From Candidatus Polarisedimenticolaceae bacterium (GTDB lineage Bacteria; Pseudomonadota; Gammaproteobacteria; Chromatiales; Chromatiaceae), in the NCBI GenBank assembly GCA_021648685.1, contig JAKISI010000019.1, positions 1 to 49,461 on the forward strand: DNA of 49,461 nucleotides, in the 5' to 3' direction. The position numbers and the translations under genes were made by a program. Within the stretch, counting starts at the first letter, position 1, and each line of letters begins with the position of its first letter. This document shows positions 1 to 49,461 of the stretch, piece by piece. The notes beneath the pieces were generated by a model. The model was not told where the DNA came from, ran no database searches, and saw only the letters and a list, made by a program, of their open reading frames with translations.

Positions 1-459
1 GGAAGTATTTCTGCTGTTTTTACTCATGAAAATAATGACTCATCATTCGGTGTGATTTATGTGGTAACCGCATGATAAGTATATCATTATACTATTATTG
101 ATTCAGTAGGATTGCAGGATTTAGGTAGAAGACCTGCTACCCAAAAAGTGGACACAAGTGCGGAACAGCCATTTCGGCCAGATTTGTTGGCCATTGACAT
201 TGCTGTACGGATCAATAGCTCGCCTCAAGCGCCTGCTTTTGGTGCGCTGAGTGAGTGCGAGCACTTGCAGGATCTAGGTGGAAAACTTCAAGGCATATAA
301 AAACCGTATGGAGCTACAGCTCGCGCCGACCATCTTGCTCTACTGCGGATAATGTTGGCTTTGCCTCTTCCCTGATCAGCAGGCTGGATGTATGCTGCAC
401 AATCCTGTTTTCAAATCTGCCAGGCGTCCCTGCCTGGCGGATCGCTCATTGATGAAGCC
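1..459. other. Non-coding leader of parA, built of repeat fragments
   Basis: I see no convincing gene here. Small open frames at 112-300 and 255-452 have no recognisable product. The stretch contains a 19-bp imperfect direct repeat (112-130 and 265-283). It also has a 26-bp exact match (160-185) to one arm of the MITE in pilQ, and a 24-bp near-exact match (220-243) to the intergenic repeat at 27119-27142. In related genomes rsmG normally lies just upstream of parA, but no rsmG coding is visible here, so the usual mnmG-rsmG-parA linkage is interrupted or lies further away. An AT-rich stretch around 75-100 includes TATACT at 88-93, a possible -10 without a good -35. Confidence 0.6.
112..283. 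repeat. 19-bp imperfect direct repeat pair
   Basis: The segments at 112-130 and 265-283 match at 17 of 19 positions and lie 153 bp apart. The spacer carries two other dispersed-repeat fragments (160-185 and 220-243). The repeats could bound a decayed non-autonomous element. No open reading frame or terminal inverted repeat supports a specific family. Confidence 0.5.
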
Positions 460-1245
460 ATGGCTCGAATTATCACTATTGCCAATCAGAAAGGTGGTGT
501 CGGCAAGACGACTACATCGGTCAATCTTGCAGCCGCCATCGCGGGCAAACGCAACCGTGTGCTGCTGGTCGATCTTGACCCCCAGGGCAATGCTACTATG
601 GGTTGCGGGGTAGATAAGTACAAACTGAAAAGCTCGTGTTGTGGCGTGCTGCTGGGTGAGTGCCGTCTGCATGAGGCGGTGATCACGTTGGACAAGATCG
701 GGATGGATATCCTGCCGGCCAATGCCGACCTGACGGCGGCAGAGGTGGGTCTGATGGATCTGCCGCTACGCGAGAAGCGTCTCAGCCTGGCGCTGGAAGG
801 GTCGCAGGAAGATTATGACTATATTTTTATAGATTGCCCCCCCTCACTCAACATGCTCACCATCAACGCCCTGGTGGCATCAGGCGGGGTGTTGGTGCCG
901 CTACAGACGGAGTACTATGCGCTGGAAGGGCTGACGGCGCTGATGAAGACCATTGAGCAGCTCAAGCACAGTCGCAACCCGGGTCTGCAACTCGAAGGCA
1001 TTCTGCGCACCATGCATGATCCACGCAACAATCTTGCGGTGGAGGTGTCGGCACAGCTGCTGACTCACTTTAAAGACAAGGTATTCAACACGGTGATACC
1101 CCGAAATGTGCGAGTGGCCGAAGCGCCCAGCCACGGGCTGCCGGTGCTGATGTATGATAAATCCTCGCGTGGGGCGATCTCCTATCTGGCACTGGCCAGT
1201 GAGGTTTTACGGCGACATGCACAGTGCCGTCCCGCCTCCGCATAA
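460..1245 (+). CDS. parA: Chromosome partitioning ATPase ParA (Soj)
   Basis: Cytoplasmic, nucleoid-binding ATPase that segregates the chromosome origin together with ParB. The protein of 261 residues starts with the deviant Walker A motif KGGVGKTT at residues 11-18, including the signature lysine K11. It continues with VDLDPQGNAT and the Walker B-like IDCPPSL, all diagnostic for the ParA/MinD family. I chose the ATG at 460 because it puts the P-loop about ten residues from the N-terminus, as is usual for Soj proteins. The open frame extends upstream to 388, but that 24-residue extension has no family counterpart. parB follows after 40 bp in the same direction, so the two are probably co-transcribed. 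Confidence 0.95.
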   Translation: MARIITIANQKGGVGKTTTSVNLAAAIAGKRNRVLLVDLDPQGNATMGCGVDKYKLKSSCCGVLLGECRLHEAVITLDKIGMDILPANADLTAAEVGLMDLPLREKRLSLALEGSQEDYDYIFIDCPPSLNMLTINALVASGGVLVPLQTEYYALEGLTALMKTIEQLKHSRNPGLQLEGILRTMHDPRNNLAVEVSAQLLTHFKDKVFNTVIPRNVRVAEAPSHGLPVLMYDKSSRGAISYLALASEVLRRHAQCRPASA

Positions 1246-1285
1246 CCCCCGATCAACACACAATCTAAACCCTGACTGATTCGAT

Positions 1286-2179
1286 ATGGCAGCAAAAAAA
1301 CGTGGTCTTGGACGAGGCCTGGACGCCCTGCTGGGCAGTGGGATTTCTGAAGAAGCGAGCGCCACTGATGGTGGTGACAGCGGCTCAAAAGATGGTGATT
1401 TTGCCATTCTGCCAGTAGACCTGATCCAACGGGGTCGATACCAGCCTCGCCGGGATTTCAACCCCGATAGCCTGCGTGAGCTGGCGGACTCGATTGCAGC
1501 CCAGGGCGTGGTGCAGCCAATTGTGGTGCGTCCAGTGGGTCGAGGGCACTATGAGATCATCGCTGGTGAGCGCCGCTGGCGGGCAGCCCAGCAGGTCGGC
1601 CTGAGCGAGATTCCGACCGTGATCCGGGATGTATCGGATCAGACTGCCATGGCCATGGGGCTGATCGAAAATATCCAGCGGGAAGATCTGAATCCGTTGG
1701 AAGAGGCCACAGCCCTGCACCGCCTGCTGAATGAGTTTGAACTCACCCACCAGCAGATCGCCCAGGCGGTTGGAAAATCCCGTACCACGGTAACCAATCT
1801 GCTGCGCCTGCTGGAGCTTAATGAGGATGTCAAACAGCTGGTGGAGGCGGGAAAGGTTGAGATGGGACATGCCCGCGCCCTGCTGGGGCTACAGGCGCAG
1901 GCACAGAGCGATGGTGCCAGAGAGGTGGTCAAAAAGGGGTTGTCGGTCAGAGAGACCGAGCGGCTTGTGCGCCGTCTGCAAGGGGAGGCATCCGGTGATT
2001 CTGCAAGGGACAAAAAGCCCGTAAAAGATGATCCAGACATCTCACGGCTACAGGATGATCTGTCAGAGCGGTTGGGCGCACAGGTGAAGCTCCAGCAAGG
2101 GGCAAAAGGGAAGGGAAAACTGGTTATCTCCTATAACAGCCTCGATGAGTTGGAGGGGATTTTGGAGCACATCCAGTAG
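1286..2179 (+). CDS. parB: Chromosome partitioning protein ParB (Spo0J)
   Basis: CTP-hydrolysing DNA clamp that loads at parS sites and stimulates ParA. The 297-residue protein opens with KKRGLGRGLDALL, the conserved ParA-interacting N-terminus. It then has the ParB/Srx CTP-binding domain with GERRWRAAQ (about residues 94-102) and IENIQREDLNPLEEA. A helix-turn-helix follows (TQQIAQ-like region TH QQIAQAVGKSRTTVTN), then a C-terminal dimerisation segment. Length is normal. I looked for a canonical parS palindrome in the window and did not see one. The start is supported by the conserved N-terminus beginning at the ATG. Confidence 0.95.
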   Translation: MAAKKRGLGRGLDALLGSGISEEASATDGGDSGSKDGDFAILPVDLIQRGRYQPRRDFNPDSLRELADSIAAQGVVQPIVVRPVGRGHYEIIAGERRWRAAQQVGLSEIPTVIRDVSDQTAMAMGLIENIQREDLNPLEEATALHRLLNEFELTHQQIAQAVGKSRTTVTNLLRLLELNEDVKQLVEAGKVEMGHARALLGLQAQAQSDGAREVVKKGLSVRETERLVRRLQGEASGDSARDKKPVKDDPDISRLQDDLSERLGAQVKLQQGAKGKGKLVISYNSLDELEGILEHIQ

Positions 2180-2215
2180 CCGATGAGCGAATCGCTAATT
2201 ATTTAACCGCACCGA

Positions 2216-2244
2216 TTGACCCGGTATCTGAATCCGCCTATACT
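2216..2244 (+). promoter_or_regulatory. Sigma70 promoter of the atp operon
   Basis: TTGACC at 2216-2221 and TATACT at 2239-2244 are separated by exactly 17 bp. This is close to the consensus for the housekeeping sigma factor. It lies in the 112-bp gap between parB and atpI, where an operon promoter is expected. Confidence 0.8.
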
Positions 2245-2291
2245 CCGCCGCTCTAATTTCGCCCGGCATTGGTACGGTATAGGGGCTCGGG

Positions 2292-2651
2292 ATGCAAATT
2301 ACAGACAGAAGACAGGCTTTCAGGGTGGTTTTTGCGCAATTTTTGATGACCCTGCTAGTCTCTGGCGTTTTAGCAGTGGTTGCACCGCAGCATGCCAGTT
2401 CGGCGCTGGCTGGTGGTTTGATTGCAAGCAGCGCGAATGCATTTTTTTCATTTTGGGTGTTTGGCCGCTACAGTGCTCAACATCCAAACAGGCTGGTTGC
2501 CCGGCTCTATGGAGCGGAGGCTACCAAGCTGATCCTGGTCGGAGTGCTGTTTGCAGCCGCCGTCCAGTTAATAGTTCCGCTCAGTGGAGGCGCCCTGTTT
2601 GGTGTCTTTTTGCTGATCCACTTGATGCCGGGATTGATGAGTATTGCTTAA
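2292..2651 (+). CDS. atpI: ATP synthase subunit I (assembly factor AtpI)
   Basis: Small membrane protein that assists assembly of the c-ring of F-type ATP synthase. It is the usual first gene of bacterial atp operons. The 119-residue sequence is very hydrophobic with about four membrane segments, roughly at residues 12-30, 37-56, 74-93 and 98-117, as expected for the family. It conserves the ALAGGLIASSANAFF region and the Arg-Leu-Tyr-rich loop before the third segment. The ATG follows a purine-rich GGGGCTCGGG stretch that may serve as ribosome-binding site. atpB starts 32 bp downstream. Identification rests on family resemblance and position. Confidence 0.9.
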   Translation: MQITDRRQAFRVVFAQFLMTLLVSGVLAVVAPQHASSALAGGLIASSANAFFSFWVFGRYSAQHPNRLVARLYGAEATKLILVGVLFAAAVQLIVPLSGGALFGVFLLIHLMPGLMSIA

Positions 2652-2671
2652 TTAACGAAAAATAAGTTTGA

Positions 2672-3544
<873 letters not shown>

Positions 3545-3582
3545 TTTACTTTTCTATTCACTAACTAACTCACCAAATTTAA

Positions 3583-3834
<252 letters not shown>

Positions 3835-3902
3835 CCCCCGGTTTATTAACCCAATTATCTGCGAAGCGACTTTCAGGTGACTGAAAGCGAGGTAATAACA
3901 GA

Positions 3903-4373
3903 ATGAACATCAATTTAACTCTATTCGGTCAGCTCGTATCGTTTGGCGCGTTCGTGTGGTTTACGCTGAAGTATATCTGGGTTCCGATGATGGGCGCACT
4001 AGAAGAGCGTCGCAACGGAATCGCCGATAGTCTCTCTGCTGCTGAAAAAGGCAAGCATGATGAAGTGCTTGCAAGGCAGCATGCCAAAAAAATCCTGCTT
4101 GAAGCCAAAAATCAGGCTTCCGAGATCAAGGCGCAGGGTGAAAAGCGTGCGTCTGAAATTGTCGATGAGGCAAAAAATGAGGCGCATGCAGAAGGCCAGC
4201 GTCTGCTAGCAGCTGCGCGTGCTGAAATTGACCAAGAGGTCAGCCGGGCTCGTGAGCAGCTACGTGAGAAGGTCGCGGCGCTGGCAGTCTCTGGTGCAGA
4301 GAGAATTCTTCAGCGTGAAATCGATGCAGCAGCTCATAAGAGCGTTGTCGATTCAGTCGCCAACCAGATCTAA
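3903..4373 (+). CDS. atpF: F0F1 ATP synthase subunit b
   Basis: Peripheral stalk subunit linking the membrane sector to F1. The 156-residue protein begins with one membrane helix (about residues 5-26), then a long charged, alanine-rich helix that would dimerise as a right-handed coiled coil. The length and the N-terminal [10 protein letters not shown] match gammaproteobacterial AtpF. There is a single b gene rather than the b/b' pair found in phototrophs. atpH starts 9 bp downstream. Confidence 0.96.
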
Positions 4374-4382
4374 GGCACCGTT

Positions 4383-4922
4383 ATGGCTGGAGAAAACTTA
4401 ACCATCGCCCGCCCGTATGCAGAAGCAGTTTTTGGTCGAGCCCGTGAAAGCGATAAGCTGGATCACTGGTTAGATACGCTCGGCTTGCTGGCTGCCATCG
4501 TGCAGGATGAGAGGGTAGCCGCCGCGATCTCAAATCCAAAGCTTGAGAGTGACCAGCGCATTTCAATGATGCTGGATATCTGCGCAAAGCATCTGGATGC
4601 GGAGGGTCGAAATCTGGTGCGGCTGCTGGTGCATAATAGCCGACTGAGTGTCCTGCCTGAGATCGCATCGATCTACGAAGGGCTCAAAAATGAGAGCCAG
4701 GGAAGCCTTGATGTAGAGATAGTCTCCGCATACAAGATGACCAAGGCTCAAGAAAACACGCTTGCAGCTGCGCTGAAAAAGCGCCTTGACCGAGAGATCC
4801 GGGTTACCAGTGAAATCAATCGTGATCTGATTGGTGGCGTAATCATACGTGCTGGAGATCTGGTGATTGACGGATCTGTACAAGGTCGACTGCGAAAGCT
4901 AGCCACTGAATTAGGAATATAA
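4383..4922 (+). CDS. atpH: F0F1 ATP synthase subunit delta
   Basis: Soluble stalk subunit (OSCP family) that joins subunit b to the top of the alpha/beta hexamer. The 179-residue protein has the helical N-terminal domain starting TIARPYAEAVF and the C-terminal signature region around DLIGGVIIRAGDLVIDGSV, both diagnostic of the family. It lies between atpF and atpA, with gaps of 9 and 12 bp, so it is read from the same message. Confidence 0.96.
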   Translation: MAGENLTIARPYAEAVFGRARESDKLDHWLDTLGLLAAIVQDERVAAAISNPKLESDQRISMMLDICAKHLDAEGRNLVRLLVHNSRLSVLPEIASIYEGLKNESQGSLDVEIVSAYKMTKAQENTLAAALKKRLDREIRVTSEINRDLIGGVIIRAGDLVIDGSVQGRLRKLATELGI

Positions 4923-4934
4923 CGAGAAGCCATC

Positions 4935-6476
4935 ATGCAGCTCAATCCATCTGAAATTAGCGATCTGATTAAAAGTCAGATTGAAAAATACGAGCCAGAA
5001 ACCGAAGCCCGCACAGAAGGCACCATCGTCAGCTTGACGGATGGTATCGCCCGCATCCACGGTCTGGCAGATGCCATGTCTTATGAAATGTTGGAGTTTC
5101 CAGGCAACACCTTTGGTCTTGCCCTGAACCTCGAACGTGACTCTGTCGGCGCGGTTATCCTTGGTCCCTATACGCACCTCTCAGAAGGCGATGCCGTAAA
5201 ATGTACCGGCCGCGTGTTGGAGGTACCTGTCGGGCCAGGGCTGCTGGGTCGCGTTGTTGATTCGCTGGGCCAGCCGATTGATGGCAAGGGTGCTATTGAG
5301 GCCGCTGGCACTAAGCCGATTGAAGAGATCGCACCAGGCGTTATCGCACGTAAATCTGTCGATGAGCCGGTTCAAATCGGACTTAAAGCGATTGATGCCA
5401 TGGTGCCGGTTGGACGTGGACAGCGTGAGCTGATCATTGGTGATCGTCAAACCGGTAAATCAGCCATCGCCATTGATGCCATCATCAACCAAAAGAATAC
5501 AGGCATTAAGTGTATCTATGTTGCGATTGGTCAGAAGGCATCTACCATTGCACAGGTTGTTCGCAAGCTCGAAGAGCACGGCGCAATGGATCACACCATT
5601 GTGGTTGCCGCTTCCGCCGCTGATACCGCGGCACTGCAGTTTATCGCGCCTTACGCTGGTGCCACCATGGGCGAGTATTTCCGTGATCGCGGTGAAGACG
5701 CACTGATCATCTATGATGACCTGACCAAACAGGCCTGGGCCTATCGTCAGGTATCACTGCTGCTGCGTCGTCCACCGGGTCGTGAAGCCTATCCGGGTGA
5801 TGTATTCTACCTCCACTCACGTCTGCTGGAGCGCGCATCGCGTATCAGCGCCGAGCATGTCGAGAAGATCACCAATGGTAAAGTGAAAGGCAAGACCGGC
5901 TCTTTGACCGCGCTGCCTATCATCGAAACCCAGGGCGGTGATGTATCAGCCTTCGTACCGACCAACGTAATCTCTATTACGGATGGTCAGATCTTCCTGG
6001 AAGCTGACCTGTTCAATGCAGGTATTCGTCCAGCGATCAATGCCGGTCTCTCTGTATCACGAGTAGGTGGTGCCGCGCAGACCAAGATCATCAAAAAGCT
6101 GGGGGGTGGTGTACGTCTGGTGCTGGCGCAATATCGTGAGCTGGCAGCATTTGCCCAGTTTGCATCAGATCTTGATGAGGCTACCCGCAAGCAGCTGGAG
6201 CGCGGCGAGCGTGTGACCGAGCTGATGAAGCAGGCGCAATACTCCCCGCTCTCTGTAGCCGAGATGGCGGTCTCTCTGTTTGCTGCCAATGAAGGCTATC
6301 TGGATGACGTTGAGGTCAACAGGATTGTGGCGTTCGAAGGTTCTCTGCACGGCTACATGAAGAGCAACCAGCAGGCATTGAGCGATAAAATCAATGCGGA
6401 AGCTAACTACAATGACGAAATCATCCAGTCATTGCATGATGCGCTCAAGGATTTCAAAGCCAACCATAGCTGGTAG
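4935..6476 (+). CDS. atpA: F0F1 ATP synthase subunit alpha
   Basis: Regulatory nucleotide-binding subunit of the F1 hexamer. The 513-residue protein begins [13 protein letters not shown] and has the Walker A motif GDRQTGKSA at about residues 170-178. Also present are the IYDDLTKQA region and the [13 protein letters not shown]-type family signature (here [15 protein letters not shown]). The length is the same as that of E. coli AtpA. Nothing is missing or unusual. Confidence 0.98.
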
Positions 6477-6526
6477 GCCGAGAGATAGACGGGATCGCAT
6501 TTAGGCTTATTTAACAGAGAGCAATC

Positions 6527-7387
6527 ATGGCAGGCGCAAAAGAGATACGCACCAAGATCGCCAGCATCAAAAACACGCAGAAGATCACCTCTGCGATGGA
6601 GATGGTGGCGGCCGCCAAAATGCGCAAGGCTCAGGAACGCAAAGAGGCAACCGCCCCTTATGCGGCAAAGATGAAAAATGTCATCAGCCACCTGTCCCAT
6701 GCGCATCCAGAGTACAAGCACAGCTTCATGATCGAACGTGAAGTGAAGCGAGTGGGTTACATCGTTATTTCATCTGACCGTGGTCTGTGTGGTGGTCTGA
6801 ACAACAACCTGTTTCGCCAGCTGGCCAGAGAGATCAAGGCGCAGCAAGAGAGTGGTGTGGAGGTTGAGTTCTGTACCATTGGCAAAAAGGCGCTGGGGTT
6901 CTTTCGCCGCTACGGTGGCCGGGTGATGGCAGAAGTCACCCAGCTGGGTGATGCCGCTCGCATCGAAGATCTGATTGGTGTGGTCAAGGTGATGTTGGAT
7001 GCCTATGAGAACGGTAAAATAGACCGTATCTATATTGCCTACAACCAGTTTGTTAATACCATGACCCAAAACCCTACCGTTGAGCAGCTGGTGCCAATAG
7101 CCGGTGAAGCTGAGGAAGAGCTGAAGCACCACTGGGACTACATCTACGAGCCTGAGTCAAAAGAGGTTCTGGACGGTTTGTTAACACGCTACATTGAGTC
7201 ACTGGCATACCAGGGTGTTGTTGAAAATGGAGCTTGCGAGCAGTCTGCACGCATGGTTGCAATGAAATCCGCATCAGACAACGCAGGCGAACTGATTGAT
7301 GAGCTACAGCTGATATACAACAAGGCGCGCCAGGCAGCGATTACCCAGGAGATCTCCGAGATCGTGAGTGGTGCCGCAGCGGTTTAA
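6527..7387 (+). CDS. atpG: F0F1 ATP synthase subunit gamma
   Basis: Central rotor shaft of F1. The 286-residue protein has the N-terminal helix beginning [20 protein letters not shown]. It also has [13 protein letters not shown] and the C-terminal signature [20 protein letters not shown], both characteristic of the family. The length is normal. It is separated by 50 bp from atpA and 92 bp from atpD. Confidence 0.97.
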
Positions 7388-7476
7388 GTGCTACGAGTTA
7401 TTTTCAGCTTGAGCAAAACGAATTTTTTAGAGTATATATTTTCAACCTGACCCGATCAGGCAAGAAAGAGGATTAA

Positions 7477-8850
<1,374 letters not shown>

Positions 8851-8879
8851 GCAGCACTTCCCGCTCTGGAGATATTTAG

Positions 8880-9305
8880 ATGGCAATGACAATACATGTA
8901 GACATTGTAAGTGCAGAGGGAGCGATCCACTCTGGACTGGCCGAGATGGTCTATGCACCTGCCGTAATGGGCGAACTGGGTATTGCGCCTCGCCATACAC
9001 CGCTGGTAACTCAGCTTAAGGCGGGTGAAGTGCGAGTAGATGAAGGCGATGGCAAAGAGATGCTGCACTTCTTTGTTTCAGGCGGCATCCTTGAGGTTCA
9101 GCCGCATGTCGTTACCATCCTTGCCGATACCGCTATCCGTGCAGCGGATCTGGACGAGGCTGCTGCACTTGAGGCCAAACGCCGGGCAGAAGATGCCCTT
9201 GCCGGTCAGCAGGCTGACTTCGAACATGCTAAAGCGCAGGCAGAGTTGGCGGAAGCGGCCGCACAGCTGAGAGCAATTGACAAATTACGCAAAACACACG
9301 GTTGA
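8880..9305 (+). CDS. atpC: F0F1 ATP synthase subunit epsilon
   Basis: Rotor-associated regulatory subunit that can inhibit ATP hydrolysis. The 141-residue protein has the N-terminal beta-sandwich ([23 protein letters not shown]) followed by the alanine-rich helical C-terminal domain. A GGAG ribosome-binding site lies about 8 bp before the ATG at 8880; a second in-frame ATG at 8886 is a weaker alternative. It is the last gene of the operon and is followed by a terminator. Confidence 0.95.
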
Positions 9306-9328
9306 TTACTGGACATTAATGTGGCACT

Positions 9329-9361
9329 AAAAACGGTTCTCCCTGAGAGCCGTTTTTTTTT
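9329..9361 (+). terminator. Rho-independent terminator of the atp operon
   Basis: A 10-bp stem formed by AAACGGTTCT and AGAGCCGTTT (one G-T pair) encloses a 5-nt loop. It is followed directly by an uninterrupted run of T. It starts about 25 bp after the atpC stop codon and separates the atp operon from glmU. Confidence 0.88.
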
Positions 9362-9412
9362 GCGTATACAGGTACAATTAATCTTCACTCTAAATAACGA
9401 GACGGAAATCAG

Positions 9413-10786
9413 ATGAAACTTGGGGTTGTTATTCTTGCTGCCGGACAGGGAACACGCATGCGTTCCTCGTTACCTAAGGTTTTGCATCGATTGGCCAACC
9501 GCCCGCTGCTCAGGCATGTGGTTGATACCTCCAAAAAACTTGCCCCAGAGCAGGTCATTGTGGTCTTTGGACACGGTGGGGAGATGGTACCAAAGACCTT
9601 CTCCTCGGATGGCGACTTGACCTGGGTGGAACAGCAGCAACAGCTGGGTACGGGGCATGCCGTAGATCAGGCGCTTCCGGCTCTTGCCGATGTCGATCAG
9701 GTTCTGGTGCTGTATGGCGATGTGCCGCTGATCCAGGCCGAAACGCTCTCGTCACTGATCCAGGCGGCAGCGGAGACCGACCTGGCACTGCTTACCGTTG
9801 AGCTGGAAAACCCTACAGGCTACGGGCGCATTGTGCGCAGTGCACAAGGCAGGGTGCAGCGCATTGTAGAGCAGAAAGATGCAACAGCAGAAGAGCTGGC
9901 CATTACCGAGATCAACACCGGTTTTCTGGTTGCAGATAAAAAGAGACTGATCAATTGGCTGTCACGCGTCGATAACCATAATGCTCAAAAGGAGTACTAC
10001 CTTACGGATATCGTAGAGCTTGCAGTTGCCGATGGTGTCAATGTAAAGGTGGCACAGCCGGAGGATGCAACAGAGGTGATGGGTGTGAATGATCGTGCCC
10101 AGCTGGCGCAACTGGAGCGCCACTATCAACAACACCAGGCCAAAATATTGATGCAGCAAGGGGTGGCCTTCCTGGATCCATCACGGTTTGATCTTCGCGG
10201 CGAGCTATCGGTTGGCCGGGATGTTCAGATTGATATCAATGTGATCATCGAAGGCAGGGTAGAGCTGGGAGACAATGTCTGCATTGGTGCCAACAGCGTT
10301 ATTCGCAACAGCGCGGTTGCCGATGGGGTTCAGATTCTTGAAAATTGTGTGATTGAAGATGCCACTATCGGAGCAGAGAGCGTGATTGGCCCCTTCGCAC
10401 GCATCCGGCCTGGAACCCGACTGGCGGGTAGAAACCGGGTGGGTAACTTTGTTGAGATTAAAAAATCAATTATTGATGAAGGCAGCAAGATCAATCATCT
10501 GAGCTATATCGGCGATGCCGTGGTTGGAAAGGATGTCAACATTGGTGCCGGTACCATCACCTGCAACTATGACGGTGCCAATAAATCTCAAACCATTATT
10601 GGTGACAATGCCTTTATTGGTTCTGATTCACAGCTGGTTGCCCCGGTTGAAATTGGTGCAGGAGCCACCATCGGAGCAGGCTCCACCATTACTTCTGATA
10701 CGCAACCGGAGATGCTGACTCTCAGCCGCAGCAGACAATACAGTGTCAAAGGCTGGAAACGTCCGGTAAAAAAACCGAAAAAATAG
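9413..10786 (+). CDS. glmU: Bifunctional GlcNAc-1-P uridyltransferase / GlcN-1-P acetyltransferase
   Basis: Makes UDP-N-acetylglucosamine, the precursor of peptidoglycan and lipid A, in two steps. The 457-residue protein has an N-terminal pyrophosphorylase domain with the nucleotide-binding motif LAAGQGTRMRSSLPKVLH (about residues 8-25). The C-terminal left-handed beta-helix acetyltransferase domain contains hexapeptide repeats, for example IGAGTITCNYDG. Length is standard. glmS follows after 13 bp, so the two genes of the same pathway are very likely co-transcribed. Confidence 0.97.
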   Translation: MKLGVVILAAGQGTRMRSSLPKVLHRLANRPLLRHVVDTSKKLAPEQVIVVFGHGGEMVPKTFSSDGDLTWVEQQQQLGTGHAVDQALPALADVDQVLVLYGDVPLIQAETLSSLIQAAAETDLALLTVELENPTGYGRIVRSAQGRVQRIVEQKDATAEELAITEINTGFLVADKKRLINWLSRVDNHNAQKEYYLTDIVELAVADGVNVKVAQPEDATEVMGVNDRAQLAQLERHYQQHQAKILMQQGVAFLDPSRFDLRGELSVGRDVQIDINVIIEGRVELGDNVCIGANSVIRNSAVADGVQILENCVIEDATIGAESVIGPFARIRPGTRLAGRNRVGNFVEIKKSIIDEGSKINHLSYIGDAVVGKDVNIGAGTITCNYDGANKSQTIIGDNAFIGSDSQLVAPVEIGAGATIGAGSTITSDTQPEMLTLSRSRQYSVKGWKRPVKKPKK

Positions 10787-10799
10787 AGGCAAAATTACT

Positions 10800-12626
10800 A
10801 TGTGCGGAATTGTCGGTGCCATTGCACAGGAAGATGTAACAGCTGTTTTGTTGGAGGGGTTAAAACGCCTTGAGTACCGGGGTTATGACTCTGCAGGGAT
10901 CGCGATCAGAACGGCGGATGGTCGGCTGCAACGGCTTCGCTCTGTTGGCAAGGTGGCAGCGCTCCAGGAGCTACTGGATAGGAACACCGTTAAGGGTAAT
11001 CTGGGCATTGCGCACACTCGATGGGCAACTCACGGTATGCCTGCTGAGCGGAATGCCCACCCCCACATGAGCGGCGAGCAGGTTGCCATTGTGCACAATG
11101 GCATCATCGAAAATCACAGTGAGCTGCGGAAGCAGCTTGAGGCTCAAGGCTACACCTTTACCTCCGAAACCGATACCGAGGTTATTGCCCATCTGCTGGC
11201 CAGCCTGATGGGAGGCAGCCAGGGCCTGGTACAGATTGTGCGTGCTGCCATCAAAAAACTTATTGGTGCCTATGCATTGGCGGTGGCGGATCCTGAAGAT
11301 TCAGAGCGGCTGGTAGTGGCGCGTGCGGGAAGCCCCCTAGTGGTTGGTGTTGCAGAGGATGGCAACTATATCGCCTCGGATGTTTTCGCACTGCTGCCGG
11401 TTACCCAGCGTTTTATATTTCTTGAAGAGGGTGACATTGCGGAAGTGCGGCGTGATGGAGTCACGGTGTTTGATAGAGACGGCAATGTGGTAGAGCGCCC
11501 GGTTCGAAAATCGCACCTGGCCGCATCAACTGCGGATAAAGGCCCCTACCCGCACTACATGCTCAAAGAGATCCATGAGCAGCCCGCAGTGATTGCCGAA
11601 ACCCTTGAGGGGCGCATCTACAAAGGGCGGCTGTTGGAAGAGAGTTTTGGCCATGAGGCGAAGCTGCTGCTGGATCAAACAGAGGCGGTGCATATCATTG
11701 CCTGCGGCACCAGTTATCATGCAGGACTGGTAGCAAAATACTGGCTGGAGGAGATAGGCCTGCAGTGCAGTGTGGAGGTGGCAAGCGAATACCGATATCG
11801 CCGGGTTGTGGTGCCGAAAAACACGCTATTTATCACGATCTCCCAATCAGGTGAGACGGCAGACACCTTGGCGGCGCTGCGAGGAGCAAAGAGCGCCGGT
11901 TACCTGGGGAGCTTTTGTATCTGCAATGTGCCCGAGAGCTCATTGGTGCGTGAGTCGGATGTTGCGCTGATGACGCGTGCCGGGCCGGAGATCGGGGTAG
12001 CCTCGACCAAGGCCTTTACCACCCAACTGGTCGCCTTTCGCCTGCTTACCCTGGCGTTTGCCCGCAGGCGCGGGATGACCCAGGAGCGCGAAAAAGAGCT
12101 GGTGGATGAACTGCATGCCCTGCCCCGTCAGGTCGAGGTGGTGCTGGAATTGTCGGATGCGATTCGTGAAATGGCCAATGGCTTTGCCAAAAAAGAGCAT
12201 GCACTCTTTTTAGGGCGTGGCGCTTTTTACCCCATTGCACTTGAGGGTGCGCTGAAGCTGAAGGAGATTTCCTACATCCATGCCGAAGCCTATCCTGCCG
12301 GGGAGCTGAAGCATGGGCCATTGGCCTTGGTGGATGCGGATATGCCCGTGGTGTGCGCCCTGCCGGATGATGCGCTGCTGGAGAAGGTGTTGTCGAACCT
12401 GCAAGAGGTGCGGGCACGAGGCGGCGAGTTGTTTCTGTTCAGTGACCGCGCCGTCAGTATCGATCTGGATCACTACCAAAACCTGACGCTGGATGATATT
12501 TTTCCAACTACAGCACCTATCGTCTATAGCATCCCGCTACAGCTTCTCTCATACCATGTGGCTGTTTTGAAAGGCACAGATGTTGATCAACCGCGAAATC
12601 TTGCCAAGTCAGTGACGGTAGAGTAG
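10800..12626 (+). CDS. glmS: Glutamine--fructose-6-phosphate aminotransferase
   Basis: Converts fructose-6-phosphate and glutamine to glucosamine-6-phosphate, the first committed step of amino-sugar synthesis. The 608-residue protein starts MCGIVGAI, so Cys2 becomes the N-terminal nucleophile of the glutaminase domain once Met is removed. RWATHG and HNGIIENH follow. Two SIS sugar-isomerase domains (CGTSYHAG, SQSGETADT) and the C-terminal PRNLAKSVTVE complete the family pattern. No glmS ribozyme is expected in this group and I see none in the 13 bp upstream. It ends 8 bp from the convergent damX stop. Confidence 0.97.
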   Translation: MCGIVGAIAQEDVTAVLLEGLKRLEYRGYDSAGIAIRTADGRLQRLRSVGKVAALQELLDRNTVKGNLGIAHTRWATHGMPAERNAHPHMSGEQVAIVHNGIIENHSELRKQLEAQGYTFTSETDTEVIAHLLASLMGGSQGLVQIVRAAIKKLIGAYALAVADPEDSERLVVARAGSPLVVGVAEDGNYIASDVFALLPVTQRFIFLEEGDIAEVRRDGVTVFDRDGNVVERPVRKSHLAASTADKGPYPHYMLKEIHEQPAVIAETLEGRIYKGRLLEESFGHEAKLLLDQTEAVHIIACGTSYHAGLVAKYWLEEIGLQCSVEVASEYRYRRVVVPKNTLFITISQSGETADTLAALRGAKSAGYLGSFCICNVPESSLVRESDVALMTRAGPEIGVASTKAFTTQLVAFRLLTLAFARRRGMTQEREKELVDELHALPRQVEVVLELSDAIREMANGFAKKEHALFLGRGAFYPIALEGALKLKEISYIHAEAYPAGELKHGPLALVDADMPVVCALPDDALLEKVLSNLQEVRARGGELFLFSDRAVSIDLDHYQNLTLDDIFPTTAPIVYSIPLQLLSYHVAVLKGTDVDQPRNLAKSVTVE

Positions 12627-12634
12627 TGCGTCGC

Positions 12635-14278
12635 TTACTTTGCGGCCTCGATCTCTTTATGCACAGATTCCAGGCTGCGCGCCCAGATCCCTTTTTGTCG
12701 TAGCTGTGATGCAAGCTTTGGCCGGGCGGCTATGGCAGCAGCCCGGTCAGGGTAGATGCCGTAGAGCAGTGGATACCAGGCTTTGCCGTTGCGAGAGGTT
12801 TTAAAGTAGGCAACCTGTCCCGCCAGCTTGTGCCGCTTGATGTAGGCAGGGATGTTTGAGTGGTCTGTTAAGCCAATAATCTGGAGCGTATAGGCAGTTG
12901 GTTTTTGAGCGAGCAACCATGCCTCCCGCCCCGGCTCTTTTTTGACGGTTTCGAGTTTGGGCGTGGCTTTTATTGCTGGTGCAGCAGCAGGTGGTTTTAT
13001 TGCCATCCTGGGGGCAGAGGGGGGCTTGACAGGGGTGATGACGGGTTTGACCACCTCTGGGATTGCTATAGCGGGCGCTGTTGGCGCCTCGGCCAGGTCA
13101 ACCGTTGGAACAGGCGGTGCTAGCTCCTCTATTATCTCAGGCGGAGCTTCTGCTTCGCCTGTTGGTGGCGCAACAGCTGTGGCCACCGCCGCTCTCTTTG
13201 AGATGGGTTCCAGCTCTTCAACGGGCGTGATATACGGTGGTAATTCCGGTAACTCTGATACCTTCTCCGGTACTGCTTTTGGCTCAGGCAAGTGCGGTAG
13301 CTTCAGGGTTATTTCAGAGCTGTTTTCGATTATGGCTGGGTCAGCAGGAGCCTCATTGGGTGATGTTTTATAAAAAAAGGCATTGATCTCATCTTGAAAG
13401 AGTAACAGCAGCAGGATAATGGAGATAAGCCCGAGTGTGCTGACAATGGCGGTTACGGGCAGGTCTTCCATCAGCAGCTTCAGTGCAGATCGTTCGGTTG
13501 GCTTTTGAGGTGTAGCGGGATGAGCTGGTAGCCTGGTTAAGAGGTTTTCAATCTGCCCAGGTGACCCCTGGCTGCTATGGATAATCTTCTCCATTTGGCC
13601 GGCAGTCAGCGCAAAGGCTTCGAGTGCGCCTCGGGCCAGGAGTACCTGCGTGATATAGGCGGCGGCCTGCTCGGGGTTGAGTGGGGGCATATCCAGTGTC
13701 TGGATAGCTTGAGCCGTAAGGATATGAGCCTCTTGTGTCTGTAAAATATTGTCGATTGCTGGAGCAGCAAATAAAACAAGGTGCAGCAGATGTTGCTCTT
13801 TCGTGGTGGAAGAGAGGTGCAGTTGCAGCAGCTCAGCGATGGTATCTATGGGCAGTAGATGTGCATCATCGACGGCAATGACGGGGAGTGTGCCATCGTG
13901 TTGTAGCTGCTCAAAGTGGTTTAGGATCTGCTGCTTTATCTGATCGTCTTTTTCCGTGATGCCGAAATGCTGAGCGAGTAGCGAATAGAGCTGCTCGGGG
14001 TGCATCATGGGGTTGGCATCAATACGGCAGAGCATCCAATGCTCGGGTGTTTGTGATTGAAGCTGAAAAAGAAGGGTTGTCTTGCCTGATCCCTGTGGCC
14101 CTTTTATTAAAGGAATCAGTTTGCTGTTTTCAGTTAGATGATGGATAAGATCCAGACACTGCGTCAGCTCTGGATAGGTAAAAAACTGTGATGGGCGGGT
14201 TGATGCCATGCCGCCAGCCGAATCTGCCGGCCTGCGGTCGGAAGGGGAGTAGCTATCGGCTGGCTCTTCTATATTCAT
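12635..14278 (-). CDS. damX: DamX-like AAA ATPase with SPOR domain
   Basis: Likely division-associated envelope protein. The 547-residue protein has an N-terminal AAA domain with Walker A GPQGSGKT (residues 60-67) and Walker B VIAVDDAH (133-140). One membrane helix follows at about 272-292, then a long Pro/Ala/Glu-rich periplasmic linker and a C-terminal SPOR domain (about 465-540) of the kind that binds denuded septal peptidoglycan. Order aroK-aroB-damX is conserved in gammaproteobacteria. The AAA module resembles ExeA-type ATPases rather than the shorter E. coli DamX. The start overlaps the aroB end by 26 bp, indicating translational coupling. Confidence 0.85.
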
Positions 14279-15353
14279 TTAGCGTGGCATTTAGATGGTC
14301 ATGGTTAAAGTCGCCAGTCACAATGGATTTTCCAATGCCCTGGAGCAGCACCAGGCGCAGCTGGCCATCCACTACTTTTTTGTCTACTGACATGAGCTCT
14401 ATAAAACGTTCCGGCGTTAAGCTGGGGGGGGGCTCCACAGGCAGGCCGGCGCGTTTGATCATCGTTACAATACGCTCTTTTTCATCGTGGGTCAGCCACC
14501 CCTGCTTTTGTGACAGGGATGCGGCCATGCATATCCCTGCACCGACGGCCTCTCCATGCAGCCAGTCTCCATACCCTACCCCGGTCTCTATGGCATGGCC
14601 AAAGGTGTGACCCAGATTGAGCAGGGCGCGCTGGCCTGCCTCAAGCTCATCAGCTGCAACGATGCGAGCCTTGTTTTGGCATGAGCGGGCTATAGCATAA
14701 GAGAGGGCCTTGATATCCCGGTTTAGAAGGGCATCGAGATGCTGCTCTAACCAGACAAAGAACTCTGCATCTGCAATAAGACCATATTTGATAACCTCTG
14801 CCAGGCCGGCTGCCAGCTGGCGCTGTTCCAGTGTGTTGAGTGTCGCGGTATCGGCAATGACGCAACGTGGCTGGTAGAAGGCGCCGATCATATTTTTGCC
14901 CAGCGCATGGTTCAGGCCGGTCTTTCCGCCGACGGAAGAGTCAACCTGCGCCAGCAAGGTGGTGGGGATCTGAATGAAGTGAACGCCACGCTGATAGGCA
15001 GCGGCGGCAAAGCCGGCCATATCGCCAATGACACCACCACCCAGGGCGACTATGGTGCAGCGCCGGTCAAAATGTTGTGCCAAGAGTGCATCAAATATAC
15101 GGTTCCAGACCTCAAGGGTTTTAAACTGCTCGCCATCGGGGAGTATGATGGAGGCGGTTTGAAAATCTTTGAGAGCAGCGAGCAGTGGCTCCAGATAGAG
15201 GGGGGCAACGGTCTCATTGCTGACCACCATAACCTGCTGACTGGGGATATGGCGCTGGTAGAGTTCTGCCTCGCCTAAAAGGCCGGAGCCGATGTAGATG
15301 GGGTAGCTTCTTTCTCCAAGGTCAACGTGCAGGGTTTGAGGGGTCGATTCCAC
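14253..15353 (-). CDS. aroB: 3-dehydroquinate synthase
   Basis: Second enzyme of the shikimate pathway, converting DAHP to 3-dehydroquinate with NAD and a divalent metal. The 366-residue protein has the NAD-binding stretch around [16 protein letters not shown], the substrate motif [19 protein letters not shown], and the metal-ligand histidines in [12 protein letters not shown] and [11 protein letters not shown]. Length is typical. It lies 94 bp after aroK and overlaps damX. Confidence 0.97.
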
Positions 15354-15447
15354 AAGCAGGGTTCCATACGGTAAATTGGACAGGGGGGCTATTATCCCGG
15401 AAAGCAGAGCCTGGTGCCATCATGCGCGGGTTGATGCGCTAAGCAGT

Positions 15448-15966
15448 TTACCCCTCAGAGAGCTGCTGGATGATATCCTTTGTTACCGCGGCGGCGTTAC
15501 GTTTTTCGGTCGATATAATGTAATCAGCAACCTGTCGGTATAGCGGGTCGCGCTGAGCCATCAGCTCCTGTAGTTTGGCCAGGGGGTTTTCAGTCTGTAG
15601 CAGGGGGCGGCTGCGATCCTTTTGGGTGCGGGCAAACTGCTGCTCAGGAGAGCAGTGCAGGTAGAAGACGACCCCGCGTGCGGTGAGGTGTTGTCGGCTT
15701 GTGGCATCCAGTATAACGCCACCGCCGGTCGATAACACTACCCCTCGTTGCTGGGTCAGCTCATCCAGAATGGCCTGCTCCCGCTTTCTGAAACCCGCTT
15801 CACCTTCGAACTCAAAGATGGTGGGGATATCCACCCCGGTGCGCTTCTGGATCTCAAAGTCGCTATCCCTGAATTCCAGGCCAATCTTTGCTGCGAGCTG
15901 TTTGCCGATTGTGCTTTTGCCTACCCCCATTGGGCCAACAAGAAAGATATTTTCAATACGTTGCAT
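15448..15966 (-). CDS. aroK: Shikimate kinase
   Basis: Phosphorylates shikimate with ATP in the cytoplasm. The 172-residue protein has the Walker A motif GPMGVGKS at residues 11-18. The shikimate-binding aspartate region RDSDFEIQKRTGVDI, the FEGEAGFRKRE segment and the STGGGVIL glycine loop are also present, all conserved in AroK. It lies 74 bp after pilQ in the conserved pil-aro cluster. Confidence 0.96.
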   Translation of the reverse strand: MQRIENIFLVGPMGVGKSTIGKQLAAKIGLEFRDSDFEIQKRTGVDIPTIFEFEGEAGFRKREQAILDELTQQRGVVLSTGGGVILDATSRQHLTARGVVFYLHCSPEQQFARTQKDRSRPLLQTENPLAKLQELMAQRDPLYRQVADYIISTEKRNAAAVTKDIIQQLSEG

Positions 15967-16040
15967 GCAGAGGTTATCCAGCTATCCAGTCTCTATAATT
16001 ACTTTGGGAATATTCACCACCAAGGAGCGGTTCAGTGTGA

Positions 16041-18437
16041 TCAACGTATGCTCAGTGTATCTTTCAGGATCCTGGGGGTGACAAAGATGAGCAGCTCTTT
16101 ATTATCATCTTTTTCAAAACGTTGCTTAAACATGAACCCAACGTAAGGCAGGTCGCCAAAGAATGGAACGCGTTCTATATTTTCTACCTTGTCACGCTCA
16201 AACACGCCACCAAGTACAACGGTCTCTCCATTATCCACCAGCACAGTGGTTTCGACAGAGCGCCTGTCAATAGGTGGTATGCCCAGAAGTGCGCGCGTGT
16301 AATCAGGGTTGTCCTTGTTAATGACAAGATCCATGATGATGCGGTCATCCGGTGTGATATGGGGGGTGACTTCCAGCTTTAGCAGGGCCTCTTTAAAGGC
16401 AATGGTGGTTGCACCACTGGAGGATCTCACTTCATAAGGGATCTCCAGACCTTGCTTAATGACCGCCTTATTCTGGTCAGAGGTGATAACACGAGGGCTG
16501 GCAACAAGTTCGCCCCGACCCTCTTGCTGCATGGCGGATAGTTCAAGGTTTAACAAGTAAGAAGCTAATTTTCCAATTAATAGATTAACCGCGCCTCCAC
16601 GAGTTGCACTTAGTGTTTGAGGCAGATTGACTTGCAGGGCACGGTTTCCTGATGTAGCAGGGTTTTCAATACCAACGGCTGTATTGATGTGCTGGCCTGA
16701 ATCATAGATGTTATTTGATATGTGCCCTGGCAGCCCACCAGCAATCTCAATCTCATTGCTTTTAGTGATGTTTGCCCGGGAAAAGCCCAGGCGCACACCA
16801 ATGTCCTTGGCAAAATCATTATTGGCAATAACCACCCGTGATTCAATGAGTACCTGCCGGATCGGGATGTCCAGCAGCTCGACCAGGCTGCGAACCTCCT
16901 CCAGTTTGGAGCTGGTGTCCTGCACCAGCAGGGTATTGGTGCGCTCATCGATGGTCACATTGCCACGCTCAGAGAGCAGGTTGTTCTCTTCGCCCTTTAA
17001 TAGCGTGGCAAGGTCTGCTGCCTTGGCATAGTTGATCTGGATAAATTCAGAGCGCAGAGGTGCCAGCTCTTCGATCTGGCGCTCTGATTCGAGTATCAGT
17101 TTCTCTCGGGCAGCAATCTCTTCTGTGGGGGCGACCAGTATGACCTTGTCGGTGCGCCGCATGGAGAGCCCCTTGGTTTTGAGGATAATGTCCAGCGCCT
17201 GATCCCAGGGGACATTCTTCAATCGCAGGGTGATGCGCCCTTTTACCGTGTCGCTGGTGACCATATTCAGGCCGGTAAAATCAGCCAGCAGCTGCAGCAC
17301 AGAGCGCACCTCGATGTCCTGGAAGTTGAGGGAGAGGCGGTCTCCGGTAAAGATGGCTTTATCCTGTTCCATCTTCTCTTTCTGTGCCCTGGTGAGTGGG
17401 CGCACCTCAACGGTATAGAGCTGATCTGTCTGGTAGGCCAGATGCTCATAGTTGCCGACAGGAAAGATCGCTATTTTGACATTGTTGTCGGATGGGGAGG
17501 CCTCAACGGTCTGTACCGGCGTAGCAAAATCTGTCACGTCATATTTGCGTGTTAGTGGCTGTGGCAGTGTGGTATCCAGGAACTCAACCACAATGTGGCC
17601 GCCCTCTTCACGCAGGTCAACCAGGGTGCCTGGGTCTGAGAGGGTGATCATTATGCGCCCCTCTCCGGCATTGCCCCGGCGGAAGTCGATGTTTTCAATA
17701 GCCCGTGCCCTGGGGGTGCTACGGGCATACGAGGCTGTGGTTCCTTGTGATGGCGCTGACCGTGGGGCTGCTGGGGGCTGATCGGCAATCGTGTTTCCAC
17801 CTTCAATGGTGATGATCGCCTGATTTCCATCCAGGCTGATGTTGTAAGGAACGGCTGTGACCAGATTGATAACAATACGGGTACGTGAACCGGCTTCAAT
17901 GGCAGTAATGCTTCTGGCCATGCCAACACTGATCGGGAGGGTCTTCTTTTTCAGGCCACTGGACATGCCGGTAAAATCCAGGGCGATGCGCGCAGGATGA
18001 TCCGTAGTAAAGCTGGTTGGTGGCATCAGCGGCCCGGAAGCGGACAGGGTGATCTGGACACGATTGCCGGGCAGTGTTGTGGATTTGATATCTTCTAATA
18101 CCACAGCCTCCATCGCATGAGCAGGTGAAAACAGTGCCGTTATGAAAAGTAGCAGTAGCGCTTGGATCACTACAGCATGGTGGCGGTATCTGCCTGTTCT
18201 GTGGTTAGGAGGCTGTCCAAGAATAGAGACCGTAGCGAGGAGCAGCCATTTTGAGTCAGGTTTTTTGATCAAATGAGGCGAATATAGGCCATATTTAACG
18301 AATTTGATCGGGAAATCTGGCCGAAATGGCTGTTCCGCAGTAGATCTTCTATTCTCGGACAGCCTCCTAGCCTGATGCTGTGATCCGGATTGGATCGGCT
18401 TGCTGTTCATCTTCATATCCTCTGCTTTATTCATCAT
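16041..18437 (-). CDS. pilQ: Type IV pilus secretin PilQ, N-terminus enlarged by a MITE
   Basis: Outer-membrane secretin pore for the type IV pilus. After a signal-like hydrophobic core ending SPAHA, the protein has AMIN domains (peptidoglycan binding), a secretin N0/STN-type domain (LSLNFQDIEVRSVLQLLADF), N1 modules and the C-terminal secretin domain ending FVTPRIL. The reading frame is open for 798 residues, but about 54 of them (roughly residues 23-77, counted from 18437) are encoded by the MITE at 18206-18369, inserted in frame between the start and the signal core. The start is uncertain. ATG codons at 18437, 18434, 18416 and 18410 are in frame; the one at 18410 has AGAGGA seven bases upstream. 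A TTG within the MITE could also be used. Overlaps the end of pilP. Confidence 0.93.
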   Translation of the reverse strand: MMNKAEDMKMNSKPIQSGSQHQARRLSENRRSTAEQPFRPDFPIKFVKYGLYSPHLIKKPDSKWLLLATVSILGQPPNHRTGRYRHHAVVIQALLLLFITALFSPAHAMEAVVLEDIKSTTLPGNRVQITLSASGPLMPPTSFTTDHPARIALDFTGMSSGLKKKTLPISVGMARSITAIEAGSRTRIVINLVTAVPYNISLDGNQAIITIEGGNTIADQPPAAPRSAPSQGTTASYARSTPRARAIENIDFRRGNAGEGRIMITLSDPGTLVDLREEGGHIVVEFLDTTLPQPLTRKYDVTDFATPVQTVEASPSDNNVKIAIFPVGNYEHLAYQTDQLYTVEVRPLTRAQKEKMEQDKAIFTGDRLSLNFQDIEVRSVLQLLADFTGLNMVTSDTVKGRITLRLKNVPWDQALDIILKTKGLSMRRTDKVILVAPTEEIAAREKLILESERQIEELAPLRSEFIQINYAKAADLATLLKGEENNLLSERGNVTIDERTNTLLVQDTSSKLEEVRSLVELLDIPIRQVLIESRVVIANNDFAKDIGVRLGFSRANITKSNEIEIAGGLPGHISNNIYDSGQHINTAVGIENPATSGNRALQVNLPQTLSATRGGAVNLLIGKLASYLLNLELSAMQQEGRGELVASPRVITSDQNKAVIKQGLEIPYEVRSSSGATTIAFKEALLKLEVTPHITPDDRIIMDLVINKDNPDYTRALLGIPPIDRRSVETTVLVDNGETVVLGGVFERDKVENIERVPFFGDLPYVGFMFKQRFEKDDNKELLIFVTPRILKDTLSIR
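18206..18369. mobile_element. MITE with TA duplication, inside the pilQ reading frame
   Basis: Terminal inverted repeats of 21 bp (TAGGAGGCTGTCC...; 18206-18226 against 18349-18369) match at 20 of 21 positions, and both ends carry TA. The arms continue inward as an imperfect palindrome: each contains a CAGCCATTT block and a GATCAAAT block. The whole element can therefore fold into a long hairpin. It encodes no protein of its own. Target TA and size fit a MITE moved by an IS630-like or IS427-group IS5 transposase. The family assignment is inference. A 26-bp piece of its right arm (18313-18338) recurs at 160-185. Confidence 0.88.
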
Positions 18438-18975
18438 CGCTCAGTGAGAGTGCGGCGGGTCGTTCCATATAACCTGACTGTCCGTCTGGCACGATCTCTA
18501 TCAGTTCAATCTGGTCTTCTGAAATGCGGGTAATGCGCCCGTGATTCTGCCCCATGTAGTTGTCCGGTTGGACTCGGTAGATGGTTCCCTCCTGCGACCG
18601 AACCAGCCCCCAGGTGTTTCCAGCTTGCTCCAGGGTTCCAACCATGCGCAGGGAGTCCAGAGGGAAATCTTCAAGCTCCTCCTTGCGACGCAGGGTATCG
18701 GGCCGAATGCCATTGTCGGGAAGATCTATCGCCATCTCAGGCTCCTCCCCCACGGAGAAGGCAAAGGGGTTGCGCCTGTCTGAGGCGGTATAGATGAAGG
18801 TCTCTATGGGTTTGATCTCTGGAAGCGGTGTGATCCGCCCTGCCTGCCGGGATTTGACCTCGTTGACAAACTCCTGGAGGTCGGCCATCTGGTTATCGCT
18901 GCAGGCGGTTAGCATGACACAGGCAAAAACAGTGGCGACGCTTTTTAGCAGAGGGGAAAAGGTGTCCGTTTTCAC
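18427..18975 (-). CDS. pilP: Type IV pilus assembly lipoprotein PilP
   Basis: Periplasmic lipoprotein linking the PilN/PilO inner-membrane complex to the PilQ secretin. The 182-residue protein has a signal sequence and the lipobox LTAC with Cys25 as the lipidated residue. A disordered stretch and a small beta domain follow (MVGTLEQAGNTWGLVRSQEG), typical of PilP. The start is GTG, overlapping the pilO stop by one base (TAGTG), so it is translationally coupled. Confidence 0.94.
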   Translation of the reverse strand: MKTDTFSPLLKSVATVFACVMLTACSDNQMADLQEFVNEVKSRQAGRITPLPEIKPIETFIYTASDRRNPFAFSVGEEPEMAIDLPDNGIRPDTLRRKEELEDFPLDSLRMVGTLEQAGNTWGLVRSQEGTIYRVQPDNYMGQNHGRITRISEDQIELIEIVPDGQSGYMERPAALSLSDDE

Positions 18976-19589
18976 TATTCACCCCCCTCTTCGAGATAGC
19001 GGTAGGTTTTTGCAGTTGCCTCTAAAATCAGTTTTGTGCCCCCCGGCCGTTTGCGGGAGCCTCCCTGCTTACCTGTGGGATAGATTCTTACATCATGAAT
19101 GGTGACAATGCGAGGGAGAGCGGCCAGCCCGCTGATAAACTCCCCAAACTCGTGGAAGCCGCCATGCACTTTCAGTTTTATTGGTAGCTCGGCATAAAAC
19201 TCTTTGGGTACCTCACCTGTGGGTTTGAAAAGCTCAAACTCCAGCCCTGCGGCCAGCCCGGTTTGCGAGACATCAACCAGCAGTTCGGCAACCTCGGTTT
19301 TGTTGGGAAGCTGGCGCAGCATGGCACCAAATGACTGCTTCATCTCTTCAAGTTGCTGTTTGTACTTATCAAGATTGGCTGCTTTGGCCTGTTGCGTCTC
19401 AAAATTCTTTTTGAGTGTGATCTCTTCCTTTTCTGCTCGCTCAAGCTGTAGCAGCTGATCCTGGGTATCAAGGTAGTAAAAGCCGACGGAGAGGAGGGTG
19501 CAGACGAGCAGGATGAGTGCAATCTTGACCGGCCAGGGCCAGATGCCGACGTTGCTGAAATCCAGCTCATTGAGTTCATCAAGGTTCAC
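18975..19589 (-). CDS. pilO: Type IV pilus inner-membrane protein PilO
   Basis: Inner-membrane alignment protein that pairs with PilN. The 204-residue sequence has a short cytoplasmic N-terminus and one membrane helix (about residues 20-42). A coiled coil follows, then a periplasmic ferredoxin-like domain containing the LPNKTEVAELLVDVSQTGLAAGLEFELF stretch typical of PilO. It starts with GTG in a GTGA overlap with the pilN stop. Confidence 0.94.
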   Translation of the reverse strand: MNLDELNELDFSNVGIWPWPVKIALILLVCTLLSVGFYYLDTQDQLLQLERAEKEEITLKKNFETQQAKAANLDKYKQQLEEMKQSFGAMLRQLPNKTEVAELLVDVSQTGLAAGLEFELFKPTGEVPKEFYAELPIKLKVHGGFHEFGEFISGLAALPRIVTIHDVRIYPTGKQGGSRKRPGGTKLILEATAKTYRYLEEGGE

Positions 19590-20146
19590 TGGTCGCTCCC
19601 GCTGGCAGGATTGATCTGCTTGGCTCTCAAGCGAAAATGGTTAAGGCCAGTGCCGGTTTTGTCCTTTGTCTCAATGACCAGAAGCTGGGGTTTGCCCAGC
19701 CACTCTGATGCCTCGATTTTGCGCATATAGGTGGATACCCGGGCATTGGATTGGGCGCGCCCCTCTATTCGGATACTCTTTCCGCTCTGTTCAACCTTGG
19801 TGAGCAGCGCACCTTCAGGGACGGTCTTTACCAGCTCATCAAACAGATGGACGACCTCTGGCCGGCTGCTCTGCAGCTCTTGAATCACTTCCATGCGTGC
19901 TAACAGCTTTGCTTTGGTTGATTCCAGGTTTTTAATCTCTTTGATCTTGCTCTCTACCGCAGCAATCTCTTTCTTTAAAAAGGCATTTCTATTGTTTTGA
20001 TGTTTGATCAGGCCAGCAATATGCATATGGCCGATAATCAGCAGCAGCACGGTAATAACGGCCATGCCTCCAACCGCAACACCAAATTCGCGTTGGCGCT
20101 GTTTACGAAGATTTTCGCGCCAGGGCAGCAGGTTGATCTGTGCCAT
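19586..20146 (-). CDS. pilN: Type IV pilus inner-membrane protein PilN
   Basis: Inner-membrane partner of PilO whose cytoplasmic N-terminus binds PilM. The 186-residue protein begins MAQINLLPWRE, the conserved INLLPWR motif inserted into the PilM groove. One membrane helix (about 23-43), a coiled coil and a small periplasmic domain follow. It starts 2 bp after pilM and overlaps pilO by 4 bp. Confidence 0.95.
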   Translation of the reverse strand: MAQINLLPWRENLRKQRQREFGVAVGGMAVITVLLLIIGHMHIAGLIKHQNNRNAFLKKEIAAVESKIKEIKNLESTKAKLLARMEVIQELQSSRPEVVHLFDELVKTVPEGALLTKVEQSGKSIRIEGRAQSNARVSTYMRKIEASEWLGKPQLLVIETKDKTGTGLNHFRLRAKQINPASGSDQ

Positions 20147-20148
20147 CT

Positions 20149-21252
<1,104 letters not shown>

Positions 21253-21377
21253 TTAACATGGCCTTAATGGGGATGTTAAAGGTTTTGCTTTAACTAGACT
21301 GCTTAACTATATAGCAGTAAATAAAAAACATGTGAAGTATTTTTTTTACTTTCAGCAAAAAACCCACTGATGTTTTT

Positions 21378-21386
21378 TGCTATTAT
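21378..21386 (+). promoter_or_regulatory. Possible extended -10 element for mrcA
   Basis: TGC followed by TATTAT at 21381-21386 resembles an extended -10 promoter. I see no good -35 hexamer at the right distance, so this is a weak call. It lies in the divergent pilM-mrcA gap, about 67 bp before the mrcA ATG. Confidence 0.35.
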
Positions 21387-21452
21387 AGCTCCTTTCTCCT
21401 TTCTCCCCCTCTATTCTGGGGTGTCCCACCCAAAAAAACTGTGACAAGGTGC

Positions 21453-23867
21453 ATGAAGCGACTCATTGGATTGATTAAAATTGGAATAGTGCTGGGATGC
21501 CTTGGCGCAGTTGTCAGTGTAGCCTCAATAGCTGCAGCCTATTATTATCTTGAACCTGAGCTGCCATCGGTAAAACATCTGCGGGATGTCCGCCTGCAGG
21601 TGCCGTTGAGAATCTTTAGCCGAGATCACCGGCTAATTGCCGAATTTGGAGAGAAGCGTCGCATCCCCCTCTCTTATGGAGAGATTCCGGATCAGATGGT
21701 CATGGCCTTTCTCGCCGCAGAGGATGACCGTTTCTTTCAGCACCCGGGGGTGGACTATAAGGGCCTCCTGCGTGCTGCCGTCAGATTGGTGCAGAGTGGC
21801 CAGCGCCGGCAGGGTGGCAGTACCATCACCATGCAGGTGGCCAGAAACTTTTTCCTGACCCCGGAAAAAACCTATATACGCAAACTCAAGGAGATCTTTC
21901 TTGCCTTGCGTATTGAGGGTGAGCTGGAGAAGCAGGATATCTTTGCGCTCTATCTGAATAAAATCTACCTGGGGCAGCGTGCCTACGGTGTGGGTGCCGC
22001 CGCGCAGGTCTACTATGGCAAGCCAGTGGGGACGTTGTCACTGCCAGAGATTGCGATGATTGCCGGCCTGCCCAAGGCCCCCTCCAGCAACAACCCGCTG
22101 GCCAACCCCAAGCGAGCCGTAGAGCGGCGTAACTATGTGCTTGGGCGCATGGCAAAACTGGGTTTTATTGATCCTGCTGAATACAGTACAGCCATGAAAG
22201 CACCCATTATGGCTTCACTGCATGTCCCCAAACCGGAGATTGAAGCCTCCTATTTCGCAGAGATGGTGCGAGCGGATCTGGTGGAGCGTTTTGGTAACGA
22301 CGCCTACACCCAGGGCTATCAGGTCTACACCACGTTGGACAGCCGACTGCAGAAGGCGGCCAACGATGCGGTACAAAAGGCGCTGATAGACTATGACCGG
22401 CGGCACGGGTTTCGTGGCATCACGCAGCACCTGGATCTGACAGAGGCGACTACAGAGCAGGAGTGGGATGTGTTTTTACGGGATAAAAAACGGCTTGGTG
22501 GGTTGTGGGCTGGTTTGGTTACAGCACTTGCTGAGCGCTCTGCAACCGTCTACCTGGGCGGGGGGAAACAGGTAACGATCAAGTGGGATGGCCTGAAGTG
22601 GGCCAGGCCTTACATCAATGAAAACCGGCGTGGCCCAGCGCCCAAGGTGGCGGGGGAGATTCTGGCGGCGGGAGATCTGATCCGTCTCCAGAACCGGGGG
22701 ACAGAGCTGGAGCCAGAGTGGCACCTGGCTCAGATCCCTGCGGTAGAGGGTGCGTTGGTTGCGGTCGATCCAAACAGTGGTGCGCTGGTTGCGCTGGTGG
22801 GGGGCTTTGATTTCTACCGCAGTAAATTCAACCGAGCTCTTCAGGCCAAACGGCAGCCCGGGTCGGGCTTTAAAGCCATCATCTACTCCGCCGCCCTGGA
22901 TGAGGGCTATACCGCTGCCAGTCTGATCAATGATGCGCCAGTGGTGTTTGATGACCCCAGCCTGGAGCGCGCCTGGCGCCCGAAAAATTACAGTGGCAAA
23001 TTCTTTGGCCCTACCCGCCTGCGTTTTGCACTGACCAAATCCCGCAACCTGGTCTCCATTCGTCTGTTGCGTGCCATTGGTGTTGACCGGGCGCTGGAGC
23101 AGGCAGAGAAGTTTGGCTTTGACCCCAATGAGCTGCCGCACAACCTTTCACTGGCCTTGGGCAGTGGTGCAGTGACACCACTGCAGATGGCCATGGGTTA
23201 CTCGGTGCTGGCGAATGGTGGCTACCGGGTAAAGGCCAATTTTATTGAGCGCATCGAGGATGGGCAGCACAACATTGTCTTTAAGGCTGCTCCGCTACGG
23301 GTGTGTGATGACTGTCTGCTTGAAAAGGGGGAAGGGGCGGCGGACAGGGAGATTGAAGGGCCGCCTCGGCATGTTGCGCCCCGTGTGATCAGCCCGGAGA
23401 ACCACTATCTGATGAACTCCATGATGCAGGATGTCATCAAGCGAGGCACAGGCAGAAAGGCGCGGGTATTGGGCCGCAATGATCTGGCGGGGAAGACCGG
23501 CACGAGTAATGATCAGCGTGATGCCTGGTTCAACGGCTTTCATCCGGATCTGGTTGCGATTGTCTGGGTGGGTTTTGACTCCTCCCAACCACTGGGCAGG
23601 GGCGAGGTGGGCGGCAAGGCGGCACTGCCAGCCTGGATTGACTTCATGAAGGTGGCGCTAAAGGATGTTCCCGAGCACCCGTTGCAGATGCCGCCTGGCA
23701 TGGTAACGGTACGTATCGACCCGCGTACCGGCAAGCGCGCAGGGGCGGATCAAAAAGAGGCCATATTTGAGGTTTTCCGCGCGGCAAATGCCCCGGAAGA
23801 GCAGGCAACCTCAGGCCGCCACTTGGGTGGTGGATCGAACTCGGATAGCCCAGAAGAGATCTTTTAG
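21453..23867 (+). CDS. mrcA: Penicillin-binding protein 1A
   Basis: Bifunctional peptidoglycan synthase anchored in the inner membrane. After one membrane helix (about residues 5-27) comes the glycosyltransferase domain with EDDRFFQHPGVDYKG and GGSTITMQVARN. An OB-like insert follows, then the transpeptidase domain with the active-site motif SGFK (SxxK), KSRN (SxN) and KTGTS. I prefer the ATG at 21453 to the in-frame GTG at 21441 because AAGG lies just upstream. This gives 804 residues. Divergence from pilM is the conserved arrangement seen with ponA in Pseudomonas. Confidence 0.95.
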   Translation: MKRLIGLIKIGIVLGCLGAVVSVASIAAAYYYLEPELPSVKHLRDVRLQVPLRIFSRDHRLIAEFGEKRRIPLSYGEIPDQMVMAFLAAEDDRFFQHPGVDYKGLLRAAVRLVQSGQRRQGGSTITMQVARNFFLTPEKTYIRKLKEIFLALRIEGELEKQDIFALYLNKIYLGQRAYGVGAAAQVYYGKPVGTLSLPEIAMIAGLPKAPSSNNPLANPKRAVERRNYVLGRMAKLGFIDPAEYSTAMKAPIMASLHVPKPEIEASYFAEMVRADLVERFGNDAYTQGYQVYTTLDSRLQKAANDAVQKALIDYDRRHGFRGITQHLDLTEATTEQEWDVFLRDKKRLGGLWAGLVTALAERSATVYLGGGKQVTIKWDGLKWARPYINENRRGPAPKVAGEILAAGDLIRLQNRGTELEPEWHLAQIPAVEGALVAVDPNSGALVALVGGFDFYRSKFNRALQAKRQPGSGFKAIIYSAALDEGYTAASLINDAPVVFDDPSLERAWRPKNYSGKFFGPTRLRFALTKSRNLVSIRLLRAIGVDRALEQAEKFGFDPNELPHNLSLALGSGAVTPLQMAMGYSVLANGGYRVKANFIERIEDGQHNIVFKAAPLRVCDDCLLEKGEGAADREIEGPPRHVAPRVISPENHYLMNSMMQDVIKRGTGRKARVLGRNDLAGKTGTSNDQRDAWFNGFHPDLVAIVWVGFDSSQPLGRGEVGGKAALPAWIDFMKVALKDVPEHPLQMPPGMVTVRIDPRTGKRAGADQKEAIFEVFRAANAPEEQATSGRHLGGGSNSDSPEEIF

Positions 23868-23870
23868 CCG

Positions 23871-24479
23871 GTGTCTCACAATCGAAGAGATGACCAGCTG
23901 CGCCAACGTATGGCCTATGAGATAGCGCGTACCCTGGCAGATGGAACCTGCCGGGATATGCGCGTGGCGCGTCGCAAAGCAGCGGAGCGGCTGGGCACCA
24001 CAAGTCGCTTTGAGCTGCCGACAGAAGCGGAGGTTGAGCTGGCGCTAAAGGCGCATCAATCGCTGTTTCAGCATGAGCAGCAACCTGTGATATTGGAGGA
24101 GCTGCGCCGACAGGCTTTGGCAGCGATGAAAACCCTGGCCTCCTTTAGCCCCCGTCTGGTGGGGCCGGTTCTGACGGGTACCGCCGTACCCCATAACAGG
24201 ATAGAGCTGCACCTCTTTAGCGAGACACCAGAAGAGGTGATCCTGTTCCTGCTGGATCGGGATATCCCCTGGCATGATGGCGAGAGAACCCTCTGCTTCA
24301 GCGGCGGGGTAAAGCGCAGGTACCCAGTCTGCCGTTTTCGCGCCGGAGATACCGATATTGAGCTTACACTCCTTCCACCGGAAGCGTTGCGCCAGCCACC
24401 ATTGGGCCCCCTGGGTGACAGACCCCTGCAACGAGCCTCGCTAAGCCAGTTGCAGGAGCTGGTGAAGAGTGCCCCATAG
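23871..24479 (+). CDS. Conserved protein of unknown function, nucleotidyltransferase-like
   Basis: I do not recognise a named family. The 202-residue soluble protein has a charged helical N-terminal half. The centre, around residues 97-125 (LVGPVLTGTA then IELHLFSET), is arranged like the small nucleotidyltransferase or nucleotidyltransferase-like fold, but a clear catalytic GS and D-x-D are not visible. It could therefore be an inactive relative. It starts with GTG 3 bp after the mrcA stop (AGAAGAGA upstream), so it is probably translated from the mrcA message. It converges on gltA with 8 bp between. Confidence 0.7.
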   Translation: MSHNRRDDQLRQRMAYEIARTLADGTCRDMRVARRKAAERLGTTSRFELPTEAEVELALKAHQSLFQHEQQPVILEELRRQALAAMKTLASFSPRLVGPVLTGTAVPHNRIELHLFSETPEEVILFLLDRDIPWHDGERTLCFSGGVKRRYPVCRFRAGDTDIELTLLPPEALRQPPLGPLGDRPLQRASLSQLQELVKSAP

Positions 24480-24487
24480 GGTTGGAT

Positions 24488-25783
24488 CTACCCTCTTTTA
24501 TCAAGCGGCACATAAGCGCGCTCGGCAGCCCCCAGATAGAGTTGGCGGGGGCGCGCAATACGGTGATCCGGGTCACCGATCATCTCCATCCAGTGGGCAA
24601 CCCAGCCAGCGGTGCGGGCGATGGCAAACATCACGGTAAACATATTCATCGGTATGTTGAGCGCCCGATAGATAATGCCCGAGTAGAAATCAACATTGGG
24701 ATAGAGCTTGTGAGAGATAAAATACTCATCTTTCAGCGCGATCTCCTCCAGCTTCAGCGCTAGTTCAAACAGTGGGCTATCGGCAGTTGGCATATTCTCC
24801 AGCACGTCATAACAGACCTTGCGGATGATGGTTGCCCGGGGATCATTGTTTTTATAGACCCGGTGGCCAAACCCCATCAGCCGGAAAGGGTCGCTTTTGT
24901 CCTTGGCCCTGGCGATATATTTATCGACATTGGAGACATCACCAATCTCATCCAGCATATTCAGTACCGCCTCATTGGCCCCGCCATGTGCAGGCCCCCA
25001 GAGAGAGGCAATACCGGCTGAGATGCAGGCAAAGGGGTTGGCACCAGAGCTGCCGGCAATGCGCACGGTGGATGTGCTGGCATTCTGTTCATGGTCGGCG
25101 TGCAGGATAAACAGCAGATCCAGCGCCTTGGCTGCGACGGGGTCTGGTTCGAACTCTTCACAGGGGGTGGCGAACATCATGCGCATAAAATTGGCGGTAT
25201 AGTTCAGATCATTGCGTGGGTAGATAAAGGGTTCACCCTTGTGCCGTTTGTAGCTGCATGCCGCAATGGTGGGCATCTTGGCAATCAAACGGTGGGCCGA
25301 GATCTCACGGTGGCGGGCATCGTGGATATCGAGTGAATCATGGTAGAAGGCAGAGAGGGAGCCCACCACCCCCACCATGGTGGCCATGGGGTGCGCATCG
25401 TAGCGGAAGCCCCGGTAAAACATCTGCAGCGACTCATTGATCATGGTGTGATGACCAATGATGTACTCAAATTCTGTGAGTTGCTCTGCTGAGGGCAGCT
25501 CACTGTAGAGCAGCAGATAGGCCACCTCCAGAAAACTGCTCTGTTCAGCCAGCTGTTCAATGGGGTACCCCCGATAGCGAAGGATGCCTTTTTCCCCATC
25601 AATAAAGGTGATGGCGCTACGGCAGCTGGCGGTTGCCATAAAACCGGGGTCAAATGTGAACATCCCTGTCTTTTTATATACAGAGGTCACATCAAAGGTT
25701 TTTGGTCCGACACTGCCTTCCAGTATGGGGAGTTCAAGCGTTGTGCCATCTGGTTGGGTAAGAGTGACGTGTTCTTTTTCCAT
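24488..25783 (-). CDS. gltA: Citrate synthase
   Basis: Condenses oxaloacetate and acetyl-CoA at the entry of the TCA cycle. The 431-residue protein is of the gram-negative hexameric type. It has the N-terminal beta domain ([16 protein letters not shown]), the first catalytic histidine in [10 protein letters not shown], the second in [14 protein letters not shown], and the catalytic aspartate in [19 protein letters not shown] ribosome-binding site lies just before the ATG. Length matches E. coli GltA. Confidence 0.97.
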
Positions 25784-25944
25784 ATCGAGGCTCCTCGGAT
25801 AGATTGGGGTGGTTGTTTTTTATATTGGTTAAGGTTAGCACTATGGCGGCAGGTTGTTTGATTACCTGGAGCTTGTCCGATAAACGAGATGCATAAATCT
25901 TTAAATTGAATAATGAATAACGAACAAAGAGTGGGTGCAGCCCC

Positions 25945-27093
25945 CTAAAGAAACTTTTCCAGCAAGTTGTTGAGAAAACGCCGGCCAAGTGGGGTGGGGC
26001 TAAATCGGCTGTTGTGATGTTCCAGCAGCCCCTCAGAAATGGCCTGCTTAACCGGTGTGGCGATGGTGGCAAAAGAGTGCCCTGTGCGTAGCGAGTAGAG
26101 GCTTTCTGGGAATCCCTGGCGCAGCCTCAGCGCATTCATCATAAACTCCAGTGCAATCTCATCCGCTGCCAGGGTTTTTTGTCCGGATAATCCCTGCTCA
26201 GTGCCCGCTGTGGCAAGATAGGCTGATGGCTCTGGGGGCTTCCAGCGGCGTGTTATTGATCGGTCGGGGTTTGTTGATTTGCCATGAGCACCTGCACCGA
26301 TTCCGAGATAGTCACCAAAGATCCAATAGTTAAGATTATGGTGGCACGGCTCCCCAGGCCGGGCATAGGCAGAGATCTCATATTGGCTGTAGCCTGAGTT
26401 GTGGAGCAGGCGCTCCCCCTGCTGCTGCATCTCCCAAAGGTGGTCATCCAGCGGCAGGGCGGGTGGTGCGTGGTAAAACGGGGTGCCGGGCTCCAGGGTC
26501 AGCTGGTAATAGGAGATGTGCTCCGGGCGCAACGCAATGGCTTGCTGCAGATCGTGCTGAGCCAGCGTCATATCCTGGCCGGGCAGGCCAAACATCAGAT
26601 CCAGATTGATTCGCTCAAAACCGGCATTTCTGGCGGCATGGAAGGCGGCAACGGCCTCCGCCGGCCCATGGATGCGGCCAAGCCGTTGCAGGCACCCGGC
26701 ATCAAAACTCTGGACACCGATTGAGAGCCGATTTACCCCGGCAGTACGGTAGTGTGCGAAGCGACCGGCCTCCAGTGTGCCGGGGTTTGCCTCCAGGGTG
26801 ATCTCCGTATCGGCTGGAACGGGTATCCGCTGCTGCACACCATCCAGCAGATCCGTGATGGCTTGACCGGAGAGGAGGCTGGGTGTGCCACCGCCGATAA
26901 AGATGCTTTGCAGTGGCCGACCATGCAGCTGAAACAGCTCGCTATCCAGGTCAGCCAGCAGGGCATTGACATAGGCCTTTTCGTTCAGGTTGCCTTTCAG
27001 TGCCCGGGAGTTGAAATCACAATAGGGGCATTTCTGGATACACCAGGGGATATGGATATAGAGGGAGAGAGGCGGCAGTTGAAAGCTGGGCAT
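25945..27093 (-). CDS. hemW: Radical SAM heme chaperone HemW
   Basis: Radical-SAM protein formerly called an oxygen-independent coproporphyrinogen oxidase, now known to insert heme into target proteins. The 382-residue sequence has the cluster motif C18-x3-C22-x2-C25 (IPWCIQKCPYCDF) and the SAM-binding GGGTPS. The HemW C-terminal domain is also present. Only a single cysteine pattern of the HemW type is visible, without the extra coproporphyrinogen-oxidase N-terminal region of HemN. In many gammaproteobacteria it lies beside rdgB, which is not the case here. Confidence 0.92.
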   Translation of the reverse strand: MPSFQLPPLSLYIHIPWCIQKCPYCDFNSRALKGNLNEKAYVNALLADLDSELFQLHGRPLQSIFIGGGTPSLLSGQAITDLLDGVQQRIPVPADTEITLEANPGTLEAGRFAHYRTAGVNRLSIGVQSFDAGCLQRLGRIHGPAEAVAAFHAARNAGFERINLDLMFGLPGQDMTLAQHDLQQAIALRPEHISYYQLTLEPGTPFYHAPPALPLDDHLWEMQQQGERLLHNSGYSQYEISAYARPGEPCHHNLNYWIFGDYLGIGAGAHGKSTNPDRSITRRWKPPEPSAYLATAGTEQGLSGQKTLAADEIALEFMMNALRLRQGFPESLYSLRTGHSFATIATPVKQAISEGLLEHHNSRFSPTPLGRRFLNNLLEKFL

Positions 27094-27108
27094 TTAGGTT
27101 GATTCGGC

Positions 27109-27156
27109 AGGCGGGACTACCAAAAGCAGGCGCTTTAGGCGAAATCCCGCTTTCGG
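27109..27156. repeat. REP-like imperfect hairpin between dctP and hemW
   Basis: The outer arms GCGGGA and TCCCGC flank an inner pair AAAGC/GCTTT. The segment 27119-27142 is, on the minus strand, a 23-of-24 match to 220-243 at the start of the window. The ends GGCGGGACTA and TCCCGCTT also resemble the hairpins at 48128-48145 and 48508-48525, so these may belong to one repeat family (inference). Confidence 0.6.
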
Positions 27157-27161
27157 AGTTA

Positions 27162-28247
27162 TCAGCCGCTGTCCCGTGCCTGCAGAAAGGCCAGCTGGGA
27201 GATGTTGCTCCAGCGCCGGGCCTGGTTATAAAACCGGGAGTAGGAGGCATAGGTCTTTTTGGTAAAGGCATCCCTGTTGGCCAGATCGGCCACCACCTCT
27301 TCCGAGAGCTTGCGCAGCTGCTGCAATACGTCCTGCGGGTAGATCCGCATATCCACCTTATGTTTGTTCAGCAGGGTATCCAGCGCAACCGGGTTGCGTG
27401 CGGTGTACTCGCAGAGCAGATCCTGATTTACCACCCGGCAGGCGTTGAGCACGATGGATTGCAGATCCTTCGGCAGTGCATGCAGCGCCTTTTTGTTGAT
27501 GAGCGCCTCCAGCGTGGTGCCCGGCTCATGAAAGCCGGGGTAGTAGTAATATTTGGCAGCTTTGTAGAGACCAAAGGCCAGGTCATTATAGGGGCCGACC
27601 CACTCGGTGGCATCGATGGCACCGGATTGCAGCGAGGTGAAAAGTTCGCCGCCCGGCAGATTGACCGGCGTGCCACCCAATCGCTTCAGCACCTCGCCAC
27701 CCAGGCCGGGGATGCGCATCTTCAGCCCCTTCATGTCGGCCAGGCTGTTGATCTCCTTATTGAACCAGCCGCCCATCTGCACCCCGGTATTCCCGGCAGG
27801 GGCAGGCACCAGCCCAAACGGGTCGTACAGCTCCCGCCACAGTTTCAGCCCATCGCCATAGTACATCCAGGCGTTCATCTCTTGGGCGGTCAGCCCAAAG
27901 GGGACGGTAGAGAAAAACTGCGCGGCTTCACTCTTGCCTTTCCAGTAGTAAGCGGAGCCGTGCCCCATCTCGACTGTGCCGCGAGAGACTGCATCGAAGG
28001 TCTCAAAGGCGGGCACCAGCTCTTTGGCACCATAGACCTTGACCCGGATGCGTCCACCACTCATCTCACCGATCAGTGCTGCCAGCTTGTTGGCGGCGGT
28101 GCCCAGGCCGGGAAAGTTCTTCGGCCAGGTGGTGACCATCTTCCATCGGTATTGTGCCTTGGCCTGAGCGGCTCCGGCACCCATCAGCCCGGCACCCACG
28201 ACCAGTGATGCGCCCCCAGCCTGTTTAATGAAGTCACGACGCTGCAT
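27162..28247 (-). CDS. dctP: TRAP transporter solute-binding protein, TakP-like
   Basis: Periplasmic binding protein of a tripartite ATP-independent transporter. The 361-residue precursor has a twin-arginine signal (RRDFIK, then a hydrophobic stretch to AQA), so it is exported folded. The mature part has the DctP-family pattern. The stretch EWVGPYNDLAFGLYKAAKYY, containing the conserved residues around the ligand and metal, is typical of 2-oxoacid-binding TakP-type proteins. The ligand is inferred, not shown. No membrane subunits (dctQ, dctM) are present in the window. It follows uvrD after 14 bp. Confidence 0.88.
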   Translation of the reverse strand: MQRRDFIKQAGGASLVVGAGLMGAGAAQAKAQYRWKMVTTWPKNFPGLGTAANKLAALIGEMSGGRIRVKVYGAKELVPAFETFDAVSRGTVEMGHGSAYYWKGKSEAAQFFSTVPFGLTAQEMNAWMYYGDGLKLWRELYDPFGLVPAPAGNTGVQMGGWFNKEINSLADMKGLKMRIPGLGGEVLKRLGGTPVNLPGGELFTSLQSGAIDATEWVGPYNDLAFGLYKAAKYYYYPGFHEPGTTLEALINKKALHALPKDLQSIVLNACRVVNQDLLCEYTARNPVALDTLLNKHKVDMRIYPQDVLQQLRKLSEEVVADLANRDAFTKKTYASYSRFYNQARRWSNISQLAFLQARDSG

Positions 28248-28261
28248 ACGCTAGCTCTCCT

Positions 28262-30418
28262 CTAAAGCGTTTGAAGATTGGCGTAGGTGGCCACCAGCCA
28301 CTTGGTGCCAATCTCCTCGAAATTGATCTGTACCCTGGCGCTGCTCCCCTGCCCTTCGGCATTGAGCACCACGCCATCGCCAAATTTGGCATGTCTGACC
28401 CGCTGACCCAGCTGAAAGCCGGACGGTTCGGTGCGGAATGCACTGCTCCCCTGCTGCACCGGCTGCGAAACCTGGGGCCGGCTGCGGATCTCCTGCATCA
28501 GCTCGGCGGGTATCTCGCGCAGAAAACGCGAGGGACGGGGGTAGCTCTCCTTACCGTGCAGGCGTCGGCTTTCGGCGTGGCTCAGATAGAGCTGGCGCAT
28601 GGCGCGGGTCATGCCGACATAGCAGAGGCGGCGCTCCTCCTCCAGCTGCTCCGGGTCATCGGCAGAGCGGCTGTGGGGAAACAGACCCTCCTCCAGTCCG
28701 CTGATAAAGACCAGTGGAAACTCCAGCCCCTTGGCCGAATGCAGGGTCATCAGCTGGACACAATCCTCAGATTTGTCGCCCTGCGCCTCGCCCGCCTCCA
28801 ATACGGCATGAGAGAGGAAGGCAGTCAGCTCATCCAGCCCGTCATCGGTTGATTCATGCGTGAACTGGCGGGTGGCATTGAGCAGCTCCTCCAGGTTTTC
28901 GATACGATCCGGGCCGCGACCATCACGGCTCTTCTCAAAATGTTCAACCAGTCTGCTGCTGGCGATGGCATGCTCGGTGATCTCTGCCAGGGTCAACCCT
29001 GTGGTGACGGCCTGTAGCTCCTCGATCAGATTGAGAAATCCGCGCAGGGCATTGGCTGCCCGAGGTGTCATGCCGCCCCCTTTGAGCAGCGCCTGCGCCG
29101 CCTTCCAGAGGGAGCAGTGGAGGTCGCGCGCATGGGTGCGCACCGCCTCCAGGGTGCGCAAGCCGACGCCTCGTGGCGGCATGTTCACCGAGCGTTCGAA
29201 GGCGGCGTCATCGTCCGGGTTGGCGAGCATGCGCAGGTAGGCTGTGGCATCCTTGATCTCGGCACGCTCGAAGAAGCGCAGCCCGCCGTAGACGCAATAG
29301 GGGATCTGGGACTGGATCAGCGCCTCTTCAAACTGCCGTGACTGGGCGTTGGATCGGTAGAGAATGGCCGCCCCGGCCCGCTGATGGCCCTGGCTGGTAA
29401 ATTCACGGATGCGGTCGATTACGAAGCGTGCCTCATCCACCTCATTGAAAGCGGAGTAGAGGCGGATCGGATCACCCTCATCACCATCGGTCCAGAGGTT
29501 TTTGCCCAGCCGGGAGGGGTTGTTGGCGATCAACGCATTGGCGGCGCTGAGGATATTGCGGGTGGAGCGGTAGTTCTGCTCCAGCCGTACCAGTTGCGCA
29601 TCTTTATAGTCCTGCTGAAACTGCTGGATGTGCTCGACCCGCGCACCGCGCCAACCGTAGATGGACTGGTCATCATCGCCCACCGCAAACAGATTGTTGC
29701 GGCTGCCCGCCAGCAGTCGCAGCCAGGCGTACTGGATCTCGTTGGTATCCTGAAACTCATCGGCCAGGATATGCTGGAAGCGTGTCTGATAGTGTTGCAG
29801 GATGTCGGGGCGATTGCGCCACAGCTCGTGGGCGCGCAGCAGGAGATCGGCAAAATCGAGCAGCCCGCCACGCTCGCAGGCCTTTTCGTACTCCTGATAG
29901 ATGGTGATCATCTGCCGCTGGTAGGGATCACCGCCATCATCCAGATGTTTCGCGCGCAGCCCCTCATCCTTGCGGCCATTGATGAAGTACTGTGCCTGCC
30001 GGGGTGGCCAGCGCGCCTCGTCGATATTGAGCGCTCGCATGGTGCGCTTGATGAGTCGGAACTGATCGTCGGAGTCCAGAATCTGAAACCCCTGTGGCAG
30101 CCCTGCATCCTGCCAATGGGCGCGCAGCAGACGATGCGCCAGACCATGAAAGGTGCCGACCCACATGCCGCCGACCGGCATATTCAGCAGGTTTTCGATG
30201 CGTTCCCGCATCTCCCGCGCTGCCTTGTTGGTGAAGGTGACGGCCATGATCGACCAGGGAGGGGCGTGTTCCACCTGAATCAGCCAGGCGATACGGTGCA
30301 CCAGTACACGGGTCTTGCCGCTGCCGGCCCCGGCCAGCACCAGCATGCCGCCGGCCGGAGCAGAGACTGCTTCGCGCTGGGCATCGTTCAGATCATCGAG
30401 AATAGAGGAGACATCCAT
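28262..30418 (-). CDS. uvrD: DNA helicase II UvrD
   Basis: Superfamily 1A 3'-5' helicase acting in nucleotide excision and mismatch repair. The 718-residue protein has Walker A AGAGSGKT (about 29-36), motif II DEFQDTN, motif III DDDQSIYGWRGA, motif IV EQNYRST, motif V TLHSAKGLEFP and motif VI YVGMTRA. A C-terminal Tudor-like region follows (VRHAKFGDGVVLNAEG) that in relatives binds RNA polymerase. Length is normal. I see no clear LexA box upstream, where a long perfect hairpin lies instead. Confidence 0.96.
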   Translation of the reverse strand: MDVSSILDDLNDAQREAVSAPAGGMLVLAGAGSGKTRVLVHRIAWLIQVEHAPPWSIMAVTFTNKAAREMRERIENLLNMPVGGMWVGTFHGLAHRLLRAHWQDAGLPQGFQILDSDDQFRLIKRTMRALNIDEARWPPRQAQYFINGRKDEGLRAKHLDDGGDPYQRQMITIYQEYEKACERGGLLDFADLLLRAHELWRNRPDILQHYQTRFQHILADEFQDTNEIQYAWLRLLAGSRNNLFAVGDDDQSIYGWRGARVEHIQQFQQDYKDAQLVRLEQNYRSTRNILSAANALIANNPSRLGKNLWTDGDEGDPIRLYSAFNEVDEARFVIDRIREFTSQGHQRAGAAILYRSNAQSRQFEEALIQSQIPYCVYGGLRFFERAEIKDATAYLRMLANPDDDAAFERSVNMPPRGVGLRTLEAVRTHARDLHCSLWKAAQALLKGGGMTPRAANALRGFLNLIEELQAVTTGLTLAEITEHAIASSRLVEHFEKSRDGRGPDRIENLEELLNATRQFTHESTDDGLDELTAFLSHAVLEAGEAQGDKSEDCVQLMTLHSAKGLEFPLVFISGLEEGLFPHSRSADDPEQLEEERRLCYVGMTRAMRQLYLSHAESRRLHGKESYPRPSRFLREIPAELMQEIRSRPQVSQPVQQGSSAFRTEPSGFQLGQRVRHAKFGDGVVLNAEGQGSSARVQINFEEIGTKWLVATYANLQTL

Positions 30419-30439
30419 CGGATCATTTTACCTGATATA

Positions 30440-30480
30440 ACCCTAGAAAAATCAGTAGGCTCAACTGATTTTTCTAGGGT
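30440..30480. repeat. Perfect 17-bp inverted repeat between uvrD and the sigma gene
   Basis: Arms ACCCTAGAAAAATCAGT (30440-30456) and its exact reverse complement (30464-30480) enclose a 7-nt loop. The hairpin sits 21 bp upstream of the uvrD start and about 75 bp upstream of the sigma factor start, in a divergent gap. It lacks the one-sided T-run of a terminator. It could be a dispersed palindromic repeat or a regulator site. Confidence 0.85.
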
Positions 30481-30555
30481 AACAGTAGAGTGGACTTTGA
30501 AAAAAATGACTTTTATCATCTCCTTGCAACCATTGGCCATGATCCGAAGAGTGTG

Positions 30556-31056
30556 ATGAATCTCCAGATAGACAATACAACCTACCTCAAGCTGAAGCGT
30601 ATCGCTGCGGTGTGTATGCGCGATGAGCGGCACAACCACACCCTCTCGCCCACGGCGTTGGTCAACGAGGCCTACCTGCGCCTGCACCCCGCGGGTGAGA
30701 AGGGCAGTGCCGGGCACCGGTGTTTTCTTGCTGCTGCGGCGCGCGATATGCGCCAGATCCTGGTGGATCATGCCCGGGCGAAAAAAGCAGAGAAGCGGGG
30801 CGGCGGCCTGCCGGCCCTGACGCTGGATGAGAGCATCCATGGCGATGTCGCCGCAACAGTTGATATCCTTGCCTTGAATAGCGCGCTGGAGAAGATGGCG
30901 ATGTCCGATATGACCCGGGTGCATGTTGTGGAGATGCGCTACTTCTGTGGTATGACCCTGGAGGAGATTGCTGCCGAGCTGGAGATCTCAGTGGCTACGG
31001 TAAAACGCAAATGGACAACTGCCAGGGCCTGGCTGTTTCGGGAGCTGTCGGATTGA
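30556..31056 (+). CDS. ECF-type RNA polymerase sigma factor (TIGR02999-like)
   Basis: Alternative sigma factor of the group that is genetically paired with Ser/Thr kinases rather than with classic anti-sigma factors. From the ATG at 30556 it has 166 residues. Sigma region 2 includes HTLSPTALVNEAYLRL and FLAAAARDMRQILVDHAR. Region 4 is a helix-turn-helix (MTLEEIAAELEISVATVKRKW). The open frame extends to 30490, but GAAGA before the ATG at 30556 and the family N-terminus favour the later start. The kinase gene overlaps its stop. Promoters it controls are unknown. Confidence 0.88.
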   Translation: MNLQIDNTTYLKLKRIAAVCMRDERHNHTLSPTALVNEAYLRLHPAGEKGSAGHRCFLAAAARDMRQILVDHARAKKAEKRGGGLPALTLDESIHGDVAATVDILALNSALEKMAMSDMTRVHVVEMRYFCGMTLEEIAAELEISVATVKRKWTTARAWLFRELSD

Positions 31057-33230
31057 GTCAGAGAGCAGAGAGGCTTGAGCTGCTCTTTTGCCAGGCCCTG
31101 CAGCAGGCTGCGAAAGATCGCTGTGACTGGCTGAAAAAACAGTGTGCCGATGAAGCCATGCGGAATGAGCTGCTTTCGCTGCTCGATGCGCATGAGCAGG
31201 CGGGGGATTTTATGGATCGACCGTTGCAGGTTGATGTTGATGTTGATAGTGTTGTTGATTCTGAACTGGCAGGCCGTCAGCTGGGCCCCTATCGGATCGA
31301 CAGCCTGATTGCCTATGGCGGCATGGGGCGCATCTACCGGGCGCACCGCAATGATGGAGCATACGCACAGCAGGTTGCGATCAAGCTGATTGAATCCGGC
31401 AATATTGATCCCGCACTGTTGCGCTATGAGCGCCAGATTCTGGCTGATCTGCATCACCCCAATGTGGTCTCCCTGATCGACGGCGGCTCGCTGGAGGAGG
31501 GGGTGCCCTATCTGGTGATGGAGTATATCCAGGGGCGGCCGATCGACCGCTATGTGCGTGAAGAGCAGCTCTCCCGTCACCAGACGTTACGCCTCTTCAG
31601 CAGCCTGGCCAGGGTGGTCAGTCAGACCCATCAGCATGGTGTGATCCACTGCGATCTCAAGCCCGACAATATTCTGGTTACGGATGAGGGGGATCTCAAA
31701 CTGCTCGATTTTGGAGTAGCGCATCTCTACTCCATGGCTGCAGCTGAACAGGTGCCACTCAGCCGCGCCCTGACTCCTGAATACGCCAGCCCTCAGCGCC
31801 ATCAAGATCCGCGACCCAGGGTCAGTGATGATATCTACAGCCTGGGGGTCATCTTTGGCGTGATGCTGAGTGGTGAACACCCCGGCAAACCGCTGGCTGC
31901 GGATGGTAGCGGCTGTGTCGCGCTGAGCCACATTGAGTCCCATCTGGGACGAGAGCGGCGGGCGATCTTTTGCAAGGCCACCCACCCTGATCCGCAACAG
32001 CGATACCAGACGGTCGAAGAGATGAATGCCGATATCTTTCGCTGGTTTGACCGGGAGCCGCTGCTGGCGATGGGTGACAGGCCCGGTTACCGGCTGCGGA
32101 AATTCCTGCGCCGCTACCGGCTCAGGCTTGGTGTCAGTGCGGCGGTGCTGGCATTGGTTATCAGCATGTTCGCTATCTGGCATGCGCAAAAGCAGAGAGC
32201 GGATCAGGCGCAATCACTGGCCGTAGCGCAGGTTGAGTCGGTACTGCGGGAGCTGGATGACCGGATGGAGCGGCTCTCCGGCTCGACACTGGCGCGGGTT
32301 GCCACGATTGAGGAGGCCCTGAAGCGGCTGCAGCAGATGGGCCTTCAGCAGCCACTAAACCGTGAGGTCAAACGCGCCGTGGCCGATGCCAATATGAAAC
32401 TTGGGGATCTGCTGGGGCATCCGTTTCGCCTGCATCTAAACCGGTTTGAGCGCAGCCGGGCACATCTTGAACAGGCACTGGCCATCTATCGGGAGCTATT
32501 TGCTGAAGAGCCGGAGAGCTTCCCGGCTGCCATGCAGATGGCCAAGGCCGAACGCATACTGGTTGCACTCATGGTCTATCTCGACAGGCAGCCGGAAAAA
32601 GGGCTTGAACGGCTGCAACAGACGCTTTCTGTACTTCAGCAACTAAAGCGCGGCACCCTGCTGCACAATGGACAACTGGCGGTACAGCATCTGGCTATTG
32701 CTCATCTGTTGACCCGGCAGAGGCGGCTGAAGGAGGCCGCTGAAATCTACCGCAAGGTTGAAGTGCTGCTACAGCATCCCAACGACTCAAAGGGTAAGTA
32801 TGAGCAGGAGCATAACCTGAGTGTTTTCCACTTTTTTCTGGATGAAAGGGCGGCATTTATCCTGGCCAGTGGCGATTACAGCCGCGCCAAAACGGCATTT
32901 GAAGGGATTCTGCAGCACTCCCGGGGGAGCCTTTTTTGGCGGGATCAACGCCGCCACAGTCGATCCCATTATGCGCTGGCCTGTATTGGCCTGCTCAACC
33001 AGGAGCCAGTGGTGCAAGCGGCTGACCATCTGTACCAGGCTCGGGAGATTGTCCGATCCCTGATACAGGAGTACCCGGTGGCCACCTCATTACAGTGGGA
33101 GCTGATGCGTTATGCGCCACTGGAGCATGCCATACCCGAGTCAAACAGCGCCTGGATAGCGGCCTTTGACTGCCACAATGCCTATCGGATTATGGACCCG
33201 CCCATGCCACCCCTATCTCACGAAATCTGA
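31053..33230 (+). CDS. Membrane Ser/Thr protein kinase paired with the sigma factor
   Basis: Probable controller of the preceding ECF sigma factor. From the TTG at 31053 it has 725 residues: a short helical lead, a Hanks-type kinase domain (about 77-335), a membrane helix (about 359-377) and a helical TPR-like C-terminal part. The catalytic lysine is in QQVAIKL (K111) and DFG is present. The catalytic loop reads HCDLKPDN instead of HRD, making it a non-RD kinase, and the glycine loop is IAYGGMG with the first glycine replaced. I prefer TTG at 31053, which overlaps the sigma stop as TTGA and has GGAG 8 bp upstream. An in-frame ATG at 31011 is the alternative. Confidence 0.85.
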   Translation: MSQRAERLELLFCQALQQAAKDRCDWLKKQCADEAMRNELLSLLDAHEQAGDFMDRPLQVDVDVDSVVDSELAGRQLGPYRIDSLIAYGGMGRIYRAHRNDGAYAQQVAIKLIESGNIDPALLRYERQILADLHHPNVVSLIDGGSLEEGVPYLVMEYIQGRPIDRYVREEQLSRHQTLRLFSSLARVVSQTHQHGVIHCDLKPDNILVTDEGDLKLLDFGVAHLYSMAAAEQVPLSRALTPEYASPQRHQDPRPRVSDDIYSLGVIFGVMLSGEHPGKPLAADGSGCVALSHIESHLGRERRAIFCKATHPDPQQRYQTVEEMNADIFRWFDREPLLAMGDRPGYRLRKFLRRYRLRLGVSAAVLALVISMFAIWHAQKQRADQAQSLAVAQVESVLRELDDRMERLSGSTLARVATIEEALKRLQQMGLQQPLNREVKRAVADANMKLGDLLGHPFRLHLNRFERSRAHLEQALAIYRELFAEEPESFPAAMQMAKAERILVALMVYLDRQPEKGLERLQQTLSVLQQLKRGTLLHNGQLAVQHLAIAHLLTRQRRLKEAAEIYRKVEVLLQHPNDSKGKYEQEHNLSVFHFFLDERAAFILASGDYSRAKTAFEGILQHSRGSLFWRDQRRHSRSHYALACIGLLNQEPVVQAADHLYQAREIVRSLIQEYPVATSLQWELMRYAPLEHAIPESNSAWIAAFDCHNAYRIMDPPMPPLSHEI

Positions 33231-33258
33231 AAAAACAGAAATAGTTGAGCTGTTTTTT
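33230..33258 (+). terminator. Probable terminator after the kinase gene
   Basis: A 9-bp stem AAAAAACAG/CTGTTTTTT with an 11-nt loop starts at the end of the kinase stop codon and ends in six T. It separates the sigma-kinase pair from the PEP-CTERM gene. Confidence 0.65.
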
Positions 33259-33314
33259 GCCCTGGTTCCGCCTATATAACAGGTCAATAACCAATAAAAG
33301 CGGAGTTTTAAATA

Positions 33315-34178
33315 ATGCAAAAAATCAATAGTTACCTGCTGGCGGCACTGTTTGTGCTGGCAATTACAACCTCAACTGCACAGGCGGCGGTTATTGGGGT
33401 GAGTGCCGATAGAACGACCATCACCCCCTGCGTAGGGCTGGGTGATAACGACCAGCTGTTCGAGGGGATGAAGTGTGGCCCAAACAGCCAATCCGATCGT
33501 GTATACGATGCGGGCCTGGATCGCTTCACAGCAGATATTGGCCAGAATGCCATCGGCTCGGCGCATGTCTCTTTCGATGCCGACTCTGGTCTGCCGGTAT
33601 TGAAAGGCAGTGCATTTAGTTCTGCTGATGAAGGCATATTCGTGGGGGCTGAGGCTGTCCGGAAATTTGTCTACACCGGGGCAGACAGTTTTCAACTGAC
33701 GGTGACGGGCAACCTGCACGGCCTTCTTGCCGGTGGCACCGCCGAGATGTGGGGCGCTGTCGCACTGTTTCGTGCTGGAAACAGCACTGATCCGTTTGGC
33801 AATCCGACAGGGCTGACCGATGCACTGCTCGATGAGCTGGGCAGTGGCAACAGCCTCTCTGGATATATAGGCGAAATGCTTTCCCCGGCAGCGTATGACA
33901 GTACACGTGAAAAAACGATGGGTGAGCATGATCTGGGGCTTTCCGTCAGCATGCAGGTGAATAGTGGAGAGGAGTTCTGGGTCTGGGCCAGTTTCCAGGC
34001 ATCGGCAGCCGATGGCAGCAGTTTTAACGGGCTCAACACCGGCACCTTCGGCTTCAATACAGCCCAGACCGCTCCAGTCAGTGGTGCGCCAGCCTCCGGC
34101 TCTGTGCCTGAGCCAGGAACCCTGGCGCTGCTGGGGATGGGTCTGGCTGGCTGGATAGGCCGCGCCCGGAAAAAGTAG
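33315..34178 (+). CDS. PEP-CTERM sorting domain protein
   Basis: Exported protein of unknown role with a C-terminal exosortase signal. The 287-residue protein has a signal peptide (hydrophobic core to STAQA, about residues 1-24). The middle is beta-rich, Gly/Asp/Ser-rich, with no recognised domain. The C-terminus is VPEPGTLALLGMGLAGW followed by IGRARKK: the PEP motif, a membrane helix and a basic tail. Such proteins are cut by an exosortase and linked to exopolysaccharide or biofilm. No exosortase gene is in the window. GGAG lies 9 bp before the ATG, and a strong terminator follows. Confidence 0.9.
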   Translation: MQKINSYLLAALFVLAITTSTAQAAVIGVSADRTTITPCVGLGDNDQLFEGMKCGPNSQSDRVYDAGLDRFTADIGQNAIGSAHVSFDADSGLPVLKGSAFSSADEGIFVGAEAVRKFVYTGADSFQLTVTGNLHGLLAGGTAEMWGAVALFRAGNSTDPFGNPTGLTDALLDELGSGNSLSGYIGEMLSPAAYDSTREKTMGEHDLGLSVSMQVNSGEEFWVWASFQASAADGSSFNGLNTGTFGFNTAQTAPVSGAPASGSVPEPGTLALLGMGLAGWIGRARKK

Positions 34179-34200
34179 CGCTCCCCCCCTCCCCATCTCC

Positions 34201-34234
34201 ACATAAAAAGCCCGCTTCGGTGGGCTTTTTATGT
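34201..34234. terminator. Bidirectional-looking terminator after the PEP-CTERM gene
   Basis: A perfect 13-bp stem ACATAAAAAGCCC/GGGCTTTTTATGT with an 8-nt loop containing TTCG starts 22 bp after the stop codon. A and T runs inside the stem allow termination from either side. Confidence 0.85.
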
Positions 34235-34310
34235 GGTGCCTTGGAGTGGCGTAATACTCTTCCGATCATTTTAATGGGTCTATGCCATATCGAGTGGTTC
34301 AATGAATAGA

Positions 34311-34740
34311 CACAGAGACCACGGAGGCCACAGAGCATGAAGGAGTGTAGTAAGGAGCTGTCAGAAACAGTGATAGATTGTGCTATTGAGGTGCATCGTA
34401 CATTGGGTGCTGGACTGTTAGAAAACACCTATTGAGAAATGTTTGGCTTATGAACTAAGCATGAAGGATATACCCTTTATTGTTCAGGCACCCATTCCGA
34501 TACAGTATAAGGATATTAAGCTTGAATGTGGCTACAGGCTTGATTTTCTGGTGGACGACTGTCTAATTTTAGAACTTAAATCGGTTGAAAAATTACTGAA
34601 GATCCATGAGGCACAGATATTGACCTATTTGAAATTAACGCATATCTCTACGGGATTGCTGATAAATTTTAATGCATCCAGGTTGGTCAATGGAATTAAA
34701 CGTTACAAACGATAACTCTGTGTTCTCAGTGGTCTCTGTG
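34311..34740. repeat. 25-bp inverted repeats flanking the GxxExxY gene
   Basis: CACAGAGACCACGG... at 34311-34335 and its inverted copy at 34716-34740 match at 22 of 25 positions. They enclose the broken GxxExxY gene almost exactly, the left copy ending one base before its ATG and the right copy starting at its stop. The unit looks like a gene cassette with its own ends. I do not know of an assigned transposition mechanism. Confidence 0.75.
34337..34715 (+). pseudogene. GxxExxY protein gene, broken by one extra base
   Basis: Frame one from the ATG at 34337 reads 32 residues, with AIEVHRTLGAGLLENTY, and stops at 34433. The frame with an ATG at 34443 continues the protein (KCLAYELSMKD, then the nuclease-like DFLVDDCLILELKS) to 34715. 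One surplus T after the Tyr codon of the motif GLLENTY accounts for the break. The rejoined protein would be about 125 residues, the normal size for this family. GxxExxY proteins have a PD-(D/E)XK-like core, visible here as D plus ELK, and their role is not established. A sequencing error or a short independent ORF remain possible. Confidence 0.85.
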
Positions 34741-34953
34741 TTTATGAAAAATAGCTGTATCCCCCACTCAATATGGCATAGCCCCCATTTTGTTGCCTCG
34801 AATCTTTATCGTGAGGTGATAATGAATGATCTGAGGACTGGAGTGTAGATGGGGTCTATGGGGCGTTTATGCTCTTCCAGATAATCATGAGATGTGCTTT
34901 TCGGGTTAAAACGGCAACTGGGCAGGGTTTTTGTCGTGACCGTTTTTCTCTTG

Positions 34954-36234
34954 TTATTGTGAATGTTCCTGAAGTGATTTCAGTAATATGTCTAACACTC
35001 GCTCCTCGGGAATGGCGATCTTTTTCTCTTTCATTGCCTGGGTCAGTCCTGGATCCCATTCGGCGCTGATGGGTCTGCCTTTTAGTTCCATTGTTGCCGT
35101 AACCGGGTGAGCCAGTGGGTTCTCTCGCAAGCTCACCTTGTAGGCCATCTCATCAAAATGCCATGGCCTGGCATCGAAGCGGTGCATAATGCCGTTGGCG
35201 ATGGTGATTCCCGGCCAGTCGAAATCACCATGATAGAGAAGTTTGGCTCCGGCTTCTTGTAGCTGGCTGAGTAGATGATTGACGGCGGCACGGGGTTGGC
35301 CGTAGGTGCAGATGAGCGGTGCGCAACTGCCCCCCAGAGAGTCGGCTGCTGCGGCCACTACGGCAGGGTTTTCGCAGATATGGATGGTGCAGCCCTCCAC
35401 CTGCCATTGCGGTGGGTCGCGCACCAGTTGGCGCAGCGTCAGCCATAGGGGTTCTCCCTGCTGACCGGCCTGATGAATGATGTTGTCGCTGAATGAGCTG
35501 CCTGATACTGGAAGATTAAGCACCAGAGCCGTGCTGGTAATTGCGCCGCCTACCAGGATTCCAGCACCGGCCCATAGTTCACGTTCACTCTCCTCTTGCT
35601 CTTTGTTGAGGCTTTCTGACAGAGCGGTTTGTTCGAGGGCTCTTTTGACCAGTGTCGCCACAGGGCGGCCGCTATCCAGGGCATGTGCATCCCCCAGGGT
35701 GTTGGCAGCAAGGGTGCTGAGTGTCTGCCCCTGGCCGGGGAGTTGGCGGATAACGGTCAGCGCCTGGTGCAGCAGGGTTGTTGCTTTGCCTGGGTCACCT
35801 TTAGCCAGGCGCTTGAGCAGACCCTCTTTGCGTAGCCTATCCAACCACGACTCAATGCCCCGTTGTTTGGCTTCTGCCGCTATGGCATCGAATACCATTT
35901 GCCATCGCTGTTGTGTGGCTGCTCTTTCGTTAGCCAGATCCCTTAACGGACCGCGCAGTGATTCTACTGCGGTACGCAGATCGGGAGCCAGCCCGGCTCT
36001 TTGGATGACCTCTTCCAGGTTGGCGATGGCGATGCGGATGGAGTTGCCGCTGCCGGGTGGCCGCCCCAGCAGTGAGGCGACCGCCTTGCGTTCGGCTAGT
36101 TCCGGATTGGGCAGGGTGAGTGTGGGGCTGTCGATGCCACGTTCGAAGCGGGTCTGTAGTCGATCCATCAACCTTGCCAGCTCCGGTTTGCCGAAGGTGC
36201 TTTTCAGGCGGGCTGGATCGACCTTGTAGGTCAC
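34954..36234 (-). CDS. jetD: Wadjet type II JetD (TIGR02679, DUF3323/DUF2399), toprim-like nuclease
   Basis: Nuclease subunit of the Wadjet anti-plasmid system. It cuts circular DNA after loop extrusion by the SMC-like complex. It has an N-terminal DUF3323 region and a C-terminal DUF2399 toprim-like domain with Glu in HICENPAVV and the D-x-D in HGDFDWPG (about E288, D337 and D339 from the GTG start). These are the metal-binding residues of topoisomerase VI-type toprim folds. I prefer GTG at 36234, which overlaps the jetC stop as GTGA with GGGAG just upstream, over the in-frame TTG at 36246. From the GTG it has 426 residues. Last gene of the operon; the next 213 bp (34741-34953) hold no gene. 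Confidence 0.9.
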   Translation of the reverse strand: MTYKVDPARLKSTFGKPELARLMDRLQTRFERGIDSPTLTLPNPELAERKAVASLLGRPPGSGNSIRIAIANLEEVIQRAGLAPDLRTAVESLRGPLRDLANERAATQQRWQMVFDAIAAEAKQRGIESWLDRLRKEGLLKRLAKGDPGKATTLLHQALTVIRQLPGQGQTLSTLAANTLGDAHALDSGRPVATLVKRALEQTALSESLNKEQEESERELWAGAGILVGGAITSTALVLNLPVSGSSFSDNIIHQAGQQGEPLWLTLRQLVRDPPQWQVEGCTIHICENPAVVAAAADSLGGSCAPLICTYGQPRAAVNHLLSQLQEAGAKLLYHGDFDWPGITIANGIMHRFDARPWHFDEMAYKVSLRENPLAHPVTATMELKGRPISAEWDPGLTQAMKEKKIAIPEERVLDILLKSLQEHSQ

Positions 36235-39200
36235 ATTGTCTCCCAAAGTGTTTGCTGAGCCTCAAGGTCAGGGATCGGCTCCTTCGCCCGTTGACGCTGT
36301 TTGCCATCCCACCACCAATGGCCGACGTGGACGGCATCCACCCCTTCACGGCGGGTCAGTTGAGCGATGGCAATGCCGGGGACTTCGGCGTAGCAGCTCC
36401 ACTCCCTTTCGCTGGTCATGACTACATCCATGTCAAACTGAGCCAGCAGTCCCAGGCTCTTGGCACGAGAGTCGTCATCAACACCGGCAAAGGCCTCATC
36501 CAACAGCACCAGACGGGGGGCATGAGAACCGGCACTGGTGTAGTGGCTGGAGGCGGCAGCAAACAGCGGGATGGTGACTACCAGTACCCGTTCACCACCG
36601 GAAGCGGGGCCATAGGCGGGACGCCATTCGCCATCTTGCCAGCGCTCAACCACAAAGCGATGCCAGTAGCGGTAATCGAGCGCCCGTGCCATCACCTCTT
36701 GCAGGGCGGTGCTCTCTTCGGCAATGCGGGCATCATCGATCTGTTTTTTGAGAAAGGTTCCCACGGCTTTGCGGTCTTCCTGCGACCACACTTCGGCACT
36801 TTGACGCAGCAGTTGATTGCGAGCCGCGCTGAGACCATCGGGTGCAGTGTGGTCAAGCCAGGTCTCACCGTCAGCCAGGGGCTTCCATTTAAGCCGCAGT
36901 TTCATGCCGGTGCTGGTGGGGCGGCACTCCAGTTCTTTGTTCATGGCGTTCACTGTCAGCTCTGCCTCCTGGATCAGGGTTTGCAGATGGCTGGCCAGTT
37001 CGTTGATGAGATGTTCTTCCAGCAGCGCCTGCTCCTTGGCATCCAACAACTCGCCCCGTTCGTGAATATTGTCGGCGATACGTTGAGCCAGCCGTTCCGT
37101 GTCACAACGCTGTGACTGAAAAACCACCCGCACGGCAATGAGGTCATCATTCTGCTCGGCGCTGGCCTCGTGGCCGTGGCGTGAGAGCGCACTTTGCAGT
37201 TCGCTGATACGTTCGTGCAATCGGTGTTGTTGGCTCTGCCAGGCTTTGTCGCTGTCATCCACCTGCTGGAGCTGTTTTTCCATGCTGCGGGCAAGGTGCA
37301 GGGCATAGTCGATGGGCCACTCGCCTGCTCTTGTCCCCTCAGTGTGATCCGGCAATGCGGCATCCAGTAGCCCCAACGTAGCGAACTGGGTCAGGCGGTT
37401 GACGGCCTCGCGCCGTGTCCGGTTATGTTCGAGCAGTGCTTCACTATGACTTGCCACGGCGGTGGCCGCGGCGGAAATCCTTTTGACCGTGCCAATCTGT
37501 GCCTGATGCAGCCGCTCGCTATCCCGCTCTAATTGTTGGATCTGCTTGCTTGCCTGCGCCAGTTTCTGCTCCACGATAGCGATGGCCTCGCCCAGGGTTT
37601 CACGCAGGGTGTCGCGATGTGTGGTTGCTTCACGGGCGCTACGTTGTGCCTTGCTGAGTCGACGGTTTTTCTCTTTCAGGCGGTCTCTCTCTTGTGCCAG
37701 CGCTTGCTGTGCCTGGTGGAGTGTATCAAGCAGACCCCAGTGGTGGCGCAGGCTGGGCCAGAAGCCCTGGCATCCGGCGTGGTAGTTGTTGAGCGTGGTG
37801 TCAAGTTCGGCCAATGCCTCCGTTTCTGTGGGCAGGTCAAGATCCTGGGCGGCCAGATCCCGTGCTTCGCACTGTTGCACCATCTCTGTTTGCGCCTCGG
37901 CGAGCCGTTGCGCTGCTGTTGTCACTTTTGCTTCTTGTGCCTGTTTTTGCGCGATCAGTGTCGTGACTTGCCGATGCGCTTGCCGCAACGCTTCGTCGTC
38001 GGGGGCTGCCTTCCACTCTTTATCGAGTTGAGTTTTCCGTTGGGCCAGCCGGTCAAGCTGTTGTTGTAGTGCTTTCAGAGCGGCTTCACTGCTGCTGATT
38101 TCGATGGCCAGTGTAGCCAGGCGTCGGTGCCGGGCAGATTCACGCGCACCATGGCCGATATATTCGGCCTCGGTTTTTTGCCAGCAACCTTGCAGTGTCC
38201 CCAGTTGCCACTGGCCGTTGCTGTCGATCCAGACGTTGTGATCTGATTGACCCCAGCCGATGCTGACCAGTAGCGCATTCAATACCGGGTCGCTGACGGC
38301 ATTGGCTTGAGAGTCATTACGATCCACGGCCGGTTTGAGAATCTGCGCAAGGTTCTGCTCAAGTGGCGAACCGGAGGTAAACAGCGTATCCCAGGTCTGG
38401 CTGTCCAGGAGCTGACCCTCTGGGAGCACCCATGCATCGAGCAATCCACTGGCTTCAAGCGCTGCCTCTACGGTTGCCCGCAGTTGTGGGTCTGTATCGC
38501 TGTGAAAATCGATCAGTTTCCACAGGGGCGCACCTGGGCGATGCTGGCGGCTCTCAGGAGATGAGGCGTCCCGGCGTGTGTAGGGGCAGGGCGGTTGTTG
38601 CTCTTCACCCGCCTCTAAACGCCTCTTCTCCTGGCACAGTTCGTCCAGTGTGTACTCTTGCTGCTCTTTTTTCTGTGTTGTCTCTGCCTTCTCATCCGCC
38701 AGACCATGGCTGGCTATCTCAAAGGCGCTGGTTAATGCCTGGATCGCGGGGTTGTTGCCTTCAAGCGTGATCGTCCAGGTTCGCAGTGATTCTGCCACCG
38801 TATCGGGGTCGCTGAGTGGCAGTTCGCTCAGTTCCCGGCAGTAGCAGAGAAACGCGCTGACCAGTGCTTGCCCCCTCTGTTCGGTGGTTATTTCCGCCTC
38901 CAACTGCTCTTCAGTCAGCCGTTCCAGTTGGTCACTTGCCACCTGCCACTGTTCCTGAAAGTGTCGATGGTGGCTGAGTGCTTGATCCACGACCCGGTTA
39001 AGATGCTTGATATGGTTGAGCTGTTCCGAACGTCGACGATAGAGCTGCATAATGGCATTCTCCGTGGTGTTGATGCGGAGGTCGTCGCTGCCGACCGCTT
39101 CACCGCCGTTGGGGAGTTGCAACGGTGTTGTCAAGCGTTGGTGCTCACCTTCTATCCCCAGTGCTATCGCTAGCTCCGCTAGCAGGGTGTTGCGGTTTTT

Positions 39201-40379
39201 GATCTCTGTCGTGGAGCGTTTAACCTGGCTCCGGTATTGGTCGGTCTGTTGTTGTCGCTGTTCTACTTCATGAGCAATATTCCGTGACTCATTTTCTATT
39301 GTGGCCAGCTCGGCCTCTTTTTCTCCAGCCCTCTCTTCTGCCTGACGCAGGGTATTGGCATCACGCATCTCAGGGCTTTGTTGCAGTGTTCGTTCACGCG
39401 CTCTGGCTTTTTGCAGCGTGGTTTTTGTCTCTTCGATCTGCGCCAGAATATGAGACTCCTCTTCCCTGGCGGTGTGGGCTGAGGCGTTGGCCTGCTTTAG
39501 ATCACTGCTAATTTTTTCGTGACGGCTTTGGGCGCTACGCACCACAGCGGCGCGGCGGCGACCGGCGACACGGGCATACTGGCGGTAGTGACGACGGAAC
39601 TCATCCACTGCCTGCCCTGTCTGCCGCAGCCCTTCCAGCTCTTGTCGCTCTGCCTCCAGGTTACGAAAGGCATCGGCGACATCGCTGAGAATTCCCGGAT
39701 CAATCGGTGGCAACGCTTCAGTCAGTGCCTTGGAGAGGGCTTTTTCGTCAGGCCGTTTGGATAGCTGGGGTTGGCGCAGCTGGATCAACAGGCTGATCAG
39801 CGCATCATAGCGCTCTGGCCCAAGTTGGAAGAGTTTATCGTCTACCACCTGGCGATAGCGAGAGGCCTGCTCGATGACGGCGTGTTCGCCCAGAGCCTCT
39901 CTGAGGCGCTCTTTGCTGAGAGTGCGTTTGTTGTTGTCCAGCAGGGAGAAATCCTGGGCAACACGCTGGTCAGTAGTGAAAAACCAGGTGGTCAATGGCC
40001 GCCCTTTGACCGCCTTCATGGCGCAGCCGATGGTAAATATTTCTGTTGAGCCATCCTGGCGCAGACGACCGAACTCCAGCCAACTGTAGCCGGTGCGCTC
40101 GTTATAACGGTTACCCATGAGCAGGTTCCACTCCATCCGCTTTTGGGCATCACCGTCCGGCTCGACCCGGCTGGGCATTGCCCGGCCGTCCAGCAAAAAC
40201 GGCAGGGTGAGCGCCAAGACCTTGGATTTACCGGTGCCGTTATTGCCCCGCAGCAGCAGGCGGCCGTCGCGAAACCAGAACTCCTGATAATCGTAATAGA
40301 AGATATCGACCAACCCGGCTCGTAGCGGTTGCCAGCGTTCTTTGTTGGGCTTGGGAAGATGAATTTCCGGGTGGTTCAT
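36231..40379 (-). CDS. jetC: Wadjet type II JetC (TIGR02680), SMC/MukB-like ATPase
   Basis: Loop-extruding motor of the Wadjet complex. The 1382-residue protein has Walker A GNNGTGKS at residues 45-52. Very long heptad-rich coiled coils with a central hinge-like globular part follow. The ABC signature SGGE is at 1260 and Walker B LVLLDEAF at about 1290-1297, with the D-loop GVDDD. This head-coil-hinge-coil-head plan is that of SMC, MukB and Rad50 proteins. Its ATG overlaps a remnant TGA of an older jetB end (see 40376-40396). It lies only 19 bp after the AlbA_2 gene, so it now depends on transcription through the inserted module. Confidence 0.93.
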   Translation of the reverse strand: MNHPEIHLPKPNKERWQPLRAGLVDIFYYDYQEFWFRDGRLLLRGNNGTGKSKVLALTLPFLLDGRAMPSRVEPDGDAQKRMEWNLLMGNRYNERTGYSWLEFGRLRQDGSTEIFTIGCAMKAVKGRPLTTWFFTTDQRVAQDFSLLDNNKRTLSKERLREALGEHAVIEQASRYRQVVDDKLFQLGPERYDALISLLIQLRQPQLSKRPDEKALSKALTEALPPIDPGILSDVADAFRNLEAERQELEGLRQTGQAVDEFRRHYRQYARVAGRRRAAVVRSAQSRHEKISSDLKQANASAHTAREEESHILAQIEETKTTLQKARARERTLQQSPEMRDANTLRQAEERAGEKEAELATIENESRNIAHEVEQRQQQTDQYRSQVKRSTTEIKNRNTLLAELAIALGIEGEHQRLTTPLQLPNGGEAVGSDDLRINTTENAIMQLYRRRSEQLNHIKHLNRVVDQALSHHRHFQEQWQVASDQLERLTEEQLEAEITTEQRGQALVSAFLCYCRELSELPLSDPDTVAESLRTWTITLEGNNPAIQALTSAFEIASHGLADEKAETTQKKEQQEYTLDELCQEKRRLEAGEEQQPPCPYTRRDASSPESRQHRPGAPLWKLIDFHSDTDPQLRATVEAALEASGLLDAWVLPEGQLLDSQTWDTLFTSGSPLEQNLAQILKPAVDRNDSQANAVSDPVLNALLVSIGWGQSDHNVWIDSNGQWQLGTLQGCWQKTEAEYIGHGARESARHRRLATLAIEISSSEAALKALQQQLDRLAQRKTQLDKEWKAAPDDEALRQAHRQVTTLIAQKQAQEAKVTTAAQRLAEAQTEMVQQCEARDLAAQDLDLPTETEALAELDTTLNNYHAGCQGFWPSLRHHWGLLDTLHQAQQALAQERDRLKEKNRRLSKAQRSAREATTHRDTLRETLGEAIAIVEQKLAQASKQIQQLERDSERLHQAQIGTVKRISAAATAVASHSEALLEHNRTRREAVNRLTQFATLGLLDAALPDHTEGTRAGEWPIDYALHLARSMEKQLQQVDDSDKAWQSQQHRLHERISELQSALSRHGHEASAEQNDDLIAVRVVFQSQRCDTERLAQRIADNIHERGELLDAKEQALLEEHLINELASHLQTLIQEAELTVNAMNKELECRPTSTGMKLRLKWKPLADGETWLDHTAPDGLSAARNQLLRQSAEVWSQEDRKAVGTFLKKQIDDARIAEESTALQEVMARALDYRYWHRFVVERWQDGEWRPAYGPASGGERVLVVTIPLFAAASSHYTSAGSHAPRLVLLDEAFAGVDDDSRAKSLGLLAQFDMDVVMTSEREWSCYAEVPGIAIAQLTRREGVDAVHVGHWWWDGKQRQRAKEPIPDLEAQQTLWETM

Positions 40380-40396
40380 GCTTGCTTCTGCTTGCC
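40376..40396 (-). pseudogene. Remnant copy of the jetB C-terminus overlapping the jetC start
   Basis: Read on the minus strand, these 21 bases give GKQKQA and a TGA. The intact jetB ends GKQKQS and TGA (44701-44721). The two stretches match at 16 of 21 bases. Four codons (G, K, Q and K-Q) differ only at third positions, and the last codon is Ala against Ser. The TGA overlaps the jetC ATG as ATGA, the normal junction of tightly packed jet genes. The stretch is short, so chance cannot be excluded. Confidence 0.6.
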
Positions 40397-40398
40397 GA

Positions 40399-41631
40399 TT
40401 ACCGTTGTTCCCCTCTAAGCAGCACTGTTTTTACATAGTCTTCAGTTGCTTCAAAGAGAGGTTCAACATGATTCATGCGTTTCATTAAAGGGACAACTTT
40501 GGTTCGAATCCCCATCCCCCTGGAATCGACATAACCATAATCACGAAGCACTTCCATGATAATGGCGTTTCTGCGTGAGCGTTGCCCGGCAATCATTTTT
40601 TCAATGGACATGGAATTTGGCAGAGCACCAGGGCTGATCACTTCGAGCCTGTTCGAGTAGATGCCGATCTCTATATCGACAAAGCGTGTCCAGTCGCGAT
40701 GAGCCAGTGCGTTGAGCACAACTTCTCGTACGGCATCAATAGGGTAATGCCACTTGGTTTCTCTTCTGAAGTGCTCATCAATTTTAGCGGCTTCTGCGGA
40801 AATAAAAGGTGTGATTTTCTCAATAAATCGTTCGATGACTCCACTATCAATCAAGTTCTTTCCAGAATCGGTAACATCCCAGCGCCCCACCAACGGGCCA
40901 TCAAGGATCTCATCCAAGAGCGCCTGATACTCTTTGTCTTCGCCATCAAAGGCAAAAACTCGCAAGCCAGATTGTTTTAAATAGCGACGTGGGTTTTTTC
41001 CAAACAGAACCAATCCTGCAATCGAACAGTAAACATTATCCTCTGCCTCTGACAGGAAACCCAAACCTAAAAGCCTCGATTCCCATTCTATGGGTGTTTG
41101 AGGGACTTCAGGGTCTGCAATAATATCTTTCAAGTAGTTTTGCAGCCGTGCTTCATCAAGGCAACTTATGTCTGTTCGGGGTACTGGCATGACTTCGGTA
41201 TGCAGCATACCGCCCAATTCAAACAGCCGCATTTGTTGTTCGCGTGTGGCCAGCCGTGATGTTGATCCGACGCGGATATAGATTTTCTCCGCACCACCTT
41301 CTCTAGCCACATAAGGTTTAGATATTCCCTGGGGGAAGGTAATAATTGCGACGGTTTTGTTGTCGTCAAATTTAATCTCTTCATAGAATGGTAGAATCAG
41401 GGGATGAACTTTGGCCTGGATGGCATTCATCACCCACTCTTCGGCATTGCTTCGCTGAAGGCCGGAGATTGTTCCATCATCTTCCACACCCAGTATGACT
41501 CTGCCACCCTTAAAGTTGGCCATAGCCACAATTACTTTGGCTAATTGCTCGGGACGAATGTCATCTCGCTTGAACTCAACGCCAGAGCTTTCTCCGTTTG
41601 CAATAAGTTCTAACAGTTCAGTTTTTAGCAT
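40399..41631 (-). CDS. AlbA_2 (Schlafen-type) domain protein with GHKL ATPase domain
   Basis: Member of the COG2865 group of putative DNA/RNA-binding ATPases. The 410-residue protein has an N-terminal AlbA_2 domain (ESSGVEFKRDD, then KVIVAMANFKGGRVILGVEDDG). The C-terminal GHKL-type part has an N-box EVVLNALAHRD and the region NRLEVISPGALP. The usual C-terminal winged helix looks absent or reduced. AlbA_2 proteins occur in many defence and toxin-antitoxin contexts, but the function here is unknown. It lies 15 bp after the PHP-ATPase gene and 19 bp before jetC, in the same operon. Confidence 0.85.
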   Translation of the reverse strand: MLKTELLELIANGESSGVEFKRDDIRPEQLAKVIVAMANFKGGRVILGVEDDGTISGLQRSNAEEWVMNAIQAKVHPLILPFYEEIKFDDNKTVAIITFPQGISKPYVAREGGAEKIYIRVGSTSRLATREQQMRLFELGGMLHTEVMPVPRTDISCLDEARLQNYLKDIIADPEVPQTPIEWESRLLGLGFLSEAEDNVYCSIAGLVLFGKNPRRYLKQSGLRVFAFDGEDKEYQALLDEILDGPLVGRWDVTDSGKNLIDSGVIERFIEKITPFISAEAAKIDEHFRRETKWHYPIDAVREVVLNALAHRDWTRFVDIEIGIYSNRLEVISPGALPNSMSIEKMIAGQRSRRNAIIMEVLRDYGYVDSRGMGIRTKVVPLMKRMNHVEPLFEATEDYVKTVLLRGEQR

Positions 41632-41646
41632 GATTCACCTTTAATT

Positions 41647-44361
41647 TCAAAACCCATACTTTGCCTTGCGCTGGTTGAAAGCGGTTTTACCACCTTCAAG
41701 TATATTTGCGGCGTTATCTCTAACCTGCGGTACATCAATCGCACCTTGCGATTCCGCTGGCATGTAAGACTGTCCTTCATGTGCCTCAAAAACCCCAATC
41801 CACTCGGCATCGCCAAAGACAGGGATGTTGGCATTATGTGTCGCGAAGATGAATTGGCGGGCTATTTTTGCTGAGCGTAACTCGGCCACAATTCGGTCGG
41901 CAATAAAGGCGTTGTCCAGATTGTCTTCTGGTTGATCCATAATGAGAGGGTCTCTATTTTGTAATAATAAAAGGTGCAGAATAGCGGTACATTGTTGTCC
42001 AGTAGATAGCTTATTCAGTAATCGAAAATTTTCTGCGCCCTCATGTGCAATATTTAATTCGATACGAATGACATCGGGTAGTTCTAATTCCTCTAACTGT
42101 AGAACTTGGAGCTTTGTTAACTTAGTCAGTGCATTTGCAACAGTTGGTGTAATTCCGGGTAATAAGCTAAGTTCCAGATCAGATAGTAAGCCTTCTGCTT
42201 GTGATTGCCGGATAATCTCCGCAAGTTTAACCGGAGAAAAATCATCTTGATCATTTATCCATGCAAGACGTTTTTCTCCAACACCGTCTAAATGACATTG
42301 CATCAGAAATTCAGTTACCGGTGTTCGGTCAGATTCCGGGAGGACAGTGAGTTTTAGCTTCCCTTTGAGTTTTTTATTTAAGCTTTTGAGGGATCGTTCA
42401 AATTGAGAGGAGCGTGCAGACCGGTGTTTGGACAGTTCAGACAGGAGGTTTTTGCGTTTCTGCTCCAGTTCTTCAACAATGGTGCGTTGGGTCTTGGCTA
42501 TTGTTTGCCTCGGTTTGATTTTCTCGATCTCTTTCAGCAGAGCTTGAAACTCAAACCCAATTTCACGGCCGCTCTTTCCTTCACTAGACGGCAGCCCCTT
42601 AAAGGTTGTCTCTAACTTATCTTCCTCACTATTGATACCAATGTTCAGTGATTCCAAGAGTAAGTCAATCGCTGTTTTTGACGCGGTAAATTTCTCTTGC
42701 CACTGGGTTAGAATGGTTTCTGTATCACGCTTTAGCCTATCGAGTTCGATTCTTATTTTTTCTAATTCTTCGGCATGAGGAAGATTTTTTAACGCGGTGT
42801 CACTGAGAAAAATCGTGTCGGGTAAGACCTCCTGAATAGCAGAAAAGGCCGCTTTCAGATGCGCTAACTCTTCATCAGAAATCCGTTTTGATAATCGTTT
42901 TTCTGTTTCCAGCAAAGGGATGATTTTTAGCTTATCTTCAAGTCCAAGGGATTTGAACTGATTGACCTGCTCTTCCAGTTTGGGCAGACGTGACAGCTGA
43001 TCTTCTGTGGAAGCGATATTGCTTAATGCATCTGCGAGTTTAACTCTGTTTTCAGCCAAGGCCTCCAGAATATTCCTGATTTTTACCTCGCTGCTGCTCT
43101 GCCCTGATTCCAGAAAACGAGCCAGCAACTTTCGTTGAGCATTCGCATCTTGAGCAATTTCATAAATTTCATTTTGTCCGTACAGCTCGATTTCAGGCAG
43201 CAGGTCTGCGGGCGTGAAAGGGGAAATAGTGCCACTTTCATCTTTTATGCTGGCACTTTCACCATAGCGCCGGGCAATCGTGAACTCCTTCCCATTCATT
43301 TTGGATGATCGAATTTTCAGCTCGATACGGGCTTTGGATCTGCCCAAATTTTCCTTGATAATCCCGTGATGCTGCTTTGAGGCGTTTTTGCTGATGGGTT
43401 CCAGCTCAAGGGCATAACGGATGCATTCCAGCAAGGTTGACTTGCCGGTGCCACGGCCACCGATGACAGCGTTCAGGTGTTCTGAAAATTCGATAGAGAG
43501 ACCATCCAGATAACCACCCATTACCTGTAGCGTTTCGATTCTGGAATAGTGCTTTTCTATCACGTCACTGTTTAACCGCACCCGTGACTCCGGGTCTTGA
43601 AAAGCCAATTTAAAAGAGTCAAAACCGGGATTTGTCATCTTGATAAGGCAAGATGCTTTGGGGTTTTCCAAGTCTTGTGGTCTAGCCACATCTTTGGCAT
43701 TAATAATGGCTACAGGCAGTTCCCGCTGATACGCGGGTGTTTTGTTTAACAGGATTTGCCGATAACCGCTGCCTGTTTCGTTTTTAAGATCATCCAGTGC
43801 TCCAGGTATCTGGGCGGCTTTGAGTAGTGGGTTTTGCCATACGTGATTTAATTTTCTAGATAAAACTCCATTGTCGTCTACGCAATGAGCTGCATAAGCA
43901 AAACCATTGAAGTCTTCTTCGACCTTCTTCAACAGTTGCTCTGCACTTAGACGAGATGGGCGGACACCATCTTCAGGGTTGAGCAACTCAAGACTACCCA
44001 AATAACGATTTAATTTCGTTATTGTCGTATTTTCTGGAAACAGACACACGAAATGGGCTTTTTCGCTGGAGGCGATCTCAAACCCTGGGAAAACAATAAT
44101 GCCATTTGCATTCATTAAGGTGCGAATGGCATCTACTTCGTCGACATTGCCATGATTTGCCACACCGATGACCTTAATGTCATTTTCCTTGGCGATTTTC
44201 AAGAGTTCCTGATTATATTGCTCTTCCGTCAAGCCATGATCTTCACCTCGATAGGCGATGTAGCTGGCCGGATTTACCTGCAAGGCACATTTCCAGAATC
44301 TTGCTTTGGTGTATTGCTTTGGCATATTTATCTCTGTGCAAAGTTCCTTTGGGTCTTTCAC
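41647..44361 (-). CDS. TrlF-like PHP-domain ABC-type ATPase
   Basis: The 904-residue protein joins an N-terminal PHP phosphoesterase-like domain (about 20-260) to an SMC/Rad50-like ATPase. The ATPase has Walker A GGRGTGKS (301-308), a coiled coil (about 420-680), signature LSTGQQ (785-790), Walker B LIMDQPED (806-813) and an ATHNANIP switch. In the PHP part, VANHGNVDE, VFPGFEI and AAHCVDD are recognisable. The first H-x-H metal motif is replaced by Q28-V-N30, so metal binding may be reduced or lost. It starts with GTG overlapping the regulator stop (GTGA); an ATG at 44325 is an alternative. Such ATPases are common in defence islands. Confidence 0.85.
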   Translation of the reverse strand: MKDPKELCTEINMPKQYTKARFWKCALQVNPASYIAYRGEDHGLTEEQYNQELLKIAKENDIKVIGVANHGNVDEVDAIRTLMNANGIIVFPGFEIASSEKAHFVCLFPENTTITKLNRYLGSLELLNPEDGVRPSRLSAEQLLKKVEEDFNGFAYAAHCVDDNGVLSRKLNHVWQNPLLKAAQIPGALDDLKNETGSGYRQILLNKTPAYQRELPVAIINAKDVARPQDLENPKASCLIKMTNPGFDSFKLAFQDPESRVRLNSDVIEKHYSRIETLQVMGGYLDGLSIEFSEHLNAVIGGRGTGKSTLLECIRYALELEPISKNASKQHHGIIKENLGRSKARIELKIRSSKMNGKEFTIARRYGESASIKDESGTISPFTPADLLPEIELYGQNEIYEIAQDANAQRKLLARFLESGQSSSEVKIRNILEALAENRVKLADALSNIASTEDQLSRLPKLEEQVNQFKSLGLEDKLKIIPLLETEKRLSKRISDEELAHLKAAFSAIQEVLPDTIFLSDTALKNLPHAEELEKIRIELDRLKRDTETILTQWQEKFTASKTAIDLLLESLNIGINSEEDKLETTFKGLPSSEGKSGREIGFEFQALLKEIEKIKPRQTIAKTQRTIVEELEQKRKNLLSELSKHRSARSSQFERSLKSLNKKLKGKLKLTVLPESDRTPVTEFLMQCHLDGVGEKRLAWINDQDDFSPVKLAEIIRQSQAEGLLSDLELSLLPGITPTVANALTKLTKLQVLQLEELELPDVIRIELNIAHEGAENFRLLNKLSTGQQCTAILHLLLLQNRDPLIMDQPEDNLDNAFIADRIVAELRSAKIARQFIFATHNANIPVFGDAEWIGVFEAHEGQSYMPAESQGAIDVPQVRDNAANILEGGKTAFNQRKAKYGF

Positions 44362-44597
44362 CCGGCTACCCCTTCATCTTTTGGAGGCAACTTTAATTTT
44401 TTTTGTTTCTCCATTTTTTTACAGAAGGCATCGAACTGCTTTCGGGCCAGTTTGAATGGAGTCGTTTTGGCATTCTCCCAACGGTTTATGGTTGCAAAGC
44501 TGACGCCTAACTCATGAGCAAGCTCTTCCTGAGTTAGCCCCAGTTGTTTGCGAGCATCTTTTACCCGTTCCGAAAAAACGCTTGGATTCGTGATCAT
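44358..44597 (-). CDS. XRE-family helix-turn-helix regulator
   Basis: Small DNA-binding protein of 79 residues. Residues 8-60 form a Cro/CI-type domain (ERVKDARKQLGLTQEELAH, then VSFATINRWENAKTTP). A short lysine-rich tail follows. It is the first gene of the inserted module and overlaps the PHP-ATPase gene by 4 bp. It probably regulates its own promoter in the 103-bp gap upstream, and through it jetC and jetD (inference). Confidence 0.9.
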   Translation of the reverse strand: MITNPSVFSERVKDARKQLGLTQEELAHELGVSFATINRWENAKTTPFKLARKQFDAFCKKMEKQKKLKLPPKDEGVAG

Positions 44598-44631
44598 GGC
44601 ACTGTGTTAGTTTGGTGTATTGAGTCTGAAA

Positions 44632-44660
44632 AGTATAACAGGTGATATGGCAGGTGTGAG
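44632..44660 (-). promoter_or_regulatory. Candidate internal promoter before the regulator gene
   Basis: On the minus strand CTCACA (44660-44655) and TATACT (44637-44632) are separated by 17 bp. The -10 is good and the -35 moderate. The gap 44598-44700 is the only one longer than 20 bp in the whole jet cluster, so a promoter for the module, and now for jetCD, would be expected here. Confidence 0.45.
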
Positions 44661-44700
44661 GTTCGTGCGGCATATATTTTATGATCCATATTAAGGCGAT

Positions 44701-45924
44701 TCACGACTGTTTCTGTTTGCCAACGATTGTGGTTTCACCCAAAACATGACGGCCAATGGCGGGCAGTGCCTGAATGCCATTATCAGAGATCTCCACCAGA
44801 CGTAACGCACTCAGTCGTTGCAATGCGTTATTGCACAGCTCCACTTCGGCTCCGCTTTCGCGCACCGCTTTTTTCCAGTAGCCGCTGTATTCGTCAATCC
44901 AGCAGCGCATCTGTTGGTGTAGTGTTGCCAGGGGCTGTGGTGTGCGATGGCTTGCCAGGTAGTCCGCCAGCAGCAGGGTGGCATGGCCTTCGGTGCCTTC
45001 GCTGGGCAGGCGCTCATCGCTCAGGTCACCCGTGGGGTCGACCATTGCCATCCCTTCGGCTCGTACTTCGTCGATGAGCCCGGTCGCCTCGCGGATACGA
45101 CGGGCGATGTGGGGGCGCTGGCTGCTGAGGTAGGCAAGCTCCTCATCACTGAGTTCATCCCAATAGAGTAGCGGGTCGTCCAGCAGGCGCGCAGTCAGGT
45201 GACGGCGCAGTGCTGTGTTGCGTGCATCGGGCGTGTCAGGCACAAAGGTTTCGGTGACGGCGGCAATGCGTTGTGACAATTCTGGTGCTGAACCCAGCTC
45301 GCTATCCACCAGCGATGGGCCACGGCTCACCACCAGCAGTGCCGAGAGCAGGCGGCGGTTGACATCGTAAAGTACATCCTGCTGAGCATGGATAAAGGAG
45401 CTTTCATCTCCGGTCACGCGGCTGAGGATGCCAAGTTCAAGCAGCAGCCGAACCACCGCCACCAGGTCGCGCCGTTCACTGCGTTCCTCCAGGGCGAATT
45501 TTAGTCCTACTGCCTTGAGATCGGGGTCTGCCGCCCCCTGGCGGATGGCCTCACCGAGCCGACCAAGGGTGATCTGTGGCTCGCCCCGCTCAAGTTCAGC
45601 CAATGCCAGGCAGGTCAGCGTGTAGCGGCGGCGGCTGAAGGGGGGTGAAGCGGCCGGTTTGCTTAACTTGGCGGGGCGGGTGTTGTCGCTATGGTCGGCG
45701 ACACGCTTGCCCAGGCGGGCGAAGTCATCCTCCACCGTCAGCACCCAGCCGGTCTCACGACTGAGCCATTGACGCAGTGTATCGGCGTGTTTGCGTACCA
45801 GTGGATAGGCGGGATCAGTGTGGGGCAGCATGGGGCGAACGAGCAAGGTACGCAACGCCCGTTGTTGTTCATCCTGGCGGTTGCGTTCGAGGACATCAAT
45901 AAGATGACTGCCTGCTGCACTCAT
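44701..45924 (-). CDS. jetB: Wadjet type II JetB (TIGR02678, DUF2398)
   Basis: Kite-like (MukE-type) accessory subunit that bridges the kleisin to the SMC-like motor. The 407-residue protein shows the TIGR02678 pattern, including RRRYTLTCLALAELERGE, DVNRRLLSALLVVSRGPS and the C-terminal winged-helix-like part. Its ATG overlaps the jetA stop as ATGA. Instead of running into jetC, it is followed by the HTH-PHP-AlbA module. Its last residues are duplicated just before jetC. Confidence 0.88.
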   Translation of the reverse strand: MSAAGSHLIDVLERNRQDEQQRALRTLLVRPMLPHTDPAYPLVRKHADTLRQWLSRETGWVLTVEDDFARLGKRVADHSDNTRPAKLSKPAASPPFSRRRYTLTCLALAELERGEPQITLGRLGEAIRQGAADPDLKAVGLKFALEERSERRDLVAVVRLLLELGILSRVTGDESSFIHAQQDVLYDVNRRLLSALLVVSRGPSLVDSELGSAPELSQRIAAVTETFVPDTPDARNTALRRHLTARLLDDPLLYWDELSDEELAYLSSQRPHIARRIREATGLIDEVRAEGMAMVDPTGDLSDERLPSEGTEGHATLLLADYLASHRTPQPLATLHQQMRCWIDEYSGYWKKAVRESGAEVELCNNALQRLSALRLVEISDNGIQALPAIGRHVLGETTIVGKQKQS

Positions 45925-47474
45925 GAGTGGCCTTCCAGATCGGTGATGCGAATATGATAATCGCGCCCGGAGAAGATGCCGATGGGGGTGTGAATTCTGG
46001 CCTGCTGATGCCTGGCCAGTGGCCTCATTTCGATCTCTATAGCGCCGTCACCGGTTGTGGTGTAGATCGCTGCTTCCGTATCTTCAGCGGCGGCCAGGGC
46101 TTCGCCTAAAAGTTGCAAAAAATAACGGAAGCTCCCTTCATCCAGTTCGCCGATGGCGCTGAGTGTAGTGGTTTCGCCAGTGGCCAGATGATGGCGAGCC
46201 TGGCGAGCCTCTTCACTCTCTCTGGCAATCTGTTTTGCCAGTTGTGCCTTCTCTTTACTCCGGTTGCGGATTTGAGCGGCAGCGCCGCGACGGGCGTAAC
46301 TGCCGGTGGCACGCAGGCGGGGGTTGATGGTGAGTGGTGGCGCACTCCACCATGAGATTTGAGGGGAGACAGGTCTCTGTTCTCGTGCGGCCAGGGTATC
46401 TTCATCAATACTGAGATGGCGTGCCGGTGTCAGGCCAAATACGGCACGCCACAGGCGGTGAGCCTCGCCATCGTCTTCGCACTGCATGAACCAGCCTGCC
46501 AAGGTGCGAAAATCGGCAGAGCGGTCGCTGCGCCCCAGCCTCTTTTCGTTCAGGCGTACCACTGCCTCCAGCAGCAGCAAGATGGCGTGTCGGGCGCGGG
46601 ATTGGAGCACAGAGGCTTGGGATGGATGGCTCTGGGTGCCGATAAACCAGGTCTGGAGCCCCTGCCAATGGCCGCGCCAGTGTTGCAGGGATTGCTCCAA
46701 TTGCTGTGTGTGAGACGGCTTGTCGGGCGTGTTTGCAACCTGCGTCAGGTCGGGTGCCAGGTCTTCCGCTTCACGGGTGGCTACCAGAATCAGAAGTTTT
46801 TCGATGGGGCTGTCCAGGCTGCGTATGAGCTGGGCAATGTCGGGGGAGAGTACCGCCAGGTCACCGATAAAACGCTTGAGGTAGTCAATGACCTTCTCTT
46901 TGTAGGCAAGAAAGGCATCACGATCAATGCTGCGCAGATCGAGGGCGCGTCCCAAACCCGCCATAAATGCCTGGGCGTTGTCGGCCAGATCCTCAAACAC
47001 CCGGCTGAGGTCACGCAACAGGGCATGAACCCGTCCCGCATCAAGCGCATCATCAGGTTGGGTCTCGTGGCAGAGTTGTTCGATGGAGGCGAGGATGTCA
47101 CGGATATCCCGTAGTGCCACCGCCTGCAAGGCACCATGACGGCCCAGCAGTTCATCGAAGGTAGCCAATGCGGCTTCGGCGGCCTCCCCCTGACGGGAGA
47201 GCTGGTAGAGATGACGGGCGCGGTAGAAATCCTCTACCGTGGTAACGCGGCCGGTGTCGGGTTGTGCCAACAGGTTTCCCCAGGCGACCAGCTGTTCAAG
47301 TGCCGCAGGTACCTCTTCCGGTGACCAGCCACCATCAGGGTTCAGCCGCTCAATCACCTCCTCTGGACGCAGATGGACGATGAAGTGGCTCTTTGCAGCG
47401 GTGAATGCTTGCATCACCACCCGATAAAGAGCGGTCTTTTCTGCGGTAACGTAATTGAATGCTGTTGATGACAT
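45921..47474 (-). CDS. jetA: Wadjet type II JetA (TIGR02677, DUF2397)
   Basis: Kleisin-like (MukF-type) subunit of the Wadjet complex. The 517-residue, mostly helical protein begins with FNYVTAEKTALYRVVMQAF and IVHLRPEEV, the typical start of TIGR02677 proteins. DISWWSAPPL-like text (QISWWSAPPL) lies near residue 380. The C-terminal basic region SYARRGAAAQIRNRSKEKA is also characteristic. First gene of the operon. I see no convincing promoter upstream; TAGGAT around 47515 on the minus strand is a weak -10 candidate. Confidence 0.88.
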   Translation of the reverse strand: MSSTAFNYVTAEKTALYRVVMQAFTAAKSHFIVHLRPEEVIERLNPDGGWSPEEVPAALEQLVAWGNLLAQPDTGRVTTVEDFYRARHLYQLSRQGEAAEAALATFDELLGRHGALQAVALRDIRDILASIEQLCHETQPDDALDAGRVHALLRDLSRVFEDLADNAQAFMAGLGRALDLRSIDRDAFLAYKEKVIDYLKRFIGDLAVLSPDIAQLIRSLDSPIEKLLILVATREAEDLAPDLTQVANTPDKPSHTQQLEQSLQHWRGHWQGLQTWFIGTQSHPSQASVLQSRARHAILLLLEAVVRLNEKRLGRSDRSADFRTLAGWFMQCEDDGEAHRLWRAVFGLTPARHLSIDEDTLAAREQRPVSPQISWWSAPPLTINPRLRATGSYARRGAAAQIRNRSKEKAQLAKQIARESEEARQARHHLATGETTTLSAIGELDEGSFRYFLQLLGEALAAAEDTEAAIYTTTGDGAIEIEMRPLARHQQARIHTPIGIFSGRDYHIRITDLEGHS

Positions 47475-47534
47475 GCGTTGTCAGTTTTTTTACAGGGTTG
47501 ATTTAACCCCCCGTATCCTAACCTGAGGTGCAGG

Positions 47535-47889
47535 TTGAGGCTATCGTGGATCGCAATCCAAAACCTGGAAGATCTCCCGGATGCTAGCCGCAAAATGCGC
47601 AACATGATGGAGTGGTGGCTCTGCCTGGTGATGCCCAAAGAAGAGGTGGAGCAGATTGCGAGATTCAAGGATCTGACTGAAGAGCAATACAGCTTGCAAG
47701 GAGCCAGGCAAGTACGTGGAAGCGCTGTTTCGCAATGTACCGCCGCCACTGTGTCTGGCGCTGGCTATGACTGAGAAGCATGAGAAGGCTGAGCGTGCAC
47801 AGATCATGCGCGAGCGCAATTGCAGTGAGCTGGAGGCCGTCCATGTGGTCGCTGAGCAGCAGGCTGGAAAACAACGGGGGAAAAGGTGA
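47535..47889 (+). pseudogene. Frameshifted remnant of an unidentified gene
   Basis: From about 47535 one frame reads a protein-like sequence (NLEDLPDASRKMRNMMEWW, then FKDLTEEQYSLQGARQ) up to about 47713. From 47714 a second frame continues as YVEALFRNVPPPLCLALAM and ends in a Lys/Gln/Arg-rich tail with a stop at 47889. The codon pattern and the continuous helix-like composition suggest one gene broken by a frameshift and lacking its start. I do not recognise the family. Confidence 0.5.
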
Positions 47890-47987
47890 TGAGGAAAAAA
47901 GGTATTGACTTAAAAAATGTAGGGAGGGCCAGAGCATGTAATGAGTGAAGTCTCAACACACAACTCCTTCTTTATCATGGGGGTGAG

Positions 47988-48011
47988 GCTTATTAAAATT
48001 TTTTAATAAGC
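47988..48011. repeat. AT-rich palindrome
   Basis: GCTTATTAAAA and its inverted copy are separated by two bases, giving an 11-bp stem. It could be a terminator remnant or a cruciform-forming site. The flanking stretch 47890-48036 contains no gene. A second small hairpin CCAGCC/GGCTGG lies at 48018-48035. Confidence 0.6.
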
Positions 48012-48036
48012 TGAATGACCAGCCATGGAAGGCTGG

Positions 48037-48329
48037 GCCGGGTCGTACTGCCAGGGATGGCGTGCCCCGCCTGTTCTGTTTGTCATCTCAATATATATAT
48101 AGCCCTTTGCTTTTTTATAGTCTTGGCGGGACTAAAGTCCCGCTTCCTCCCCCTTTTTGCCCCACTTTCCCTGAAGTGAGATTTCACTCCACTCACCTTC
48201 TCGGAAGTGGGACTTTAGTCCCGTCAAAATTTGGATTTTATACTCATAGCGTTCATGTAAGTAAAGCTCGCTTGTGTCCGTTTTTCAATCGATGGAACCA
48301 GGTGTTAATAGTGAGAGGAGTAAACCCGG
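48037..48329 (+). repeat. Dispersed repeat, copy 1, with large hairpin
   Basis: This ~293-bp unit runs from GCCGGGTCGT to GTAAACCCGG and recurs at 48363-48714. Inside, GGCGGGACTAAAGTCCCGC (about 48127-48145) is a perfect short palindrome. Together with the inverted segment near 48209-48230 it can form a hairpin of about 110 bp with 25-bp arms. Open frames here are produced by the repeat and are not genes. Confidence 0.85.
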
Positions 48330-48362
48330 ATTATGCTGCGCTTCATCCAGGTTACTTGCTGA

Positions 48363-48714
48363 GCCGGGTCGTGCGGCCAGAGATGGTGCACCCCACCTGT
48401 TCTGCTTATCGTCTCAATATGCATTCCCACGCAGGAGCGTGGGGACGAGAGCATGCACGGGTTATTTATTTGGCGGGTTATATAGCCCTTTGCTTTTTTA
48501 TAGCCTTGGCGGGACTAAAGTCCCGCTTCCTCCCCCTTTTTGCCCCACTTTCCCTGAAGTGAGACTTCACTCCACTCACCCTCTCGGAAGTGGAACTTTA
48601 GTCCCGCCAAAATTTGGATTTTATACTCATAGCGTTCATGTAAGTAAAGCTCGCTTGTGTCCGTTTTTCAATCGATGGAACCAGATGTTAATAGTGAGAG
48701 GGGAGTAAACCCGG
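48363..48714 (+). repeat. Dispersed repeat, copy 2, with an extra 58-bp block
   Basis: It matches copy 1 almost base for base except for an additional block at about 48421-48478. The block contains ATTCCCACGC, a 4-nt loop and GCGTGGGGA, a REP-like hairpin of a type widespread in gammaproteobacteria. The same GGGACTAAAGTCCC palindrome occurs at about 48509-48524. The two copies are in direct orientation with 33 bp between them. The gap to 48844 holds no recognisable gene. Confidence 0.85.
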
Positions 48715-48844
48715 GGCAGAAAAGATTGCGCTCAGATATCCGACGACAAACCAATCCAAGGGATATATAGTTTGGGAATGGAAGACATATTTTGAATAGA
48801 CTCTCATTGTATCTCCGCTGTTCGCCATTTATATGCGTGTTTAG

Positions 48845-49102
48845 ATAGCCGCTAACACTGACCGATTAGAGATTCATTATACCCCGAAGCATGGTAGCTG
48901 GTTGAATATGGCGGAAATTGAAATTGGCGTCATGACGCAGCAGTGCATTGATCGCCGGATAGAGAGTCAAGAAACGTTAAGAAATGAAATAGACGCGTGG
49001 CAAAACCAGCGCAACAAAGAAAAAGTTCAAGTAAATTGGCGATTTACTATTGAAGATGCACGGATAAAATTGAAGTCACTTTACCCATCAATACAAAGTT
49101 GA
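48845..49102 (+). pseudogene. IS630-family transposase, C-terminal remnant
   Basis: The frame reads RLEIHYTPKHGSWLNMAEIE, which holds the last catalytic glutamate of the DDE domain. The typical tail then follows (MTQQCIDRR, NEIDAWQNQRN, WRFTIEDARIKLKSLYP) to a stop at 49102. A stop codon at 48842-48844 closes the frame on the left. The N-terminal helix-turn-helix and the first two catalytic aspartates are missing. The fragment cannot be active. Confidence 0.88.
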
Positions 49103-49111
49103 CGCTATACG

Positions 49112-49268
49112 TAGGACTGCCCATTACCCACAAATATTTTCACCCTTTAAAAACAATGGGTTACAAGCCACGCTCTGAGCAACCACAAAAAACATGACTC
49201 TAATGAAAACAACACGTTACATTACATCCCTGCCTTTACTACAGACTTATGGGTAATGGGCAGTCCTA
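49112..49268. mobile_element. Second MITE, TA-flanked, 21-bp inverted ends
   Basis: TAGGACTGCCCATTACCCA... (49112-49132) and its inverted copy (49248-49268) match at 20 of 21 positions, with TA at both outer ends. The 157-bp element has no coding capacity. It shares with the pilQ MITE only the size, the TA target and the outermost GGA, so it is a different family. It lies 9 bp from the IS630 remnant. Confidence 0.85.
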
Positions 49269-49336
49269 GGTCACGCAAAAGTCACGCAAGGGCTTTTTTA
49301 CACAACTTGCAAAATAACGTAAGTTATTGATTTGAT

Positions 49337-49412
49337 TGGTGGGCCGTGAAGGATTCGAACCTTCGACCAAGGGATTAAGAGTCCCCTGCTCTACCAACTG
49401 AGCTAACGGCCC
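49337..49412 (-). tRNA. tRNA-Lys (anticodon CTT)
   Basis: On the minus strand the 76-nt sequence folds as a standard tRNA. The acceptor stem GGGCCGT pairs with ACGGCCC, and the D-arm TAGCTCAGTTGGTAGAGC is normal. The anticodon loop CTCTTAA gives anticodon CTT, and the T-arm GGTTCGAATCC is normal. CCA is encoded. Downstream on the same strand (49313-49328) a 6-bp stem with TTAC loop may be a weak terminator. The intervening 49269-49312 has two GTCACGCAA direct repeats and no gene. Confidence 0.95.
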
Positions 49413-49461
49413 GGGAGAGGATTTCAAGTAACAAGTATTGGGGAAAGCGCCTGACTTGCTG

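What the first reader, a model, noticed from the sequence alone, without database searches (positions are those of the whole stretch)
36231..47474. Type II Wadjet operon split by an HTH / PHP-ATPase / AlbA_2 module
Seen: jetA and jetB (45921-47474 and 44701-45924) are followed not by jetC but by three genes on the same strand (44597 down to 40399). jetC and jetD resume 19 bp later. Established: type II Wadjet loci (TIGR02677, TIGR02678, TIGR02680, TIGR02679) normally run jetA-B-C-D without gaps. Inference: the module is nested in the operon. Its own regulator could control jetC/jetD separately from jetA/jetB, or couple a second defence to Wadjet. I do not know of a described system with this order.
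Basis: partly seen in the sequence, partly recalled or inferred. Interest (0 to 1): 0.85.

Follow-up and report, generated by a model that had tools for sequence, protein, structure and literature searches.

The report
Defence cassette nested inside Wadjet operon
A bacterial anti-plasmid operon (type II Wadjet) carries, wedged between its second and third genes, a portable second defence unit that looks like an ATP-driven sensor plus a Schlafen-type RNA-cutting enzyme, and relatives carry other defence systems or nothing at the same spot, which suggests that this junction is a recurrent docking site for extra immunity.

Summary
jetA-jetB are followed by HTH, PHP/SMC-like ATPase and AlbA_2 genes, then intact jetC-jetD, all on one strand. 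The ATPase is NCBIfam TrlF (573 bits, cut-off 350); its partner is a Schlafen/AlbA_2 plus GHKL protein. It is not a one-off: jetB-[HTH-trlF-albA2]-jetC is seen whole in 3 loci and in part in 2 cut by contig ends; 2 close relatives have jetB and jetC overlapping by 4 bp and no trlF found. trlF and albA2 are under purifying selection (dN/dS 0.07-0.12). Elsewhere the trlF-albA2 pair sits inside type I RM, BREX and Hma operons. In 3 of 3 measurable family relatives with more distant Wadjets, the same junction carries other cargo (Zorya II, GmrSD-like genes), against 0 of 39 actinomycete junctions. Best reading: a nested backup defence module with its own promoter, not a Wadjet subunit. RNase activity, trigger and coupling are inferred. 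The HTH gene is broken in 2 of 5 loci, so a regulatory purpose is weaker.

The parts
45921..47474 (-). jetA (type II Wadjet kleisin, TIGR02677 / DUF2397)
44701..45924 (-). jetB (type II Wadjet KITE subunit, TIGR02678 / DUF2398)
44632..44660 (-). promoter-like site of the nested module (CTCACA-17-TATACT, extended -10 TG), inside a 25-nt block conserved in 5 of 5 loci
44358..44597 (-). XRE/HTH_3 regulator, 79 aa; stop overlaps the trlF GTG start by 4 bp
41647..44361 (-). trlF: PHP-like domain plus SMC/RecF-type ABC ATPase (NF045780)
40399..41631 (-). Schlafen AlbA_2 domain plus GHKL (HATPase_c_4), putative RNase effector
40370..40400 (-). imperfect second copy of the 3' end of jetB just before and over the jetC start (probable insertion scar)
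   Evidence: 3 of 5000 shuffles reach the score
36231..40379 (-). jetC (type II Wadjet SMC, TIGR02680)
34954..36246 (-). jetD (type II Wadjet nuclease, TIGR02679)

Best explanation
A self-contained second defence cassette (XRE regulator, TrlF ATPase, Schlafen-GHKL effector) was inserted at the 4-bp overlapping jetB|jetC junction of a type II Wadjet operon and has been kept there by selection. Shown: position, intact frames, empty-site relatives, conserved promoter block, purifying selection, and the same trlF-albA2 pair inside RM, BREX and Hma operons. Inferred: TrlF senses infection or DNA damage through its SMC-like ATPase and licenses the Schlafen domain to cut tRNA or other RNA, giving an abortive response when a phage gets past Wadjet (which destroys plasmids) or past another primary system. 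jetC-jetD are then transcribed from the module's promoter and/or by read-through from jetA-jetB. The module is a backup layer that travels with Wadjet, not a part of the DNA-extruding machine.
For: Order and families. Whole order in 3 loci (window, L005, L008), part in L002 and in G370 = L003+L045. Empty junction with 4-bp overlap in L006 and L007, and no TrlF at E <= 1e-15 in G373 or G374. dN/dS: TrlF 0.09-0.12 and AlbA2 0.07-0.12, like jetB 0.10-0.12 and jetC 0.13-0.18. Wadjet-borne TrlFs form one clade, 100/100. Pair embedded in type I RM (L012, L022, L032), BREX (L016, L026, L030, L041) and Hma/DUF1156 operons (L028, L034, L035). E14, E19 and D51 of the Schlafen domain align with acidic residues of Schlafen 8 and SLFN14; GHKL and ABC ATPase motifs invariant in 16 of 16 and 17 of 17 rows. 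Promoter core 22 of 25 nt invariant in 4 loci against 33 of 85 for the rest.
Against: No functional data. The module is dispensable for Wadjet (absent in G373 and G374). The closest non-Wadjet TrlF (L033, 69%) sits with albA2 between ftsK and lolA, a housekeeping cluster, so a defence operon is not obligatory. In 8 of the 20 TrlFs over cut-off in the class sample no albA2 was detected nearby. Several embedded pairs are distant relatives (TrlF 18-22% for L022, L026, L028, L041; trlF of L041 lies in two frames). The PHP HxH motif is lost in this subfamily, so TrlF may not be an enzyme there. L008 has a broken HTH, and G370 lacks most of trlF in its assembly. Structure models were useless.
Confidence: 0.6

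Rival explanations
1. Regulatory switch: the XRE protein and its promoter exist to uncouple jetC-jetD from jetA-jetB, so the motor SMC and nuclease are made only after de-repression.
For: XRE gene and conserved extended -10 promoter upstream; insertion destroys the 4-bp jetB/jetC overlap; the 19-bp spacer before jetC leaves no intergenic room for its own promoter; in L008 albA2 and jetC overlap by 4 bp.
Against: HTH has a stop at codon 11 and a large deletion in L008, and an ATA in place of the start plus a frameshift in L003. It does not explain conserved trlF and albA2. Read-through from jetA is not excluded. The promoter scan finds no more sites in the region than shuffles do (7 against 6.7).
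Confidence: 0.15
2. Passive hot spot: the jetB|jetC junction of these operons merely tolerates insertions carried by recombination or RAYT-associated elements; cargo is unrelated to Wadjet function.
For: Different cargo at the same junction in family relatives: Zorya II (G555), GmrSD-like HEC-05 (G397), GmrSD_N plus C5 methylase (G556), and after jetB on contigs that lack jetC type I RM and IS66-like genes (G552). Border duplications of jetB and jetC fragments. Some cargo is on the opposite strand, and some (a sulfatase-like and a 647-aa gene) is not recognisable defence.
Against: Each measured gap holds at least one gene with a strong PADLOC match. Trio genes keep dN/dS near 0.1 and co-orientation. 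0 of 39 actinomycete junctions carry an insert.
Confidence: 0.2
3. Physical integration: TrlF (itself SMC/RecF-like) and the Schlafen protein act with JetABCD, for example as sensor or extra effector of the extrusion complex.
For: Long co-residence; divergence of trio and jets between loci is of the same order.
Against: The pair occurs away from Wadjet in many contexts; empty Wadjet operons persist. Wadjet-specific extensions or interfaces were not tested.
Confidence: 0.05

Closest known systems
TrlF-AlbA_2 pair inside type I RM (L012 hsdM-hsdS-[trlF-albA2]-hsdR; L032; more distant L022)
   Same: Same two adjacent genes (54% TrlF and 73% AlbA2 identity for L012) embedded between genes of a primary defence operon
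   Different: No XRE gene annotated or seen between; host operon is RM, with DNA methylation as self-mark
Schlafen RNase fused to minimal histidine kinase and wHTH linked with BREX core loci (PMC12839542, passages read; at least 1017 taxa reported there)
   Same: Same Schlafen + GHKL architecture; proposed there as backup suicidal effector
   Different: The main text of that paper holds neither the word Wadjet nor PHP
PrrC nested in the EcoPrrI type I RM locus (PMC12707154, passages read)
   Same: Effector gene nested in a primary defence operon; RNA-cutting guardian logic
   Different: PrrC is a different anticodon nuclease (its unrelatedness is recalled, not tested); sensing of host-system inhibition is not shown here
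Ppl / Spaf_1101 PHP-ATPases
   Same: PHP plus SMC-like ATPase layout (hits under cut-off)
   Different: Scores far below their cut-offs (175.7 of 1000; 227 of 475 bits); Schlafen partner not tested
Type II Wadjet with uninterrupted jetB-jetC (L006, L007, L042, L043)
   Same: Same genes and order as far as seen
   Different: jetB and jetC overlap by 4 bp; no module

Membership tests
Wadjet type II (TIGR02677/78/80/79) | all four genes over curated cut-off, one strand, order A-B-C-D | tested here: met
   order kept but interrupted between B and C
Wadjet type II | plasmid clearance by loop extrusion and JetD cleavage | not testable with these tools
   needs experiment
Wadjet type II | catalytic residues of JetC ATPase and JetD nuclease | not tested
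   only family scores were looked at
TrlF family (NF045780) | whole-protein score over 350 bits | tested here: met
   573.2 bits, model 3-944 of 944
PHP phosphoesterase | complete metal site including motif I HxH | tested here: not met
   CALQVN replaces HxH in 13 of 17 aligned TrlFs including the window; H58, E83, H91, H147, D212 kept in 17 of 17 (motif names recalled)
Schlafen/AlbA_2 nuclease | SLFN_AlbA_2 domain over gathering score and acidic triad | tested here: met
   PF04326 74.2 bits, cut-off 25.3; E14, E19, D51 of the window protein align with Schlafen 8 and SLFN14 (catalytic role of these residues recalled)
Schlafen/AlbA_2 nuclease | RNA cleavage | not testable with these tools
   needs assay
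PrrC-type guardian of a host defence system | activated when the host system is inhibited | not testable with these tools
   only the nested position is shared
PrrC-type guardian of a host defence system | gene nested inside the host operon | tested here: met

The most novel reading that the evidence does not exclude
The jetB|jetC junction of gammaproteobacterial type II Wadjet operons is a dedicated docking slot for second defence systems (TrlF-Schlafen, Zorya II, GmrSD-like genes, perhaps type I RM), and the docked system is functionally slaved to Wadjet, e.g. fires when Wadjet is inhibited, a Wadjet counterpart of the PrrC guardian.
Probability: 0.2. Interest if true: 0.82.

Novelty: new variant of a known kind. 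Interest (0 to 1): 0.6.

Why it matters
Nested effectors are known in type I RM (PrrC) and reported for BREX, systems that mark self by DNA modification. Here the same portable sensor-effector pair is nested in a system that judges DNA by size and topology instead, so its trigger is unlikely to be the loss of a methyl mark. Three whole occupied loci, two empty relatives and several alternative cargoes at one junction give a natural set for testing whether nested modules guard their host system or merely ride along.

Tried and rejected
Structure prediction of AlbA2 and TrlF gave mean pLDDT 35 and 32 from 3-row alignments; discarded, no fold search run. A viral-contig scan with TrlF found no relative. 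Plasmid searches with JetB and JetC gave 8 and 22 records; where both genes are matched, the listed coordinates leave no multi-gene gap between them (judged by eye from partial matches, coordinates only).

First reading of L029 as HTH-trlF-albA2 was wrong: its 99-aa ORF is an HsdS C-terminal relic (PADLOC Specificity_I 38 bits; no Pfam hit; BLASTP with L012 HsdS only E 0.073). G704:C14 seemed to have a 1249-bp B|C gap, but the jetB frame ends at L056:2499 and the open jetC frame reaches back to L056:2612, 112 bp away, so I count it as no insert. Two C|D gaps (G745, G735) reflect a C-A-B-D order. G371 was left out of the occupied and empty counts: contig ends in L004 and L044 carry sequencing-adapter sequence (recognised from memory); no TrlF was found in it. 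The jetB-tail scar is not significant in L005 (787 of 5000) or L008 (1503 of 5000). The jetB tree was mostly unresolved. A link between PHP loss and having albA2 was considered and rejected: solo TrlFs L014 and L018 also lack HxH.

Papers. Searches: 'TrlF' with phage 0 papers, with ATPase 3 unrelated titles; Schlafen with Wadjet 0; in the listings I saw no title or abstract start describing genes nested in Wadjet, and the listed papers were not read in full. Searches served to find the papers below. Read as passages only: PMC12839542, PMC12707154, PMC12458937 (nothing on PHP, Schlafen or Wadjet), PMC10586767 (12 of 28 places), PMC9122589 (on the BREX regulator BrxR; nothing on nested PHP or AlbA genes). 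Taboada 2025 (bioRxiv) and Gao 2020 are not held: seen only as reference entries.

Rows left out: of 39 actinomycete genomes with a JetB match 32 were measured (31, and G376 for B|C); the 7 with weak matches (G594, G620, G670, G693, G724, G763, G772) were not. Short stray fragments of jet genes in G397, G456, G552, G553, G556, G654 and G764 were left out, and split matches of one gene were merged by hand.
Full report
WHAT IS THERE. The window holds a complete type II Wadjet operon on the minus strand, with three genes between jetB and jetC. All four jet genes pass their NCBIfam cut-offs and are open. The three inserted genes are a 79-aa XRE/HTH_3 protein, a 904-aa protein of the TrlF family (573 bits, cut-off 350) and a 410-aa protein with an SLFN_AlbA_2 domain and a GHKL HATPase_c_4 domain. 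The HTH stop overlaps the trlF GTG start by 4 bp, trlF and albA2 are 15 bp apart, and jetC starts 19 bp after albA2.

IS IT A ONE-OFF? No. One genome-contig scan with JetB, which reaches close relatives only, gave 10 loci. The order jetB-HTH-trlF-albA2-jetC is whole in L005 (Thiotrichaceae MAG) and L008 as well as the window, though the HTH gene of L008 is broken. L002 (99% JetB) shows jetA-jetB-HTH-trlF to the contig end. Genome G370 shows jetA-jetB-broken HTH on one contig (L003) and the last 38 codons of trlF, albA2, jetC, jetD on another (L045). L006 and L007 have jetB directly before jetC, and L010 and L011 (actinobacteria) have no insert either. The genomes of L006 and L007 have no TrlF at E <= 1e-15. 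L004/L044 (G371) are cut at contig ends by adapter-like sequence and uninformative; L009 ends inside jetB and belongs to the same MAG as L007. So of the 8 genomes with Wadjets of the window's clade (G000, G369-G375), 3 show the whole arrangement, 2 show part, 2 are empty and 1 is undetermined. The tool's order-level sets put G372 with G373, and G370, G371, G374 with G375; none of these is among the 8 hits of the 210 genomes of the window's order. The occupied operon thus seems to span at least three such groups at 84-89% JetB identity, which suggests horizontal transfer.

INSERTION FOOTPRINT. In L006, L007, L042 and L043 the jetB stop and the jetC start overlap by 4 bp (ATGA or GTGA). In the window, the 31 nt around the jetC start are an imperfect copy of the jetB 3' end (3 of 5000 shuffles reach the score); G370 is weaker (49 of 5000), L005 and L008 not significant. 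L005 carries a further insert before jetC: a 63-codon jetC fragment, a ribbon-helix-helix gene (RHH_1) and a PIN-like toxin gene (my reading; PADLOC gave no hit). In the jetC tree occupied and empty loci interleave (L005 with L006, 92/88; L008 and L007 in one group with L045 and L044, 100/99), whereas the Wadjet-borne TrlFs form one clade (100/100). One early gain with two losses, or transfer by recombination in the flanks, both fit.

SELECTION. Nei-Gojobori dN/dS among occupied loci is 0.09-0.12 for TrlF, 0.07-0.12 for AlbA2, 0.10-0.12 for jetB and 0.13-0.18 for jetC. Synonymous distances of trio and jets are of the same order (0.50-0.84 for trlF/albA2, 0.45-1.13 for jetB/jetC), so the module is not a recent passenger. 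The HTH is the weak part: in L008 it has a stop at codon 11 and has lost most of its second half; in L003 it has ATA in place of the start and a frameshift; in L005 it is intact at 76 codons. Its promoter block is kept: 22 of 25 nt invariant in four independent loci against 33 of 85 for the rest of the spacer. The consensus scan alone is no evidence (7 sites found, 6.7 expected).

THE MODULE ELSEWHERE. In 369 genomes of the class, 20 carry TrlF over cut-off; I fetched the surroundings of the other 19. An AlbA_2 gene lies next to trlF, or (L034) a small ORF away, in 12 of 20; in the other 8 none was detected with my references, and not every neighbour was scanned with Pfam. Of these 12, 10 have a restriction, methylation or defence gene beside them and 8 have parts of one system on both sides: Wadjet (window), BREX pglX-[pair]-pglZ (L026, L030, L041), DUF499-[pair]-DUF1156 (L028), HmaA-like helicase-[pair]-DUF1156 (L035), methylase-[pair]-methylase (L038), type I RM (L032, its HsdS match weak); L034 (Hma) and L029 (hsdS relic) are one-sided. 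The two exceptions are a Tn7-like element (L031) and a pair between ftsK and lolA (L033). TrlFs of L026, L028 and L041 are distant from the window's (18-22%); those of L030, L032, L033 and L029 are 50-69%. Plasmids show the same: type I RM in L012 and L022, BREX in L016; of 11 plasmid regions opened (of 1127 matching records), by their annotation 4 have the pair (L012, L016, L020, L022) and 7 a solo trlF.

OTHER CARGO AT THE SAME JUNCTION. In the window's family, Wadjets with 51-54% identical JetB were found in 7 other genomes (G398 by a short fragment). Where jetB and jetC share a contig, the gap is 6.8 kb (G397), 6.9 kb (G556, a single-contig genome) and 7.2 kb (G555): 3 of 3 measurable; the other two gammaproteobacteria measured, G085 and G136, have none. 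G555 holds ZorA2 (798 bits), ZorB2 (337) and ZorE2 (492); G397 a GmrSD_N/HEC-05 gene (691) and a Transposase_31 gene; G556 a GmrSD_N gene, a C5 methylase, RAYT-like genes (my reading) and a jetB fragment. The gaps also hold genes that are not recognisable defence (a sulfatase-like and a 647-aa gene). In G552 type I RM genes follow jetB on one contig, and IS66-like genes and a second jetB 3' part on another, but its jetC is on a third contig. G398, G456 and G553 have jetB and jetC on different contigs and cannot be measured; G553 has a PIN gene between jetA and jetB. In 32 of the 39 actinomycete genomes with JetB, gaps over 600 bp were 0 of 40 at A|B, 1 of 39 at B|C (no insert) and 2 of 27 at C|D, both from a C-A-B-D order.

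HOW IT MAY WORK. TrlF keeps the ABC ATPase motifs (Walker A, signature, Walker B, H-loop invariant in 17 of 17 rows; motif names recalled) but lacks the first PHP motif; 13 of 17 rows share CALQVN there, so it is a conserved variant, not decay. The AlbA2 protein keeps E14, E19 and D51, which line up with acidic residues of Schlafen 8 and SLFN14, and its GHKL boxes are invariant in 16 of 16 rows; E19 is Q in L020 and L022. From these I infer an ATP-dependent sensor and an RNase effector. PMC12839542 (passages) proposes the same Schlafen-GHKL type as backup suicidal effector of BREX; PMC12707154 (passages) describes PrrC nested in type I RM as guardian. PMC10586767 (passages) describes Wadjet as anti-plasmid and says that most work so far is on type I. 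A phage-directed backup beside an anti-plasmid machine is a sensible division of labour, but none of it is shown.

VERDICT. Real, recurrent and under selection: a known kind of nested module in a host operon for which my searches (open-licence papers only) showed no description. The wider point, a defence-cargo slot at jetB|jetC, rests on three measured relatives plus the window's clade and needs a larger count.

Noticed in passing
L051 4729-8739 (G555): A complete Zorya type II set (ZorA2, ZorB2, ZorE2) lies between jetB and jetC of another type II Wadjet, same strand.
   Followed up: partly
L005 15552-16820: Second insert inside an occupied locus: a jetC 63-codon fragment, a RhuM-like fragment (my reading), a ribbon-helix-helix and a PIN-like gene before the full jetC.
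   Followed up: partly
L033 6052-14408: The trlF-albA2 pair sits between ftsK and lolA-rarA, inside a housekeeping gene cluster.
   Followed up: partly
L053 10-6304 and L048 8037-8222: Second 3' parts of jetB lie next to RAYT-like genes (my reading), hinting at a recombination route for cargo turnover.
   Followed up: no
window 48032-48701: Two copies of a 223-nt repeat (97%) with inverted GGCGGGACTAAAGTCCCGC arms upstream of jetA, plus a 25-nt inverted repeat at 49109/49247 near the tRNA-Lys gene at 49337-49412.
   Followed up: no
L025 2976-13308: A distant TrlF (22-23% identity) lies between a type III restriction subunit and SbcD/SbcC-like genes.
   Followed up: no
G745:C68 and G735:C663: Two actinobacterial Wadjets have gene order C-A-B-D instead of A-B-C-D.
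   Followed up: no
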